From an uncultured Lachnospiraceae bacterium (GTDB taxonomy: Bacteria > Bacillota > Clostridia > Lachnospirales > Lachnospiraceae): a DNA stretch of 64,000 nucleotides. Positions 1-64,000 of the stretch are shown in pieces (position 1 is the first letter of the stretch; every line of letters begins with the position of its first letter). Where the stretch lies: the NCBI GenBank assembly GCA_902766735.1, contig CACXEU010000091.1, positions 1-64,000 on the forward strand, written 5' to 3'. The notes under the pieces were generated by a model. The model was not told the DNA's origin, searched no databases, and saw only the letters and a list, made by a program, of their open reading frames with translations. The position numbers and the translations under genes are program-made.

Positions 1-268
1 CAAAACACAATAAATAATCAAACAACGTTAACATTACACAAGTGATATCCTCTTCTTCCACTAATTCTTTTAGAAGCTCTCCTTCTTTCATATGGCTACA
101 TAAACCACTTTTTTCAGTTAAAAGAAGTAATAGTTTAGCTCGAAGAAAGCATTCCACTGAGCTATAATAATTAAAATCACTGTCATTACCAATGGAACAT
201 AATTGATTTATATAAAGAACCAGGAAGCTGGTATCTTTATTTATACACAAGGAATACTTCCCAGCTCT
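1..268 (-). other. Truncated open reading frame, unrecognised
   Basis: An open frame on the minus strand runs off the left edge of the window and is open for about 89 codons after a TAA at 269-271. The translation looks protein-like (it contains LYINQLCSIGNDSDFNYYSS and then a Leu-rich stretch), but no ATG with a Shine-Dalgarno sequence lies at its beginning; the only early candidates are a TTG and a late ATG. It could be the 3' part of a gene whose 5' end is frameshifted, or a chance frame. I do not recognise the family. Confidence 0.3.
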
Positions 269-272
269 TTAC

Positions 273-300
273 TTGATTTTTTTGGTTTCAATACTATAAT
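273..300 (+). promoter_or_regulatory. Promoter of candidate small RNA
   Basis: TTGATT at 273-278 and a perfect TATAAT at 295-300 are separated by 16 bases. It points right, into a 100-base stretch without an ORF that ends in a strong terminator hairpin. Confidence 0.5.
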
Positions 301-305
301 GTACT

Positions 306-405
306 TAACAAGAGGACTGAGAGCTAGGTGTAAGCTAGCCTCCGGTTATGATAGTTGTTAAAAAGTAACGCCGACCTTTACCAGAGTGAGGGCGTTACTT
401 TTTTG
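306..405 (+). ncRNA. Candidate orphan small RNA of about 100 nt
   Basis: The stretch between a sigma-A-like promoter and an intrinsic terminator has no credible ORF. It contains an inner hairpin (GAG-A-GCTAG pairing with CTAGC-CTC, about 329-353) and ends in a 12-13 bp GC-containing stem followed by T residues. Short two-hairpin RNAs with terminators of this shape occur as antisense RNAs of holin-like type I toxins, but I see no hydrophobic toxin ORF on the opposite strand here. The antitoxin idea is inference; an independent regulatory RNA is equally possible. Confidence 0.4.
361..405 (+). terminator. Intrinsic terminator of the small RNA
   Basis: AAAAAGTAACGCC pairs with GGCGTTACTTTTT around an 18-base loop, with a T-run on the right side and an A-run on the left, so it may work in both directions. 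Confidence 0.7.
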
Positions 406-437
406 CGTTAAATTTAATGATTGAATTTAACGAATAG

Positions 438-466
438 TTGTCAATAAATACTGATTGCTTTATAAT
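438..466 (+). promoter_or_regulatory. Promoter of the ttcA-like gene
   Basis: TTGTCA at 438-443 and TATAAT at 461-466 with a 17-base spacer. The start codon of the next gene is at 498. An AT-rich inverted repeat (CGTTAAATT...AATTTAACG, about 407-432) lies just upstream. Confidence 0.75.
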
Positions 467-497
467 AGCAATAGTAAAAAAATAAGGAAATATAATT

Positions 498-1205
498 ATG
501 AAAGCACAAAAATTATTTAGTTTCGTACGCCGTGCCATATCAGACTATGATATGATTCAATCCGGCGATAAAATTGCTGTCGGCATTTCCGGCGGAAAAG
601 ATAGTCTTACACTTCTTTATGCCTTAAACGGTTTAAAGAGATTTTATCCGGAATCTTTTGAGATTGTGGCATTAACCGTGGATTTAGGTTTTGGAATTCA
701 GGATTTCTCAAAAATTCAGGAATTCTGTGATAACTTAGGTGTGGAATATCATGTTATTAAAACAGATATTGCTGATATTGTTTTTGAATCCAGAAAAGAA
801 ACCAATCCTTGCTCTCTTTGTGCAAAAATGCGTAAAGGTTCATTAAATGATTTTGCAAAGGAATTAGGATGTAATAAAATCGCTTATGCCCACCATAAAG
901 ATGACATGATTGAAACCATGTTTTTATCATTAATCTATGAAGGCCGGTTCCACTGCTTCTCACCGGTTACTTACTTGGACCGTATGGATTTAACAGTGAT
1001 TCGTCCATTAATGTACGTTCCGGAAATGGATGTTATTGGTTTTTCGAATAAATATGAACTACCAATTGCAAAAAATCCTTGTCCAGTGGATGGACATACG
1101 AAACGAGAATATGTCAAGAATCTAGTTCGTCAGTTAAATCAGGAAAATCCCGATTGTAAACAGCGCTTTTTCCGAGCTGTTCTGGAAAAAGGTTTTAATA
1201 ATTAG
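498..1205 (+). CDS. ttcA: TtcA-family tRNA 2-thiolation enzyme (PP-loop ATPase)
   Basis: This cytosolic enzyme probably adenylates and thiolates a tRNA cytidine (2-thiocytidine, C32 in the TtcA family). The N-terminal PP-loop motif SGGKDS lies at residues 31-36 and a CxxC pair (NPCSLC) near residues 105-108, as in the Fe-S-dependent TtcA/TtuA group. At 235 aa it is shorter than enterobacterial TtcA (about 310 aa) but fits the compact clostridial form. The start has AAGGA nine bases upstream. The recombinase gene follows after 8 bases, so the two are probably cotranscribed. The exact tRNA target cannot be read from sequence. Confidence 0.8.
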   Translation: MKAQKLFSFVRRAISDYDMIQSGDKIAVGISGGKDSLTLLYALNGLKRFYPESFEIVALTVDLGFGIQDFSKIQEFCDNLGVEYHVIKTDIADIVFESRKETNPCSLCAKMRKGSLNDFAKELGCNKIAYAHHKDDMIETMFLSLIYEGRFHCFSPVTYLDRMDLTVIRPLMYVPEMDVIGFSNKYELPIAKNPCPVDGHTKREYVKNLVRQLNQENPDCKQRFFRAVLEKGFNN

Positions 1206-1213
1206 GAGGTACT

Positions 1214-2272
1214 ATGGCTACAAATCCTAAAAATTATCATGATCAGGTAATCATCGATAACGAGTTAAAATTAAGAGAACTTCAAAAAGGTCTTCCACGA
1301 TTTTTGGGAGAATTTTTTCGTGGTATTGAACCTACTACTTCTTCTCGTACCCGAATCGCATATGGGTATGATTTAACCGTATTTTTTAACTATATGCGTG
1401 AAAATAATCCAGATTTAAAGAACCAGGAAATCCGTGACTATCCGATTTCCATCCTCGACCAGATTACAGCAACGGATATCGAGGAATATTTGGATTATTT
1501 AAAATATTATGTTACAGAGGATGGTAAACAACATACCAACGGAGAACGTGGAATTATGCGAAAACTGGCATGTTTGCGAACGCTCTATCGCTACTTCTAT
1601 AAAAAAGAAAAGATTACCAACAATCCTGCAGCTATCGTAGAAATGCCCAAATTGCACCAAAAAGAGATTGTTCGGCTGGATGCCGATGAAGTAAGCGTTT
1701 TACTGGACGAAGTGGAATTAGGGGATAAATTGTCAAAATCCCAGCAAAAATTCCATGGTAAGACCAAAACAAGAGATTTGGCGCTTCTTACACTACTCTT
1801 AGGTACCGGAATCCGTGTTTCCGAATGTGTGGGAATCGATATCAATGATATAGATTTTAAAAATTCCGGAATTAAGATTCGTCGAAAAGGTGGTTACGAA
1901 ACTGTCGTATATTTCGGCGATGAAGTGGAGAAGGCATTATTGGCCTATATTGAAGAACGTAAGCTAATCGTTCCGGTCACGGGACATGAAAATGCTCTTT
2001 TCTTATCTTTGCAAAAGAAACGAATCGGTGTACGTGCTGTGGAAAATTTAGTAAAAAAATACGCAGGACTGGTTACAAACTTAAAGAAAATTACCCCCCA
2101 CAAACTTCGTAGTACTTACGGTACTTCTCTTTACAAAGAAACCGGAGATATATATTTAGTAGCTGATGTTTTAGGCCATAAAGATGTAAATACTACAAAG
2201 AAGCATTATGCAGCCATCGAAGATGAACGTCGTAGAAAGGCACGTAATGCGGTAAAACTTCGTGAAGATTAA
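1214..2272 (+). CDS. Tyrosine recombinase, XerC/XerD type
   Basis: A site-specific recombinase with an N-terminal SAM-like DNA-binding domain (about residues 20-145) and a C-terminal catalytic domain. The catalytic set is visible: Arg in GTGIRVSE, HKLR at 296-299, LGHKD with His322, and the nucleophile Tyr332 in KKHYA. The 352 aa length is slightly above XerC/XerD (about 300 aa). It starts with a perfect GGAGG directly after the ttcA-like gene. No phage genes or attachment-site duplication flank it, so a chromosomal Xer-type role (dimer resolution) is more likely than a mobile integrase, but which paralogue it is cannot be decided here. Confidence 0.88.
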   Translation: MATNPKNYHDQVIIDNELKLRELQKGLPRFLGEFFRGIEPTTSSRTRIAYGYDLTVFFNYMRENNPDLKNQEIRDYPISILDQITATDIEEYLDYLKYYVTEDGKQHTNGERGIMRKLACLRTLYRYFYKKEKITNNPAAIVEMPKLHQKEIVRLDADEVSVLLDEVELGDKLSKSQQKFHGKTKTRDLALLTLLLGTGIRVSECVGIDINDIDFKNSGIKIRRKGGYETVVYFGDEVEKALLAYIEERKLIVPVTGHENALFLSLQKKRIGVRAVENLVKKYAGLVTNLKKITPHKLRSTYGTSLYKETGDIYLVADVLGHKDVNTTKKHYAAIEDERRRKARNAVKLRED

Positions 2273-2278
2273 AAAACG

Positions 2279-2315
2279 AAAAGGAACCACTACTGACTTC
2301 GTAGTGATTCCTTTT
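2279..2315. terminator. Bidirectional terminator between recombinase and yneA
   Basis: AAAAGGAA-CC-ACTAC pairs with GTAGT-GA-TTCCTTTT (one 2x2 internal loop). The flanking A and T runs allow it to end both the rightward recombinase transcript and the leftward yneA transcript. Confidence 0.8.
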
Positions 2316-2340
2316 ATCTTTTGCGGGTACCTTTTATGAT

Positions 2341-2640
2341 TTAATATGCGTAAGTTGTAATAATAATTTTATTTCCTGCAATGATCTTATCATTGTGTAA
2401 CTGATTATTTTCTTTTACTTCCTCAACATATTCATCGATCGTTAAATCTGTATTCTTAATATTTTCTTTTGCAATGGAGATTAATGTATCTCCTGGCTGA
2501 ATTTCATAACTTACATATGATTTTTTCGTAGCAACTGCTTCTCCACCTTTCGCTTCTACATTCGTAAACTTAATTGCGGAAAAAACTGCAATCATTAATA
2601 ATAAAACAAAACTCCCTGTGTAAATAAATCTTCTATTCAT
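2341..2640 (-). CDS. yneA: YneA-like SOS cell-division suppressor with LysM domain
   Basis: A small exported protein (99 aa): a short basic N-terminus, one membrane segment (residues about 6-25), then a LysM peptidoglycan-binding domain (about 45-97, beginning YEIQPGDTLISIA). In Bacillus subtilis YneA is divergent from lexA and delays division after DNA damage; the same arrangement and three LexA boxes are present here. I chose ATG at 2640 because GGAGGTG lies 7 bases upstream; an in-frame extension to 2790 would run through the promoter. Function is inferred from domain, size and synteny. Confidence 0.82.
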   Translation of the reverse strand: MNRRFIYTGSFVLLLMIAVFSAIKFTNVEAKGGEAVATKKSYVSYEIQPGDTLISIAKENIKNTDLTIDEYVEEVKENNQLHNDKIIAGNKIIITTYAY

Positions 2641-2668
2641 TAATAACACCTCCATAAAAATATGTTTG

Positions 2669-2682
2669 TGAACATTTGTTCG
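2669..2682. promoter_or_regulatory. LexA box 1
   Basis: TGAACATTTGTTCG has the GAAC-N4-GTTC core with two mismatches to the Bacillus consensus CGAACRNRYGTTYG. It lies between the yneA start and its -10. Confidence 0.75.
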
Positions 2683-2695
2683 TTTTTGTACCCTT

Positions 2696-2724
2696 ATCAT
2701 AAACCCCGAACAAATGTTTGTCAA
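2696..2724 (-). promoter_or_regulatory. yneA promoter
   Basis: TTGACA (complement of 2719-2724) and TATGAT (complement of 2696-2701) with a 17-base spacer that is almost filled by LexA box 2, so repression by LexA should be tight. Confidence 0.8.
2707..2720. promoter_or_regulatory. LexA box 2 (consensus)
   Basis: CGAACAAATGTTTG matches the Gram-positive LexA consensus CGAACRNRYGTTYG at every position and sits inside the yneA promoter spacer. Confidence 0.92.
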
Positions 2725-2733
2725 TACTTTTTT

Positions 2734-2747
2734 CGAATATTTGTTCG
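2734..2747. promoter_or_regulatory. LexA box 3
   Basis: CGAATATTTGTTCG has two mismatches to consensus and lies directly upstream of the lexA -35, suggesting autoregulation. Confidence 0.7.
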
Positions 2748-2755
2748 AAAAAATA

Positions 2756-2784
2756 TTGAATGTTTTCTTTAACTGTGATAAGAT
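2756..2784 (+). promoter_or_regulatory. lexA promoter
   Basis: TTGAAT at 2756-2761 and TAAGAT at 2779-2784 with a 17-base spacer, next to LexA box 3. Confidence 0.65.
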
Positions 2785-2838
2785 TAACACATCGAAAGTA
2801 CATTAATTGGTACACATACGGAAATGGAGGAATATTAT

Positions 2839-3456
2839 ATGCCTGGTAAAATATCTGCGAAACAGCAACAGATTTTAGACTATATTAAAGAAGAAATCCT
2901 GAAGAAAGGTTATCCGCCTACAGTACGTGAAATTTGTGAAAAGGTGGGTTTGAAATCTACTTCTTCTGTTCACTCTCATCTGAGTACCTTGGAAGAAAAC
3001 GGATATATCCGGCGAGACCCGACAAAGCCACGTGCCATTGAAATTATGGATGATGAGTTTGGTTTAACCAGAAGAGAAATGACAAACATTCCGATTGTTG
3101 GCCGGGTTGCAGCTGGAGAACCATTATTAGCTGTAGAAAATATTGAAGACTACTTCTCTCTCCCGGTTGAATTTATGCCGAGTGGAGAGTCCTTCATTCT
3201 GAAGGTTCACGGAGAAAGTATGATTAATGTTGGATTCTTTGAAAATGATTATTTGATTGTGGAAAAGCAGTCTAATGCTAAGAACGGAGATATTGTGGTG
3301 GCGTTAATTGAAGATTCCGTCACAGTTAAGAGATTTTATAAAGAAGACGGTCATTACAGACTTCAGCCGGAAAATGATAATATGGATCCGATTATTGTAG
3401 ATGATTGTACGGTTGTAGGGGTTGTTCGTTCCCTGTATCGTAGAATGGTAATTTAA
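2839..3456 (+). CDS. lexA: LexA, SOS repressor
   Basis: Represses DNA-damage genes and cleaves itself when stimulated by RecA filaments. The N-terminal winged helix (about residues 1-70) is followed by an S24 peptidase domain. The cleavage bond is Ala92-Gly93 (VAAGEP), the catalytic Ser127 is in HGESM and the Lys164 general base in TVKRF. I prefer ATG at 2839 (205 aa, usual length), because GGAGG at 2826-2830 is 8 bases upstream and overlaps the alternative ATG at 2824. It is divergent from yneA and has its own terminator. Confidence 0.95.
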   Translation: MPGKISAKQQQILDYIKEEILKKGYPPTVREICEKVGLKSTSSVHSHLSTLEENGYIRRDPTKPRAIEIMDDEFGLTRREMTNIPIVGRVAAGEPLLAVENIEDYFSLPVEFMPSGESFILKVHGESMINVGFFENDYLIVEKQSNAKNGDIVVALIEDSVTVKRFYKEDGHYRLQPENDNMDPIIVDDCTVVGVVRSLYRRMVI

Positions 3457-3469
3457 GCAGGAAATATTT

Positions 3470-3495
3470 AAGGCAGTTGCATTCGCAACTGCCTT
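3470..3495. terminator. Terminator after lexA
   Basis: AAGGCAGTTGC and GCAACTGCCTT pair perfectly over 11 bp around the loop ATTC. The T-tract after it is short and interrupted (TATTAG). Confidence 0.75.
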
Positions 3496-3538
3496 TATTA
3501 GTCTGTTTTTTAGTAATTCGTTGATGGTATATTACTTC

Positions 3539-4819
3539 TTAGTATGCTAAACAATCATCTAATGATTTAATAATTGCTTCTTTATCCATATCGTGACCGA
3601 TAAATACGACCTTAATCATTCGATCACCAATCTGTTCATCCCAATCTCTTACCAAAGTCGGATCTTCTTTCATCATTTTCTGACGAACACGACGAGGTGC
3701 TGTGGCAACCCACTGTCCTGCATTGGTAATATTAATCTGCTTTCCGGCTTGTTCAAACATGTAAGCATCATTATTGTTTTCGTTTGCCCAGATAATTCCC
3801 TTTGCACGAATGATTGTCTTAGGCATTTCATCAAGCCAATCTTCAAATTTTTCCTTGGCAAAAGGTCTTCTGCGGTAATATACGAAAGAACCAATACCAT
3901 ATTCTTCTACTTCACCTTCCCCATGGTGATGATGGTGGTGATGATGATGTCCATGGTGATGACCATGTCCTTCTTCATGTTCATGATCATGATCGTGGTC
4001 GCAATGTTCGTGATCGTGGTCGCAATGTTCATGGTCGTGATCATGATCTTCGTGTTCATGCTCTTCAGGAACTTCTGTTTCGTCTTCTGTTGCTTCTAAT
4101 TCCTGAATCCATCCTGCAGACATACTTGATTTTTCAAAATCAAAGCGGTTAGTATTTAAGATTTCATCTACATCAACCTGTCCATAAGTTGTTTCAATCA
4201 TAACGGCATTTGGCTGAAGTTTCTTAATGATTGCTTTTACTTTTCCAAGTTCTTCTTCGGAAACAGTATCAACTTTATTTAAAATAATTGTATTACAGAA
4301 TTCAATCTGCTGAATAATCAGATTTTCAATATCTTCTTCATCAATATCATCTTTTACAAGATGTTCTCCGCAGCCAAATTCATCTGCCATTCTGGCAACA
4401 TCCACAACGGAAACAATATTATCAAGACGGGCAATCTTTGCACGTTTATCATAAGAACCGTCTAACATTGTTACAGACTGAGCAATTGGAATCGGCTCGC
4501 AAATACCACTTGCTTCAATCAAGATATAGTCAAATCTACCGGTACGAATCAAATCAATAATCTGGTTAATTAAATCAACCTTCAGAGTACAGCAGATACA
4601 TCCATTCTGCAATGGAACGAGGTTTTCGTCCTGCTGAGTAACCTGTCCACCTTTTGCAATTAAAGATGCATCAATGTTTACTTCTCCGATATCGTTTACG
4701 ATAACGGCAACCTTATACCCTTTCTGATTCGTAAGAACCTGATTTAATAATGTTGTCTTTCCAGCTCCTAAATAACCGGTAAGTAAGGTTACAGGAACTA
4801 ATGGTTTATTATTACTCAT
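3539..4819 (-). CDS. CobW/COG0523-family GTPase, metal chaperone
   Basis: A P-loop GTPase of the family that includes CobW, nitrile-hydratase activators and zinc metallochaperones (ZNG1). Walker A lies in GYLGAGKTT (residues 15-23) and the metal-binding CxCC motif is Cys74-Cys76-Cys77. A long Asp/Glu/His/Cys-rich loop (about 255-305) includes nine consecutive His and two copies of EHCDHD. A CobW C-terminal domain follows (about 310-426). It lies 40 bases downstream of the GH13 gene in the same direction. No Zur-type operator or cobalamin gene is nearby, so zinc handling is the likelier role but the metal is not proven. Confidence 0.85.
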   Translation of the reverse strand: MSNNKPLVPVTLLTGYLGAGKTTLLNQVLTNQKGYKVAVIVNDIGEVNIDASLIAKGGQVTQQDENLVPLQNGCICCTLKVDLINQIIDLIRTGRFDYILIEASGICEPIPIAQSVTMLDGSYDKRAKIARLDNIVSVVDVARMADEFGCGEHLVKDDIDEEDIENLIIQQIEFCNTIILNKVDTVSEEELGKVKAIIKKLQPNAVMIETTYGQVDVDEILNTNRFDFEKSSMSAGWIQELEATEDETEVPEEHEHEDHDHDHEHCDHDHEHCDHDHDHEHEEGHGHHHGHHHHHHHHHGEGEVEEYGIGSFVYYRRRPFAKEKFEDWLDEMPKTIIRAKGIIWANENNNDAYMFEQAGKQINITNAGQWVATAPRRVRQKMMKEDPTLVRDWDEQIGDRMIKVVFIGHDMDKEAIIKSLDDCLAY

Positions 4820-4858
4820 TGTATTGATTCCTTTCTATAAAATTCTCTACGCAGCGCC

Positions 4859-6160
4859 TTATTTCAAATAATATACGGAATACGGTTCCATCATTAAACC
4901 GGCGCCGATATCTATTATAGCACCGGAAATGAAATCTGTAACCATATTTTTATCACATCCAAAATAAGCGGTGTATGGTTCTCCGGATGCATTGATTGCT
5001 ACATAAAAATTTTCTCCGTTATAACTTCTACGGAACACGCACTGATGATTGGTCAGAACAATGGAACTGAAATCCCCATAATTCAGTGCGGCTTCTTTCT
5101 TTTTTATTCCTGAAAGCTTGGCAATAAAATCCGTCAAATCATTCCATTCCGGTTCTTCAATTTCAGGTCTCAGTGCCGGATCTCCTTGACATTTATCTGC
5201 TTCTACACCCCATTCACTGCCGTAATAAACACATGGAATTCCGGGCATTCCAAACAATAAGCCATAAATTGGTTTTAAATGATTCTTATTTTGTAAAATG
5301 GTTGCCACTCTTGTGACATCATGATTATCCACGAAATTCAGCAAATGTTTCCCACGATAAAGGGTCCAGTTTTCCGGACCGAATTGTCGTAATAAAGAAT
5401 GATTGATTTCAAACATGTTCATGGAATTAAAACTGGAATGAAGTCCTTTATAACACTCATAATTGGTGCTGGAGTGAAGCATTTCATCATTCATGCGCTG
5501 GTTATAATCCCCGTGTAGCATTTCGCCAACAAGGAAAAAGTCCTCTTTTAAAGAATCACAATGTCTGCGAAGTCTCTTTAAGAATTCGTAATCCAGACAA
5601 TATGCCACATCCAAACGGATTCCATCGATATCAAAAGTATCAATCCAAAAACGAACAGCGTCCAACAAATACTGAACCACTTCTTCGTTTTGAAGATTGA
5701 GTTTTACCAAATCATAATTGCCTTCCCAGCCTTCATACCAAAGACCGTCATTGTAGTTTGAATTTCCTTCCAAACTAATATAGAACCAATGTAGGTACGG
5801 TGATTGCTCACGATTCTTTATAACATCCTGAAACTGTGGAAAACCACGTCCCACATGATTAAAAACGCCGTCTAAAACCACTTTAATTTCATTTTTGTGT
5901 AAATCCTTACATAATTCCACAAAATCCTCATTATCGCCTAAACGGCAATCAATCTTTCGATAGTCTCTCGTATTATATCCGTGGGTATCCGATTCAAACA
6001 ATGGTGAAAAATAAATTGCATTGGCCCCCAGTTTCTTGATGTGTGGAATCCATGAATGAAGTCGCCTGATTCGATGCACTGTTGCACCATCATTTTCGAA
6101 AGGTGCCCCACATAATCCCAAGGGATATATCTGATAAAAGACACTTTCATAAGCCCACAT
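4859..6160 (-). CDS. Intracellular GH13 alpha-amylase-family glycosidase
   Basis: An (alpha/beta)8 glycosidase without signal peptide, probably acting on imported malto-oligosaccharides. All four GH13 regions are visible: DGVFNH (97-102), GIRLD with nucleophile Asp184, GEM with acid/base Glu213, and VDNHD with Asp281. The 433 aa length leaves room for only a small C-terminal beta domain. Start ATG overlaps the rsfS stop (TAATG) and is preceded by GGAGG. It sits in a translation/NAD operon rather than a sugar operon, which gives no clue to its substrate; whether it is an alpha-amylase, glucosidase or cyclomaltodextrinase is open. Confidence 0.85.
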   Translation of the reverse strand: MWAYESVFYQIYPLGLCGAPFENDGATVHRIRRLHSWIPHIKKLGANAIYFSPLFESDTHGYNTRDYRKIDCRLGDNEDFVELCKDLHKNEIKVVLDGVFNHVGRGFPQFQDVIKNREQSPYLHWFYISLEGNSNYNDGLWYEGWEGNYDLVKLNLQNEEVVQYLLDAVRFWIDTFDIDGIRLDVAYCLDYEFLKRLRRHCDSLKEDFFLVGEMLHGDYNQRMNDEMLHSSTNYECYKGLHSSFNSMNMFEINHSLLRQFGPENWTLYRGKHLLNFVDNHDVTRVATILQNKNHLKPIYGLLFGMPGIPCVYYGSEWGVEADKCQGDPALRPEIEEPEWNDLTDFIAKLSGIKKKEAALNYGDFSSIVLTNHQCVFRRSYNGENFYVAINASGEPYTAYFGCDKNMVTDFISGAIIDIGAGLMMEPYSVYYLK

Positions 6161-6507
6161 TATAATTCCTCCGGTGAAATAACTTTTCCATCACTCCAGA
6201 TTTTCTCCAATGCATAAAATGCACGGTCTTCTTCATTTAAGATATGAACAATTACATCCTGGAAATCCATCAAAATCCAGTTAGCATTCTGATATCCTTC
6301 TGTGTGCTTTAGAGAAGCTCCTGCCTTATGCATTTCTTCTTCCACATTATTTGCCAATGCATGAAGCTGATTCTCGTTATTTCCACCACAAATAATAAAA
6401 TAGTCTGCTAAAATGGAAATTCCGGAAATATCAATGACTGTGATATTGTTTCCCTTTTTGTCATCTAATGCTTCATAAGCAATTTTTGTTAATTCTTTTG
6501 AAGTCAT
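6160..6507 (-). CDS. rsfS: Ribosomal silencing factor RsfS
   Basis: A 115 aa Iojap/DUF143 protein that binds L14 on the 50S subunit and blocks joining with 30S when nutrients are short. The family core is visible (ISILADYFIICGG, NWILMDFQDVIVHI). It follows nadD-yqeK by 3 bases, the standard Firmicute order (nadD, yqeK, rsfS), and overlaps the next gene by one base. Shine-Dalgarno GAGAGGTG. Confidence 0.95.
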   Translation of the reverse strand: MTSKELTKIAYEALDDKKGNNITVIDISGISILADYFIICGGNNENQLHALANNVEEEMHKAGASLKHTEGYQNANWILMDFQDVIVHILNEEDRAFYALEKIWSDGKVISPEEL

Positions 6508-6510
6508 ATG

Positions 6511-7701
6511 TCACCTCTCATCAATGATTTTTTTATAGTATTCATATGCATCCCTTGTATAAAAATCAATGGTGGATGCATTCTTTTCTTTCAAATAACT
6601 TAACGTATCCTCAAGGATGCGATATGTCAGTAGATCCAGATCGTGTTTTGCCAATTCCCGCAGTTCTTCCAGATGTGGCTGTTTATCTCTGCTCGGTTCA
6701 ATATAATCAGCACAGAAAATGATTTGTTCCAAAGGATTCATCCCTGCTTTTCCAGTAGTGTGCCAGGTAATTGCCGATAATATTTCCTGATCCGTAATAA
6801 AATATTTTTCTGCCGCAAAAAGCGCACCTACTTTAGCATGTAATAAGTATGGCGCATTTTTTTCTGTTTCGGTGATTTCAATATCGTGCTTCTGACAAAG
6901 AGATATGAGTTCGTTATCAGATAAATGTTTTGCACAATCATGTAAAATCCCTGCCATGTATGCCTGGTTCGGGTTCACTCCAAATAATTCAGCCATTTCC
7001 TTGGCAGTTTTTGCCACGCCTAAAGTGTGTTCAAACCTGGACTCTTTCAACGTCTCTTTCAAATCATCTATGATTTTATTTACGGACCACGCCTTATTCA
7101 CATTACAATTATTGTACAATTGATTCTGAACAATATAATCATAAACGCTTTTTGGCACCATGTTCTTAATAGTTTCATAGTTTTCTGTTCGAATGGAACT
7201 GGAAGATATTTCAGAAGATTCTGTGGCAATTACACCCACATGGATGTCAAATGCATTTTCAATTTCCTGAATCTTCTCTTCCATCTTATCGGAACTTTCA
7301 TCTTTTCTTCGAACAACTAAAAGTTTCGCATATTTCACAATGACATCCGGTCGATACCAATTCATGAAATAGGCTATAGAATCACTACCCATAATAAAAT
7401 AAAATTCATCTTCCGGATAAAGTTCTTTCAACAGAAACATGGTATCTGCCGTATAGGTTGCTTCATTTCGTGTGATTTCCACATCGGAATATTCCAGACC
7501 GTCGAAATCCTTAATAGCGGCCTTAATCATATTCACTCTGTGAAAATTTCCCGTTATGGCGTTTTTGTCCTTATGCGGTGGATAAGGTGTCGGCATAATC
7601 CAAACCTTGTCCAAATCAAACTGTTTTTTTGCTTCTACCGCAATTGTTATATGAGTATTATGAATCGGGTCAAAGGTTCCACCCAAAATTCCAATCTTCA
7701 T
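6511..7701 (-). CDS. nadD: NadD-YqeK fusion: nicotinate-nucleotide adenylyltransferase with HD-domain hydrolase
   Basis: Residues 1 to about 200 are NadD, which makes deamido-NAD from nicotinate mononucleotide and ATP; GGTFDPIHNTH carries the nucleotide-binding histidines and ISSSSIR the C-terminal phosphate motif. Residues about 210-396 match YqeK, an HD-domain protein reported to hydrolyse diadenosine tetraphosphate; the metal ligands are in HTLGVAKT and ILHDCAK. In Bacillus these are two adjacent genes; here one uninterrupted frame of 396 aa joins them with no stop or frameshift. Shine-Dalgarno AAGGAGG. Upstream is yhbY, downstream rsfS. Confidence 0.93.
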   Translation of the reverse strand: MKIGILGGTFDPIHNTHITIAVEAKKQFDLDKVWIMPTPYPPHKDKNAITGNFHRVNMIKAAIKDFDGLEYSDVEITRNEATYTADTMFLLKELYPEDEFYFIMGSDSIAYFMNWYRPDVIVKYAKLLVVRRKDESSDKMEEKIQEIENAFDIHVGVIATESSEISSSSIRTENYETIKNMVPKSVYDYIVQNQLYNNCNVNKAWSVNKIIDDLKETLKESRFEHTLGVAKTAKEMAELFGVNPNQAYMAGILHDCAKHLSDNELISLCQKHDIEITETEKNAPYLLHAKVGALFAAEKYFITDQEILSAITWHTTGKAGMNPLEQIIFCADYIEPSRDKQPHLEELRELAKHDLDLLTYRILEDTLSYLKEKNASTIDFYTRDAYEYYKKIIDER

Positions 7702-7716
7702 ATTGCCTCCTTCTAT

Positions 7717-8010
7717 CTATGGCAAAAAAATTTTACGATCCTTTTCCTCTTTGGCAGGACGGTATAATACTATTTTTCTACCAATCACATGAACCACTTC
7801 AGAATGGGTACGCTCTGCTAAAACATAAGCGATGCTTTTTACGTCATCCATACAATTCTTCAACACGTGAATTTTTAAGATTTCTCTTGCTTCTAAAGCT
7901 TCATCGATAGCTGCAGTAAGTTCCGGTGTTACAGAAGCTTTTCCAATCTGAAAGATCGGCTGTTCCATTGCTGTGATTTTTCTTAAATATGCTCTTTGTT
8001 TACTGTTCAT
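7717..8010 (-). CDS. yhbY: YhbY-type RNA-binding protein (CRM domain)
   Basis: A 97 aa single CRM-domain protein associated with pre-50S ribosomal particles. Visible core: LRKITAMEQPIFQIGK, then the conserved EALEAREILKIHVLKN. I chose ATG at 8010 (MNSKQRAYL) because AGGAG is 7 bases upstream; an extension to 8079 would enter the repeat cluster. It lies between obg and nadD, as in many Firmicutes, and continues into the nadD operon. Confidence 0.93.
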   Translation of the reverse strand: MNSKQRAYLRKITAMEQPIFQIGKASVTPELTAAIDEALEAREILKIHVLKNCMDDVKSIAYVLAERTHSEVVHVIGRKIVLYRPAKEEKDRKIFLP

Positions 8011-8044
8011 TCTAACGCTCCTTTCAAGGGTACGCATCCCAAAA

Positions 8045-8176
8045 TAACTACTACAAGTAGTCAGCATGATTTTTTTCACTTCCCATGCTAACTACTACAA
8101 GTAGTCAGCATGAAAACTTTCACTTTCCATGCTAGCTACTACAAGTAGTCAGCATGAAAATCAAAGATTTTCATGC
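8045..8176. repeat. Three tandem 44-bp palindromic repeats
   Basis: Units begin at 8045, 8089 and 8133, each exactly 44 bp apart. Each opens with TARCTACTACAAGTAGTCAG and ends in CATGC; the rest of each unit has diverged. Because CATGCT precedes and AGCATG follows the core, units fold into 12-bp hairpins with loop TACAA (8084-8112, 8128-8156). An alternative perfect hairpin is GCATGAAAATC-AAA-GATTTTCATGC (8152-8176). There is no T-tract, so these are not ordinary terminators. The core is also present inverted at the 3' end of obg. Confidence 0.9.
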
Positions 8177-8196
8177 TGTGGTGACAAGCACCACAG
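8176..8196. repeat. Hairpin in obg-yhbY spacer
   Basis: CTGTGGTG and CACCACAG form a perfect 8-bp stem around ACAAG. It abuts the 44-bp repeat array on one side and the long inverted repeat on the other. Confidence 0.8.
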
Positions 8197-8197
8197 T

Positions 8198-8264
8198 TAA
8201 CCCATTCTAATCCAAAAGGTCTCAAACACAAGTGTTTGATCCGCTTATGGATTAGAATGGGTTA
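8198..8264. repeat. Long nested inverted repeat downstream of obg
   Basis: Perfect 17-bp arms (8198-8214 and 8248-8264, starting TAACCCATTC) enclose a second perfect palindrome TCAAACAC-AA-GTGTTTGA (8222-8239). It begins 5 bases after the obg stop codon. No U-tract follows in the direction of obg transcription, so a role in 3'-end stability or processing is more likely than termination. Confidence 0.85.
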
Positions 8265-8280
8265 CTGACTACTTGTAGTA
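8265..8280. repeat. Inverted copy of the repeat core inside the end of obg
   Basis: CTGACTACTTGTAGTA is the exact reverse complement of the core TACTACAAGTAGTCAG in the 44-bp repeats. It covers the last codons and the stop of obg. Confidence 0.85.
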
Positions 8281-9552
8281 ATCAAATTGATGGCCATAAA
8301 TCTTTACGGTATCACCGTCTTCAATTCCTAAGTCTTCTAATTCCTGTAGTATTCCATTGTCCTTCATAAAATTCTGGAAAAACATAAAGCCTTTTTCGGA
8401 ATCCAGGTTTGTATATCCCAGCATTCTTTCAATTCTTGGACCTTCCACGCTATATAAACCATCTTCCAGTTTTTCAACGGTATACGGAAGTTCTGCACGA
8501 TCCAGGAAGTCTTCCGGATTATATTCCTGCTCAAATACCACCGGTGCATCATCAAACTGATCCAATAATTCCTTTACGTAATAAAGTAATTCCTTTAATC
8601 CCTTACCGCTAACGGCGGAAATAGGAAATACTTTAATATCCGGTTCGAATTCTGCCTTTATTTTTTCGATGATTTCATTATTTCCTTCATAAATTGCGTC
8701 AATCTTATTGGCTGCAATGACCTGAGGACGTGTTAATAATTCCGGATTATATGCTTCCAATTCTTTATTAATCAATTTAATGTCTTCAATAGGATCCCTT
8801 CCTTCCACGGAAGCTGCATCAATCATATGGATAATAACCTTGGTTCGTTCGATGTGTTTTAAGAATTTATGTCCTAAGCCAACACCTTCCGATGCACCTT
8901 CGATTAATCCAGGAATATCTGCAATAACAAATCCTTTTCCGCCATCTAAATCCACTACCCCAAGGTTCGGATTTAACGTGGTGAAATGATAATTTGCAAT
9001 CTTTGGGTCTGCATTGGTTACGCGGGATAATAACGTGGACTTTCCCACATTCGGGAATCCAACCAATCCAACATCTGCAATACTCTTTAATTCCAAAGTG
9101 ACATTTAATTCCATAGCTTTCTGTCCTGGCTGCGCATACTGAGGCACCTGCATGGTGGCTGTGGCAAAGTGCTGATTGCCCTTTCCACCTTTTCCACCTT
9201 TCAGAACTGTCATACGCTGATTATCACCACTCATGTCAGCAACAATCTTTCCTGTTTCGGCCTCACGAATGATGGTACCTTCCGGTACCTTTATAATAAG
9301 GTCTGCACCATTTTTTCCTGTTTTATTCTGTTTTCCACCCTCTTGTCCCGGTTCTGCCTTGAAGTTATGCTTATGTCTGAATTCATACAATGTATTAAGT
9401 CCTTTATCCACTTCAAAGATTACGTCACCACCTTTTCCACCGTCACCACCGTTGGGGCCTCCATTGGCAACATATAATTCTCGACGGAAAGATACATGTC
9501 CATCCCCGCCTGCTCCTGATTTTATAAAAATCTTTGCATAATCTGCAAACAT
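8269..9552 (-). CDS. obg: GTPase Obg
   Basis: An essential GTPase in 50S assembly and stress signalling. It has the glycine-rich Obg fold (about 1-158, SGAGGDGHVSF at the start), the G domain (about 160-330: GFPNVGKST, DIPGLIEGA, NKID) and the C-terminal OCT domain (about 345-427). I chose ATG at 9552 (MFADYAK, 427 aa) because AGGAGG is 7 bases upstream and family members begin there. It is the last gene of rplU-prp-rpmA-obg; the stop codon lies inside a repeat core. Confidence 0.97.
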   Translation of the reverse strand: MFADYAKIFIKSGAGGDGHVSFRRELYVANGGPNGGDGGKGGDVIFEVDKGLNTLYEFRHKHNFKAEPGQEGGKQNKTGKNGADLIIKVPEGTIIREAETGKIVADMSGDNQRMTVLKGGKGGKGNQHFATATMQVPQYAQPGQKAMELNVTLELKSIADVGLVGFPNVGKSTLLSRVTNADPKIANYHFTTLNPNLGVVDLDGGKGFVIADIPGLIEGASEGVGLGHKFLKHIERTKVIIHMIDAASVEGRDPIEDIKLINKELEAYNPELLTRPQVIAANKIDAIYEGNNEIIEKIKAEFEPDIKVFPISAVSGKGLKELLYYVKELLDQFDDAPVVFEQEYNPEDFLDRAELPYTVEKLEDGLYSVEGPRIERMLGYTNLDSEKGFMFFQNFMKDNGILQELEDLGIEDGDTVKIYGHQFDYYK

Positions 9553-9585
9553 AAATACCTCCTGCATCCACTGCATAAAAGAATA

Positions 9586-9614
9586 GGCTCCAAATCATTA
9601 AATGACTTGAAGCC
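9586..9614 (-). terminator. Hairpin between rpmA and obg, possible attenuator
   Basis: In the transcript, GGCTTCAA-G-TCATT pairs with AATGA-TTTGGAGCC (one G-T and one mismatch), followed by a weak U-rich stretch. It could reduce read-through from the ribosomal genes into obg. Confidence 0.4.
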
Positions 9615-9633
9615 TTAATTATCTGCATAATAA

Positions 9634-9918
9634 TTATTCAGCTACCGGATATACAGAAACCTGCTTTCTGTCTCTACCCTTTCTTTCGAATCTTACGATT
9701 CCGTCTGAAGTAGCAAATAATGTATCATCTCCACCACGTCCAACGTTTACGCCTGGGTGAATCTTTGTTCCACGCTGTCTGTAAAGAATGTTTCCAGCCT
9801 TAACAAACTGTCCATCTGCTCTCTTAGCACCAAGTCTCTTAGATTCTGAATCTCTACCGTTCTTTGTAGAACCCATTCCCTTTTTGTGGGCGAAGAACTG
9901 AAGGTTCATCTTCAACAT
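9634..9918 (-). CDS. rpmA: Ribosomal protein L27
   Basis: A 50S subunit protein near the peptidyl-transferase centre, 94 aa. The N-terminus MLKMNLQFF followed by AHKKG is the Firmicute extension that must be removed after LQFF by Prp for ribosome function, and the prp gene is immediately upstream. Shine-Dalgarno AAGGAGG. Confidence 0.98.
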
Positions 9919-9920
9919 AG

Positions 9921-10256
9921 CTATACCTCCTTAATTTCTAATTTCACAAATTCATTATATTCTTGTTCTAGCATTTCAACTCCTAAAAGAAAGGAGTCAA
10001 ATAAAATCTGGGATTCATAAGATTGTTCCTCATCATCCTCATAGGACATTGTAACTTTCATATAACCTGTATTGTCATCAATATTTACAGAAAATGCATC
10101 TTCCGCAATTTGCTCTAATGAATTAATCAGATTAATGGTAAAAAATGAAATCCCTGCACAAACAATATCTTCTCCTTCTTCGGCATATCCGGCATGACCG
10201 GAAACCTCAACACCAAGATAAGTATCTTCTGTGCGATAAATCGTTATGTTCGTCAT
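9921..10256 (-). CDS. prp: Ribosomal-processing cysteine protease Prp
   Basis: A 111 aa protease (YsxB family) that cleaves the N-terminal extension of L27. Catalytic His is in [11 protein letters not shown] and Cys in DIVCAGIS. It sits between rplU and rpmA, the usual place, with 2 bases before rpmA. Confidence 0.96.
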
Positions 10257-10270
10257 AAAACACCACCTGA

Positions 10271-10579
10271 TTAAGCATTGATCTTATCAATCTTAACTTC
10301 TGTATACTGCTGTCTATGACCATTCTTTTTATGATAACCTGTTTTTCTCTTATACTTATAAACAGTGATTTTCTTAGCTTTTCCATCGCCAACAACAGTA
10401 GCTTCTACTGAAGCACCTGCAACTGTTGGATTTCCAACCTTAGCATTATCACCGCCTACGAAAAGAACCTGGTCGAAAGTAAACTTAGTATCAGCTTCTG
10501 CTCCGAGCTTTTCAACTCTGATTACGTCTCCTTCAGAAACTTTATACTGCTTACCACCTGTTGCGATAATTGCGTACAT
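10271..10579 (-). CDS. rplU: Ribosomal protein L21
   Basis: A 102 aa 50S protein that binds 23S rRNA; recognisable start [14 protein letters not shown] and the C-terminal [14 protein letters not shown] segment. It is the first gene of the rplU-prp-rpmA-obg block, behind a leader RNA and a strong promoter. Shine-Dalgarno GGAGGTG. Confidence 0.98.
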
Positions 10580-10581
10580 GA

Positions 10582-10662
10582 TATGGGCACCTCCTATTAC
10601 TCATTACTCGCCAGTTTCGGTGAATGCAATGCATTACTTATAACCACACTGAGCGGCATACC
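10582..10662 (-). ncRNA. L21 leader, ribosomal autoregulatory RNA
   Basis: The rplU 5' leader carries, in the transcript, TGCCGCTCAGTG near its start and CACCGAAACTGGCGAG nearer the gene, which resemble the conserved strands of the Firmicute L21 leader (Rfam family) that binds excess L21. The match is from memory of the family, not a covariance search. Confidence 0.7.
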
Positions 10663-10667
10663 ATAGT

Positions 10668-10696
10668 ATAATAACACGATGTGTATTACTTGTCAA
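10668..10696 (-). promoter_or_regulatory. Promoter of the rplU operon
   Basis: TTGACA (complement of 10691-10696) and TATTAT (complement of 10668-10673) with a 17-base spacer. The -35 overlaps the stop region of the DUF4317 gene. Confidence 0.85.
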
Positions 10697-11877
10697 ACAT
10701 TAATCTTAACATTTTCATCATCCCGAACCGGAATGACCAGACAGTTTTCTCCGTTAATGTTTTCCCGACGGATTTTATCCTTCTTATCGGAGTTAACTTT
10801 AATGATAATATCCCCGCCGGTTTCTGTGATTTCTGAAATCTTACGATTTAATTCCTTAATTTCTTCTTTTAGTAAAATCTTCTCATTATTGTCCTTCACC
10901 GCTTTGGCTGCAGTATTTGGAATTAAATCACTTAAAAACGGCAAGTCTTCTTCTGTTGGATTAGAGATGGAAGAAATATATTCTTTTCCTATTTTTTCAG
11001 CTTTTTCTTCCTGGATTCCTGCATAGGATAAGGCTTCTTTTATATGATGATCACTTACCTGCAATTCCGGTTCCTGATCAGAAATCTGTGCCAATTCAAT
11101 ATTCACGGACTGCATAACTTCCTTTAAATCTTCTTCTGCAACCACGTCCTGAACCATTTCCGTTAAAACATCCTGCTTCTGTGCAAACGTAAGTTTCTCA
11201 CGACACCCTAAGATATCTTCAATCATTTCCTTATGAGGATTCTGAGAATCTGCAGAATACATATGTACACAATGAATATCGGTACTTCTTTCATTAAATG
11301 CCGGGAAAATAAATCCTGTTTCCGGCATTCCTACCATCCATTCCCGATTCAGAGTACCAATGCGTTCTTCTGATTTATTGTAACCAAGTCCCGGTTTTGA
11401 AAGAATCATTGGACAGATGGCGCAAATGACATATTCATATATCTCCTCAGATTCATCTAATTTATTATTATCTGAAGTTTTTGTCATGACATCATAGACA
11501 TCATGGAATAATAAAATCAGATAGTTTCCAAGAGAATCATATTTTTCAATAATCATATCGTAAAAACTCTCTAATAAGCCCTGATCCTTTAAAGCACTTT
11601 TCTTTAATCCCATAAGAAACTGCTGATGTCCTCCGGGTTTTTCCTCATCCAGTGGAAAATTTAATTCTAAAAGATTGTTTCCAAGGTTCGTGGACATAAC
11701 CTTTTTCGCAATTTCCATATATTTATAATATTCCTCATCCTGTAAGTTCAGGAACGATTCATCAATCATTACGACTTTTTCTTTCTGATCGTTGACATAG
11801 CATCCACACATTTTTGTAATGGTACAAGTGTCTTTTTTCATTCGTCTGCGCAATTCGCCAATCGATTTCTTATCCAT
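10693..11877 (-). CDS. DUF4317 family protein
   Basis: A 394 aa cytosolic protein with the features I associate with DUF4317, a Clostridia family of unknown function: the start MDKKSIGELRRRMKKDTCTI and a motif YVNDQKEKVVMIDESFLNL. It has no signal peptide or membrane segment; residues about 330-360 are a Lys/Glu-rich likely coiled coil. It stands between the SanA-like gene and rplU, with a good Shine-Dalgarno sequence (GAGGAG). Role unknown. Confidence 0.8.
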   Translation of the reverse strand: MDKKSIGELRRRMKKDTCTITKMCGCYVNDQKEKVVMIDESFLNLQDEEYYKYMEIAKKVMSTNLGNNLLELNFPLDEEKPGGHQQFLMGLKKSALKDQGLLESFYDMIIEKYDSLGNYLILLFHDVYDVMTKTSDNNKLDESEEIYEYVICAICPMILSKPGLGYNKSEERIGTLNREWMVGMPETGFIFPAFNERSTDIHCVHMYSADSQNPHKEMIEDILGCREKLTFAQKQDVLTEMVQDVVAEEDLKEVMQSVNIELAQISDQEPELQVSDHHIKEALSYAGIQEEKAEKIGKEYISSISNPTEEDLPFLSDLIPNTAAKAVKDNNEKILLKEEIKELNRKISEITETGGDIIIKVNSDKKDKIRRENINGENCLVIPVRDDENVKINV

Positions 11878-11908
11878 TTCAACTCTCCTCTTTAAAATTA
11901 CATAAGAT

Positions 11909-11938
11909 ACTGCCTGGTACAGATTCGTACCAAGCAGT
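11909..11938 (-). terminator. Hairpin after the SanA-like gene
   Basis: ACTGC-C-TGGTAC pairs with GTACCA-A-GCAGT around AGATTC. The downstream U-tract is weak, so termination may be partial before DUF4317. Confidence 0.5.
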
Positions 11939-11948
11939 TTGTTTCGTT

Positions 11949-12653
11949 TTATTTATCATTTGTCACATCGCCGCTGGCTTTAATATCAATAAAGTCCCCT
12001 AAATACTTTGGCTCTGGTTTTAGGATGCACTTACCAAAGGATTTTACTCTGGCTAACCATTCCCGAACTTCCCTGTAGGTTTGCATAGAACCATATCCTC
12101 TTAAATCTGCAGACACACCATAAGCTTCCAGCCCTAGTTTATTAGCAATATAAAGACTACGATATAGATGATATTTCTGTGTTACAATGATTACCTTCTT
12201 CGCACCAAAGACTTCCTTGGCACGATACATAGTATCATAAGTTTCAAATCCAGCATGGTCCATAAAAATATCTTCAGAAGGAATTCCATCCGAAATGCAA
12301 TACCCTTTCATTGTATTGACCTCATCGTATGTAACCAGTCCATGATCTCCAGACATCAAAAGTTTCTTTGCTGCCTGCTTCTGATATAGTTCTTCTCCCA
12401 CAAGAATTCGATCTTCTAACATCCATGTTGGAGTACCGTCTGGTTTCACTCCGGCACCTAAAACAATAATACAATCCGCATCTTTCTTTGCTGCCTCTTC
12501 CACAGAAAGAATCTGATCCGATGTGGAGCCTACAATAATAAGATTAATAATCAATACCCCAAGCCCAACAATCAATGAAATTCCTATGATTGCAATCAGT
12601 GTTTTCTTAATCCATTTCCATATAGTATTCTTATTCAAGCAAATCTTTTTCAT
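11949..12653 (-). CDS. SanA/YdcF-like membrane protein (DUF218)
   Basis: A 234 aa protein with one N-terminal membrane segment (about residues 14-37) and an extracytoplasmic DUF218 domain (ADCIIVLGAGVKPDGTPTWMLEDR, then HAGFETYDTMYRAKE). Escherichia coli SanA affects envelope permeability to vancomycin; the biochemical role is not settled. Its start lies 6 bases after the response-regulator stop and its Shine-Dalgarno overlaps that stop, so it is translationally coupled to the two-component genes. Confidence 0.85.
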   Translation of the reverse strand: MKKICLNKNTIWKWIKKTLIAIIGISLIVGLGVLIINLIIVGSTSDQILSVEEAAKKDADCIIVLGAGVKPDGTPTWMLEDRILVGEELYQKQAAKKLLMSGDHGLVTYDEVNTMKGYCISDGIPSEDIFMDHAGFETYDTMYRAKEVFGAKKVIIVTQKYHLYRSLYIANKLGLEAYGVSADLRGYGSMQTYREVREWLARVKSFGKCILKPEPKYLGDFIDIKASGDVTNDK

Positions 12654-12659
12654 CCTCTA

Positions 12660-14105
12660 TCACCCCAAATTATTACGATACTGTGAAGGAGTCAGACCGG
12701 TAATACTTTTAAAAGTCTTCATAAAGTGTTTTTCATGGTCGTATCCTACAGCTCTTGATATTTCATTGACCTTCATATCTGTTTCAGTTAAAAGTTTCTT
12801 TGCTTCCCCTACTCGAATATTCTTCAGGAAATTTACGAAGTTCGTTCCTGTATACTGCTTGAATGTGAATGAAAACAATGAATAGTTCATGGAAATGTAA
12901 TTAGATACCACAGCCATATTCAGATCTGTCGCATAATTTTCCTTAATGTACTCGATGGCTTTTTCCATCTTCTGACCAGTCTTATGCTCGTCCACATCCG
13001 TTCCAATTAATTCATTAAAGTTCTTAATCCAATCATTTACCACCATCATATAATCATCAATGGTCTGGAAACTAAACATATCTAATAATTCACGAACTTC
13101 ATTTTCTTTATTTTTTAATGTATTCTTATAAACTTTCATAGTTGTGGAAATAATAATATCCATCTGTTCTTCAAATTCATCAATAGAATATTTTCTTTCC
13201 TTTACGCCTTCCACAAACAACTGCATCTGCGCCAAAGCTTCATCCAGCTTATTAGAACAAATCAGGTTCGCAGTCTGCATCATAACCTTAACACCGTACT
13301 GGAATTCTGCTTCCGGTTCCTTATAAGTTGCGGCATCAATTACATGGTTGCAGGTTTCAAAAGCTGTTTTTCTCATTTTTGCAGCTTCGCAGAACGCCTG
13401 CTTTACATCCATAAAATTAAAGTACTTTCGACTAATTCCGTAGTAGGAACCTTTCAGTTTTTCAGCCACCTCTAACTTATAGCGGTCATCTGCAATAATC
13501 ATGTTCATATAGTTTTCGCCTTGAACATAATAATATTTTCCCTGAGAAGTTAGGTCATCTGTATCGTCCATATTTCCAAAGCAAAATACCACAAAATTGT
13601 TTACCGGCATATACGGATGCACTGCACAACAGATATTCTCTACTTCTACTTCAGTCACATTATCATAGAACAGCATATACTGAAGCTGCTGAATGGCGAT
13701 TCTTTTTCTTCGATTATACTCTGTTTCTGAAAAGGCCAATTCTTTCTGGAAACTTTCCAAAGTCTTCGTGATTTTATTTCGATCTACCGGTTTTAAAATA
13801 TAATCCCGAACCCCGTTTCGAAGTAATTCCACTGCATATTCAAATTCATCAAACCCGCTGATTGCAGCAATCAAAGGTTTATGATCTAATTTCTGAACTT
13901 CATTGACCAAAGTGACCCCATCCATCTTTGGCATGCGAATGTCGGTAAACATTGCATCAATTTCACGTTCCTTTAATATTTTCAATGCCTCTTCCCCGTT
14001 TGGACATTCAATAATTTCTTCAATCTCCACACCGGAACGTTCTATAATTGAACGGATTCCTTTTCTTATTAGTTTTTCATCTTCTACTAATAATAGTGTT
14101 CTCAT
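12660..14105 (-). CDS. Response regulator, YesN type (REC plus AraC HTH)
   Basis: A cytosolic transcription factor of 481 aa. The receiver domain (1-120) has the acidic pair near residues 9-10 (VEDEK), phospho-acceptor Asp in MFTDIRMPKMDG (about residue 56) and Lys in YILKPVD. A long helical middle precedes a C-terminal AraC/HTH_18 domain (about 385-481) with the ending VGYDHEKHFMKTFKSITGLT. It overlaps the histidine kinase gene by 4 bases (ATGA). In this family the regulated genes are usually adjacent transport or glycoside genes; only a binding protein and a SanA-like gene are here. Confidence 0.93.
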   Translation of the reverse strand: MRTLLLVEDEKLIRKGIRSIIERSGVEIEEIIECPNGEEALKILKEREIDAMFTDIRMPKMDGVTLVNEVQKLDHKPLIAAISGFDEFEYAVELLRNGVRDYILKPVDRNKITKTLESFQKELAFSETEYNRRKRIAIQQLQYMLFYDNVTEVEVENICCAVHPYMPVNNFVVFCFGNMDDTDDLTSQGKYYYVQGENYMNMIIADDRYKLEVAEKLKGSYYGISRKYFNFMDVKQAFCEAAKMRKTAFETCNHVIDAATYKEPEAEFQYGVKVMMQTANLICSNKLDEALAQMQLFVEGVKERKYSIDEFEEQMDIIISTTMKVYKNTLKNKENEVRELLDMFSFQTIDDYMMVVNDWIKNFNELIGTDVDEHKTGQKMEKAIEYIKENYATDLNMAVVSNYISMNYSLFSFTFKQYTGTNFVNFLKNIRVGEAKKLLTETDMKVNEISRAVGYDHEKHFMKTFKSITGLTPSQYRNNLG

Positions 14106-15886
14106 TCCTCTTTCTCCTTCTCCTTTGGAATCTGAATTACAACTTTTGTGTAGATTCCTTCTTTTGAATATATTTCAATGCCATATTCAGGGCCAAAATA
14201 CATTTTAATTCGTTGCATTACGTTGTAAAGCGCACGTCCGTGATCACTATCTTCACTGACAGAATCCACAGAATTCAAACGATTTCGTAACATCTGCAAT
14301 GTTTCCTCTGACATTCCGACTCCGGCGTCAGAAACCTCAATGCTAATTACATCGCCTTCTTCATATACTTTAATATAAATATATGTATCTTCTGCAATAT
14401 CCTCGATTCCATGATATACAGAGTTTTCCACTAATGGCTGTAAAGACATTTTAGGGATTTTTAACTTCATGTACTCCTGAGGAATATTTAATGACAAGAA
14501 AATTTCATAATCAAAACGTAGATTTAAAAGATTTAGATAATTTCGAATGTATTTAATCTCTTCTTTTAATTCTACCATACCTGAGCTCCATTTAACAGAA
14601 TATCTGAACATTTCTCCCAGGGATGTTACTGCATCGGAAATTTCGTAATCTTCCTTGATTTCCGCAAGCATTTTGATAGTCTCCAAAACATTATACATGA
14701 AATGAGCATTGATTTGGTTCTGCAATGCCTTGATTTCTGTATTTTTCATTAATAGTTCGTTTTTCACAGTTTCCTTGTTTAACTTTTCCAGAGAACGGAC
14801 CATATCATTAATCTGTCGAGCCATATCTGTAATTTCATCATCTCCCTCATCCGGAAGAAGGATGTGTTCCCCGTTCTTAATTCTATTAACAGAAGAAGTT
14901 AAGGTGTTAAACCGTCTAAAAATGTGACGAATCAGGAAAATAACCAAACCGGAAAAGATAATCATAGAAAAAATCACAACCAATATATAGGGAATCTGAC
15001 TCCGGTAATAAGACTGTACCATTTTTTCCGTCAAGGCAATATGAACATATGTCCCCTTTAACGAATCCATTTCCATCGTTGAGACAATGGCATCTTCCCC
15101 CATAAATGACAAGTAATTTGATTCGTCCTTATATTTCAAATACTTAAGGATTTCCTCCTTATGTGCTTCTAAAAATGCTTCATTTTCGTCAGAACAAACA
15201 ATCTGATTCTTTTCATTGATAAAAAGGTTCCATTCTCCATTCTCTGTTTTATAAAAATTCGGAATCAGATTTTCAATATCGGTGGAAACTTCCAACACAG
15301 CCAAAAGATGATCATGATTATCATAAATATTCTTAATCAGTCCCGCTAATTTGGTATTGTGGTTAGTTCCATCAGCAAAGGCGGTGTCATAATAATTCAT
15401 CACCCAGGAATCATCCTGATATTTCCCATACCAGGTCATATTTTCTAACCTGTCAATACGGTAAAAACAAGGTTTCTTTTCCGTAACATCCGCATTAACA
15501 AATAATCTTAGCTGATAAAGGTACGGATTCAGATTCGTCATATTATCAATATGCGCCAGTTCTGTGTTATAAAAATCAATTTTTTCCACAGTGCTTAAAT
15601 CCTTACCTGTTTTTACTGCTTCCATATAACCTACAATGGAAGCGTTTTGTGAAATCATCTGCTTAGCAAGATTGCAGACTTCTTCTACACTATTAATATC
15701 TGATTGCACTGAATTAATAAAGGCACGTTCCTCAATTAACGCGTTGTCCTTGGCATTTCTTGCCATATTCACAAACATAACAACAGTCCATAGCATTGCA
15801 CAAAAGACCATTGTGGAAACAATTAACGAAGTAACCTTTTGTCCTAGGGAAAGGTGTGACTTCTTTTTCTTTTTTTCTTCATTCAT
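14102..15886 (-). CDS. Sensor histidine kinase, YesM type
   Basis: A 594 aa membrane kinase: first membrane segment about residues 17-38, an extracellular sensory region of about 250 residues, second segment about 295-320, HAMP about 320-375, then the His_kinase domain with the phospho-acceptor region NQINAHFMYNVLETIKM and an ATPase domain with the N-box EN and the G-box DAGVGMSEE. It is paired with the YesN regulator and 2 bases downstream of the lipoprotein gene, suggesting that the lipoprotein delivers or shapes its signal. Shine-Dalgarno is weak, fitting translational coupling. Confidence 0.93.
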   Translation of the reverse strand: MNEEKKKKKSHLSLGQKVTSLIVSTMVFCAMLWTVVMFVNMARNAKDNALIEERAFINSVQSDINSVEEVCNLAKQMISQNASIVGYMEAVKTGKDLSTVEKIDFYNTELAHIDNMTNLNPYLYQLRLFVNADVTEKKPCFYRIDRLENMTWYGKYQDDSWVMNYYDTAFADGTNHNTKLAGLIKNIYDNHDHLLAVLEVSTDIENLIPNFYKTENGEWNLFINEKNQIVCSDENEAFLEAHKEEILKYLKYKDESNYLSFMGEDAIVSTMEMDSLKGTYVHIALTEKMVQSYYRSQIPYILVVIFSMIIFSGLVIFLIRHIFRRFNTLTSSVNRIKNGEHILLPDEGDDEITDMARQINDMVRSLEKLNKETVKNELLMKNTEIKALQNQINAHFMYNVLETIKMLAEIKEDYEISDAVTSLGEMFRYSVKWSSGMVELKEEIKYIRNYLNLLNLRFDYEIFLSLNIPQEYMKLKIPKMSLQPLVENSVYHGIEDIAEDTYIYIKVYEEGDVISIEVSDAGVGMSEETLQMLRNRLNSVDSVSEDSDHGRALYNVMQRIKMYFGPEYGIEIYSKEGIYTKVVIQIPKEKEKEE

Positions 15887-15888
15887 AA

Positions 15889-17493
15889 TTAATCTAACCC
15901 TAATTTATTCATATTCTCCTTCATTTGCTTCGTTAAGGCAGCTAATACCTTGTCGTAGCCTAAGGAATAACGTTTCTTTTTAAATCCACGGAATATTTCG
16001 TCAAATTCCTTATCACTTTTAGCCAGCAATAATTTCGGAAGCGTGTCTCCCCACAGTGCATCCGCTTTTGACTTAATCTGTCCAACCTCAGATTCCGGAT
16101 CAAAAGTAATTGTGTATTGTCCATTATATACTACATATGGATAAGTCCACTGCTTCAACTGGGTCGTTGGATCATTTTCATCATCTCCCAGCCACTGTTT
16201 TGCCAATACATCATTTTGGAACATCCAATAACAGGAATCTGCTCCATATAATTCATCAAATTTTTGTCTATCAGAATTTAACAATTCTAAAATATCTTTA
16301 TGAAAACGGGGTACTCCATCTGCATCATAATCCCATGTCTTTCCTTCTACACCAAGCCAGGTCATTCGCTGTCCTTCCTCACTGATTAAGTACGTGATCA
16401 GTTTAATGGCAGCATCCGGATGTTCACAGTTCTTTGAAACAAGAGTTACTGTCCAACCATTAATTCCTGTTCCAGGTAATGTATAATCATCACCTTTCCG
16501 ATTTTTCGGACCATCTACAGCCATATAAATACTGTTTGGATCTTTATTATATAACTCTTTTTGCTGGTCGGACATATCAGTATACTGATAAATCATGCAA
16601 AAATACTGTCCGTTTGCTATTTTTTCAGACATCTGGGTTCTTGTATCAATAAAGATTTCATCTTTTAAAAGACCTTCTTCTCCTAACTTACGAAATGCCT
16701 TCAGCCAAACAATCAAGTCTTCTGATAAATATCGGTCTATTGCATTTCCATTCTCATCCACATAAGGAACGGCAAGGAAATTCATTAAATAATTATCAAA
16801 GGAATCACACCCAATATCACCAAATTCCGTACAGCCAATCGGAATCAGTTCTTTGCCATCCACTTCAGGAAACATTTTATGGGCTTTCTCCACAGCAGCA
16901 ATAAATCCCTCCGGCGTTGTCATATCCGGGGAACCAATCGCTTCATAAATATCTTTTCGCACCATAAAGGTCTGGTTCGAAGGCAGGTTATCATACTGCT
17001 CGTAATCAGATGGCGACCATGCAGAATTCGGATATTGATATAAATGACCATCCTCAGCAGAATGCCAACGTACCACTTGTTTATTCGCAACATCATAAAA
17101 ATAAGGATCATACTGATCTGCCAATTCATCCAAGGCATATACATCGCCATTGCTTACCATCTGACTAATTTCAGGTTCCCACCATCCCAAAGTGATTAAA
17201 TCAGGAAGTGTACCCGAAGAAATCATGGAATCTAATTTTTCATTCGGATCTCCTGTAGGAACTACAAAATTAATATCACAGCCGGTTTTCTCTGTAATGG
17301 CTTTTGACACCATGTTCTTTCCCCAGCCACTGTTAAACCAGGAAAAATTAATATACCAGGATAAATCCACTTGTTTCGCGGAATTATTATCATTTTTTTC
17401 CTTTTTTGAGGAGGAATCCTTACCACCACAAGCAGTACATGAAAGCATCATCAACACCGCAACTAACAGAAAATAACTTTTCTTCTTCCACAT
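15889..17493 (-). CDS. Extracellular solute-binding lipoprotein (YtcQ/LipO-like)
   Basis: A 534 aa cluster-B/F-like substrate-binding protein: lipoprotein signal peptide with the lipidated Cys22 in SCTAC, a Ser/Lys/Asn-rich linker, then a two-lobe binding fold of about 500 residues (DLSWYINFSWFNSGWGK, SGTLPDLITLGWWEPE). Such proteins usually serve a carbohydrate ABC transporter next to YesM/YesN, but no permease gene lies in this cluster. It follows rng after 21 bases with AAGGAGG. It may donate substrate to a permease elsewhere or act only as a sensor partner. Confidence 0.9.
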   Translation of the reverse strand: MWKKKSYFLLVAVLMMLSCTACGGKDSSSKKEKNDNNSAKQVDLSWYINFSWFNSGWGKNMVSKAITEKTGCDINFVVPTGDPNEKLDSMISSGTLPDLITLGWWEPEISQMVSNGDVYALDELADQYDPYFYDVANKQVVRWHSAEDGHLYQYPNSAWSPSDYEQYDNLPSNQTFMVRKDIYEAIGSPDMTTPEGFIAAVEKAHKMFPEVDGKELIPIGCTEFGDIGCDSFDNYLMNFLAVPYVDENGNAIDRYLSEDLIVWLKAFRKLGEEGLLKDEIFIDTRTQMSEKIANGQYFCMIYQYTDMSDQQKELYNKDPNSIYMAVDGPKNRKGDDYTLPGTGINGWTVTLVSKNCEHPDAAIKLITYLISEEGQRMTWLGVEGKTWDYDADGVPRFHKDILELLNSDRQKFDELYGADSCYWMFQNDVLAKQWLGDDENDPTTQLKQWTYPYVVYNGQYTITFDPESEVGQIKSKADALWGDTLPKLLLAKSDKEFDEIFRGFKKKRYSLGYDKVLAALTKQMKENMNKLGLD

Positions 17494-17514
17494 GATTTAT
17501 TCCTCCTTAATTCC

Positions 17515-18630
17515 TTATACAATTTCATGAAAAGGCTTGTCCTTTTTCTTCCTTGAGATTTCCATTAGTCCCAGCCTTGTAAAACCATAGGCTTTACAAA
17601 AAACACTTTGGGACTTTAAAATCTGATTCAACAAATCTAAAATTTTTTCTTTATGCTTTTCATTTTTCATATTAATGAAGTCAACCAAGACGATGCCTGA
17701 TAAATTTCGAAGTTCCATTTGTTCCGCAATCTTCCATACAGCTTCCTGATTAATCTGAAAAATGACGTTTTCCTTATCCCCCTTAATTTCTGCTTTTCCG
17801 GAATTCACATCCACAACCGTTAGAGCTTCGGTATAATCGAAAATCAAATACGCACCGGATTTTAACCAAACCTTTTTACTAAGACACTGTTCCACAACTT
17901 GATCTAATCGATATAAGTTATACAAGCTGATTTTTCCTGTTTCGAAAAAACGAAATGCAATTCTATGTTCCTTTAGTTGTTCTGCAACCAAAGAATTGTC
18001 TGTAATGATTTCACCGGAATGCTGTTCCAAAAAACTTTTAGTCTGCGTTACCATCTTATTCTCTTTCCATAACAATTCCTTCGGCCTGGAATAGGAAAAT
18101 TTCTTGCGGATTGTCTCTAGTCGCTCTATCAACTGATCGGCTTCCTGTAAAATTTGTTCTTTCGTCATGGACTGACTCTGAGTTCTTATAATAAATCCAT
18201 AATCATCATTGCGATACTTTTTCATCCATTCCTTTAATTCAGTTCTTTTATCCTCATCCTGAATCTTTTTTGAAATAGAAATCGCAGGACTTCCGACGGT
18301 CAGAACCAACGAAGTTCCTGGAAGAGAAAGATTCGTAGTCAAACCATAATCTTTCGTTTTAATAGCATCATATTCCACCTGTACTAAAACTTTATCCCCG
18401 CACTGAACCTTTTGTTTCATTTTTTTTGTGGAAAGAAAACCTTTTTGACTCCCTATTTGGACAAAAGCTGCATCAATGTTTTTCACCACATCAATGATAT
18501 GTCCACAATAAATATTTCCGACAATGTTTTCATCTGCCAGATCCACGATTTTATGAACCGTACCATCCGAAAGTTGAAACCCCAACAGATGGTTTTTATA
18601 AAAATCTGAAATAATGAATTTCTGTCCCAT
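17515..18630 (-). CDS. rng: Ribonuclease E/G family protein, short form
   Basis: Cytosolic endoribonuclease for RNA processing and decay. An S1 domain is inserted near residues 35-100 (GNIYCGHIIDVVKNIDAAFVQIG). The catalytic Mg-binding aspartates are in VVDVNSGK and LVDFINMK. At 371 aa it ends soon after the DNase-I-like domain and lacks the CPxCxG zinc-link of Escherichia coli RNase G (489 aa), a form I believe is common in Clostridia. It lies 22 bases after TIGR03936. Confidence 0.88.
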   Translation of the reverse strand: MGQKFIISDFYKNHLLGFQLSDGTVHKIVDLADENIVGNIYCGHIIDVVKNIDAAFVQIGSQKGFLSTKKMKQKVQCGDKVLVQVEYDAIKTKDYGLTTNLSLPGTSLVLTVGSPAISISKKIQDEDKRTELKEWMKKYRNDDYGFIIRTQSQSMTKEQILQEADQLIERLETIRKKFSYSRPKELLWKENKMVTQTKSFLEQHSGEIITDNSLVAEQLKEHRIAFRFFETGKISLYNLYRLDQVVEQCLSKKVWLKSGAYLIFDYTEALTVVDVNSGKAEIKGDKENVIFQINQEAVWKIAEQMELRNLSGIVLVDFINMKNEKHKEKILDLLNQILKSQSVFCKAYGFTRLGLMEISRKKKDKPFHEIV

Positions 18631-18652
18631 GTCTTTTCCTCGTTCTCAATCC

Positions 18653-19321
18653 TTATGCAATATCCTGTCCGATGCTATCCAGCGAAACTAAAGTTTCTCC
18701 CTCTAAACAATACATATCCAATCGTTCATACAAAAGATTTCCTGGCATTTCCTTGCCACAAAAATCATATAAACTCTTCATCACCAAATCCGGCTTTAGG
18801 TTTGCCGCGCTTCCCTGGGCCACTTTCATGAATACTCCGTCAGATGCTGCTTTCAATTCATAAATCATTGGTCGAATATCAACCATCTTTTCGCTTTTCT
18901 TTGTTTTTTTCAAAACAAGAATTTCCTCTTGGTTCATATATTCCTGAAGTTGTTCCTGCGAAAACGGAATATGTACCAAATAGTCTGCAGCAGCCACAAT
19001 GGACATGCAGTTTTTCGCCGTATCCGGCAATAATTTATAACTCAATACTTCAATACCTTCCACATTCTGTGCATTGATTTTTTGAAGCATTTCTGCTGTA
19101 CTTTCAGTGGATGCCACTTCTAAATCATAATACTCTCCTCTGCTCAACAACCCCACACTTAATGGGGAAGCAAAGGACATTTTCTGATGTGGAGAAAATC
19201 CTTCCGAATAAACCACATCCACATTTGCACGGCGATGAACTTTCTGAAAATAACGAACCATATCTAAATGGCCGATAAATTTCATCATACCCTGTTTTGA
19301 AAAACGGACTCTAATTTTCAT
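18653..19321 (-). CDS. TIGR03936 (DUF2344) radical-SAM-linked protein
   Basis: A 222 aa protein that normally follows TIGR03960 and is fused to it in some bacteria; the function is unknown, perhaps RNA-related. The start MKIRVRFSKQG...FIGHLDMVRYFQK is typical. I chose ATG at 19321 because GGAGGAGGT lies 8 bases upstream; it overlaps the radical SAM gene by 11 bases. Confidence 0.9.
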   Translation of the reverse strand: MKIRVRFSKQGMMKFIGHLDMVRYFQKVHRRANVDVVYSEGFSPHQKMSFASPLSVGLLSRGEYYDLEVASTESTAEMLQKINAQNVEGIEVLSYKLLPDTAKNCMSIVAAADYLVHIPFSQEQLQEYMNQEEILVLKKTKKSEKMVDIRPMIYELKAASDGVFMKVAQGSAANLKPDLVMKSLYDFCGKEMPGNLLYERLDMYCLEGETLVSLDSIGQDIA

Positions 19322-21173
19322 AGCAAATACCTCCTCCAAAACGGGCAGCACCACATCCGGAACATTTCATACGACAGTTCGGAGTAACCTTTTCTTCCAT
19401 AGCATTATGCCATTCACGAAGAAGAAATTTTTTTGTGACACCAATATCAATAAAATCCCAAGGAAGTATTTCATCTTCCCCTCGTGCTCTTGTAACATAA
19501 AAATCAACGTCCACATTGTTCACACGAATAGCCTCCTCCCATAATTCCTGATTATGGAATTCAGACCAGGCATCATAAATACCGCCATGCTCATAAATAT
19601 ACAGAATCAAGTCACACAGACGACGGTCTCCTCTGGCAAGTAAACCTTCTAATACACTAATATCCGATTCATGCCAGTTATACTTAATACTCTTTTGATT
19701 GAGTAAAGTCTTTCTTTTATCATTAACGCGTTTCGCCTTTTCTAAAAATGTCTTGGCAGTACACATCGGAGCCCACTGGAACGGCGTAAACGGCTTGGGA
19801 ACAAAGAAGGAAGTACTGGCAGTAATCTGACATTTTCCATTTCTTTTTTCCTTCGGAACTGTTTCATAATACAATTCCGCAATTTTCTCGCACAAATCCA
19901 TGATGCCATCCACATCTTCTTCTGTCTCATTCGGCTGTCCCAGCATGAAGTAAAATTTCACTTTATTCCATCCACCCTTAAAGGCCTGTTCACAACCGGA
20001 TAAAATATCTTCTTCCGTCAAACCTTTGTTAATGACGTTTCTCATCCTTTGGGTTCCTGCTTCCGGAGCAAACGTAATGGAACTTTTCTTAACATCCTGT
20101 ACCTTACTCATAACATCCAGAGAAAAGGCGTCAATTCGAAGAGATGGTAAAGAAATATTAATCTTTTTATTTTTACATTCTTCCAAAAGGAAGTCCATTA
20201 ATTCGTTTAATTCCGTATAATCACTGGTACTTAAAGAACTCAGAGAAATTTCTTCATGTCCGGTGGATGCAAGCATAGTTTTTGCTAGATACTTCAAACG
20301 CTCCAGGCTCTTTTCACGCAATGGTTTATACACAGATCCTGCCTGACAAAAACGACATTCTCTGATACATCCTCGCTGAATCTCCAGAACACAACGATCC
20401 TGCGTCACCTTAATAAAGGGAACCAGTGGTTTTTCAGGATAGGAAACTTTTTCAAAATCAATAACAATCTGCTTTTTCACAGAATCCCTGGCAGCATCAT
20501 TAGTCTTTCTCATTTCCTTAATGGTTCCATCTTCCTGATAGGTCACATCATAAAACTGTGGTACATAGATACATTCAATCTTTGCAGCCATTTCCAGAAA
20601 GTCTTTTCTGCTTCCGCCACGTTTCTTATTTTCCTTATATAAATCAATCAACTCATCATAAGCAGTTTCCCCTTCACCAATGTAAAAGAGGTCAAAAAAA
20701 TCTGCGATTGGTTCCGGATTATAGGTACAAGGTCCTCCGCCAATAACAATAGGATCATCTTCCCCACGATCAATCGCTTTCAATGGAATATTTCCCAGGT
20801 CTAATACCTGAAGTATATTCGTGTAACACATTTCATATTGCAATGTAATTCCCAAGAAATCAAATTTACTAATAGGTTCTTGAGATTCTATGGCAAATAA
20901 AGGAATCTTCTGTTCCCGCATGATTTGATCCAAATCTACCCACGGAGAATAGACACGTTCACAGAAAACATCCTCTCTTTTATTCAACATATCATATATA
21001 ATCTGAATTCCCAGATGGGACATTCCAATTTCATAAACATCCGGAAAGCACATAGCAAAACGTACATCTACATCTTCCGGGTTCTTCACTACCATATTGA
21101 CTTCATTTCCAATATACCTGGCAGGTTTTTCTATTTTCAATAAAATTTCATCCGATAAGGCAAGTTTTCTCAT
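19311..21173 (-). CDS. TIGR03960 B12-binding-type radical SAM protein
   Basis: A 620 aa radical SAM enzyme of unknown reaction. The N-terminal part (about 1-225) resembles the B12-binding-type Rossmann domain (MCFPDVYEIGMSHLGIQII). The [4Fe-4S] motif is in RGCIRECRFCQAG (CxxxCxxC), followed by the usual FAPEAGTQRMR. The C-terminus has extra Cys (CRMKCSGCGAARFGGG). ATG at 21173 is chosen because TTGGAG is 6 bases upstream. It heads the block TIGR03960-TIGR03936-rng. Confidence 0.92.
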   Translation of the reverse strand: MRKLALSDEILLKIEKPARYIGNEVNMVVKNPEDVDVRFAMCFPDVYEIGMSHLGIQIIYDMLNKREDVFCERVYSPWVDLDQIMREQKIPLFAIESQEPISKFDFLGITLQYEMCYTNILQVLDLGNIPLKAIDRGEDDPIVIGGGPCTYNPEPIADFFDLFYIGEGETAYDELIDLYKENKKRGGSRKDFLEMAAKIECIYVPQFYDVTYQEDGTIKEMRKTNDAARDSVKKQIVIDFEKVSYPEKPLVPFIKVTQDRCVLEIQRGCIRECRFCQAGSVYKPLREKSLERLKYLAKTMLASTGHEEISLSSLSTSDYTELNELMDFLLEECKNKKINISLPSLRIDAFSLDVMSKVQDVKKSSITFAPEAGTQRMRNVINKGLTEEDILSGCEQAFKGGWNKVKFYFMLGQPNETEEDVDGIMDLCEKIAELYYETVPKEKRNGKCQITASTSFFVPKPFTPFQWAPMCTAKTFLEKAKRVNDKRKTLLNQKSIKYNWHESDISVLEGLLARGDRRLCDLILYIYEHGGIYDAWSEFHNQELWEEAIRVNNVDVDFYVTRARGEDEILPWDFIDIGVTKKFLLREWHNAMEEKVTPNCRMKCSGCGAARFGGGICYEN

Positions 21174-21192
21174 TCTTTTCTCCAACTTGTTT

Positions 21193-21819
21193 TTATAGTG
21201 ATTTCATCAATTCCGGCAATTCCCGAATGCTTTGGATTTTCAGGCGATTCTCCGGAACTGTTCCGAATCCGTATGCAGCATGGATAAAAGTCGCACCTGC
21301 AGCCTCCGCTGATACCATATCAGCTAAAATATCTCCGACATAATAAACCGTATCAACCTGATTCCGTTCTGCAACCAGTTTTATATTCTCATCCTTTGGT
21401 TTACCGGTTCTTCCAGCTTCCTCATAATCATCAAAATACTTTTCAAAATGATAATATTCCAGAAACCCTTTTACATAAGTTTCCTGACCATTACTAATAA
21501 CAGCCAGGCAATAATCCTTGCTCAGTTTTTTTAAGGTTTCTTCCACACCATCGTATAAATTTCCACCATTCTTTGCCAGATATTCCATTTCATAATCCAT
21601 GCATTTTTGAAGAACATCATAGCGCGTTGAAACATTAATCATCGGAAAGACACTGTCTGCAATATCTTCCATCAGCTTTCCCATCTCTTTTTGTAACTGT
21701 GATGGAGTCAGAGAAACCTCATATCCTAATCGTTTCAGTTCCTCATTCCATGAATTTGTTATATTTTCCACAGCATCCCAAAGGGTACCGTCCAAATCAA
21801 AAAAGATTCCTTTTTTCAT
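21193..21819 (-). CDS. HAD-family phosphatase
   Basis: A 208 aa haloacid-dehalogenase-type hydrolase resembling phosphoglycolate phosphatase: motif I FFDLDGTLWD, motif II VISNGQ, motif III Lys and DILADMVSA. The cap is inserted after motif I (type C1). ATG at 21819 fits AAGGA with 8-base spacing; the ATG at 21825 would be too close. It is followed after 19 bases by the radical SAM gene. Substrate unknown. Confidence 0.88.
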   Translation of the reverse strand: MKKGIFFDLDGTLWDAVENITNSWNEELKRLGYEVSLTPSQLQKEMGKLMEDIADSVFPMINVSTRYDVLQKCMDYEMEYLAKNGGNLYDGVEETLKKLSKDYCLAVISNGQETYVKGFLEYYHFEKYFDDYEEAGRTGKPKDENIKLVAERNQVDTVYYVGDILADMVSAEAAGATFIHAAYGFGTVPENRLKIQSIRELPELMKSL

Positions 21820-21843
21820 ATCCATTTTCCTTAATTTTTAATT

Positions 21844-21904
21844 TGTGATATAATTTAGGCATACACAATAATAATACTATAATATGACGATTTTTACAAT
21901 CAAT
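21844..21904. promoter_or_regulatory. Overlapping divergent promoters (HAD/PHP)
   Basis: On the minus strand TTGTAA and TATTAT are 17 bases apart; on the plus strand TTAGGC (weak) and TATAAT are 17 bases apart. The two promoters share the AT-rich centre, so they probably compete. Confidence 0.5.
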
Positions 21905-21916
21905 ATGGAGTGAATG

Positions 21917-22594
21917 ATGTTTAAATATGATACACATATTCATACGGCTGATGTTAGCGGTTGTGCCTCTGCTTCCGGTATCTATCAGGCCGTAGCATTT
22001 AAAGAGGCCGGATACGACGGAATTATTATTACCAATCACTTTTTTCGCGGAAAAACATGTTTAGTTCCTAAAAATCTTTCCTGGGAAGAACGAATTAACA
22101 CCTTTTGTTCCGGTTATGAAAAAACAAAACAATGTGGTGATGAGATTGGTTTAAAAGTATTTTTTGGATGGGAAGAAACCTATGACGGACAGGACTTTTT
22201 AATTTATGGATTGGATAAAGAATGGTTACTGAAACATCCGGAAATGGAACATTGGACTTTAGAACAACAATTTCATGAAGTAGATAAAAACGGAGGAATG
22301 GTCATCCATGCGCATCCTTTTCGGGATCGTCCATATATTCCAAAGATTCGCTTGTTTCCAAAACTTGTTCACGGTGTAGAAATCTTTAATGCCGGTAATT
22401 ACGAATCAGAAAACCGAAAAGCATATATGTACGCTAAGGAATATGACCTTCCAACTACCTGTGGTTCCGATAATCATCATCACGACATAGTTTTTACCGG
22501 AATAGAAACAGAACAACCACTGAATTCCATTCAGGATTACATTCGTTTAATTCGGAAACGGGAACAAAAGCAAATCATTTATCCGGACGACTAA
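21917..22594 (+). CDS. PHP-domain metal-dependent phosphoesterase
   Basis: A 225 aa protein with the PHP signature: YDTHIHTADVSGC at the start, a middle ITNHF, HAHPFRDRP and the C-terminal CGSDNHHH. These supply the metal-binding histidines and aspartates. Related stand-alone PHP proteins act on nucleotides or histidinol phosphate. It stands alone, convergent to the his operon; histidinol-phosphate phosphatase activity is a possibility suggested by the neighbour but the protein is shorter than HisK (about 270 aa). ATG at 21917 is 7 bases from GGAG. Confidence 0.8.
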   Translation: MFKYDTHIHTADVSGCASASGIYQAVAFKEAGYDGIIITNHFFRGKTCLVPKNLSWEERINTFCSGYEKTKQCGDEIGLKVFFGWEETYDGQDFLIYGLDKEWLLKHPEMEHWTLEQQFHEVDKNGGMVIHAHPFRDRPYIPKIRLFPKLVHGVEIFNAGNYESENRKAYMYAKEYDLPTTCGSDNHHHDIVFTGIETEQPLNSIQDYIRLIRKREQKQIIYPDD

Positions 22595-22607
22595 ATTGTA
22601 ACCTAAA

Positions 22608-22638
22608 AATCCCTGCACTGATTTCCAATGCAGGGATT
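22608..22638. terminator. Bidirectional terminator between PHP gene and his operon
   Basis: AATCCCTGCA and TGCAGGGATT pair perfectly over 10 bp, with A residues on the left and T residues on the right. Confidence 0.85.
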
Positions 22639-22651
22639 AACTTTTTTATTT

Positions 22652-23923
22652 TTATCTTCTGGATAATTCTTTAATGATTTCTTTCCAGTTTACGCCTTTT
22701 TCTGCCATCAATACCATGACATGGTATAAGAAGTCAGAAATTTCATATTTAATTTCCTGAGGATCCGGATTTTTTGCTGCAATAACAATTTCTGTAGCTT
22801 CCTCCCCTACTTTTTTCAGGATCTTATCAATTCCCTTGTCGAAAAGATAATTGGTATAAGAACCTTCCTTCGGATGTTCTTTTCTGTCGAGAATGACATT
22901 ATATACATCTTCAAAGACTCTCATCGGGTTTGTATCTTCATAGTCTTTCTTTACAACTTCATTGAAGAAACAAGTTTCTGCCCCGGTGTGACATGGAACA
23001 CCAATCTGATGAACTTTCGCAAGCATGGTATCTAAGTCACAGTCCACAGACAACTCCTTCACATACTGATAGTGACTGGATGTTTCTCCTTTTACCCAAA
23101 TCTCATCACGGCTTCTGCTGTAATAAGTCATCTTTCCTGTTGCAATAGTAAGATTAAATGCTTCTTCATTCATATAAGCAAGCATTAACACCTGATTTGT
23201 CTTGTAATCCTGTACAATCACCGGAATCATTCCATCTGCATTGGTCTTTAAATCAGAAAACTGGAATTTCGGTACAAACACATTGGTGGATACACCGTTT
23301 TTGTATAAATCGTTTTTTATTTTCTGATAATCATAGGTTTCATCCATAGAAACATCAGAAATACCATAAACTTTTTCTCCAATTCCCATTTCCACATATT
23401 CGGCAGGTTCAATTCCAGCATTGTAAGAAACCACACGGATTCCCTGACCAAAACATTGACGGGCACAGTTCTCTGCAATTACCAAAGAAGCACCATCATA
23501 TTTTAACTGTTTCACTTTGGAAAAGTCAAAATCGTCATGGATCAATACAGCAATCTTATCGCCTCCAAAACGTTCTGCCGCTTCTTTTACTAAGTCACGG
23601 TTACTTTCCTTTGCTGTATCAAGAAATGTTTTTTTTGCACCACTATATAAATATTTCTTCACGTCTTCCAGACGTTTAATATTTCCTCCAACAATCGTAG
23701 GAATATCTGCTTCATCTGAGATTTTAATCATGGTGCTGATGTTTTTTTCGTGTTCTTCATCTGTAGAAGATAAATCGAAAATCAATAATTCATCAGCTCC
23801 CAGGTTGTTTAATAAAATTGCCTGAGCTACTGCATCACCATCTCCGATTTTTTCTTTTGTATCTTTATCTACCATCTCTCCATTAAATAAATAGATGGAT
23901 GGCATTAATCTAAATTTAGCCAT
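22652..23923 (-). CDS. hisIE: HisIE with N-terminal degenerate HisA/HisF-like barrel
   Basis: Residues about 225-330 are phosphoribosyl-AMP cyclohydrolase (WVKGETSSHYQ, DCDLD, GVPCHTGAETCFF) and about 335-423 phosphoribosyl-ATP pyrophosphatase (KKVGEEATE), steps 2 and 3 of histidine synthesis. The first 215 residues resemble a HisA/HisF TIM barrel (RLMPSIYLFNGEMV, PTIVGGNI), but the strand-1 catalytic Asp position reads Tyr and the strand-5 position reads His in VLIHDD. The barrel is therefore probably non-catalytic. Usual HisIE is about 200 aa. Start overlaps the hisB stop (TAATG). Confidence 0.9.
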   Translation of the reverse strand: MAKFRLMPSIYLFNGEMVDKDTKEKIGDGDAVAQAILLNNLGADELLIFDLSSTDEEHEKNISTMIKISDEADIPTIVGGNIKRLEDVKKYLYSGAKKTFLDTAKESNRDLVKEAAERFGGDKIAVLIHDDFDFSKVKQLKYDGASLVIAENCARQCFGQGIRVVSYNAGIEPAEYVEMGIGEKVYGISDVSMDETYDYQKIKNDLYKNGVSTNVFVPKFQFSDLKTNADGMIPVIVQDYKTNQVLMLAYMNEEAFNLTIATGKMTYYSRSRDEIWVKGETSSHYQYVKELSVDCDLDTMLAKVHQIGVPCHTGAETCFFNEVVKKDYEDTNPMRVFEDVYNVILDRKEHPKEGSYTNYLFDKGIDKILKKVGEEATEIVIAAKNPDPQEIKYEISDFLYHVMVLMAEKGVNWKEIIKELSRR

Positions 23924-24510
23924 TATAACGTTCCTTTCGTGGACAGAACATCTGTGATTCTGTCATCAATTATTGTTGCCTGATCCAATGCTTTCGCAAA
24001 GGCCTTATATATTCCTTCAATCATATGATGATTATTTCCCGGTTCCAACATTTTAATGTGGAGGTTCATTCCGACTGCATAAGTTACAGCGTGGAAGAAT
24101 TCCTTCACCATTTCCGTGTCAAAATATCCCACACGGTCCGTTGTGAAATCAACCTTAAATACCAGATACGGTCTACCGGATAAATCCAACGCGCACATTA
24201 CAAGAGACTCATCCATTGGCAGGATTGCAGAGCCATAACGCTTGATTGATTTTTTCTCGCCTAAAGCCTTGCGAATAGCAACACCTAAAGCAATTCCTGT
24301 GTCTTCAATGGTATGGTGACAATCCACATATAAATCTCCGGTCACCTTTACCTTTAAATCAAATAACCCATGCTTTGCAAAACTTATCAGCATGTGATCT
24401 AAAAAGCCAATTCCTGTACTTACTTCAGAATCACCTTTTCCATCTAAATTGATGGATACTTCAATCTGTGTCTCTGAAGTATTTCTTTTACACTCTCCGA
24501 TTCTGCTCAT
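23923..24510 (-). CDS. hisB: Imidazoleglycerol-phosphate dehydratase
   Basis: Step 6 of histidine synthesis. 195 aa monofunctional form with the metal-binding motifs FLDHML, DCHHTIEDTGI, and NNHHMIEGIYKA. Shine-Dalgarno AAAGGAG; 22 bases downstream of hisD. Confidence 0.97.
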   Translation of the reverse strand: MSRIGECKRNTSETQIEVSINLDGKGDSEVSTGIGFLDHMLISFAKHGLFDLKVKVTGDLYVDCHHTIEDTGIALGVAIRKALGEKKSIKRYGSAILPMDESLVMCALDLSGRPYLVFKVDFTTDRVGYFDTEMVKEFFHAVTYAVGMNLHIKMLEPGNNHHMIEGIYKAFAKALDQATIIDDRITDVLSTKGTL

Positions 24511-24532
24511 AGAGTTCTCCTTTCTGACTGCA

Positions 24533-25846
24533 TTAATTTACATTATCATCGTTATCTTCAAATCTCACGCGAATGGAATTTGCATGTGCAGTTAACCCTT
24601 CTGCCTTTGCGAACTTCTGAATATCTCCGCTCAAAGGTTCTAATGCTTCTCTCGAGAAGGAAATAATGCTGGATTTCTTAATGAAATCATCCACACTCAA
24701 TGGAGAGAAGAATTTTGCTGTTCCATTGGTCGGAAGTACGTGATTTGGTCCTGCAAAATAATCTCCTAATGGTTCCGAACTGTGTTCTCCAAGGAAAATC
24801 GCTCCTGCATTCTTAATTCTGGTCATCACATCAAACGGATTAGCTGTCACAATTTCCAAGTGTTCAGATGCAATTTCATTGGCTGCATCAATCACATCTT
24901 CCATGGTATCTGTTACTAAAATATATCCATAATTTTCCAAAGATTTTTCTAAAATTTCCTTACGATTCAGTTTAGAAACGAATAAATCCACATAATCGGA
25001 AACTTCCTTTGCCAGTTTCTCACTGGTAGTCAATAAAATGGCTGATGCCAATTCATCATGTTCTGCCTGTGAAAGTAAGTCGGCTGCCACATATCTAGGA
25101 TTTGCAGTTTCATCGGCAATCACAAGAATTTCACTTGGTCCGGCAATGGAATCAATGCCTACATAACCAAATACAGCTTTTTTTGCCAAGGCCACAAAGA
25201 TATTTCCAGGTCCTACAATCTTATCAACCTTCGGTACGGATTCTGTTCCATAAGCCATGGCAGCAATCGCCTGAGCACCACCAACCTTATAAATCACATC
25301 CACCCCTGCTTCATTTGCTGCAACAAGAATCGCCGGATTAATCTTTCCATCTTTTCCCGGAGGGGTACACATAACCAGTTCTTCTACACCGGCAACCTTT
25401 GCTGGAATTACATTCATTAAAACTGATGAAGAAAGAGCTGCTTTTCCTCCTGGAACATAAACACCAACTTTACTGATTGCAGTAACCTTCTGACCCAAAA
25501 TAGAACCGTCCGGTTTCGAATCAAACCAGCTGTATTGCTTCTGTTTTTCATGGTAAGCACGAATATTTTCTTTGGAACGCTTGATAACGCCGATTAACTC
25601 CTTGTCTTCAATCAGTTCATAAGCTTCCTTAATTTCGTTTTCCGTTACACGAATATTTTCCGCATTAATATCAGCCTTGTCAAACTTCTTTGTATATTCA
25701 AAAATTGCCTGATTTCCGTTTTTCTTAACATTGGATAAAATATCCGCAACGGTGTTTTCATATTCTGTATAGTTATTCGGACTTCTCTTTAATAAGTCAT
25801 CCAAAAGATTCTTTTTTGACTGTTCATCTAATTTTACAATTCTCAT
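24533..25846 (-). CDS. hisD: Histidinol dehydrogenase
   Basis: Last enzyme of the pathway, oxidising L-histidinol to L-histidine with two NAD. 437 aa with the family signatures VGVYVPGG, KIVGPGN, IAGPSEI, SQAEHDE (zinc ligands) and the C-terminal GPNHVLPT. It is 11 bases from hisG. Confidence 0.97.
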   Translation of the reverse strand: MRIVKLDEQSKKNLLDDLLKRSPNNYTEYENTVADILSNVKKNGNQAIFEYTKKFDKADINAENIRVTENEIKEAYELIEDKELIGVIKRSKENIRAYHEKQKQYSWFDSKPDGSILGQKVTAISKVGVYVPGGKAALSSSVLMNVIPAKVAGVEELVMCTPPGKDGKINPAILVAANEAGVDVIYKVGGAQAIAAMAYGTESVPKVDKIVGPGNIFVALAKKAVFGYVGIDSIAGPSEILVIADETANPRYVAADLLSQAEHDELASAILLTTSEKLAKEVSDYVDLFVSKLNRKEILEKSLENYGYILVTDTMEDVIDAANEIASEHLEIVTANPFDVMTRIKNAGAIFLGEHSSEPLGDYFAGPNHVLPTNGTAKFFSPLSVDDFIKKSSIISFSREALEPLSGDIQKFAKAEGLTAHANSIRVRFEDNDDNVN

Positions 25847-25857
25847 AGTTTCACCTC

Positions 25858-26502
25858 TTATTTTTCTTCGATTTTCGCTTTTAAATCAGTGATGATTTTT
25901 CGAATTCGTTCATCTTCCATTTTCATACTGACCTGATTTACTACCATTCTGGCAGATAATGGACACACTTCTTCTAATACGCCCAAACCATTTTCTTTCA
26001 AAGTGGTTCCAGTTTCCACAATATCTACAATCACTTCAGAAAGGCCAACAATTGGAGCCAGCTCCACGGAACCGTTTAACTTAATCATTTCCACAGTCTG
26101 ATGCTTTTTATTGTAGAAGTAATCCTTGGCAATCTTAGGATACTTGGATGCCACACGAATCATTTCATGATTTTTCAATAATTCTCTAGCTGATTCCGGA
26201 CCACAAACACACATCCGGCACTTTCCAAATCCTAAATCCAATACTTCATATAAATTTCTATCTTCTTCTAAAATGGTATCTTTTCCAACAATACCGATGT
26301 CTGCAGCACCATATTCCACATATGTAGGAACATCACTGGCTTTTGCAAGGAAAAATTTCAACTTCAGTTCTTCATTGACGAAAATTAACTTTCTCGTTTT
26401 TTCATCTTTCATTTCCTCACATTCAATCCCAATTTCTTCAAACATTTTCATCGCTGTTTTCGCAAGTCTTCCTTTTGCTAAAGCAAATGTTAAATATCTC
26501 AT
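25858..26502 (-). CDS. hisG: ATP phosphoribosyltransferase, short form
   Basis: First committed step of histidine synthesis. At 214 aa it is the short form, lacking the C-terminal regulatory domain, so it needs HisZ, encoded directly upstream. Visible motifs: [10 protein letters not shown] at the start, [10 protein letters not shown], and [14 protein letters not shown]. Confidence 0.97.
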
Positions 26503-26555
26503 TTTCTTCTCCTCATCTATTATGCTTAGGATTTTAATCCATTACAATAAACTGC

Positions 26556-27761
26556 TTAAATTTCTGTTGCTCCGTCTTTTGAAACGTATGTCACACAGGA
26601 AGCACCATCTTCCTTCTTCGCCTTAACATAGTCTTCAATGGAAATGTCTGCTTTCTTGGAAATTAATTCCGTGTTAATCCCCTGGTTTCGATAATCCGTT
26701 GCAAGTTGTAAAGCATATTTTCTAAATTCCGGTTCATAAATAACAACACGGAAGGAATAGTCATAATTTTTACGAATATCTTCAGAAGCTAGTGCAATCA
26801 TAATCTGATCCATATAAATGGCAAAACCGATGGCAGCTGCATTCTTTCCAAACTGTCCCAAAAGTTTATCGTAACGACCTCCGGTTACGATATGATTTCC
26901 GGAGCCGTAGGTATAGCCTTTAAAAATAATTCCGGTATAGTACTTATAATTACTTACCATTCCTAAATCAAAACTAATGTATTTTGCAACACCGTAATCT
27001 TCTAAAATAGAATATAATTCTTCCAGACGCTCGATAGCGTTCAACGCTGTTTCATTTGAAGTCAGTTTCTTAGCTGTTTCCAAAACATCAACAGAGCCAA
27101 ATAATGCAGGGAGCTTTAACAATGCTTCTTTCGCTTCCCCTTTTACTCCGTGTTCATCTAATAATTCTTCCACACCAAAATCATTCTTATTTTCAATTCG
27201 GATGCGAAGTTCTTCTTCTGTTTCTTCATCTAAGCCACAATCCTGAAGCAATCCCTTATAAAAATCAGCATGACCAATTTCCACAAGATATTCTTTTAAG
27301 CCAGCGGCCCGCAAGGATTCAGAAACCAATGCAATCATTTCAGCATCTGCTTCCACGGAATCATCATTAATCTGTTCACAACCTAGCTGCGTGATTTCCT
27401 TTAATTTTCCCTGTAATTCAGAATTATTGATATAAGTGTTTGCATTGTAACACAATTTAACCGGTGTACTGGCATCCATATAATATTTTGCAACCATTCT
27501 TGCAATGGACGGTGTCATATCCGGTCTTAATACAAGGGTATTTCCTTCGCGGTCAAAGAACTTATACAAGTCTTTTGATGCTACAGAGCCACGCTCCTTA
27601 CTAAATATATCAAAGAATTCAAACGTTGGTGTCTGTATGTTATGATATCCAAAACGATTAAACACCTGATTGATTTTGTTTTCTAAAGTTAATTTCACGG
27701 AACATTCTTTTCCGTATACGTCTCTTACTCCTTCAGGAGTATGTAATAATACTTTGCTCAT
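26556..27761 (-). CDS. hisZ: ATP phosphoribosyltransferase regulatory subunit
   Basis: A HisRS-like protein that activates short HisG and confers histidine feedback. Class II tRNA-synthetase-like core (TPEGVRDVYG, LRPDMTPSIARMV, GRYDKLLGQFG) without an anticodon-binding domain typical of HisS. 401 aa, the first gene of the operon behind a strong promoter. Confidence 0.95.
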   Translation of the reverse strand: MSKVLLHTPEGVRDVYGKECSVKLTLENKINQVFNRFGYHNIQTPTFEFFDIFSKERGSVASKDLYKFFDREGNTLVLRPDMTPSIARMVAKYYMDASTPVKLCYNANTYINNSELQGKLKEITQLGCEQINDDSVEADAEMIALVSESLRAAGLKEYLVEIGHADFYKGLLQDCGLDEETEEELRIRIENKNDFGVEELLDEHGVKGEAKEALLKLPALFGSVDVLETAKKLTSNETALNAIERLEELYSILEDYGVAKYISFDLGMVSNYKYYTGIIFKGYTYGSGNHIVTGGRYDKLLGQFGKNAAAIGFAIYMDQIMIALASEDIRKNYDYSFRVVIYEPEFRKYALQLATDYRNQGINTELISKKADISIEDYVKAKKEDGASCVTYVSKDGATEI

Positions 27762-27799
27762 TTGATACCTCTTTCGCTTTATCGAATTAAAGTGCTAAT

Positions 27800-27817
27800 T
27801 TGCTACCTTGTTAGCAA
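27800..27817. promoter_or_regulatory. Possible operator of the his operon
   Basis: TTGCTA-N6-TAGCAA forms a perfect 6-bp inverted repeat just downstream of the hisZ -10, where a repressor would block elongation or initiation; a related TTAGCAC half-site lies next to it. It may be the site of a TrpR-like histidine repressor, but no regulator gene is present. Confidence 0.4.
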
Positions 27818-27827
27818 GTTGAACTAG

Positions 27828-27856
27828 AGTATACAATAGAATTTATAAAAAGTCAA
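27828..27856 (-). promoter_or_regulatory. his operon promoter
   Basis: TTGACT (complement of 27851-27856) and TATACT (complement of 27828-27833), spacer 17 bases. Confidence 0.82.
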
Positions 27857-27865
27857 ACCTTTCTC

Positions 27866-28399
27866 CTATGCTCTTCGCTCTAAATCCAACTGAACCCCTT
27901 TCAGGTAATGAATCAATGCTCCGGGAGCCGATTTCATCAGAAAAGTTTTATCTATTTCTTCATAAGTAAAGCTTTTTCTTCCCCCTTCAATACTTCGATC
28001 ATAAAATCGCTTGATGTCAGAAAAAGGGATATAATAGGTTTCGTTTCGTTTAGAATAAAATAAGAGAATAAACGAAATGCCTCCCTGTTTCTCAAAATCT
28101 TCCATAAACTGAATCTGATGTTCATGGATGTTCATCATCGGAAAAGTTGTTGAGGCACATTCTTTTGCATCAAAACAAACCGGAATTCCCTGAACCGCAC
28201 CAATGTAATCCACAGTACTCTGCTTTTCAAAGTATGCCAGCGTAATATGTCTGGTAGACTGGTCGATTTTTACCGGAGTGATCGGTGTAGGAATCTTTTG
28301 AATCAAAGCTAAACCTTTCTCACGATAATGCTCATTGGTCATATTTATCATTTCTTCTAAAACAGAACCTCTCAGTCCTCTGGAATTCCATGTACCCAT
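27866..28399 (-). CDS. recU: Holliday junction resolvase RecU
   Basis: Cleaves Holliday junctions together with RuvAB (encoded at 51135-52757). 177 aa with the RecU hallmarks SRGLRGSVLEEMI at the start, STVDYIGAVQGIPVCFDAKE (catalytic Asp and Lys, PD-(D/E)xK type), and LLFYS. Starts 2 bases after the RluA-type gene. Confidence 0.92.
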   Translation of the reverse strand: MGTWNSRGLRGSVLEEMINMTNEHYREKGLALIQKIPTPITPVKIDQSTRHITLAYFEKQSTVDYIGAVQGIPVCFDAKECASTTFPMMNIHEHQIQFMEDFEKQGGISFILLFYSKRNETYYIPFSDIKRFYDRSIEGGRKSFTYEEIDKTFLMKSAPGALIHYLKGVQLDLERRA

Positions 28400-28401
28400 A
28401 A

Positions 28402-29370
28402 CTAATCCTTTATCTCATCACCACAAACCTTAACAAAGGTATCCGGTAATGCTGCTACAATTTCTTTCTTTTCTAAATTCTTGAATCCTTCCGGCATGAC
28501 TCCAAAACACAGTTTCCATGCATGAAGCATTTGATCCGTGATTCCAAACTGTTCTTTATATTGCTGATTTATATTCAACATTCCATATTTATAATCTCCG
28601 ATAATCGGATGACCCACCGACGCAAGATGCGCTCGAATCTGATGTGGTTTTCCGGTAATCAGTTTCACTTTTAACAAGGTAATCTGATTCATTCTTTTCA
28701 ATGGTTCATATTCAGTTTCAATCTTTTTTCCATCTTCCGGTATTTGAGAAACCGTAACCTTATTGGTCTTCTCATCTTTATTTAAGTAACCGCTAATTTT
28801 CATGGACTCGGTCACACTCCCGGCTACAACGGCAAGATAATACTTATCCATAGTTCGGTTCTTAAACATTTCCGAAAGAACCTGTAACCCCAAAAGAGAT
28901 TTACCAGCCACTAGTAAACCGCTGGTATTTCGGTCCAAACGATTACAGATTGACGGTTTAAAGGTTGCCAACTCCTCCATGGATAATACCCCTTCATGAA
29001 CCAGATAGGAAATAATATATTCATTGGCTGATACATCCGTATCTTTTGCCTTCTGGCTTAGCATTCCGGATGGTTTATTGATAATCAGAACATTGTCGTC
29101 TTCATATACCACATCCAAGGGAATATAATCTGCCAGTTCCACAGTGAAAAGGCCACGAAATTTTGCAATGGTCTCGTCGGCCATAAATATCTTTACCACA
29201 TCTCCCTGATTAAGTTTATCTTTCCCATCGCTCTTTTTTCCGTTTAAGGTAATATTCTTTTTTCGAAGCATTTTGTAAATAAATCCGGACCCGGCTTCTT
29301 TGAAATACTTCATTAAAAATTTATCAAATCGTTGTCCTGCTTCATTGGCATTGATTTCTATTTGTTGCAT
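28402..29370 (-). CDS. RluA-family pseudouridine synthase
   Basis: Converts uridine to pseudouridine in rRNA or tRNA. 322 aa: N-terminal S4 domain (about 12-70) and a catalytic domain with NRLDRNTSGLL carrying the nucleophilic Asp, then KPHQIRAHLA. RluC/RluD-like, but the RNA target cannot be assigned. Overlaps the RsuA-type gene by 13 bases. Confidence 0.93.
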   Translation of the reverse strand: MQQIEINANEAGQRFDKFLMKYFKEAGSGFIYKMLRKKNITLNGKKSDGKDKLNQGDVVKIFMADETIAKFRGLFTVELADYIPLDVVYEDDNVLIINKPSGMLSQKAKDTDVSANEYIISYLVHEGVLSMEELATFKPSICNRLDRNTSGLLVAGKSLLGLQVLSEMFKNRTMDKYYLAVVAGSVTESMKISGYLNKDEKTNKVTVSQIPEDGKKIETEYEPLKRMNQITLLKVKLITGKPHQIRAHLASVGHPIIGDYKYGMLNINQQYKEQFGITDQMLHAWKLCFGVMPEGFKNLEKKEIVAALPDTFVKVCGDEIKD

Positions 29371-30062
29371 CTTAAATCCTCAATTTCCGCTTTTGTCAGT
29401 GGACGATACGCCCCTTTTTCCAAAGATTCATCTAAAATCAAACTTCCCATGGAAATTCGTTTTAAATAGGTTACGGTAAGGCCAATGGAACGAAACATCC
29501 GTTTCACCTGATGGTACTTTCCTTCCGTAATCGTAATATAAGCTTTTTGACAATCATCTAACAATTCCAATTTGGCCGGTTTCGTTAGTTTTTTCTCTCC
29601 AATATCTAGACCTTGTTGGAACTGCTCAACATCAGCTTCCGTTAGTGCTCCATCCAGTTCCACATAATATTTCTTTTCCACATGTTTTCTGGGCGATAAC
29701 AATTCATGGGATAACGCACCATCATTGGTAATTAAAAGAAGTCCCTCGGTATCCTTATCCAGTCTGCCAACAGGGAATAGGCCGTCTTTCGGCGTGACAT
29801 CCAATAAATCCAGAACCGTTTTACAATGATTATCCTTCACGGCACTTAAGTAACCTGCCGGCTTATGAAGCATATAATAGTAAAATTTACTATATTCTAA
29901 ATTTATCCCCTGAAATTCTATTATATCATTTTCTTCATTAACATGGTACTCAGGCTTCTTTAAAATTTCACCATTAATCTTCACTTTTCCCTTTTTGATA
30001 TATTCTTTTACCTGACTACGGGATCCAATGCCCATGGTAGTCAAATATTTATCTAATCTCAT
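29358..30062 (-). CDS. RsuA/RluB-family pseudouridine synthase
   Basis: Modifies rRNA uridine. 234 aa: S4 domain (1-60, MRLDKYLTTMGIGSRSQVKEYIKKG), catalytic GRLDKDTEGLLL with the nucleophilic Asp, and GKYHQVKRMF. Most like RsuA (16S) in size, but position specificity is unproven. Shine-Dalgarno AAGAGGT. Confidence 0.93.
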   Translation of the reverse strand: MRLDKYLTTMGIGSRSQVKEYIKKGKVKINGEILKKPEYHVNEENDIIEFQGINLEYSKFYYYMLHKPAGYLSAVKDNHCKTVLDLLDVTPKDGLFPVGRLDKDTEGLLLITNDGALSHELLSPRKHVEKKYYVELDGALTEADVEQFQQGLDIGEKKLTKPAKLELLDDCQKAYITITEGKYHQVKRMFRSIGLTVTYLKRISMGSLILDESLEKGAYRPLTKAEIEDLRCNK

Positions 30063-30138
30063 ATAAACCTCTTATATCTCCAACAAGGTCGCCCCGCATG
30101 GCACATCCACCTAGTTTTCGTTCTGCAGATACATACGA

Positions 30139-30172
30139 AAAGCCGTGAGATTACAGGAATCTCTCCGGCTTA
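30139..30172 (-). terminator. Terminator after the cupin gene
   Basis: In the transcript AAGCCG-GA-GAGATT pairs with AATCTC-A-CGGCTT, followed by TTTTCGT. The rest of the 30063-30189 gap shows no other feature I can name. Confidence 0.75.
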
Positions 30173-30189
30173 TCGTCAGTATACCTCGT

Positions 30190-30606
30190 CTATAACGCAT
30201 CATATAATTTTTTAATGGTTGCCTTCTGTTCCGGAGTCAATTTTACCTTTGGTGAATTATCATCACAGGTATTTCTGTTTTCCACAATTAATACAGTGGA
30301 GCCTTTTTCCGGAGTATGGGTATGGAAGGTACCTTTTTTTACATTATATAGCTTCAATGGTTCCAGTTTTACCGCTTCGATTTCGCCAATGGTATCCCCC
30401 TGTCCACCTAAGAAGAGGGTAAATTCTCCTGCAAGAAGAACGAAAACTTCATCGGATTCATCGTGCTTTTGCATATCCTTTAATAAATCCACTTCCAATT
30501 CCTCGCAATAACGGAGTTCTGCAACTCTCCAGCTTTCAAAATCTATTAACGGTAAATATCCTTCTCCGTCATAACTTGTCACTTCCAAATGCTTCTGATC
30601 AATCAT
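30190..30606 (-). CDS. Cupin-domain protein
   Basis: A 138 aa small beta-barrel protein with a cupin-like motif (KHDESDEVFVLLAGEFTLFLG, then KGTFHTHTPEKGSTVLIVEN). The His/Glu set is suited to metal binding. It follows ridA by 2 bases, with the ridA stop inside its Shine-Dalgarno GAGGTG. Substrate unknown. Confidence 0.82.
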   Translation of the reverse strand: MIDQKHLEVTSYDGEGYLPLIDFESWRVAELRYCEELEVDLLKDMQKHDESDEVFVLLAGEFTLFLGGQGDTIGEIEAVKLEPLKLYNVKKGTFHTHTPEKGSTVLIVENRNTCDDNSPKVKLTPEQKATIKKLYDAL

Positions 30607-30608
30607 GT

Positions 30609-30980
30609 TTACACCTCAGCAATTACTTCTACTTCACAAAGAACATTCTTTGGAAGTGTTTTTACTGCCACACAGCTTCTAGCTGGCTTTTCTGTAAAAT
30701 ACTTTCCGTAAATCTCATTAAACGCTGCAAAGTCTCCCATATCATCCAGGAAGCAGACTGTTTTTACAACTTTTTCATAAGAGGAACCTGCTTCTTCCAA
30801 CAAAGCTCCAAGATTTTTCATCACCTGTTCAGTCTGTTCTTCAATAGTAGCTCCTACAACTTCTCCTGTAGCCGGATCTAACGCAATCTGACCTGATGAG
30901 AATAAAAGATTCCCTGTAATAATTCCCTGTGAATATGGTCCAATGGCAGCAGGTGCCTTATCTGTACTGATTTTTTTCAT
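30609..30980 (-). CDS. ridA: RidA-family enamine/imine deaminase
   Basis: Hydrolyses reactive 2-aminoacrylate-type intermediates from PLP enzymes. 123 aa with the family core ([12 protein letters not shown] at the start), the catalytic Arg in PARSCVAV and Glu in CEVEVIA near the end. ATG at 30980 is 9 bases from AGGAGG; the ATG at 30989 touches that sequence. Confidence 0.93.
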
Positions 30981-30999
30981 TTCGTTCATCCTCCTGATT

Positions 31000-32913
31000 T
31001 TAATTTCCTGTCTGTAAACGGTAATATGTACCTTTCGCTTCCATCAATTCCTGATGACTTCCACGCTCTATTATTCTACCTTGTTCTAACACCATAATGC
31101 AATCACTATTTTTAATTGTTGATAATCGATGGGCAATAACAAAAGTGGTACGTCCTTTCATTAAGGAATCCATTCCTTCCTGAACCATACGCTCTGTTCT
31201 GGTATCAATGGAAGATGTTGCTTCATCAAGAATCAATGCCGGTGGATTTGCAACAGCTGCTCTGGCAATAGACAACAACTGTCTCTGTCCTTGACTTAAG
31301 TTTCCTCCGTCACCGGTCAACATGGTGTTATATCCTTCCGGTAATTGCCGAATAAAACTATCAGCATTAGCAAGCTTTGCTGCAGCAATGACTTCTTCAT
31401 CCGTAGCTTCCAGATTTCCGTAGCGGATATTTTCCATAACTGTTGCGGTAAACAAATGGGTATCCTGCAAAACCATTCCCAAAGATTTTCTTAAATCTGA
31501 CTTTTTAATTTTATTGATATTAATTCCATCATATCGGATTTTTCCATCCTGAATATCATAGAATCGGTTAATCAGGTTCGTAATGGTTGTCTTTCCTGCA
31601 CCGGTAGAACCAACGAAAGCAATCTTTTCTCCAGGATTCGCATACATCTTCACATCATGAAGAACAATCTTTTCATCGTTATATCCAAAATCAACACCGT
31701 TAAAGACAATTTCACCTTTCATTTCCACATAAGTGGTTTCACCGGTATCCTTATGGAAATGCTTCCAAGCCCAAATTCCGGTACGTTCCTTGCATTCCAC
31801 CAGACGGTCTCCTTCTTTCTTAGCACGAACTAAAGTAACGTATCCATCGTCCACTTCCGGTTCTTCGTCCAGTAATTTGAAAATACGTTCTCCGCCGGCA
31901 ATCGCCATAACAATACTGTTAATCTGCATGGTAATCTGATTAATTGGCTGTGAGAACTGCTTATTAAATGTCAGAAAACTGATTAACGCACCGGCTGTCA
32001 TGGAAAATCCTAATGGATGAGCAATGGCAAGCACTGCTCCTAAACAAGCACAAAGTACATAACTCACATTTCCAAGCTGAGCATTGGTTGGTGCCAAAAC
32101 ATTGGCAAACTTGTTTGCCTTATACGCAGATTCACATAACTGGTCATTTAACCGATTAAATTCTTCGATGGACTCGTCTTCGTGGCAAAAAACCTTAACA
32201 ACTTTTTGTCCGGTAATCATTTCCTGAATATAACCATTCACAGCACCTAAATCCTTCTGCTGTGCCACAAAGTATTTTCCGGATAAGGAAGTCAGCTTTT
32301 TCGAGGTAAATAACACTACACCAATCATACCAACAGAAATCAATGTCAGGGGGATACTTAAAACAAACATGGAACCCAAAACACTGACAACGGTAATTAA
32401 ACTGTTAATCATCTGTGGCATGGACTGACTAATCATCTGTCTTAAAGTATCAATATCATTGGTGAACATGGACATGATGTCACCATGGCTATGGGTATCA
32501 AAATATTTTACCGGAAGGCTTTGCATATGATTAAACATTTCATTTCGCAAGTCTTTTAAGGTGCCCTGGGTTACAAACACCATAATTTCTGCCTGAATCA
32601 ATGCAGCACCGATTCCTATGCCATAAAAAACAACAACCCTGGTCATAGCCTGTGCCAAATCAGCAAAGGTCTTTTCATGATTTAAAATGCCCTTAATATA
32701 AACATCCACTAGGGATTTTGTAAACCAGGTTCCCTGGATATTGGAAAACACACTTGCTAAAATACAAAGTAATACAATCACCAAATGAACTGCATAATGC
32801 TTTCCCATAAACCGAAGCAGTCTGGAAACAGTTTTCATCGGGTTTTCCACTTTTGGTCTCGGTCCTCTTGCGCCTCCACGCATTCCTTTAAATTCTTTCA
32901 CTTTTTCTGCCAT
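31000..32913 (-). CDS. ABC exporter half-transporter, subunit B
   Basis: A fused membrane and ATPase subunit of 637 aa: six-helix type-I exporter domain (about 40-330) and nucleotide-binding domain with Walker [10 protein letters not shown], signature LSQGQRQ, Walker [13 protein letters not shown]. About 50 extra residues precede the ATPase domain ([19 protein letters not shown]). It starts one base inside the partner gene (TAATG), so the two form a heterodimer of the multidrug-exporter type (YfiC/BmrD-like). Confidence 0.92.
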
Positions 32914-34679
32914 TACTGTACACCTCCTTTTTTATCAAAGTCAGCATTATCAGTAGTCTGCTGTGTATAGATTTCACTATAAATTTCATCATTCTTTAAC
33001 AATTCTTCATGGGTTCCAATTCCATGAATCTTTCCATCATCCATGACAATGATTCGATCCGAATCCTGAACGCTGGAAATTCGCTGTGCAATGATAATCT
33101 TTGTGGTATTAGGAATTTCTTCCCGGAACGCCTGACGAATTTTACTGTCGGTCACGGTATCCACAGCACTGGTACTGTCATCCAAAATTAATACCTTTGG
33201 TTTCTTTACCAGAGCTCTGGCAATACACAATCGCTGTCTCTGTCCACCGGATACATTGGTTCCACCCTGTTCAATGTAACTATTGTATTTTTCCGGCATC
33301 TTCTCAATGAATTCATCTGCACAAGCCAATTTACAGGCACGAATACATTCTTCATCGGTTGCATTTTCATCACCCCAGCGCAAGTTGTCTAAAATAGTTC
33401 CGGAGAACAATACATTCTTCTGTAACACAACGCTTACTTCCTTACGAAGGTTTTCCAAGTCATAAGAGCGGACATCATTGCCACCTACCAAAACTTCACC
33501 GGATTCCACATCATATAATCTGGAAAGTAAATTAACCAGACTGGATTTTGCACTACCGGTTCCACCGATAATCCCAATAGTCTCTCCGGATTGAATTTGT
33601 AAATTGATATTTTCCAGAACCGGTTTTTCACTGGTCTTGTTATAACGAAATACCACATCCTTAAATTCAATGGAACCATCCGGTACTTCTGTCAAGGCAT
33701 TTTCCGGATTTGTGATATCCGGCTCTTCATTTAATACTTCTGCGATTCTTTCTGCACTGGCTGCACTCATGGTAACCATAACAAAAATCAATGAAAGAAT
33801 CATCAGACTCATCAGAATATTTACACAATAAGCCAATAAAGAAGTCATATCACCAATGGTTAATCCCACATCTGGATTATTTCCACTCTCTACAATCAAA
33901 TGAGCCCCGGTCCATCCAATCAACAAGATACAGGAATAAACCATCAACATCATCATCGGTGCATTTAAAGATACAATTCCTTCAGCACGAATGAACATTT
34001 TATAAATGTTATAACTTGCTTTTCCAAATTTTCCTTTTTCGTAATCTTCACGAACAAAGGCTTTTACCACACGCATGGATGTCACATTTTCCTGAACACT
34101 TTCATTCATTGCATCATATTTCTTAAATACTTGTGTGAAATATTTATGGGCATTAATGGTAATAATCACAATAAATACCGCTAAAATTAACACTGCATAT
34201 AAGTAAATCTGCGCCATTTTCGGTGACACGAAAAATGCCATAGTCATTGCTGTAATCAAACTGAATGGTGCTCTGACACACATACGCAAGATCATCTGGT
34301 AAGCATTCTGAATATTGGTCACGTCAGTGGTTAATCTGGTAACCAATCCGGCTGAACTAAATTTATCAATATTGGAAAAGGAATAAGTCTGAATCTTTTC
34401 AAACATGGCCTTTCTTAAGTTTTTAGCAAAGCCGGTGGAAGCTTTTGCTCCCCAGACACCGCCCATGAAACCGGACAATAATCCGGCAAGTGCCAATAAC
34501 AACATGATTCCTGCTGTAAGATAAACTGTTTTCAAGTCCCCTTTTCCAATGGAGTCAATAATCTTTGCCATCAATAAAGGAATAAAATTTTCCACAATTA
34601 CTTCTGCAAGCATCCCATACGGAGTCAGTACAGAAACCACAGCATATTCCTTGATTTCTTTTGCTAACGTACGTATCAT
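32913..34679 (-). CDS. ABC exporter half-transporter, subunit A
   Basis: 588 aa, six membrane helices (about 15-310) plus ATPase domain. Walker A reads GGTGSAKSS with Ala before Lys in place of the usual Gly, signature VSGGQRQR, and Walker B LILDDSTSAVD has Asp where the catalytic Glu is expected. One degenerate ATP site is the rule in heterodimeric exporters, so this is the non-canonical half. It overlaps marR by 4 bases. Confidence 0.92.
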   Translation of the reverse strand: MIRTLAKEIKEYAVVSVLTPYGMLAEVIVENFIPLLMAKIIDSIGKGDLKTVYLTAGIMLLLALAGLLSGFMGGVWGAKASTGFAKNLRKAMFEKIQTYSFSNIDKFSSAGLVTRLTTDVTNIQNAYQMILRMCVRAPFSLITAMTMAFFVSPKMAQIYLYAVLILAVFIVIITINAHKYFTQVFKKYDAMNESVQENVTSMRVVKAFVREDYEKGKFGKASYNIYKMFIRAEGIVSLNAPMMMLMVYSCILLIGWTGAHLIVESGNNPDVGLTIGDMTSLLAYCVNILMSLMILSLIFVMVTMSAASAERIAEVLNEEPDITNPENALTEVPDGSIEFKDVVFRYNKTSEKPVLENINLQIQSGETIGIIGGTGSAKSSLVNLLSRLYDVESGEVLVGGNDVRSYDLENLRKEVSVVLQKNVLFSGTILDNLRWGDENATDEECIRACKLACADEFIEKMPEKYNSYIEQGGTNVSGGQRQRLCIARALVKKPKVLILDDSTSAVDTVTDSKIRQAFREEIPNTTKIIIAQRISSVQDSDRIIVMDDGKIHGIGTHEELLKNDEIYSEIYTQQTTDNADFDKKGGVQ

Positions 34680-35146
34680 TTCTCTCTCCTTTCAAAACAT
34701 TTCATTTCTTCTTCTGATAAATCTGTATGTTCCATCAAATTATGGTAAATCCGGTCCAGATAAGTCCTTAACCGTTCTTTTTCTTCTTCATTAAATCCAT
34801 TGAGCAGAATCTTTTCTGTTTCATCTCTGTGATGATGCATTTCATCATGAAAAGACTGGACCTGCTTCGTTTTCCGAATATTTTTAAAACGCTTGTTTTC
34901 CTCATCCACAGTAATTTCGATATATCCTTTTTCTTCCAGTCTCTGTAAGATTCCTGACATTGTGGAATGTTTTATGGAAAATTCCTGAGCCAGGACTTTC
35001 TGGGTAATCTTTTCATTTTCATGATGATCTAAATAAAAAAGAACGCACATCTGTGCTTCCGTGATATTGTATTTTTCCAGTCTTTTATTCATCCTGATTT
35101 TAAATAATTTATCAATAATCTTAAATCGATAACCTAAATACTCCAT
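34676..35146 (-). CDS. MarR-family transcriptional regulator
   Basis: A 156 aa winged-helix repressor, heading the operon with the two exporter genes. Recognition region AQEFSIKHSTMSGILQRLEEKGYIE and wing DEENKRF are visible. The promoter contains a long palindrome at the start site, so autoregulation with ligand-induced export is likely. Shine-Dalgarno AAGGAG. Confidence 0.93.
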   Translation of the reverse strand: MEYLGYRFKIIDKLFKIRMNKRLEKYNITEAQMCVLFYLDHHENEKITQKVLAQEFSIKHSTMSGILQRLEEKGYIEITVDEENKRFKNIRKTKQVQSFHDEMHHHRDETEKILLNGFNEEEKERLRTYLDRIYHNLMEHTDLSEEEMKCFERREK

Positions 35147-35184
35147 TGAACATTCTCCTTTTTTTTCACATATATATGCAAAAA

Positions 35185-35218
35185 AGTTACAACATGTAGC
35201 ACGCTACATATTGTAACT
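35185..35218. promoter_or_regulatory. MarR operator / terminator-like palindrome
   Basis: A 34-bp palindrome, AGTTACAA-C-ATGTAGC-AC and its mirror, with a single mismatched pair. It overlaps the -10 and the likely start site of marR. Followed in the minus direction by a run of T, it could also terminate the coaE transcript. Confidence 0.75.
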
Positions 35219-35238
35219 CCATAAAAAATTACTGTCAA
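35210..35238 (-). promoter_or_regulatory. Promoter of the marR-exporter operon
   Basis: TTGACA (complement of 35233-35238) and TACAAT (complement of 35210-35215), spacer 17 bases; the -10 is inside the palindrome. Confidence 0.85.
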
Positions 35239-35256
35239 CAATTTTTCCTCAATATT

Positions 35257-35841
35257 TTAAAATCCACAAGGTAATGTAGAAAGAATTATGTCAATTTTTT
35301 CCTGAGTATCCACTGGTGCATAGGAGTTATCTAAAAACTCATCTGCCACCAGATTATACTCTTCATCCGTCGGCTGTTTGTCAATGATGCTCTCTGACTT
35401 TTCCTTGGAATACCCACGACTTTCCATAAGCCGTTTAATCCTCTTATCCCGTTCACAGAATACAAACCAGATTTCGTCACACTCTTCTTCCAGTCCGGTT
35501 CCAATTAACAATGCAGATTCCACCACGACAATATCTGCCTGAGACTCCTTCATCCGTTTTCTGATTTCCTGAATTGTTGCCGGATGAGAAATGGAATTAA
35601 TTTCCTTTCTTCGCTCCTCATTGTTAAAAATAAGTGTGGCCATCTTTTCTTTGTTAATACCATTTTCGTCAACGACCTCAGGAAATTCTTCTGCGACCTT
35701 CTGAAAGATTTCTTTTCCCGGAAGCATCAGTTCCTTTGCCACATCATCAGACTTAATAATGTCGGCACCATACTGCTTTTCTAAATAGTCAAGAACCGTT
35801 GATTTTCCACTACCAACGCCTCCAATTACTCCAATAATCAT
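35257..35841 (-). CDS. coaE: Dephospho-CoA kinase
   Basis: Last step of coenzyme A synthesis. 194 aa P-loop kinase with GVIGGVGSGKSTVLD at the start, ADIIKSDDVAKE and the CoA-binding DKRIKRLMESRG. It lies 17 bases after polA, a common Firmicute pair. Confidence 0.96.
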   Translation of the reverse strand: MIIGVIGGVGSGKSTVLDYLEKQYGADIIKSDDVAKELMLPGKEIFQKVAEEFPEVVDENGINKEKMATLIFNNEERRKEINSISHPATIQEIRKRMKESQADIVVVESALLIGTGLEEECDEIWFVFCERDKRIKRLMESRGYSKEKSESIIDKQPTDEEYNLVADEFLDNSYAPVDTQEKIDIILSTLPCGF

Positions 35842-35858
35842 AAACGCTCACCCTTCTT

Positions 35859-38489
35859 TTAGTGTGCTTCATCCCAATTTGCTCCAACTTCCACGCCCAC
35901 TTCCAATGGAACATGTAAATCAGCCGCTTCACTCATATTACGGACAAGCAGTTCTTTTACCACTTCCACTTCATCCTCATATGCTTCAATCAACAATTCA
36001 TCGTGAACCTGTAACACGATACGGGATTTCAGTTCTTTTTCTTTTAATTCCCTTGCTACTTGAATCATGGCAATTTTCATAATATCTGCAGCAGTTCCCT
36101 GAATCGGTGCATTCATTGCCACTCGCTCTCCAAACTGTCGCTGCATAAAGTTTCCGGCTTTCAATTCCGGAATCGGTCGTCTTCTACCAAACATAGTAAC
36201 GGAATATCCTTTTTCCTTGGCATCTGCCACGGACTGGTCCAAATAATTCTTGATTCCCGGATAACTTTCAAAATAATCGTTTATATATTGCTCAGCTTCT
36301 TTTCGGCTGATGGACAACCCCTGACTCAGTCCAAAGGAACTGATTCCATAAACAATTCCAAAGTTTACTGCCTTCGCATTTCTACGCTGTTCCTTGGTTA
36401 CCTCATCGATTGGTGTTTTGAAAACTAACGATGCTGTGGCAGCATGAATATCCTTGGACCCCTTATAGGCATCAATCAGATTCTTGTCATTGGACATATG
36501 TGCCAACAGACGTAATTCGATTTGTGAATAATCCGCATCTACAAAGACGCATCCATCCTTAGGGACAAAAACTTTTCGAATTTCTCTTCCCAACGGCATA
36601 CGAACCGGAATGTTTTGTAAATTCGGATCCGCAGAACTAATTCGTCCTGTGGCAGTAATGGTCTGATGAAATGTTCCGTGAATTCTTCCATCTTCAGAAA
36701 TGTATCCCACTAAACCGTCTGCATAAGTAGACTTCAGTTTCGTTAATTGGCGATATTCCAGAATCTTTCCAACGAAAGGATACTCCGGTTCCAGTTTTTC
36801 TAAAACCGTAGCCGAGGTGGAATATCCGGTTTTCGTTTTCTTTCCACCAGGAAGATTCATTTCTCCGAACAGTATTTCCCCTAACTGCTTCGGAGAATTA
36901 ATATTGAATTCATGACCTGCTTCTTTATAAATTTCCTTTTCCAGTGTTTCAATGCCAACCTGGAGTTTTTCTCCATATTTCCTAAGTTGGTCAGCTTCCA
37001 CACGAATTCCCACCTGTTCCATATCGTACAATGCAAAGGTAAGTGGAATTTCCATATCATTGTAAACAGACCACATTTCTTCTTCCTGTAATTTCTTTTT
37101 CAAGGCATCCTTTGCCTCGTATGCAATAAAAGCCTGGTAACAAGCATATTTTAAGATATTCTCTGTAATTTCCTCAGAAGGTGTTTCTCCCTTTTTCACC
37201 TTTGGAAAAATCTCTGAATAAGATGGCACAGTCATTCCAAGATAATCTCTGGCAATATCATCATATTCATACACTTTCTGTAGTGGATTGATAAGATATG
37301 CTGCTAAAGAAATATCAAACAAATCTGACTCTTCTGTGGCCTGTAGGACATCATTGTTTTCCTTAATGCTCCAAATGCTGATAGCCACCTGTTCTGTAAT
37401 CAATTTTCGAATCTGATCCACTAAATATTCTTTAGTAATAAATCCTTCTTCGGTAATGAAATATGTTTTCTCTCCCTCAAAGGCCAATGCCACACCAAAT
37501 TCGTTATCTTTTTCTAAGAAGATTCCGACTTCCTTCTTTTCTGATACTTCTTTAAAAATTTCATCTGCTTCAAAATAATCCGAAATTAAAGTAAATCCTT
37601 CTTCAAAATCATTCGAGGAAGATACATCTGAGAATTTAGAAATCATACTCTTAAACTCTAATCGCTTAATCATTTCCAGCGCATCTGCTGTATAAATTTC
37701 TCCGAAAATACAGTCTTTCACATTCACTTCCACCGGTGACTGACGATTTATGGTAGCCAGTTCCTTACTCATTTGTGCTTTATCATAATGCTCCTTCAGC
37801 GCATTGCGATTTCTTGTATTTGTAATTTCCTCAGCATTTTCATATGCTTTTTCTATGGAGCCAAACTGTGCAATGATAGCCGTAGCACCTTTTTCCCCAA
37901 TTCCAGGGACTCCCGGAATGTTATCGGAGGAATCTCCCATCAAAGCCTTCACATCAATGAATTCCTTTGGGGAAACCTTATATAAATCAATTACATCTTG
38001 TGTATTATATTTCTCAATGGTCGTCTGACCTTTCTTTGTTTTCGGAATGCATATCGTTACCTTTTCCGATGCCAGCTGCAATAAATCACGGTCACCGGAA
38101 TATACCGCCACGTCAAATCCTTCCTTTTCTCCCTCTAAAGACAATGTTCCCAACACGTCATCCGCTTCATATCCCGGAAGTTCCACTGTGGAAATGTTCA
38201 TTTTCTGAAGAACTTCCTTAATGAGAGGAACCTGTTCTTTTAACTCCGGAAGCATCGGCTTTCTCGTTCCTTTATACGCATCATACATTTCATGTCGAAA
38301 TGTAGGCTGATGTACATCAAAAGCAACAGCCAGATAATCCGGCTGTTGCTCATCAATAATCTTAAATAAAATATTTAAAAATCCAAACACTGCATTGGTA
38401 TGAATTCCTTCTGAATTGGTCATCAAAGGAACCCCATAGAATGCCCTGTTTAAAATACTATGTCCATCGACTAAAACTAACTTGCTCAT
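35859..38489 (-). CDS. polA: DNA polymerase I
   Basis: 876 aa repair and Okazaki-fragment polymerase. Residues 1 to about 290 are the 5'-3' flap nuclease (VDGHSILNRAFYG, YSGDRDLLQL, DNIPGVPGIGEKGA). The middle (about 300-470) is the proofreading domain fold without the DxE metal motif, so it is probably inactive, as in Bacillus. The polymerase has motif A DADYSQIELR, motif B RRNAKAVNFGIVYG and motif C QVHDELLIE. Confidence 0.97.
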   Translation of the reverse strand: MSKLVLVDGHSILNRAFYGVPLMTNSEGIHTNAVFGFLNILFKIIDEQQPDYLAVAFDVHQPTFRHEMYDAYKGTRKPMLPELKEQVPLIKEVLQKMNISTVELPGYEADDVLGTLSLEGEKEGFDVAVYSGDRDLLQLASEKVTICIPKTKKGQTTIEKYNTQDVIDLYKVSPKEFIDVKALMGDSSDNIPGVPGIGEKGATAIIAQFGSIEKAYENAEEITNTRNRNALKEHYDKAQMSKELATINRQSPVEVNVKDCIFGEIYTADALEMIKRLEFKSMISKFSDVSSSNDFEEGFTLISDYFEADEIFKEVSEKKEVGIFLEKDNEFGVALAFEGEKTYFITEEGFITKEYLVDQIRKLITEQVAISIWSIKENNDVLQATEESDLFDISLAAYLINPLQKVYEYDDIARDYLGMTVPSYSEIFPKVKKGETPSEEITENILKYACYQAFIAYEAKDALKKKLQEEEMWSVYNDMEIPLTFALYDMEQVGIRVEADQLRKYGEKLQVGIETLEKEIYKEAGHEFNINSPKQLGEILFGEMNLPGGKKTKTGYSTSATVLEKLEPEYPFVGKILEYRQLTKLKSTYADGLVGYISEDGRIHGTFHQTITATGRISSADPNLQNIPVRMPLGREIRKVFVPKDGCVFVDADYSQIELRLLAHMSNDKNLIDAYKGSKDIHAATASLVFKTPIDEVTKEQRRNAKAVNFGIVYGISSFGLSQGLSISRKEAEQYINDYFESYPGIKNYLDQSVADAKEKGYSVTMFGRRRPIPELKAGNFMQRQFGERVAMNAPIQGTAADIMKIAMIQVARELKEKELKSRIVLQVHDELLIEAYEDEVEVVKELLVRNMSEAADLHVPLEVGVEVGANWDEAH

Positions 38490-38511
38490 ATCACTATCTC
38501 CTATCGAATTT

Positions 38512-38540
38512 ATTATAACTGTTTAAAGGAGTAGTGACAA
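38512..38540 (-). promoter_or_regulatory. polA promoter
   Basis: TTGTCA (complement of 38535-38540) and TATAAT (complement of 38512-38517), spacer 17 bases, directly after the copA stop codon. Confidence 0.78.
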
Positions 38541-38542
38541 GG

Positions 38543-40795
38543 TTATCTCTTGATTTTTAACAGATTAAGACGTAGAGCATTAGTCACCACACAGACGCTT
38601 GATAAACTCATTGCAGCAGCAGCAAACATCGGGCTTAATTTCAAACCGAACAGAGGATACCATACCCCAGCCGCAAGTGGAATTCCAATTATGTTATATA
38701 TAAATGCCCAAAACAGATTTTCATGAATGTTTTTTAAAACTCCACGACTTAGACGAATGGCAGCCGGTACATCACTTAAACTGCTTTTCACCAGAACAAT
38801 ATCTGCAGCATCCATTGCTATATCGGTTCCTGCACCTATGGCAATTCCTATATCCGCCCTGGTTAACGCAGGTGCATCGTTGATTCCATCACCAACCATT
38901 GCAACCATTCCTTCCTTGCTTAATTCCCGAATTCGTTCTTCCTTCTCCTGCGGTAGAACTTCAGCAACAACATTTTTCACACCGGCTTCCTTACCGATAT
39001 ATTCTGCCACCTGTTGATTATCTCCTGTAAGCATTGTTACCTGAATATCCATATCCTGTAATTGACGAACTGCTATCTTACTATCACCCTTTAACCGATC
39101 AGCCACTGCAAGCATACCTATTGTTCGATTATCCTTGGCAAAAAACAATGTGGTCTTTCCCTGTTTCGAGTACTTTTCCGCCAGTTCCATACATTCATCA
39201 CAAGGTTTTAAAGATAAGCTGTCCATATACTTCTTGCTTCCTCCATAAATCACAGAGCCATCCATAGTAGCTTTTAACCCATTTCCTACAACAACCTCAA
39301 AATTTTCTATCGGCTTCTTTTTAATTCCCTGAAGTTTCGCATAATTCACAATCGCTTTGGCTAATGGATGTTCACTTTTATCTTCTAAGGAATAAGCAAC
39401 TTCTAACAGATTTGCTAAATTCTCACAGAACATATCCGTCACTTCAGTTTTTCCTTCAGTCATAGTACCGGTTTTATCAAAAGCAATAGATTTAATTTTT
39501 CCTGCATTTTCCAGTGCTGTGGCATTTTTAAATAAAATACCATTTCTTGCACCGACACCGCTCCCTACCATAATTGCCACCGGTGTGGCTAAACCAAGGG
39601 CACACGGACAACTGATTACCAACACTGAAATTCCCCTTGCAAGTGCGAATCCAACAGTTTCACCGGCAATCAACCAACCGAAAATCGTAATTAGGGAAAT
39701 TCCCATAACGACCGGAACAAAAATACCGGACACTTTATCAGCAACCTTTGCAATTGGTGCTTTACTAGTCGATGCTTCCCGAACCAGTTTAATAATCTGT
39801 GCAATGGTAGTATCTTCCCCCACACGGGATGCTTTACAAATCAAATATCCTGATTGATTAATGGTGACCGATGATACCTCATCTCCCACTTTTTTATCTA
39901 CCGGAACGCTTTCCCCTGTTAATGAAGATTCATTTACTGCAGAAGTGCCTTCCAATACCACTCCATCAACCGGTATGGTTTCTCCTGGTTTTACTGCAAA
40001 CAGAGTTCCCACTTTAATTTCTTCTACATCCACGATTTTCTCAACATGGCTTCCATCAGACTGAATTTCAATCATCGTAGCAGTAGGAACCTTTAATTGC
40101 ATCAGTCCTTTTAAGGCACTGGTTGTTTTCCCCTTGGAAAAAGATTCTAAAACCTTACCTACAGTAATTAATGACACGATCATTGCAGCTGATTCAAAAT
40201 AAAAATCATGCATATATTCCATAACAAGTTCCTGATTTCCCAGTTTTGATGCACGAATCATTTCATATAACACATAGACACTGTAAGACAGAGATGCAAA
40301 AGACCCCATCGCCACTAAAGTATCCATATTAGGCGAGCGGTGAATCAACCCGGAAAACCCATTAACAAAAAATTTCTGATTAATAATCAAGACTCCAAGT
40401 GTCAGCAACAATTCTGCCACACCTATAGCCACATGATTCATAGCCAATCCCTTCGGGAGCGGCCAGTTCCACATCATATGCCCCATAGAAAGATACATTA
40501 ACGGAAGTAATAATGTTAATGATGCTATAAGACGCAGTATCATCCGTTTTGTTTCCTGATTATCCAGTTTAGATTCTCGTTCATTACCTTTTCCTGTTTT
40601 TACTGCCTTTGCACGATAACCTGCGTTCTTAACAGCCTTTTCAATTTCTTTTTCAGATATATCGCCCTGAACCTGCATGGAATTCGTCAGCAAACTTACC
40701 TGAACCGAATCTACACCGGGAAGATCTTTTACTGCTTTTTCCACCCGTGTCTGACATACAGCACAACTCATTCCTTTTACCTGATATTCTTTCAT
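38543..40795 (-). CDS. copA: Copper-exporting P1B-type ATPase CopA
   Basis: A 750 aa membrane pump for Cu(I). One N-terminal heavy-metal domain with CxxC (Cys11-Cys14 in GMSCAVCQ), eight predicted membrane helices, the transport motif CPCALGLATP, phosphorylation site DKTGTMTEG, and GDGINDAPAL. The next upstream gene is csoR, 10 bases away, so the pump is copper-induced. Confidence 0.96.
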   Translation of the reverse strand: MKEYQVKGMSCAVCQTRVEKAVKDLPGVDSVQVSLLTNSMQVQGDISEKEIEKAVKNAGYRAKAVKTGKGNERESKLDNQETKRMILRLIASLTLLLPLMYLSMGHMMWNWPLPKGLAMNHVAIGVAELLLTLGVLIINQKFFVNGFSGLIHRSPNMDTLVAMGSFASLSYSVYVLYEMIRASKLGNQELVMEYMHDFYFESAAMIVSLITVGKVLESFSKGKTTSALKGLMQLKVPTATMIEIQSDGSHVEKIVDVEEIKVGTLFAVKPGETIPVDGVVLEGTSAVNESSLTGESVPVDKKVGDEVSSVTINQSGYLICKASRVGEDTTIAQIIKLVREASTSKAPIAKVADKVSGIFVPVVMGISLITIFGWLIAGETVGFALARGISVLVISCPCALGLATPVAIMVGSGVGARNGILFKNATALENAGKIKSIAFDKTGTMTEGKTEVTDMFCENLANLLEVAYSLEDKSEHPLAKAIVNYAKLQGIKKKPIENFEVVVGNGLKATMDGSVIYGGSKKYMDSLSLKPCDECMELAEKYSKQGKTTLFFAKDNRTIGMLAVADRLKGDSKIAVRQLQDMDIQVTMLTGDNQQVAEYIGKEAGVKNVVAEVLPQEKEERIRELSKEGMVAMVGDGINDAPALTRADIGIAIGAGTDIAMDAADIVLVKSSLSDVPAAIRLSRGVLKNIHENLFWAFIYNIIGIPLAAGVWYPLFGLKLSPMFAAAAMSLSSVCVVTNALRLNLLKIKR

Positions 40796-40805
40796 GTTTT
40801 CTCTC

Positions 40806-41111
40806 CTATTTCATCAATTTCTGAAGTGTGTCCACTAATTCATCCACTACTTCCTGATTTCCTGATTTAATTTGTTCCACTACACAAGAATTAATATGAT
40901 TCGAAAGTAATATTTTATTAAAACTGTTTAAAGCAGAATGAATCGCCGATACCTGAATCAAAATATCGGTACAATATGCATTTTCATCTATCATTCTCTT
41001 GATTCCACGCACCTGGCCTTCAATTCTGTTTAATCGGTGAATCATATCTTTATATTCTTTTTCTTCACGGATTTTTGTCTTAGAACAACAATCTTTATTT
41101 TCACATTTCAT
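40806..41111 (-). CDS. csoR: Copper-sensing repressor CsoR
   Basis: A 101 aa DUF156 helical repressor. The Cu(I) ligand set Cys47, His72 and Cys76 (AYCTD, NHINSC) is complete. Three further Cys at positions 3, 8 and 9 lie in an N-terminal extension. It is cotranscribed with copA behind an operator-containing promoter. Confidence 0.95.
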   Translation of the reverse strand: MKCENKDCCSKTKIREEKEYKDMIHRLNRIEGQVRGIKRMIDENAYCTDILIQVSAIHSALNSFNKILLSNHINSCVVEQIKSGNQEVVDELVDTLQKLMK

Positions 41112-41141
41112 AAACTTATTTTCCTTTCTTTAATCAAATGC

Positions 41142-41170
41142 ATTATATACCCCCACAGGGTATAATGCAA
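41142..41170 (-). promoter_or_regulatory. csoR-copA promoter with CsoR operator
   Basis: TTGCAT (complement of 41165-41170) and TATAAT (complement of 41142-41147), spacer 17 bases. The spacer is nearly filled by the operator TATACCC-N5-GGGTATA (41146-41164), typical of CsoR sites. Confidence 0.88.
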
Positions 41171-41206
41171 CCGGAAAATATTTTTCTGAAAACTCACAAT
41201 TTAATC

Positions 41207-41235
41207 TTGACAATTTTACCAAGAAATGATAATAT
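41207..41235 (+). promoter_or_regulatory. tRNA-Leu promoter
   Basis: TTGACA at 41207-41212 and TAATAT at 41230-41235, spacer 17 bases, 12 bases before the tRNA. Confidence 0.8.
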
Positions 41236-41247
41236 TTCTACTGTTAT

Positions 41248-41329
41248 GCGGATGTGGCGGAATGGCAGACGCAGCAGACTCAAAATCTGCCGCCCACAAA
41301 GCGTGCGGGTTCAAGTCCCGCCATCCGCA
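41248..41329 (+). tRNA. tRNA-Leu, anticodon CAA
   Basis: Acceptor stem GCGGATG/CATCCGC with discriminator A; anticodon stem GCAGA/TCTGC with loop CTCAAAA gives anticodon CAA (codon UUG); long class II variable arm; T arm GCGGG-TTCAAGT-CCCGC. The 3' CCA is not encoded. Confidence 0.96.
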
Positions 41330-41350
41330 TTCTTTTTTTTTTGCACAAAA

Positions 41351-41379
41351 AAAGAATCGGAAATCAACTCCGATTCTTT
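41351..41379. terminator. Bidirectional terminator, tRNA-Leu and zinc-ribbon gene
   Basis: AAAGAATCGG and CCGATTCTTT form a perfect 10-bp stem with A-run left and T-run right; a further T-run follows the tRNA directly (41331-41342). Confidence 0.87.
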
Positions 41380-41390
41380 TTCTTTTTATC

Positions 41391-42881
41391 TTATTTTAAA
41401 TCATAATCACCATTGCTTCCGGAAACTTTATGACAGGTTCCATCTTTCGTAGATACAGCGTACTTCTGATGATCATCATCTTCTTCTCCTGAATATTCGA
41501 TAATGTAATAATCCTGCTTGTCAATTTCTGCAACTTCCACAAAATCAAAACTTGCAGTTTTTCCATCTGCGGTTTCATTATATTCATCCAACTCACCATA
41601 TTGAGCCTTCACCGTTTTCACTGCAGAATCGTATGTGCAATCATACTTCGGAGTATAATCATAAACTCGATCCACTACTTCACTTGGAATTCCGTTTTCG
41701 TTAATGGCTACAAAACGGTATAAATTATTGCCACGCTCAAATTCAATCGGTTTCTTATACTTCTTGGAATTTTTATTCGGAGTACTTCCATCTGTTGTAT
41801 AATAGATGGTGCATCCCTTTTCCGCAGTTGCTTCAATCTTCTTCATATCACGATAAGAACCACTTTCCACAGAGATTTCAGGTTCTTCCACATGAACAAA
41901 AGAAATTGTATATGTATAGATTACTTCCTTACTGGATACCCCATGCTTATCAATGGAGCAGGCACGAATCGTATAGCTTCCCTCTTTCTTTAATTTAATC
42001 GGTCCGCTATATTCGATTTTACTGTCGCTTTCCGTAACATCGCTGCCGTCTTTTGTGTAGTAAATCGTTACATCATCGTCTGCAAGCAATTCCAGATTAA
42101 TCTTTGTATTATATTCTCCAGATTCCGGATTTGCCCTAGGAATCGTACCAACATACTTATCTAATTCCGTACGTACACTAGGTGGTGCAGATGCCTTCAA
42201 GGTATCAATCTGAGATTCCATATCATGATTCTGATACAGAACATATAAGTCCTTATAGTACTGAACTTCTGTGTTATCTAATTGAATTAATTTTTCCAAA
42301 AATTCGATTTTTTCCTTGTAGTCCCCAACAGTAACAACGTCAATATTGTATAACAGCGAATAAACCTCTAATTGCTGCTCATTGGACGAAGCATTTCTTG
42401 CTGCTTCAATGAATCGGGTTCTGGCATTAGAATAATCTTCCTGATTATAGTAAGCTCGTCCCTCTTTTATGTATTTCTGGTACTTATTTTTCATTTCATT
42501 TTCACGGAACAAATAGGTTCCTGCCACAGAAACTAAAACAGCTGCTAAGGCAATTAAAATAACAAGAAACGTATTTTTCTTGCTATTTTTCTTTTTCGAT
42601 TCTGTATTCATATTCTTTTTTAGTTTCTGCTTTCCCTTATTCTGTGGAACTTTGGCTCCTGCCTTATTCCCACTGGGATTCTTTTTATAATTATTGATAT
42701 TTCTACCTTTATACTCATCTACCAATTCATCATCCAAATCAATTCCTTCCACTATGGATGATTTGATTTTTTCATTAGAAAGTCCCTTTTTTCCACCGGC
42801 ATATGCTGTAAGCTTTACTCCACAATGAGGACAAGTCTTCATGGATTCTCGAACCGGTTTCCCACACTTTGGACAAATCAT
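41391..42881 (-). CDS. Zinc-ribbon membrane protein with repeated CHB_HEX_C-type domains
   Basis: A 496 aa protein: N-terminal zinc ribbon (MICPKCGKPV...CPHCG, residues 3-20), a basic low-complexity linker, one membrane segment (about 106-126), a TPR-like helical region (about 135-240), and two copies of a chitobiase C-terminal-like beta domain (TIYYTKDGSDVTE and CTIYYTTDGSTPN). Outside, it may bind polysaccharide or other proteins. The final 75 residues are unassigned. It is monocistronic, ending at the terminator shared with tRNA-Leu. Confidence 0.78.
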   Translation of the reverse strand: MICPKCGKPVRESMKTCPHCGVKLTAYAGGKKGLSNEKIKSSIVEGIDLDDELVDEYKGRNINNYKKNPSGNKAGAKVPQNKGKQKLKKNMNTESKKKNSKKNTFLVILIALAAVLVSVAGTYLFRENEMKNKYQKYIKEGRAYYNQEDYSNARTRFIEAARNASSNEQQLEVYSLLYNIDVVTVGDYKEKIEFLEKLIQLDNTEVQYYKDLYVLYQNHDMESQIDTLKASAPPSVRTELDKYVGTIPRANPESGEYNTKINLELLADDDVTIYYTKDGSDVTESDSKIEYSGPIKLKKEGSYTIRACSIDKHGVSSKEVIYTYTISFVHVEEPEISVESGSYRDMKKIEATAEKGCTIYYTTDGSTPNKNSKKYKKPIEFERGNNLYRFVAINENGIPSEVVDRVYDYTPKYDCTYDSAVKTVKAQYGELDEYNETADGKTASFDFVEVAEIDKQDYYIIEYSGEEDDDHQKYAVSTKDGTCHKVSGSNGDYDLK

Positions 42882-42931
42882 ATTCCTAAACCTTCCTTAC
42901 TCATTTTTTCTACGCTAAAATATATCACATT

Positions 42932-43564
42932 CTACTCTGTTTTACAAACAGCAGTATTCTTTTTTGAAAAAATACAGCCACAATAACGCTGTCGATATAA
43001 ATTAAATTCTTTAGACAATTCAATGGAACGCTTATATCCATCCTTCTTCTTGAAATCAGAGAACAAATAATGAATGCCATAATCATGCTGCAAGTCCGCA
43101 CCGATTTCATTCAGTTTCTTCGCATTCTTTAACGGACTAATGGACAATGTGGTTGTAAAATAATCGTATCCACCAATCAAAGCTTTTTCCGCAGTACGCT
43201 CCAATCGCAGTTTATAACATTCAAAGCAACGCTTTCCGCCCTCTTCGCAAGCTTCCAATCCATGAGCGATTTCATAAAACTCCTCCGGATTATAATCTTC
43301 AATAATCACCTTAACAGAATTCGGAAATTCCTTTTCCTTTACGAAGCGCACCAGTTCAAATGCCCGCTGCTGATATTCATCCTTACATGAAATATTCGGA
43401 TTATAATAATACACATCAATCAAAAAGTATTGAGACAGATACTCCAAAACATAACTACTGCAAGGTGCACAGCAGGCATGAAGTAAAAGCTTAGGCTTCT
43501 TTTCTTCTTTTTCAATCTGTTTTAATTTCATTTCCAAAACTTTTTGATAATTAATTTTATACAT
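42932..43564 (-). CDS. queH: Epoxyqueuosine reductase QueH
   Basis: Last step of queuosine formation in tRNA. 210 aa DUF208 protein with vicinal Cys31-Cys32 and Cys35 (HACCAPCSSY), CFECYKLR, and a C-terminal RYCGC, which together supply the Fe-S cluster and redox cysteines. No other queuosine gene is nearby. Confidence 0.92.
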   Translation of the reverse strand: MYKINYQKVLEMKLKQIEKEEKKPKLLLHACCAPCSSYVLEYLSQYFLIDVYYYNPNISCKDEYQQRAFELVRFVKEKEFPNSVKVIIEDYNPEEFYEIAHGLEACEEGGKRCFECYKLRLERTAEKALIGGYDYFTTTLSISPLKNAKKLNEIGADLQHDYGIHYLFSDFKKKDGYKRSIELSKEFNLYRQRYCGCIFSKKNTAVCKTE

Positions 43565-43616
43565 GTTACTTCTCCAAAATGCTCCTGTCTCTAGTCACTG
43601 AAAATCGACACAAAAA

Positions 43617-43647
43617 CTGTTGCGCTTGAAAAAAACAAACGCAACAG
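43617..43647 (-). terminator. Terminator after the NUDIX gene
   Basis: CTGTTGCG and CGCAACAG pair over 8 bp; in the transcript of the NUDIX gene the stem is followed by TTTTT. Confidence 0.8.
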
Positions 43648-43659
43648 CCATTCATGCTC

Positions 43660-44097
43660 TTACTTACGCATATCCTTTTTATTCAATTCTAAATACTTTT
43701 GATATGCCTTTTTTAAGATCATTTTCTCATTCGGGAATTTCAGCAAATGGATTGCTTCAATGTATCGATAGTACCCCGAATGAACAAAAAATTCTTCACG
43801 CTGTGGTCTACTGAAATAATTTTCGGCGGACATCAAATACCAATGTACCTCTTTTTCTACCACATTCCTTGGAATGTTAAATGAGTATTCACTTTTTCCT
43901 ACATATTCAATAATCTTCGCTTTTACTCCAGTTTCTTCTCGTACCTCTCTTAACGCAGTCTGCTCATGCGTTTCTCCTGCTTCCACAGTACCTTTTGGTA
44001 AAACCCATCCTTCATATCTGTTTCGACAATTTTTGTATAGCAGTAAAATTTTGCCACGAAAAATAACCACACCGCCACAACTGACCGCTTTTTCCAT
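43660..44097 (-). CDS. NUDIX hydrolase
   Basis: A 145 aa pyrophosphohydrolase. The NUDIX box is complete: GTVEAGE then REVREETGV (about residues 36-58). Substrate unknown, perhaps an oxidised nucleotide. It has its own promoter and terminator. Shine-Dalgarno AGGAGG. Confidence 0.92.
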   Translation of the reverse strand: MEKAVSCGGVVIFRGKILLLYKNCRNRYEGWVLPKGTVEAGETHEQTALREVREETGVKAKIIEYVGKSEYSFNIPRNVVEKEVHWYLMSAENYFSRPQREEFFVHSGYYRYIEAIHLLKFPNEKMILKKAYQKYLELNKKDMRK

Positions 44098-44161
44098 AGC
44101 GATTCCTCCTGTTTCATGTGTGCCGCACCATCACGGATTTTCGTTACGATTCATTAATTTA

Positions 44162-44190
44162 AGTATACAAAAATAAGTTACTTATTGCAA
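44162..44190 (-). promoter_or_regulatory. NUDIX gene promoter
   Basis: TTGCAA (44185-44190) and TATACT (complement of 44162-44167), spacer 17 bases. Confidence 0.75.
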
Positions 44191-44204
44191 GTAAACTGAG
44201 TCGG

Positions 44205-45698
44205 TTAATTGAAATAACGATCAAAAACTTTTTTCGCACATTCCTTAGCCGAACCTTGAGAATCATCAATATTATCAAGAACTACGGCAATAGCCAGCTT
44301 CTTATCTCCTTTTTTCGCATATCCTACAAACCAGGAATTAACATTTCCGTCGCCAGATGAATGTAAATCTGCAGTACCGGTCTTTCCATATGCCTTATAA
44401 TCACAATTTGCAAAAATCTTTGCTGTTCCGTACTGACATACCGCAGCCATATATTTTGACAGCTGCTTTGCTTCCTTTTCAGTCATCAAAGTTTTTGCCT
44501 CAGACTGATGCGCTTCTTTCACGACTGCTCCATCATCGGTAACCACTTTGGAAATTAAGTACGGTTTCATCATCACGCCCTGATTTGCAATTGCGGAAGC
44601 AATCATCGCCATCTGCGCAGGAGAAACTAGTACATCCTGCTGACCAATACTGGATTCCGCAACATAGTAATCATTGTATTTTTCTGATGTTTCATCTAAT
44701 TCAAAACTGCCACTCTTCACATAAGAAGTCGTACCGGTCTTTAAATCACTCAACGGAAGAGGATTATTAAACAACAAATCTTCTGCCGTTCGATTAAAGA
44801 CATCTGTATCAATTTTCAAACCCATGGATGCAAAAGCACCATTGCAAGAGTTTGCAAAGGCTTCTTCCAGACTTTCACTCCCGTGTACATTGCCGTTATA
44901 ACATTTCATTTTAAAATGTTCAAAGGAAGTGGTCCCATTACATTGAAACCGGAACTCTTTATAATTCGAATTTTGTCTCATATAAGCCAGCGTTGTTACA
45001 ATTTTAAATACAGATCCCGGCATATATCGTCCCTGTGTGGAACGATTCATAAATGGAGCATTGGTTTTTTTATTTAATTTTTCCCAGTTTTCTTCTAAAT
45101 TTTCCGGATTGTACGATGGCTTGGACGCAGAAACATAAACAGCTCCCGTATCCGGATCCATAACAAAAATCCCCCCTTTAAAATCTCCTAAGGAATCATA
45201 GGCTGTTTTTTGCAAATCAACATCCAATGTAGTGTTGATATTACATCCCTGAAGAACCTTGCCTGTAAAATCATCTTCAATCTGTTTCAGCGGATTCTTC
45301 TTTGGCATTACCAGGTCATAATTACATACATCTTCCAAACCGGTGAATCCCTTTGTTGTATATCCAACAACCTGAGCAAATGTCTTTCCATAAGGATATC
45401 TTCTGACATCATCTTCAAAATCATCCGGAGTCTCATTCGTATCTGTATACGCTAATTCTTCCCCGCCCTTCGCATAAATGGTTCCACGAACAACCTTCTT
45501 TGCCTGCTCTTTAATTCGTCCGTTCTGAGAGCTGGAAATCACCGTCGGTGCATCTTTTAACACAAAATGAACGTAATATCCAAGCATAAAAACAAAAATG
45601 AAGGAAAATATAATGGTAGTTACAAGAGTTTGTTTATTCAGTCGTCTTTCTTCTTTTCGTTTTTGCTTAATATCTTTCTTGTAATTCTGTCGAGACAT
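44205..45698 (-). CDS. Class B penicillin-binding protein (PbpA-like transpeptidase)
   Basis: Cross-links peptidoglycan outside the membrane. 497 aa: short basic cytoplasmic tail, one membrane segment (about 25-48), a small N-terminal domain, and a transpeptidase domain with SxxK in PGSVFKIV, SxN in ANSCNGAF and KTGTAD. It lacks the large dimerisation domain and PASTA repeats of division PBPs. It overlaps the upstream ftsW-type gene by 32 bases, so the two form a SEDS-bPBP synthase pair. Confidence 0.92.
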   Translation of the reverse strand: MSRQNYKKDIKQKRKEERRLNKQTLVTTIIFSFIFVFMLGYYVHFVLKDAPTVISSSQNGRIKEQAKKVVRGTIYAKGGEELAYTDTNETPDDFEDDVRRYPYGKTFAQVVGYTTKGFTGLEDVCNYDLVMPKKNPLKQIEDDFTGKVLQGCNINTTLDVDLQKTAYDSLGDFKGGIFVMDPDTGAVYVSASKPSYNPENLEENWEKLNKKTNAPFMNRSTQGRYMPGSVFKIVTTLAYMRQNSNYKEFRFQCNGTTSFEHFKMKCYNGNVHGSESLEEAFANSCNGAFASMGLKIDTDVFNRTAEDLLFNNPLPLSDLKTGTTSYVKSGSFELDETSEKYNDYYVAESSIGQQDVLVSPAQMAMIASAIANQGVMMKPYLISKVVTDDGAVVKEAHQSEAKTLMTEKEAKQLSKYMAAVCQYGTAKIFANCDYKAYGKTGTADLHSSGDGNVNSWFVGYAKKGDKKLAIAVVLDNIDDSQGSAKECAKKVFDRYFN

Positions 45699-47055
45699 AA
45701 CGTTCTCCTTTCATTGGTTTTTTACGTTGTTTTGGTGTTTTTTTCTTACTTCCGACAATTGCCAGACCCTGAATAATTGAAAAGACTAAAAGGGTGCTGA
45801 CAATGGAACTTCTACCACTACTGATTAATGGAAGCGTTACACCAGTAGATGGTATCATATTAATTGCACCACCAACGGTCAGGATTACCTGAATTGCATA
45901 TCCAACACCTAATCCTACACACACAAGACGATTAAATGTGCTTTCCTGTTCCATTCCCGTCGCCAAAAATTCAATAAAACAACTTAAACATACAAGAATT
46001 AAAAGTCCTGCAAAAATGGCACCAAACTCCTCACCGATTGCTGAGAAAATAAAGTCATTTTCTACCAAAGGAACTTTTTTCGGAAATCCCTGATATAACC
46101 CGGTACCGGATAATCCTCCACTTCCTAAAGCAAATAAGGACTGAGCCACCTGATGACTGGATCCGTTAACAGTTTCTTCTGCCAGCGGATTCTGCCATGC
46201 TTGAACACGAACCTGAACATGCCGGAACAAATGATACGCTACATAAGATGCCACAGCCATTCCGCCGCCTCCCAAAAACAGATAAATTGATTTTCTGGAA
46301 GCAACATAAACCATAAACAGATACATTGTAAAGAAAATCAAGGCACTTCCCAAATCCGTGGAAAATACAAGAATAATTACAAAGATTCCTGCAAAAATTG
46401 CAGAAACAAACACCTGTTTCAAATTAGCGGTTTCACCTAATACCGCTGCAACAAAAAATACAAATATAATCTTTACAAATTCAGATGGCTGAATTCGCAC
46501 ACCACTAATGGTGATATAAAGTCTTGCACCGTTAATCATAGGTCCAAGAATAATAACCGCTACTAACAAACCGATTCCCACAAAACAATAAACCCATGTC
46601 AGGTTCTTCCACCATTCGAACCGGCTCATAAAGAACGGAACCATCAAGGAGAAAATGGTCATAACCGATACAATCATGAACTGCATAATGCTTCGTTCCA
46701 TTCCCAATCTTGCAAGAACGATAAAACCGATGGTCAGTAACATACACATGTTACTTAAAATAGCTTTATTGATATTCGGATAAATTATTGGAAATACCCC
46801 TAAAACAATAATGAGATAACATAACTGTACACCGCCTAAGATAATGACATTTAATTCATTGGTATCCGTCTGATTCATATATACCAGAAAGATTCCCAAC
46901 AGATACGTTAGAAAAATTGCTGCATTCTGTCGTTGAAAAATGCCCGCTTTATCTTCCGGTCTTTTATGCCGCAAGGCACTAAAAGATTCCCATGTATAAA
47001 AAAACATAAGGACGATAAATAAATATTTTGAAATTACATTAATAAAAGTTTCCAT
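45667..47055 (-). CDS. SEDS glycosyltransferase, FtsW/RodA/SpoVE family
   Basis: A polytopic membrane protein (462 aa, about ten helices) that polymerises lipid II. The family signature IQPSEFVKI and the final GVTLPLISSGRSS are visible. ATG at 47055 fits GGAG with 6-base spacing; the ATG at 47067 overlaps that GGAG. Paired with the class B PBP; whether it serves division, elongation or sporulation cannot be told from sequence. Confidence 0.93.
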   Translation of the reverse strand: METFINVISKYLFIVLMFFYTWESFSALRHKRPEDKAGIFQRQNAAIFLTYLLGIFLVYMNQTDTNELNVIILGGVQLCYLIIVLGVFPIIYPNINKAILSNMCMLLTIGFIVLARLGMERSIMQFMIVSVMTIFSLMVPFFMSRFEWWKNLTWVYCFVGIGLLVAVIILGPMINGARLYITISGVRIQPSEFVKIIFVFFVAAVLGETANLKQVFVSAIFAGIFVIILVFSTDLGSALIFFTMYLFMVYVASRKSIYLFLGGGGMAVASYVAYHLFRHVQVRVQAWQNPLAEETVNGSSHQVAQSLFALGSGGLSGTGLYQGFPKKVPLVENDFIFSAIGEEFGAIFAGLLILVCLSCFIEFLATGMEQESTFNRLVCVGLGVGYAIQVILTVGGAINMIPSTGVTLPLISSGRSSIVSTLLVFSIIQGLAIVGSKKKTPKQRKKPMKGERYVSTELQERY

Positions 47056-47070
47056 AGTATTCTCCATTAT

Positions 47071-49248
47071 TTACAGGACGCCTCTGGTATAGTGCCCCCT
47101 TGTTGTATTTTCATCTTCCTGAACTTTACGATTCTGATTCAGTGCTTGATCTGCTTTATCCATAATTTCACGAACCTCATTCTTTGATTCCGTTGTAAAC
47201 GAAACCCGAAATGAAGAAATAGACATTCTTTTTAATTCTTCTGCAAATTTAAATAACGATAGTGCCTTACAATTCAACATAAGATTGTAACAATAGTCAC
47301 AAACGCACTGTACCGTAAATAAATTTCCCTTTCGATCCTTAAACTCGTATCTTTGATTATTTTTATCACATTGATTTAAAGTTTTCAAGCCACATCCTGC
47401 TGAAATCATCAACGGAATAAATCCATAAATAATCATTTCACTATCCTGACAGTTCAGGTTTCTCAATTCCTTTGCATTCAGTTCTATTGGTAACGTTGTG
47501 GCTCCATGAAACTGTTTGTAAAAGTCAAACGCAAAATCATTCATCATATAGATATTATAATCAAAACAGATTTCAAGATTCAATGATTGTTCCTGAATCC
47601 AAAAATACTCTTCCATATTTCGAATCAAGACTCCATCTACCTGACTAAGGACATTCAAATATCTCTTCTGAAAGAATTGTTCATTCTTCATTCGAAATAC
47701 ATATGGCAAAGCCAAGAATATTTTCCGGTTCTGCTTCTTTCCCAAAGAAATGCAATATTTAAGTTCTTCCATAGAAAACTGAGCCACTTCCAGATAAATA
47801 GTCTTAAGAAAAGCATAATCCAATATGGTTTGAAACTGTTCTCTATTCCAAACTGTTGCACTGACACTGGATTCTTTGGATATTTCTGTTTTATCCGGCT
47901 TTCTTTCAGAATTTATCGGAACAGCATTTTGTTTTTGAAACTGACCAAGAATTTCCTGTTCTATCTGTTTTATAAACGAACGACGCAATTCTTTTATTTC
48001 ACCAATCGGTAAAAAAACATCTTCATCCATTTCGATTTCAATCGCTTCCGTCACAAAATCCGTATTTCCCAATTTTGCAATTTGTTTTCGTAAAGTCTCT
48101 TCATCTAACGGTTTCTTTTCAGCGATGTCCGGCTGAGTTCCACAGACGATAATTTCTTTTTCATATAGCTCTGTTTCCAAATTGATTTTTGTCTGTATGG
48201 ATAAAGGTTCTCCTTTTTTACAACGAACAGAAATGTTTAAAGGTTCTTTCAGTTTCTTTCCAGAATATTCTCTCTTCAAATAACTTGTATAGTTTTCATT
48301 TTCTTTTCGAAACTCAACTTTCTTCAGAGAAATCATATTTCTGCCATTATGTTGATTATAATAACTTTCACTGAATCCATTTCTCTGAAACAAACTGAGC
48401 AATTTTTCATAGTCATCCCTGGATACCTGATAATGTTCTGGATCTTCCAGATATAAATCTAAGTATTTTCGATATATTTCAACAACACCGGCAATATATT
48501 CCAGTTTTTTCATTCGTCCTTCAATTTTCAATGAATAAACACCGGATTCAATAATTTTAGGAAGAATCTCTATTGTACAAATATCTTTTGGACTGATGAT
48601 ATATTTTTCATTTTTTTGATTTATCGTTTTAGAATCTTTTCGTATATCATACTCCATTCTACAAGGTTGTGCACAACGACCTCGATTTCCACTTCGTCCT
48701 CCTATAAAGCTACTCATCATACATTGACCTGAGTAACAATAACACAATGCCCCATGAACGAAACTTTCAATTTCCATATGAGTCTTATCATAAATATTTT
48801 TTATTTCTCCGAAAGATAATTCTCTCGGAGTAACAATTCTGGTAACGCCATACTTTTTTAAGTCTTCCGCAGTTCGATATCCCATAATGGTCATCTGAGT
48901 ACTGGCATGAATCGGTAAATCAGGAAAACTCAGATGTACATAACGAAGTACTCCATAATCCTGAACGATGACTGCATCCAATCCTGCCTCATATAACGGT
49001 TTTAGAAAGTCAAATAACCGCTCTTTAATTTCTTTATTTTTAAGTAAAGTATTAATTGTTAAATATATTTTTTTGTGATGTAGGTGTGCATATGCAATAA
49101 CATCCAACAATTCTTCCATGGATAAATTGTTTGCACTGGCTCGGGCTCCAAATAATTCTCCGCCAGTATATACAGCATCTGCACCGGCATTCAGTGCAGC
49201 AATGACACTTTCATAACTACCACCTGGAGCTAATAACTCAACTTTCAT
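47071..49248 (-). CDS. U32-family peptidase
   Basis: A 725 aa protein with the U32 domain in its first half (MKVELLAPGGSYESVIAALNAGADAVYTGG; ESFVHGALCYCYSGQCMMSS; RGRCAQPCR with cluster-forming cysteines) and a long C-terminal part. Related enzymes (RlhA, TrhP) hydroxylate rRNA or tRNA, others were called collagenases; the actual activity is open. ATG at 49248 has GAGG 8 bases upstream; the in-frame TTG at 49266 is unlikely. It precedes the ftsW-type gene by 15 bases. Confidence 0.9.
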   Translation of the reverse strand: MKVELLAPGGSYESVIAALNAGADAVYTGGELFGARASANNLSMEELLDVIAYAHLHHKKIYLTINTLLKNKEIKERLFDFLKPLYEAGLDAVIVQDYGVLRYVHLSFPDLPIHASTQMTIMGYRTAEDLKKYGVTRIVTPRELSFGEIKNIYDKTHMEIESFVHGALCYCYSGQCMMSSFIGGRSGNRGRCAQPCRMEYDIRKDSKTINQKNEKYIISPKDICTIEILPKIIESGVYSLKIEGRMKKLEYIAGVVEIYRKYLDLYLEDPEHYQVSRDDYEKLLSLFQRNGFSESYYNQHNGRNMISLKKVEFRKENENYTSYLKREYSGKKLKEPLNISVRCKKGEPLSIQTKINLETELYEKEIIVCGTQPDIAEKKPLDEETLRKQIAKLGNTDFVTEAIEIEMDEDVFLPIGEIKELRRSFIKQIEQEILGQFQKQNAVPINSERKPDKTEISKESSVSATVWNREQFQTILDYAFLKTIYLEVAQFSMEELKYCISLGKKQNRKIFLALPYVFRMKNEQFFQKRYLNVLSQVDGVLIRNMEEYFWIQEQSLNLEICFDYNIYMMNDFAFDFYKQFHGATTLPIELNAKELRNLNCQDSEMIIYGFIPLMISAGCGLKTLNQCDKNNQRYEFKDRKGNLFTVQCVCDYCYNLMLNCKALSLFKFAEELKRMSISSFRVSFTTESKNEVREIMDKADQALNQNRKVQEDENTTRGHYTRGVL

Positions 49249-49306
49249 ATTCATATCCTCAATCAAACAGTCCTTAACTTCAAAAAAACATTCCTAAAAC
49301 AAAGAT

Positions 49307-49338
49307 TAAGCGACCAGGCAAAAATACCTGATCGCTTA
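49307..49338 (-). terminator. Terminator after zapA
   Basis: TAAGCGA-C-CAGG pairs with CCTG-A-TCGCTTA around an A/T loop; the following T-tract is interrupted. Confidence 0.6.
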
Positions 49339-49341
49339 CAT

Positions 49342-49740
49342 TTATTTCTTGATTTTTGCTTGAAGTTTTACAACTTCTTTTTCCAGTGATTTAATCTTTT
49401 CCAAAGCTTCTTCCAATTCTTTCTGCGCTGTTTCAGCCTTAGAATCAGAAATTATCAATTCATGTTTCAAATCATAAACTTCTTTTTCTTTGATTTCCAA
49501 ATCACTTTCCAACAAATCAGCTTGTTTTTTTGCTTTAAAGTAATCATTCGCTATATTGATTTCAAGAAGAATTCTTTGCATGTCCATCTTCTGCATCCGA
49601 TAGCTGTCATTTTGCTTAAACTCCATAATCATATTATTAATGTATGAAGCTACTTTCTGCAAATATGCTTCGCTTTCAAAGCCTCCGATATTATAAATTT
49701 TCCCGTCAATAATTACGTCGATATAATTCTTCGATGACAT
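49342..49740 (-). CDS. zapA: Cell division protein ZapA
   Basis: Promotes FtsZ bundling. 132 aa: an N-terminal ZapA domain (SKNYIDVIIDGKIYNIGGFESEAYLQKVASYIN) and a long C-terminal coiled coil rich in Glu and Lys (about 65-130). Shine-Dalgarno AAGGAG. Confidence 0.92.
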   Translation of the reverse strand: MSSKNYIDVIIDGKIYNIGGFESEAYLQKVASYINNMIMEFKQNDSYRMQKMDMQRILLEINIANDYFKAKKQADLLESDLEIKEKEVYDLKHELIISDSKAETAQKELEEALEKIKSLEKEVVKLQAKIKK

Positions 49741-49778
49741 CTTTTTCTCCTTGTTTCTCGATATTAACGTACAATCAA

Positions 49779-51086
49779 TTATTTCTTAGTTTTAGCCTTA
49801 ACAACCTTACTCCAATCACTCTTCTGCTTTCCGTTTACACTACGAACACGGATGAAGTATTTCTTGTTAGATTTTAATTTCTTAATTGTAACAGATTTCT
49901 TCTTTGTAGCCTTTAATACTTTTCCACCTTTGATTTTGTTCTTTTCTTTATCGTATTTTGTTCCATACTGAACTTCATACTTCTTAGCGGAGATTCCCTT
50001 CTTGAAAGAAATCTTTACAGATGTTTTCTTAATTTTCTTAACCTTAACTGTAGCTGGAGCAACAGGACCCTGTGCACCTGCAACAACCTTCATGTCTTTT
50101 ACTTCAATTGTTCCGGACATGTTGTTTTCGTTGATATATTCTTTTAAGAATGCACCAAATGCAAACTTAAATCCTACAGTAGCCTGACTTCTCTTAGCCT
50201 GATATGTAGCAACAGAACTTGGAATCTTAACGCTGAATGTTACATTAACCCAGCCGTCATCAGCTGTATTGCTGCTGTCTAACTTAACGAAGCTAGAGAA
50301 ATCCTTTAATAATGCCTTATTAGTTTCAACAACACTCTTTCCAGCCTGAGTAGCCTTTAAGCCTGTAAGTTTTAAAGCAGCTCCGTCTGCATCGGTGTCA
50401 TCATACATCTTAAAGTGAACATGCTTAATATAATTGAACTTTCCTGTTCCTTCGTTGTAGTATGTTTTATCCTTACGTTCTACTTCTTTTTCTAATTCAT
50501 TCTTTAATGTACTCTTAATTTTGAAAGATACATTATATGTACGACCTCTGTCAACATTAATAATCTTAGTAGCTGTAACACCCCATGGGTTAGACTGTGC
50601 AACAGTTCCATTTGGAGTCCATGTAGCACTCCATCCGGTACTTACAACGTTCATTGTGAATCCATTAGCAGATTTAGCAGTGATGCTTGCATTTTCACCA
50701 AAACATTTGTGTGAATCCTGAACGCCCCATGTATCTGCATGTTTAGAAACAGTAGGATCACTGGTTCCTCTCTTCTTGTTATTTTCTTTAATCGCATCAT
50801 TTAATGCTTTTAACTGAGCATCTGTAACCTTATCGCCTACATAATGCTGATCTTTTAAAGTATCTCCAGTATTAAGAAGGCTATGATACCAGCAGATATT
50901 CTTTTTCGCCTTTGATTCACTTGCCACATGATCTTCATGTGTATAAATAGAATAACCAGACCATGCCTTTCCTGTGGAAACCACATCAGTTCCTGTACTT
51001 ACAGCCGCAGAAACAGACATTGCTGAACCAACGATCATAGTTGCGGATACAGCAACAGCGACTAATTTCTTTGAAATTTTTCTCAT
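49779..51086 (-). CDS. Secreted protein with C-terminal fibronectin type III domain
   Basis: A 435 aa extracellular protein: signal peptide (about 1-28, cleavage after VSA), a middle beta-rich region (about 110-345) that resembles carbohydrate-binding folds (TYNVSFKIKS, WVNVTFSVKIPSS), and a C-terminal FN3 domain (about 350-435, KKYEVQYGT, KKYFIRVRSV) with many Lys. No LPxTG anchor or membrane segment follows. Function unknown; a surface or matrix binding protein is likely. It stands between ruvB and zapA without related neighbours. Confidence 0.75.
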   Translation of the reverse strand: MRKISKKLVAVAVSATMIVGSAMSVSAAVSTGTDVVSTGKAWSGYSIYTHEDHVASESKAKKNICWYHSLLNTGDTLKDQHYVGDKVTDAQLKALNDAIKENNKKRGTSDPTVSKHADTWGVQDSHKCFGENASITAKSANGFTMNVVSTGWSATWTPNGTVAQSNPWGVTATKIINVDRGRTYNVSFKIKSTLKNELEKEVERKDKTYYNEGTGKFNYIKHVHFKMYDDTDADGAALKLTGLKATQAGKSVVETNKALLKDFSSFVKLDSSNTADDGWVNVTFSVKIPSSVATYQAKRSQATVGFKFAFGAFLKEYINENNMSGTIEVKDMKVVAGAQGPVAPATVKVKKIKKTSVKISFKKGISAKKYEVQYGTKYDKEKNKIKGGKVLKATKKKSVTIKKLKSNKKYFIRVRSVNGKQKSDWSKVVKAKTKK

Positions 51087-51122
51087 TTTTCCATTCTCCT
51101 TTATAATTTTATGATAGTAATA

Positions 51123-51151
51123 AGTTTACCATTTTTATTCTTCTTTTTCAA
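51123..51151 (-). promoter_or_regulatory. Promoter of the secreted FN3 protein
   Basis: TTGAAA (complement of 51146-51151) and TAAACT (complement of 51123-51128), spacer 17 bases. The -35 lies inside the last codons of ruvB. Confidence 0.6.
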
Positions 51152-52133
51152 CACCTAGATGCTCAAAGGCACGTAAGGTGGCAATCCTTCCTTTCGGTGT
51201 TCTTTGAATCAGTCCATTCTGTAATAGATATGGCTCATACACATCTTCAATAGTTCCTGAATCTTCCCCTAACGCAGCCGCCAGAGTATCCAAGCCAACC
51301 GGTCCACCGGCAAATTTAAAAATAATCGTTTCCAAGATGCTTCGATCCCCTTTATCAAGACCTAATTTATCTACTTCTAGTAAATCCAATGCGGTTCTTG
51401 CAACTTCTTCTGTGATTACACCATCATAACGCACTTCTGCAAAATCTCTTACTCTTTTTAAAAGACGATTTGCAAGACGTGGCGTCCCCCTGGAACGTCT
51501 CGCCATTTCTTCAGCGCCTTTTTCCTGTATTTCTACTCCTAACACTTCTGCAGAACGCAGAATAATCTGTTTTAATTCAGCCACAGTATAGAATTCCAGT
51601 TTATTAATGACTCCAAATCGATCTCTTAGCGGTGCAGTCAAAAGTCCCGCTCTAGTGGTGGCACCAACCAAGGTAAACTGCGGAATATCGAGACGAATGG
51701 AACGAGCAGCCTGTCCTTTTCCAATCATGATATCAATGGAATAATCTTCCATAGCCGGATACAAGACCTCTTCCACCTGTCGGTTCAGTCGATGAATCTC
51801 ATCGATGAACAACACATCTCCCGGTGCCAGATTGTTTAAAATTGCAGCCATTTCCCCTGGTTTCTCAATGGCAGGACCGGATGTCGTTTTAATATTCACT
51901 CCCATCTCTTCTGCGATTATGGTAGCCAATGTGGTCTTTCCTAATCCGGGCGGACCGTAAAACAGAACATGATCCAAAGACTCTCCTCTGGTTTTTGCTG
52001 CTTCAATAAATATCTTTAAATTATTCTTCACTTTTTCCTGTCCGACATACTGACTCAACCGGCTAGGTCTCAACCCATTTTCAATAATTTTATCCTCAGT
52101 CAAGGCTTCTGTCTGAATAATTCTCTTTGTCAT
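51135..52133 (-). CDS. ruvB: Holliday junction helicase RuvB
   Basis: AAA+ motor of branch migration. 332 aa with Walker [10 protein letters not shown], Walker B FIDEIHRL, sensor region GATTRAGLL and the C-terminal winged helix ([11 protein letters not shown]). It lies 24 bases after ruvA. Confidence 0.98.
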
Positions 52134-52157
52134 AAATCAACCTCTGATTTTCATTTT

Positions 52158-52757
52158 TTATAAAGCAATATTTTTCAATGCAAGTTTTAAAAGTTCCTCC
52201 ACATCCATTGTTTCGGAATTCGGAACACTTTTAACAGCCTGGAATGCAGCTGTCTGAGAATATCCCAAAGATGTCAATGCCTCAATAGCATCTGTCTGTG
52301 CAGAAGATGTGGTATTTTTTCCAAAGGATTCCGCCCCCGAAGATACAATCACTTCTTCTATAGAAATCTTATCTTTTAATTCCAAAATCACTTTCTGTGC
52401 TGTTTTATTTCCAATTCCCTGCGCCTTTGCAATGGCTTTAGAATCCCCGGAAATAATTGCCATTTGTAAACTGTCACCCGGACAGGCGGAAATAATGGCC
52501 AAACCACCCTTTGGTCCAACGCCACTAACTCCTAACAACATTTTATAAAGCTTCAATGATTCTCTCGATAAAAATCCAAATAACTGCATGGCATCCTCAC
52601 GAACACTGAGATATGTATGGATTTTAACCTCTTCACCAATTCCTAAAATTTCCAAATCAGACTGTGGCATAAAAATGTTATAGCCCACCCCGTTATGATC
52701 CACAATGACCTGATCCAATTCAATTTCTTCAATTATTCCTTTTATGTAAGCAATCAT
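52158..52757 (-). CDS. ruvA: Holliday junction DNA helicase subunit RuvA
   Basis: Binds the four-way junction and loads RuvB. 199 aa: OB domain (1-62), two helix-hairpin-helix motifs (LLGVSGVGPKGGLAI, AQGIGNKTAQKVI) and the RuvB-binding C-terminal domain (about 145-199). Confidence 0.97.
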   Translation of the reverse strand: MIAYIKGIIEEIELDQVIVDHNGVGYNIFMPQSDLEILGIGEEVKIHTYLSVREDAMQLFGFLSRESLKLYKMLLGVSGVGPKGGLAIISACPGDSLQMAIISGDSKAIAKAQGIGNKTAQKVILELKDKISIEEVIVSSGAESFGKNTTSSAQTDAIEALTSLGYSQTAAFQAVKSVPNSETMDVEELLKLALKNIAL

Positions 52758-52993
52758 TTTTTCTCCATTTCTCTTCTATATCGCAGTTCTCGCAATAGAA
52801 CAAACGTTTCCCATGTATCATATCATATTTTTTTCATTAGAACAATTTTTTTTGTTACGACAATGTTTATTTTAGGATGGTTTCCATATTTCTTTTTAGT
52901 ATTCATTTTTCTTTTTTTAATTCGTATCAACAATATTTTGATAAGATATAATCAATGTAAAAAAATCACAAAATGTGGGAAAAGGAGAAAAAA

Positions 52994-55567
52994 TTGAAAA
53001 AGAAATTATGTATTATTATGTCCCTTCTTCTGTTGCTTTGTAGTATCTCTGTAACAGAAGAATTTCATGTGGTTACGGCAAACGCTGAAACCATCAACAA
53101 CTATGGTTTACAGGATAATATTCAGGATGGTGTTATTCTTCATTGCTTTGACTGGACTTACAATGACATCAGAGCTGAATTACCGAATATTGCAAAAGCC
53201 GGATTTACCAGTATTCAGACTTCCCCGGCGCAGACCGGTGTAAATTCCGGAATCTGGTACTGGCTCTACCAACCACTAGGATTTTCTGTATCATCCAATG
53301 ATCTGGGAACCCGAAGCGAATTACAGCAATTATGTACAGAAGCGGAACGTTATGGAATTAAAGTTATTGTGGATGTTGTTGCCAATCATCTAGCAGGAAA
53401 TCACACCAATATTCAAAGTGATTTAAAAGACAGCAAATATTGGCATACTTATGGACAAATCAATAATTATTCCGATCGCCACGCAGTCACTTACGGTGAT
53501 CTTGGAATGCAGGATATTGCCTCAGAAAATGAATATGTACAGCAACTGGTTCGAAATTATATCTTAGATTTAAAATCTCTAGGAGTCGATGGAATCCGCT
53601 GGGATGCAGCAAAACATATCGGTCTGCCTAGTGAAGGATGTGGTTTCTGGTCTACTGTTTGTCAAAATTCCGGACTATATCATTACGGAGAAATTCTGGG
53701 AGAGCCTGGAGCTTCCTCTGCATCAAAAAATAACGAATTAATGGGTGAATATACCAGTTATATGAGTGTTACAGACAGTTCCTACGGTCAGAGCCTTCGA
53801 AATGCCTTTAACGACGGAAAGGCACCGACCAGTTACGGAAATTGGACAACCAAAGGAATTCATCCAAATAAGTTGGTCTACTGGGGTGAAAGTCATGACA
53901 CCTGGTCCAATGACAAAGAATCCGGATATTCCAATGAAATGTCCCAGAATGTCATTGACCGTGCTTATGCGATGGCTGCCAGCAGACAATCGGCAACGGC
54001 CTTGTATCTGTCTCGACCTTCTTCTTCGATAAAAACACAGATTATGGCAGGTGCTAAGGGAAGTACCCACTTTAAGAGTGCAGAAATTGCCGCAATCAAC
54101 CACTTTCATAATGCCATGGTAGGTCAAAGCGAATATTTTGTTTCAGCCAATAATGTAGCGGCAGTCTGCAGAGAAAAAGGTGTAGTCATCGCCATGGGTT
54201 CCGGCAGCGGTGCTGTTTCCATTCCCAATGGTGGCTCTTTAGTGGAACCGGGAACATACAAGGATGAAATCACAGGAAACACTTTTACGGTTACTTCTTC
54301 TACTATTTCCGGTACGGTAGGTAGTACCGGGATTGCTGTAGTGTATGATTACGAAAATAGTATTATCGGAGCAACCCATACAGCATATATTGATTTACCT
54401 TCCGGTTGGAGCACTCCGGTTTCCTGCTATGTCTATGACAAAATTGAAGGAACAACTAATGCCGGATGGCCTGGTTTACCAATGACCTATGATTCTAAAA
54501 CCGGATATTATAAATATGAGATTCCGGACAATATCACGACCCCCCGCGTAATTTTCTATAGTAGTTCTACGAACCGCTATCCTGGAGATCAGCAAGAAGG
54601 TCTCTCTATGGACGGTGGCGAGAACTGGCTCTATCAGAATGGCGTTTGGAAACAATTTAATCCCAACGAAGTGACCACAGCAAGACCTACAGAAAAACCA
54701 ACAGAAACAACTACTTCTACACCATTGGAGCGTCCGGTTGTTCCAACTGGTGTTTTGGTGACAAGCAATGCACCGGGATGCATTACTTTCGTTATGGGAA
54801 ACCCATTAAACGGTCAGACTTATAATGTGTATCTGGATGGTGTTTTCCAGGAGAATGTGGTTTTGGCACAATATACTTACACCGGAATCACACCGGGACA
54901 ACATACCTTAAGCTTATCCGGTGTACTGAACGGGTTCGAATCAGACAGAGTCAATTTCAAGGTAGATGTGTTAGGTGAGGAAACTACGACACCGGAACCA
55001 ACTACTGAAGAAATCACAACCAAAGAAGAGACTACCACTCCGGAACCGACCACCGAGGAATCTCCCGGAATCGAAATTACCGGCTTCCAAATTAATCCTT
55101 CTGTCGAAGGATTTCGAACTGTCTTCACCGTTACCGGTAACCGGACCAATGTTCAATCAATTGGATTGATTTATGGATTAAAAGACAATGCAACAACATC
55201 AGATATGGTTTTAAACAGTTCTAACGAAAGGGTTTACTCTTACAGCGATTCCAGCACTGGAATTTCTAACAGCTATACAGACTCTTTACTGGAAACCTCT
55301 ACCGTCTCCGGGACGAACCGATATATGATGACCATGAAGTACGGTTCTTTAAATAAGAATTTCTTGAATACCCCAATTTATGTTCGTGGCTATTTAGAGA
55401 AAAAGGACGGAACCATTCTCTATGGAAACATTCAGGAGATTACAGTTTATCAGATTGCAAATTACCTGTATCAAAGCAAGAAAATGAACAGTTCTTCTAC
55501 ACATCAGTATTTATACGAAAGGATTTTATCTAGGTTAAATCCTCAATATCAGATATTAAACTATTAG
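52994..55567 (+). CDS. Secreted multidomain alpha-amylase (GH13 with CBM26-like module)
   Basis: An extracellular starch-degrading enzyme of about 857 aa. TTG at 52994 is preferred because AAAGGAG is 6 bases upstream; the ATG at 52973 has no Shine-Dalgarno. Order: signal peptide (about 1-32), GH13 domain with DVVANH, nucleophile Asp204 in GIRWD, Glu233 in YGE and the final SHD, a beta domain, a starch-binding CBM26-like module (about 470-580), a Thr/Pro linker, an FN3-like domain, a second linker with two PEPTTEE copies, and an unassigned C-terminal beta domain of about 165 aa. No sortase motif. Confidence 0.9.
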   Translation: MKKKLCIIMSLLLLLCSISVTEEFHVVTANAETINNYGLQDNIQDGVILHCFDWTYNDIRAELPNIAKAGFTSIQTSPAQTGVNSGIWYWLYQPLGFSVSSNDLGTRSELQQLCTEAERYGIKVIVDVVANHLAGNHTNIQSDLKDSKYWHTYGQINNYSDRHAVTYGDLGMQDIASENEYVQQLVRNYILDLKSLGVDGIRWDAAKHIGLPSEGCGFWSTVCQNSGLYHYGEILGEPGASSASKNNELMGEYTSYMSVTDSSYGQSLRNAFNDGKAPTSYGNWTTKGIHPNKLVYWGESHDTWSNDKESGYSNEMSQNVIDRAYAMAASRQSATALYLSRPSSSIKTQIMAGAKGSTHFKSAEIAAINHFHNAMVGQSEYFVSANNVAAVCREKGVVIAMGSGSGAVSIPNGGSLVEPGTYKDEITGNTFTVTSSTISGTVGSTGIAVVYDYENSIIGATHTAYIDLPSGWSTPVSCYVYDKIEGTTNAGWPGLPMTYDSKTGYYKYEIPDNITTPRVIFYSSSTNRYPGDQQEGLSMDGGENWLYQNGVWKQFNPNEVTTARPTEKPTETTTSTPLERPVVPTGVLVTSNAPGCITFVMGNPLNGQTYNVYLDGVFQENVVLAQYTYTGITPGQHTLSLSGVLNGFESDRVNFKVDVLGEETTTPEPTTEEITTKEETTTPEPTTEESPGIEITGFQINPSVEGFRTVFTVTGNRTNVQSIGLIYGLKDNATTSDMVLNSSNERVYSYSDSSTGISNSYTDSLLETSTVSGTNRYMMTMKYGSLNKNFLNTPIYVRGYLEKKDGTILYGNIQEITVYQIANYLYQSKKMNSSSTHQYLYERILSRLNPQYQILNY

Positions 55568-55575
55568 GAACAGAA

Positions 55576-55608
55576 AAACCGATGGTATTTATGAGATACC
55601 ATCGGTTT
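55576..55608. terminator. Bidirectional terminator, amylase and germination gene
   Basis: AAACCGATGGTAT and ATACCATCGGTTT pair perfectly over 13 bp around TTATGAG. Confidence 0.88.
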
Positions 55609-55609
55609 C

Positions 55610-57031
55610 TTATTTGTTTTTGGTTTTGATTGAGACCCGGAAAAATCGTTGTAGAAATTCTTTGGAACGAAAAGGAACCAATGGCTCAATGTAACTGGTC
55701 TGTGCAATAGTTCGATTCATGACAATGGCTAATACTCCAATGATACATCCTGAAACAAATCCCCATAAACCAAACATTTGGGTTAAAATCACTGCAATAA
55801 TTCGTAAGAATTTTATGGAATACGCCAGTTCATAGTTTTCGTGGGTGAAATTGGCAATTGCCACTACCGCCATATATAACATGGTATGAGGATTAAACCA
55901 ACCGGTCTGCACAGCATAATCTCCAATGACAATTGCTGCAATTAAACTGAGAGGCGTATTCAACGTACTAGGCGTATTGATTGCTGCCAGTTTCAATCCA
56001 TCAATAGACAATTCCAGCAGAATGATTTGCCAGAAAATCGGAATATGATCCACTTGATTATATTGAGCAAAACTGAGCCATTCAGGAACCAGCCCGGGAT
56101 GATTAGCATAAAGCAAAAATAACGGAATAAGGACAAAGGACATCAAAGCCATAAAGGCTCTGGCCAGACGTAGATAAGTTCCTGTTACCGGTGGAAAATA
56201 ATAATCATCCGCTTCTTCAATCACATCAAAAATAGTTGTAGGTAAAAGCATTGCTGCCGGGGAATTATCCACCAGAATCGCTACTTGTCCTTCCAGAATT
56301 TCCGCAGCAGCCGTGTCCGGTCGTTCCGTATATCGAAACTTTGGAAAGGGATTAAACCAATGCCCCTTATATAGACATTCTGCCAAACTTTCCTGATTCA
56401 TAGGAAGGGAATCTATTTCAATCTTGCTTAACTGCTTTTTAATTCTTGATAACAAATTCACATCCACCCGGTCTGCCATATAACAAATCGCAATATCTGT
56501 TCGGGAGCTGGTTCCCACCCGAACAATTTCACACATATATTTCGGACTTCGAATCCTTCTACGAATTAATGCCGTATTATATACAATGGTTTCCACAAAT
56601 CCATCTCTGGAACCACGGAGTACCTTGTACTTTTCCGGTTCCATGACATTTCTTGCCGGATACTGTCTCGTATCAATAAGAAAGGCTTGATCGAACCCAT
56701 CCATAACCATACAGGTCACACCGGACAACAATAAAGTTATAACATTGTACTCATCCCCATAAAGATCCACTTCCACATAAGGAATCATTCGGTCTGAAAA
56801 ACTTTTGGGATCCTCCCCCACATCCTCCGGTTGCACCTGATAAAAACTATCTTGAAGACGCTGCATCAAATCTTCCTGACAAAAACCGTTAATGAAATAA
56901 AAGGCAGCCTTTCTTCCTCCGATTTCTGTCTGTTTCTTTAATAAATCAAAACTATCCTGAATTCGTAAAAGCTGATCAATTTTTTTCGTATCTTGTTCAA
57001 AATTTCCGGTAATAAATTTTTCTATTTTCAT
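55610..57031 (-). CDS. GerA/SpoVAF-family spore germination protein
   Basis: An inner-membrane spore protein of 473 aa: soluble N-terminal domain (about 1-240, QTEIGGRKAAFYFINGF) and a membrane domain of about five helices (about 280-450, PPVTGTYLRLARAFMALMSF). No gerB or gerC partner is present, which favours a SpoVAF-like role over a nutrient receptor. ATG at 57031 is preferred: GAGGTG lies 6 bases upstream. That Shine-Dalgarno is inside a 12-bp hairpin, and a sporulation-type promoter overlaps it. It lies 69 bases after rnfB. Confidence 0.85.
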   Translation of the reverse strand: MKIEKFITGNFEQDTKKIDQLLRIQDSFDLLKKQTEIGGRKAAFYFINGFCQEDLMQRLQDSFYQVQPEDVGEDPKSFSDRMIPYVEVDLYGDEYNVITLLLSGVTCMVMDGFDQAFLIDTRQYPARNVMEPEKYKVLRGSRDGFVETIVYNTALIRRRIRSPKYMCEIVRVGTSSRTDIAICYMADRVDVNLLSRIKKQLSKIEIDSLPMNQESLAECLYKGHWFNPFPKFRYTERPDTAAAEILEGQVAILVDNSPAAMLLPTTIFDVIEEADDYYFPPVTGTYLRLARAFMALMSFVLIPLFLLYANHPGLVPEWLSFAQYNQVDHIPIFWQIILLELSIDGLKLAAINTPSTLNTPLSLIAAIVIGDYAVQTGWFNPHTMLYMAVVAIANFTHENYELAYSIKFLRIIAVILTQMFGLWGFVSGCIIGVLAIVMNRTIAQTSYIEPLVPFRSKEFLQRFFRVSIKTKNK

Positions 57032-57035
57032 GCAA

Positions 57036-57069
57036 AACACCTCACACTGTACTTATTGTGTGAGGTGTT
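57036..57069 (-). promoter_or_regulatory. Hairpin burying the ribosome-binding site of the germination gene
   Basis: In the minus-strand RNA AACACCTCACAC pairs perfectly with GTGTGAGGTGTT over 12 bp around a 10-base loop. The 3' arm contains the Shine-Dalgarno. Only TTTT follows, so it may both weakly terminate rnf read-through and block translation. Confidence 0.7.
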
Positions 57070-57082
57070 GTAAAAAATATAC
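57054..57082 (-). promoter_or_regulatory. Candidate sigma-G/F-type promoter
   Basis: GTATA (complement of 57078-57082) and CACAATA (complement of 57054-57060), 17 bases apart, each one mismatch from the forespore consensus GMATR and CATNHTA. Suits a germination gene. Confidence 0.45.
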
Positions 57083-57099
57083 ATTAATTAAAAATTTAA

Positions 57100-57885
57100 T
57101 TACAGTTTTTCAATGATTTTCTTTGGACATTTTTCTGCGCAGGCTCCACACCATTCACAGATGTCCTGCTGAATCCAGGCAATGTTGTAATCGAACTGAA
57201 CCGCGTTAACCGGACAAATTTTTGCACACATACCGCACCCGATGCAACCAACGCTACATGCCTGCATTACGTCTTTTCCTTTGTTCTTAGAAGAACATTT
57301 TACCATATACTTGGTATCTTGCGGAATAATGGAAATGAGTCCCTTTGGACAGGCATCCACACACTTTCCACAAGCCTTACATTTATCTCTGTCAACAACG
57401 GCTTTTCCGTTTTCAATATGAATCGCATCGAATTCACAAACCTTGACACAAGAGCCTAATCCTAAGCATCCATAGTCGCAAGCTTTCGCTCCGCCACCCG
57501 GAATATTTGCTGCGTCCTGACAGGACATATTTCCGTGGTAATTATATTTATTCTTGGAAACTTCACAATCTCCCGCACAGGCTACATATGCCATTTTCGG
57601 AACAACCTCTGCTTCCACTCCCATGATTTCAGCAATCACCTTAGCAACCGGTGCACCACCTACCGGACATGCTGCCGGATCACTTTCTCCTTTTGCAATT
57701 GCTGCAGCAAGGCCATCACAACCAGGATATCCACAACCACCACAGTTGTTTCCCGGTAACGCTTCTCGCACTGCAACCTCTTTTTCATCCACTTCCACAG
57801 CAAGGAATTTACCGGCAATACCCAGTGCGATTCCAATCAAAAGGCCAACGCCACCTACAATCAATACAGCGTAAAATACTTCCAT
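57100..57885 (-). CDS. rnfB: Rnf complex subunit RnfB
   Basis: Ferredoxin-accepting iron-sulfur subunit, 261 aa: one N-terminal membrane helix (about 4-24), a 4Fe-4S domain (NNCGGCGYPGCDGL...AACPVGG), then several ferredoxin-type CxxCxxCxxxC motifs (CKACGKCVDACP, CIGCGMCAKICP, CEWCGACAEKCP). Last gene of rnfCDGEAB. Confidence 0.97.
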   Translation of the reverse strand: MEVFYAVLIVGGVGLLIGIALGIAGKFLAVEVDEKEVAVREALPGNNCGGCGYPGCDGLAAAIAKGESDPAACPVGGAPVAKVIAEIMGVEAEVVPKMAYVACAGDCEVSKNKYNYHGNMSCQDAANIPGGGAKACDYGCLGLGSCVKVCEFDAIHIENGKAVVDRDKCKACGKCVDACPKGLISIIPQDTKYMVKCSSKNKGKDVMQACSVGCIGCGMCAKICPVNAVQFDYNIAWIQQDICEWCGACAEKCPKKIIEKL

Positions 57886-57920
57886 TTTACTCCTCCATTT
57901 ATATCAATCACTTAATCTTC

Positions 57921-58496
57921 TTAAATAACTCCTGTAAATCCGGTAAAGGCAATTGCCATTAATCCGGAAGCCAGCAATACCATCGGGGTACCCTGAAATG
58001 GCTTTGGAATATTGTTCATTTCTGATTTTTCACGAATTCCCGCAAGAATTACAATGGCAATCAGAAAACCTCCGGATGTTCCAAGAGAACATGCCATACT
58101 CTGCCAAAAACTGTACCCATTATCAATATTTGAAATTGCAACACCTAACACTGCACAGTTTGTGGTAATCAATGGGAGGTATACACCTAATGCCTGATAT
58201 AAAGGCTTAACAAACTTCTTTAAAATCATTTCCACTAACTGAACCAAAGCTGCAATGACAAGAATAAATACAATGGTCTGAAGATATTCCAGTCCTAAAG
58301 CAACCAAGACACCATAATAAATACCATAAGTTACCGCAGATGCAATCAGAATAACAAAAATAACTGCAGCTCCCATTCCGGCAGCTGTATCTGTTTTCTT
58401 GGAAACACCGAGGAATGGGCATAAACCTAAGAACTGGCTAAGAACAACATTGTTTACCAGCGCTGCCGCAACAGCAATTAATAATAACTGAACCAT
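57921..58496 (-). CDS. rnfA: Rnf complex subunit RnfA
   Basis: 191 aa, six membrane helices, homologous to NqrE, with the conserved LGLCPFLGVS and TTNCAVLGV segments whose Cys lie in the membrane and can hold an intramembrane Fe-S cluster with RnfE. It begins immediately after the rnfE stop. Confidence 0.97.
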   Translation of the reverse strand: MVQLLLIAVAAALVNNVVLSQFLGLCPFLGVSKKTDTAAGMGAAVIFVILIASAVTYGIYYGVLVALGLEYLQTIVFILVIAALVQLVEMILKKFVKPLYQALGVYLPLITTNCAVLGVAISNIDNGYSFWQSMACSLGTSGGFLIAIVILAGIREKSEMNNIPKPFQGTPMVLLASGLMAIAFTGFTGVI

Positions 58497-59186
58497 TTAC
58501 GCCTCCTCCTTTTCTGCTTTTTCACAAGCGGTATAATCATTTCCACATCCTGAACAACCGGCACAGCCCTGTTCACACTGAAGTTTTCTAGGCTTTTTGC
58601 CCTGTTTCATACGAATATAATTCTGTGTAGCAACCAAAAATGCCAATACAAAAAAGGCTCCCGGTGCCATAACAAAAATTCCAATTCCATCCCAAGACGG
58701 AATGTTATGTCCAAAAATCGTTCCTGCACCTAAAATTTCTCGGAAAGCTCCTAATAAGGATAAGGCAATGGTAAATCCAAGTCCCATTCCAAGACCATCC
58801 AAAATCGATAAAATTACAGGATTTTTTGAAGCATAGCTCTCTGCTCTACCTAAAATAATACAGTTAACTACAATCAATGGAATATAGATTCCCAAGGATT
58901 CATTTAAGGATGGCAAATATGCCTGTAATAAGAACTGAAGAATGGTAACAAAACTTGCCACAACAACAATAAATGCCGGCACACGCACACCATTTGGAAT
59001 AATCTTTCGAAGCATTGAAATTACCATATTGGACATAACCAAAACTGCCAAGGTACTCAGTCCCATTCCTGCACCATTCATTAGGGATGATGTTACCGCA
59101 AGGGTCGGACACATTCCAAGAATCAGAACGAATGTAGGATTTTCTTTAATAATTCCGTTAAATAAACGTTCTACATATTTATTCAT
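58497..59186 (-). CDS. rnfE: Rnf complex subunit RnfE with Cys-rich tail
   Basis: 229 aa membrane subunit homologous to NqrD, with LGMCPTLAVT and VVNCIILGR carrying the intramembrane Cys. The last about 33 residues extend beyond the usual end and contain five Cys (CEQGCAGCSGC...TAC), enough for a metal site on the cytoplasmic side. ATG at 59186 follows GGGAGGTG; an upstream GTG lies inside that sequence. It overlaps rnfG by 8 bases. Confidence 0.95.
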   Translation of the reverse strand: MNKYVERLFNGIIKENPTFVLILGMCPTLAVTSSLMNGAGMGLSTLAVLVMSNMVISMLRKIIPNGVRVPAFIVVVASFVTILQFLLQAYLPSLNESLGIYIPLIVVNCIILGRAESYASKNPVILSILDGLGMGLGFTIALSLLGAFREILGAGTIFGHNIPSWDGIGIFVMAPGAFFVLAFLVATQNYIRMKQGKKPRKLQCEQGCAGCSGCGNDYTACEKAEKEEA

Positions 59187-59832
59187 TCTGGTCACCTCCC
59201 TGAATATAATCTACACAGGCAATTGCAGCATTGACTCCATGGGTCACTGCATTGGTGGTAATGGTTGCGGAACTAATGGCGTCAATTTCATTTTCAGCCA
59301 TTGCTCCTGCCTTATTGTAGGCAAAGAAGTCTACTTTTTTATCCTTAAACTGCTGTTTAAAGGAATCTTCTTTCGCTTTCATTCCAAGACCCGGAGTTTC
59401 ATTTAACGACAGGAATGAGATTCCTTTCACTGTACCGTCCTTTAAAATTCCAACCGTCATCTGGAGACTTCCACCATAAGCTTCCTTGTCTGTTACAGTT
59501 ACAATATAACCAATTTCTTCCCCGTTCTGATCCGTTGCTGAAACTGCTTCATTAATTTCTGCATTGAACGGTTTAATCGCAGAAATCTTGTTATTTTTTT
59601 CATTTTTAGAAATCTTCTTAGAGATTTCTTGATCCACATCACTATAGTTTACGTCGGAAAGATCCTTGTAATCCTTCATGTCCGGCATAACTTCTTTATA
59701 TGCAGCAAGCTTCACCTTTTCTTCCTGGGAAGCTCTGGCGTCTTTCGTCACATTATAGACGACGCCTAAACCCAATCCGGCAATCAATGTGATGGCAAAC
59801 AATATCAGCGTATCTTTTATCATATTCTTCAT
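59179..59832 (-). CDS. rnfG: Rnf complex subunit RnfG
   Basis: 217 aa: N-terminal membrane helix (about 8-27) and an extracytoplasmic FMN-binding domain with the covalent flavin site Thr in SSATITT (near residue 185). One base after rnfD. Shine-Dalgarno AAAGGAG. Confidence 0.96.
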   Translation of the reverse strand: MKNMIKDTLILFAITLIAGLGLGVVYNVTKDARASQEEKVKLAAYKEVMPDMKDYKDLSDVNYSDVDQEISKKISKNEKNNKISAIKPFNAEINEAVSATDQNGEEIGYIVTVTDKEAYGGSLQMTVGILKDGTVKGISFLSLNETPGLGMKAKEDSFKQQFKDKKVDFFAYNKAGAMAENEIDAISSATITTNAVTHGVNAAIACVDYIQGGDQNE

Positions 59833-59833
59833 T

Positions 59834-60802
59834 CTATTGTTCTCCTTTCACAATACCAAAAGCTCGTGGAATCGTATATTTTTCAATCAATGGAACGAGC
59901 AGGTTACAGAAGATGATTGCAAAGGAAACGCCTTCTGCATTGGCTCCAAAGGTTCTAAAAATTGCAGTTAATAAACCAAGGCATATTCCGAATACATAAC
60001 GCCCTCTCTTGGTAATTGGAGATGTAGTATAGTCTGTCGCCATAAAAAAGGCACCAAATACAAGACCACCCCCAAGAACCTGGCGAAGCAAGAAATCCAC
60101 ATCATATTTTCCGTGAAACAGCATGATACAAACAGCAAATACTGCAATGTATGTAAGAGGGATTCTTAAATCAATAATCTTACGAACCACCAAATATAAT
60201 ACTCCAATCAGTAATGCAAGAACACTGGTTTCACCAATGGTACCAGCGTATTTTCCCAAGAATAGATCCATTAAAGATGTAGCTGTTTCTCCGGCATTCT
60301 TTAACGCAGTCAGTGGTGTTGCACTGGAAACTGCATCCACTCCCGGAACATCTTTCGGGAAAAATGCTGTCATGTCAGCAGCAAAGGATAATGCCAGAAA
60401 ACATCTGGCACCTAATGCAGGATTCATGAAATTCTGACCTAAACCGCCAAATAACTGTTTTACAATGATGATTGCAAAAGCACCACCTAATACCGCTTTC
60501 CAATAAGGGAAGGTACATGGAAGATTCAAGGCCAGAATCATTCCGGTTACTACTGCACTAAAATCAAATAAAGTGTTTTCTCTTTTTGTAATCAGATTAA
60601 ATAAGAATTCTGAGAGCATACAACTGGTAACCGTAACCAGAATTAAAAGCAATGCTCGAATTCCATATTTTGTTCCAAATAAGTTTGCCGCATTATAAAC
60701 ACCGAAACCAGCTGCCGGTATCATGGCAAGAACAACATCAATCATAATTCTCTGTGTTGTCAGTTTTGCCTTAACATGGGGGCTTGAAGATACATTAAAC
60801 AA
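59834..60802 (-). CDS. rnfD: Rnf complex subunit RnfD
   Basis: 322 aa polytopic membrane subunit, homologue of NqrB, with the covalent FMN site Thr in SSATPLT. It appears to start at TTG 60802, with GGGTGA 6 bases upstream and no in-frame ATG near. 12 bases after rnfC. Confidence 0.96.
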   Translation of the reverse strand: MFNVSSSPHVKAKLTTQRIMIDVVLAMIPAAGFGVYNAANLFGTKYGIRALLLILVTVTSCMLSEFLFNLITKRENTLFDFSAVVTGMILALNLPCTFPYWKAVLGGAFAIIIVKQLFGGLGQNFMNPALGARCFLALSFAADMTAFFPKDVPGVDAVSSATPLTALKNAGETATSLMDLFLGKYAGTIGETSVLALLIGVLYLVVRKIIDLRIPLTYIAVFAVCIMLFHGKYDVDFLLRQVLGGGLVFGAFFMATDYTTSPITKRGRYVFGICLGLLTAIFRTFGANAEGVSFAIIFCNLLVPLIEKYTIPRAFGIVKGEQ

Positions 60803-60814
60803 TTGATTTCACCC

Positions 60815-62128
60815 TTACCCTTTCCTACGTGCAGCCTGAACCTTACGCTTCATTGTACGTACAGACTGTGTAATATTTCTATTTGCAGGACAGTTATAAT
60901 TACATGTACCACACTCGATACATTCCATTCCATGCAATTTCACAAACAGTTCCATATCATCTGCATCTGCAGCCTGTGCCAGTTTCGCACAAATCAATCC
61001 TTCCGGACAAACTTGAGCGCACTTTCCACAGTTCAGACAATTTGTCTGCTTGGCATGTGCCACATCATCCTTTTTAAACGCAAGCAATGCAGAAGATCCT
61101 TTCATTATCGGAACATCTAAGGTAAACAAAGCCTGCCCCATCATTGGACCACCGGATAATATTTTTTCTGTCTGTTCATCCATTCCACCGGCTTCCTTCA
61201 TAATCTGCTCATGAGATGTTCCAAAGGAAACCAAAAAGTTTCCCGGATTGTTCACACCATCCCCGGAAACCGTCATGATACGTTCCGTTAATGGTTTATG
61301 GTATTTCACCGCCTGATACACGTTATACACAGTATCTACATTATCCACAATACATCCAGCATCTGCCGGAAGCATTTTGGAATTAATTTTTCTTCCTGTT
61401 ACCGCAGAGATAATATGTCTTTCTGAACCCTGTGGGTATTTCGTCTTTAATGCAGCAACAGAAATCTTTTCTTCATCCTTTGTCATTTCCTTTAAAGCTT
61501 CAATGACATCGGCTTTATTGTTTTCCACAGCAATGACACCCTGCGCATTTTCAAAAAGACTCAGGATGATTTTCAGCCCATCAATAACTTCCTGAGGCTG
61601 TTCCTTTAATCGACGATAATCCGCTGTGATATACGGCTCACATTCTGCAGCATTTACAATAACATAGTCAATGGTGCTGTCATCCTTTGGTGTCAGTTTC
61701 ACATGGGTCGGGAAACAGGCACCGCCCAAACCTACAACACCACAGTCCTTGACTGCTTCACGAATATATTCCTTGCTCCATGGAGCTGGGACAGCATCAT
61801 AAGACGCTTCCTCATACGCTCCATCATTTTCAATAATTATAGAGAGGACCTTAGAACCATTGGTTACAAGTCTTGGTTCAATCTTTTTCACAGTGCCTGA
61901 TACAGAAGAATGAATATTCGCAGATACAAATCCTCCACTTTCCGCAATCAGCTGTCCTTTTAAAACTCGTTCTCCGATTTCCACAACCGGTTTTGCCGGT
62001 GCACCAATATGCTGAGCCACCGGAATCACTACCTGTTCCTGTGGCAGTATTTTCTTAACCGGAATATCCTTGGTCAGTTCCTTTCCATCATAAGGATGGA
62101 CGCCACCTTTAAAGGTTAATAATGACAT
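60815..62128 (-). CDS. rnfC: Rnf complex subunit RnfC
   Basis: 437 aa membrane-associated subunit with FMN/NADH-type binding region (VGLGGACFPTHVKL) and two 4Fe-4S motifs (CLNCGKCAQVCPEG, CIECGTCNYNCPANR). It passes electrons to NAD. First gene of the operon that couples ferredoxin oxidation to an ion gradient. Confidence 0.97.
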   Translation of the reverse strand: MSLLTFKGGVHPYDGKELTKDIPVKKILPQEQVVIPVAQHIGAPAKPVVEIGERVLKGQLIAESGGFVSANIHSSVSGTVKKIEPRLVTNGSKVLSIIIENDGAYEEASYDAVPAPWSKEYIREAVKDCGVVGLGGACFPTHVKLTPKDDSTIDYVIVNAAECEPYITADYRRLKEQPQEVIDGLKIILSLFENAQGVIAVENNKADVIEALKEMTKDEEKISVAALKTKYPQGSERHIISAVTGRKINSKMLPADAGCIVDNVDTVYNVYQAVKYHKPLTERIMTVSGDGVNNPGNFLVSFGTSHEQIMKEAGGMDEQTEKILSGGPMMGQALFTLDVPIMKGSSALLAFKKDDVAHAKQTNCLNCGKCAQVCPEGLICAKLAQAADADDMELFVKLHGMECIECGTCNYNCPANRNITQSVRTMKRKVQAARRKG

Positions 62129-62199
62129 CTTCTCATACCTTTCTTTCTATACATAAATTTTTTCGTTTTTCACAGTTATTTTTTTGCATTCAATTTTAT

Positions 62200-62228
62200 A
62201 TTCTAATACACTTCGAATGTTTCTTCAA
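62200..62228 (-). promoter_or_regulatory. Promoter of the rnf operon
   Basis: TTGAAG (complement of 62223-62228) and TAGAAT (complement of 62200-62205), spacer 17 bases, about 75 bases before rnfC. Confidence 0.6.
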
Positions 62229-62298
62229 TCAAATATCGGTTCCTTTTTCTGTTTTTTTGTTATTTTTTTAACATTTTTAATATATTTTTAGGAAAATA

Positions 62299-62307
62299 TG
62301 CTAAACT
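62299..62307 (+). promoter_or_regulatory. Extended -10 of the YprB-like gene
   Basis: TGCTAAACT is an extended -10 element seven bases before the ATG; no clear -35 is seen. Transcription would start at or within a base or two of the start codon. Confidence 0.45.
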
Positions 62308-62313
62308 ATTGGT

Positions 62314-63411
62314 ATGTTAGTGTTTAGAGAAAAAGTCGATTTTAAAATTTCATATCCAATTGAAGCATTGGCACCAAAAAACGAAGTGCTATTTTTTGAT
62401 ATTGAAACCACCGGTTTTTCCAGAGACAAATGTTTTATTTATCTGATTGGATGTATGTACTACGTTGGTGATACCTTAATGTATACGCAATGGCTTGCAG
62501 AAACAAAAAATGACGAAGCCAATGTTCTTATGGCTTTCCATAAATTTATGCAGCCCTTCCGCACAATCATTCATTTTAATGGTAATACCTTTGATATTCC
62601 TTTTGTAAAAACACGTGGTGAAAAGATACGATTGCATTTTGATTTTACTTCTATGAACAGTATTGATATTTATAAACCGGTATCCAAGCTAAAACATTTA
62701 TTTGGACTTGATAATACAAGGCAAAAATCCTTTGAATCCCTGTTAGGAATCAAACGAAAAGATCCTTTTACCGGTGGTGAATTAGTAGAAGTGTATTTTG
62801 AGTATTTAAGAACCAAAGACGGAAAGTTACTCCTACCTTTGTTACTCCATAATAAGGAAGATGTATGGAATATGGGAAAACTATTGTCCTTGCTCTCCCT
62901 TCCGGATTTACTTGCCGGGAAGTTTCAGGTGGAAGATTTCTCTCTGGAACATTTTTCCAAGGATTCTACTTCTGAATCGGAGTTACGAATCACCTTAAAG
63001 ACGGTTTCTGAAATTCCCACAAAAATTTCCTATCAAATTGACGGAATATATCTACTTGCATTGCAACATAAGGTTCAATTAAACGTACCTGTTTATATCG
63101 GAGAACGGAAATACTTTTTTGAAGATTATAAGAATTACTACTATCTGCCATTAGAAGATCGTGCAATTCATAAAAGCATTGCATCCTTTGTGGATTCCAA
63201 CTATCGAAAACAAGCGACGAAAGCCACATGTTATGAAAAGAAAAACAGTTCTTTTCTACCGGTCTGGGGTACTACTTCTTTTAGCCCTATTTTCCGGGAT
63301 AATCCTTCTGATTCCTTGGGTTTTCTGGAATGTTCCATATTATCCGAAGAAAACATATCCAAGTATGTACAAAATATATTCAATCACCTCTCCGTAAAAC
63401 CAAAGAAATAG
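62314..63411 (+). CDS. YprB-like DEDD exonuclease-domain protein
   Basis: A 365 aa cytosolic protein. The N-terminal RNase H-like domain (about 20-200) has the DEDD residues: FFDIETTGFS, FNGNTFDIPF and HNKEDVWNM. The C-terminal 165 residues are not recognised. In Bacillus YprB is next to the helicase gene yprA; no helicase is here. The start has no Shine-Dalgarno; the mRNA may be leaderless. Confidence 0.87.
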   Translation: MLVFREKVDFKISYPIEALAPKNEVLFFDIETTGFSRDKCFIYLIGCMYYVGDTLMYTQWLAETKNDEANVLMAFHKFMQPFRTIIHFNGNTFDIPFVKTRGEKIRLHFDFTSMNSIDIYKPVSKLKHLFGLDNTRQKSFESLLGIKRKDPFTGGELVEVYFEYLRTKDGKLLLPLLLHNKEDVWNMGKLLSLLSLPDLLAGKFQVEDFSLEHFSKDSTSESELRITLKTVSEIPTKISYQIDGIYLLALQHKVQLNVPVYIGERKYFFEDYKNYYYLPLEDRAIHKSIASFVDSNYRKQATKATCYEKKNSSFLPVWGTTSFSPIFRDNPSDSLGFLECSILSEENISKYVQNIFNHLSVKPKK

Positions 63412-63443
63412 AAAAGGATTCACATTTTTCAGTGAATCCTTTT
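63412..63443. terminator. Bidirectional terminator, YprB-like gene and SASP
   Basis: AAAAGGATTCAC and GTGAATCCTTTT pair perfectly over 12 bp around ATTTTTCA. Confidence 0.87.
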
Positions 63444-63456
63444 GTTATTCTTAATG

Positions 63457-63657
63457 TTATCTTCCGCTCATCTGTCTTTCCTGAGCTTCGATCATCTTTT
63501 TAACCATCTGTCCTCCAACAGAACCTGCTTCAGCAGATGTTAAATGACCATTGTAACCATCCTTTAACTGTACTCCGACTTCAGATGCACATTCCATCTT
63601 AAAACGGTTTAAAGCACTTTTTGCTTCAGGAACATTAATTCTTGAATTGTTATCCAT
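63457..63657 (-). CDS. Small acid-soluble spore protein, alpha/beta type
   Basis: DNA-protecting spore protein of 66 aa, made in the forespore and degraded at germination. The conserved KMECASEVGVQ holds the germination-protease region and SAEAGSVGGQMVKKMIE the DNA-binding helix. ATG at 63657 has GGAGG 8 bases upstream. Confidence 0.95.
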   Translation of the reverse strand: MDNNSRINVPEAKSALNRFKMECASEVGVQLKDGYNGHLTSAEAGSVGGQMVKKMIEAQERQMSGR

Positions 63658-63725
63658 AATAATATCCTCCATAAATTCATCCATTTTTAAACTTTGCAAC
63701 TGTTCAATTGAAGTTGTTACACTAG

Positions 63726-63754
63726 TATTATGTGTATATCTTTTAGAAATACAC
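63726..63754 (-). promoter_or_regulatory. Candidate forespore promoter of the SASP gene
   Basis: CATAATA (complement of 63726-63732) matches the sigma-G -10 consensus CATNHTA. GTGTA lies 17 bases upstream as a poor -35. Confidence 0.4.
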
Positions 63755-63778
63755 TGGAAACTTTATGAAGGACTGTTA

Positions 63779-64000
63779 TTATTTGTAAGATTTTTTATTG
63801 ATTTTCGGATACGAGAATACACCTTTTTGCAAAACATCTGCATTCGCCGTAATTTCCATATGTGTTTTCCTTAATTGTTTTCTGCCACATAAAAACCATT
63901 TTTTTGACTTAGCACTATCATCCCATGTGGAATCCACAGCATACCATTTTTTCTTCAACTTCACAACATTCCATGCATGATTTTCATAGACACCATATTT
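63779..64000 (-). CDS. Transglutaminase-like protein, C-terminal fragment
   Basis: The frame is open to the right edge, so only the last 73 residues are seen. NHAWNVVKLKKKWYAVDSTW contains the His and Asp of a transglutaminase-like Cys-His-Asp triad; the Cys would lie beyond the window. A Lys-rich tail ends the protein. Many such clostridial proteins are secreted. It is followed by the SASP gene in the same direction. Confidence 0.8.
   Translation of the reverse strand, partial: KYGVYENHAWNVVKLKKKWYAVDSTWDDSAKSKKWFLCGRKQLRKTHMEITANADVLQKGVFSYPKINKKSYK

Follow-up and report, generated by a model that had tools for sequence, protein, structure and literature searches.

How leakage into developmental genes located behind active operons is prevented is seldom explained in bacteria. 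The question arises for a spore germination gene of an uncultured Lachnospiraceae bacterium, found directly behind an energy operon in the window analyzed here, i.e., the whole 64,000-nucleotide stretch of contig CACXEU010000091.1. An earlier note on this DNA had proposed that a hairpin silences the gene in read-through RNA while a sporulation promoter, overlapping the same hairpin, yields a shorter RNA that can be translated. With a probability of roughly three in four, the leader at 57031-57082 is such a start-site-dependent insulator. Sequence analysis established the hairpin, the presence of the Shine-Dalgarno (SD) sequence in its stem, the register of the promoter, the loss of structure upon truncation, the conservation of the layout, its link with gene context and its recurrence at other genes. 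The interpretation of the earlier note is supported by these results, with one addition: insulation may act on transcription too, as many relatives have terminator-like hairpins.

The gene was correctly recognized in the earlier note as GerA-type. It encodes a lone A-type subunit, and the PF03323 match spans residues 24-472 of the protein (460 bits against a cut-off of 27). Within the window the gene is solitary and lies outside any spoVA operon. The operon upstream is rnfCDGEAB, whose rnfB stop codon is 30 bases from the hairpin and 68 nt ahead of the germination gene start. When the interval between rnfB and the germination gene was scanned in the window, no terminator-like site was found besides the masking hairpin, the first clear terminator downstream of rnfB being the one just 3' of the germination gene (Table 1).

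Table 1. Coordinates in the window of the germination gene, its neighbors and the elements of its leader
Feature	Position	Strand	Basis
Spore germination gene of the GerA family (single A-type subunit), start codon ATG at 57031	55613..57031	-	PF03323, E 1e-137
rnfB, final gene of the upstream rnf operon, candidate source of read-through	57100..57885	-	RnfB family models
Strong hairpin terminator just 3' of the germination gene	55576..55608	.	Inverted repeat that can be read from either strand
5' arm of hairpin, AACACCTCACAC	57058..57069	-	Perfect complement of 3' arm
Hairpin loop, AATAAGTACA	57048..57057	-	Sequence
3' arm of hairpin, GTGTGAGGTGTT, with SD TGAGGTGT	57036..57047	-	GTGAGGT nearly invariant in congeners
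-10 element CACAATA, end of 5' arm and loop	57054..57060	-	CACA[AC]TA kept in aligned congeners
-35 element GTATA, 17-nt spacer	57078..57082	-	GTATA or GAATA with 17-nt spacer in most congeners

On the minus strand, the 5' arm, the loop and the 3' arm follow each other directly, and only TTGC separates the 3' arm from the ATG (57031-57029). The 12-bp stem is perfectly paired, with a minimum free energy of -18.9 kcal/mol (z -4.9), and none of 200 shuffles folds as well. As the earlier note had stated, the SD is contained in the 3' arm of this hairpin, and opening it costs about 17 kcal/mol. Regarding the promoter, the proposed overlap of GTATA-17-CACAATA with the 5' arm is confirmed, the first three bases of the -10 element being the end of the arm and the other four belonging to the loop. 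The promoter resembles those of the sigma-G type, and sigma-G or sigma-F would be the likely factor. Its -10 element resembles the CATAATA found in the promoter of a SASP gene in the same genus, which displays the forespore pattern of the genus, GTTTA-17-CATAATA. The longer leader of the SASP gene in the window, judged by eye, shows no masking hairpin. The SASP promoter region itself (window 63469-63642, minus strand, and upstream; L125-L135) is conserved in the genus well past the -35 and -10 elements; GTTAC...GTAAC sequences flank it, and the palindrome TTCAATTGAA directly follows the start. This might be a site for a regulator.

The cost of opening the SD depends sharply on where the RNA begins. 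With 5' ends at 57067 or upstream it amounts to 15-19 kcal/mol (17-19 upstream of 57069), and it falls to about 3 kcal/mol once the 5' end passes 57062 (about 3.4 from 57061 onward); therefore, the SD is left free wherever the RNA begins from the -10 element onward, in agreement with the claim that RNA without the 5' arm is unmasked. The transcription start is predicted at about 57048-57046 because of the position of the -10 element. The earlier note had placed it in the loop, which holds as far as the end of the loop is concerned, but it may lie slightly later, at the very beginning of the 3' arm; with 5' ends at 57048-57047, the SD opens at about 3.1 kcal/mol in the short RNA. When the leader was dinucleotide-shuffled with the SD arm fixed, 0 of 3000 shuffles reached the observed 17.3 kcal/mol (mean 6.2, highest 16.7). 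Stretches of two congeners served as genomic background; among 1,033 genes of one congener, the median SD opening was 2.5 kcal/mol and the 99th percentile 12.9.

Taken together, these features suggest a mechanism with two alternative RNAs. Read-through RNA from the rnf operon would carry both arms, form the 12-bp hairpin and bury the SD, so that the gene would stay silent in growth. In the forespore, the sigma-G (or sigma-F) holoenzyme would start transcription where the loop ends, past the entire 5' arm, and the resulting RNA, having only the 3' arm, could not form the hairpin and would be translated from an exposed SD. Both the read-through and the translational silencing are what we infer from the arrangement of these elements. 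Given its poor U-tract, the leader of the window species would act mainly at the level of translation; where relatives possess a U-tract, the same hairpin would also terminate the upstream transcript, the insulation probably being double.

The layout can be followed in the genus, where the germination gene adjoins rnfB in all 13 genomes that carry it, including that of the window. Eleven leaders can be aligned. Their -35 and -10 elements and their SD hardly vary, the GNATA/-10 promoter remains in register, and conservation of the pairing between rnfB and the germination gene, suggested in the earlier note as a check, is found in 10 of the 11: the stem is extended in seven leaders, shorter in three (G006, G011, and G005) and mismatched in G008, which has gained an extra terminator-like hairpin after rnfB. 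A paired change in the -10 element occurs in G006, where CACAATA with TATTGTG replaces CACACTA with TAGTGTG; in this small genus set, the covariation of the rnfB-class leaders was not above that of shuffles. Two genomes depart from the pattern: the G007 leader folds in another way, placing the start codon in a stem, and has an SD opening of 4.4 kcal/mol, and in G019 an inserted repeat replaces the 5' arm, the 3' arm being intact. The G019 repeat (L012 / L296, G019:C1:1983117-1983249), located between rnfB and the gene, has several partial copies in the genome and no Rfam match; Rfam gave no match for the three loci tested. The germination gene is absent from ten congeners that also lack SASP and full SpoVAD, one of them having only a broken SpoVAD fragment. 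About ten small-genome congeners are without a GerA-like gene, SASP, spoIVA and full SpoVAD and DUF1540 matches while nearly all retain rnfB, a joint absence that points to a loss of sporulation within the genus.

At the family level, 80 Lachnospiraceae loci of the germination gene were compared, the usual upstream gene being dut (dUTPase gene; labels based on tblastn). Start codons in this set were chosen by SD strength, a choice that could favor G-rich arms, and those of L056, L079, and L085 are doubtful. Where the upstream gene is adjacent and co-directional (57 loci), the SD opening has a median of 15.5 kcal/mol and is at least 10 in 84% of cases, whereas the 21 loci without such a neighbor have a median of 4.9 and none reaches 10 (P = 9e-9, a value that overstates the case as loci share ancestry). 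In the dut class, 39 of 41 leaders fold around the SD with a median hairpin of 23 bp; all 39 of these hairpins contain the -10 element, and 34 of the 39 have a predicted start beyond the 5' arm. Stem sequences in this class vary by species, and arms pair better with their own partners than after swapping (0 of 5000 permutations). Masked leaders, with unrelated stems, follow at least rnfB and dut, and in single cases other genes.

Other genes with the same layout were sought without bias by scanning about 1.5 Mb of a congener for a masked SD with a nested sigma-G-like promoter. Six genes pass, namely the germination gene, a DUF1540 gene, sigG, and genes for enolase, a MazF-like protein and an oxidoreductase; as the last three are also retained, the filter alone is not sporulation-specific. 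The DUF1540 gene, whose full-length match is confined to sporulating congeners, lies behind the threonyl-tRNA synthetase gene thrS (identified by eye from the sequence), and its hairpin holds GAATA-17-CACAATA or CACACTA in 12/12 species. Opening the SD of these leaders costs 13-24 kcal/mol, and about 2-7 on truncation, G-U pairs are tolerated in the stems, and the covariation score beats every shuffle (0/500). A second small hairpin (ATCGG...CCGAA) can be found inside the masking loop, kept in 12/12 species (L289-L294, L283-L288). In spoIVA, behind a gene read as cardiolipin synthase, the SD is masked and a CATATATT element, which looks like a sigma-E -10 element, is present in the 5' arm in 11/12 species (opening 13-21 kcal/mol; covariation reached by 2/500 shuffles). 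Masking of sigG behind sigE is weaker, with an opening of 8 or more in 9/13. It is from the dut class, DUF1540 and spoIVA, not from the rnfB class, that the support from covariation derives.

Among about 1,000 genes of one congener, the eight most strongly masked include three sporulation-linked genes and two transposase genes. Protection by masking of the SD is already known for transposase genes. Two further leaders were observed in G013. The SD of a LytTR response regulator gene (L254:12962-13714, minus strand) is buried by an almost perfectly paired hairpin of some 30 bp; its opening cost of 29.6 kcal/mol exceeds that of all other genes among about 1,000. In the enolase gene (L241:17534-18796, plus strand), the SD is masked, a U-tract comes after it and a sigma-G-like motif is present, an arrangement that is possibly an attenuator.

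Could the hairpin simply be the intrinsic terminator of the upstream operon, with the spore promoter and the SD packed into it and the masking as a by-product? U-tracts and positive terminator scores (calculated for the window, the congeners and the dut class) are found in many dut-class hairpins and in five congeners, and in the window the masking hairpin is the sole structure between rnfB and the germination gene. However, the window hairpin scores -7.6, under the usual threshold, with TTTTGCAT as its tail, and the combination of a stable hairpin with a U-rich tract that characterizes intrinsic terminators is seen in several relatives, not in the window. Moreover, G006 and G011 retain the SD stem without any U-tract (-74 and -44), and the SD is located within the stem in every masked case, a placement that a terminator alone does not need. 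We hold this explanation to be unlikely.

The inverted repeat might also be a DNA operator, bound by a regulator that overlaps the promoter, since it is perfect and covers part of the -10 element; this is very improbable, as the gap between the TCACA and TGTGA half-sites varies among congeners (7, 8, 10, 11, or 12 nt), the stem sequences of the dut class differ while pairing is kept, and G-U pairs are tolerated. A dimeric repressor, for which half-site spacing should be fixed, was rejected as a candidate in view of this range. Hardly any weight is given to a chance complementarity between the conserved -10 element (CACACTA) and the conserved SD (GTGTGAGG), inherited in one genus. Within the genus the stem core is indeed nearly constant and covariation there is weak, but the shuffles described above all fall short of the observed SD opening, and the arrangement is found again, together with covariation, after dut, after thrS and after the gene that precedes spoIVA, where the sequences are unrelated. 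An insulator that depends on the start site remains the preferred reading of the leader.

With regard to the family as a whole, we see about even chances that Lachnospiraceae generally insulate sporulation genes in this way from co-directional housekeeping operons, by a developmental promoter nested in a hairpin that masks the SD and often terminates transcription, a design that would work with both sigma-E and sigma-F/G promoters and evolve independently, from unrelated sequences, each time a sporulation gene lands behind an active gene. In the present case, a leader of about 50 nt would suffice, with no added factor, as the choice of the start site would decide translatability. If general, the layout would provide a sequence signature for sporulation start sites and genes in uncultured gut bacteria, as well as a compact design for leak-free switches.

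In the largely non-subscription literature that was searched, no such sporulation leaders were found in Clostridia; the layout was described there neither for germination genes nor for DUF1540 or spoIVA, nor as a feature that recurs across a family and is linked to the neighboring gene. The masking principle is itself already known, being established for T4 e and I-TevI and proposed for sigG of Bacillus subtilis. In the latter, located behind spoIIGA-sigE, a large hairpin has been proposed to block translation of sigG (spoIIIG) from read-through RNA, whereas RNA that starts at the sigG promoter itself is unable to fold into it (PMC5942855, with reference to Masuda 1988 and Sun 1991). As in B. 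subtilis, the present case concerns a sporulation gene behind another operon, with a hairpin that would mask it in read-through RNA. However, sigG is a sigma-factor gene following a sporulation operon, whereas here a germination gene follows a vegetative energy operon, the forespore -10 element is itself in the hairpin, and the arrangement recurs family-wide. In phage T4, a hairpin sequesters the SD of e, soc, 49, and I-TevI in the early long RNAs, and late promoters near the 5' strand of the e hairpin give RNA without that arm, which is well translated (PMC3014915). Those are phage genes with phage late promoters, unlike the bacterial chromosome, the sporulation sigma factors and the often terminator-like U-tract considered here. 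RNA structure in read-through RNA is also said to protect transposase genes from external promoters, reportedly in work by Davis in 1985 for Tn10/IS10 and by Beuzon in 1999 for IS200. Both papers appear among the references of PMC2965389. By analogy, the window leader resembles this self-protection; unlike mobile elements, which can land anywhere, it would combine fixed gene neighbors with a developmental switch. What appears to be new is the recurrent, neighbor-linked use of such insulators at sporulation genes.
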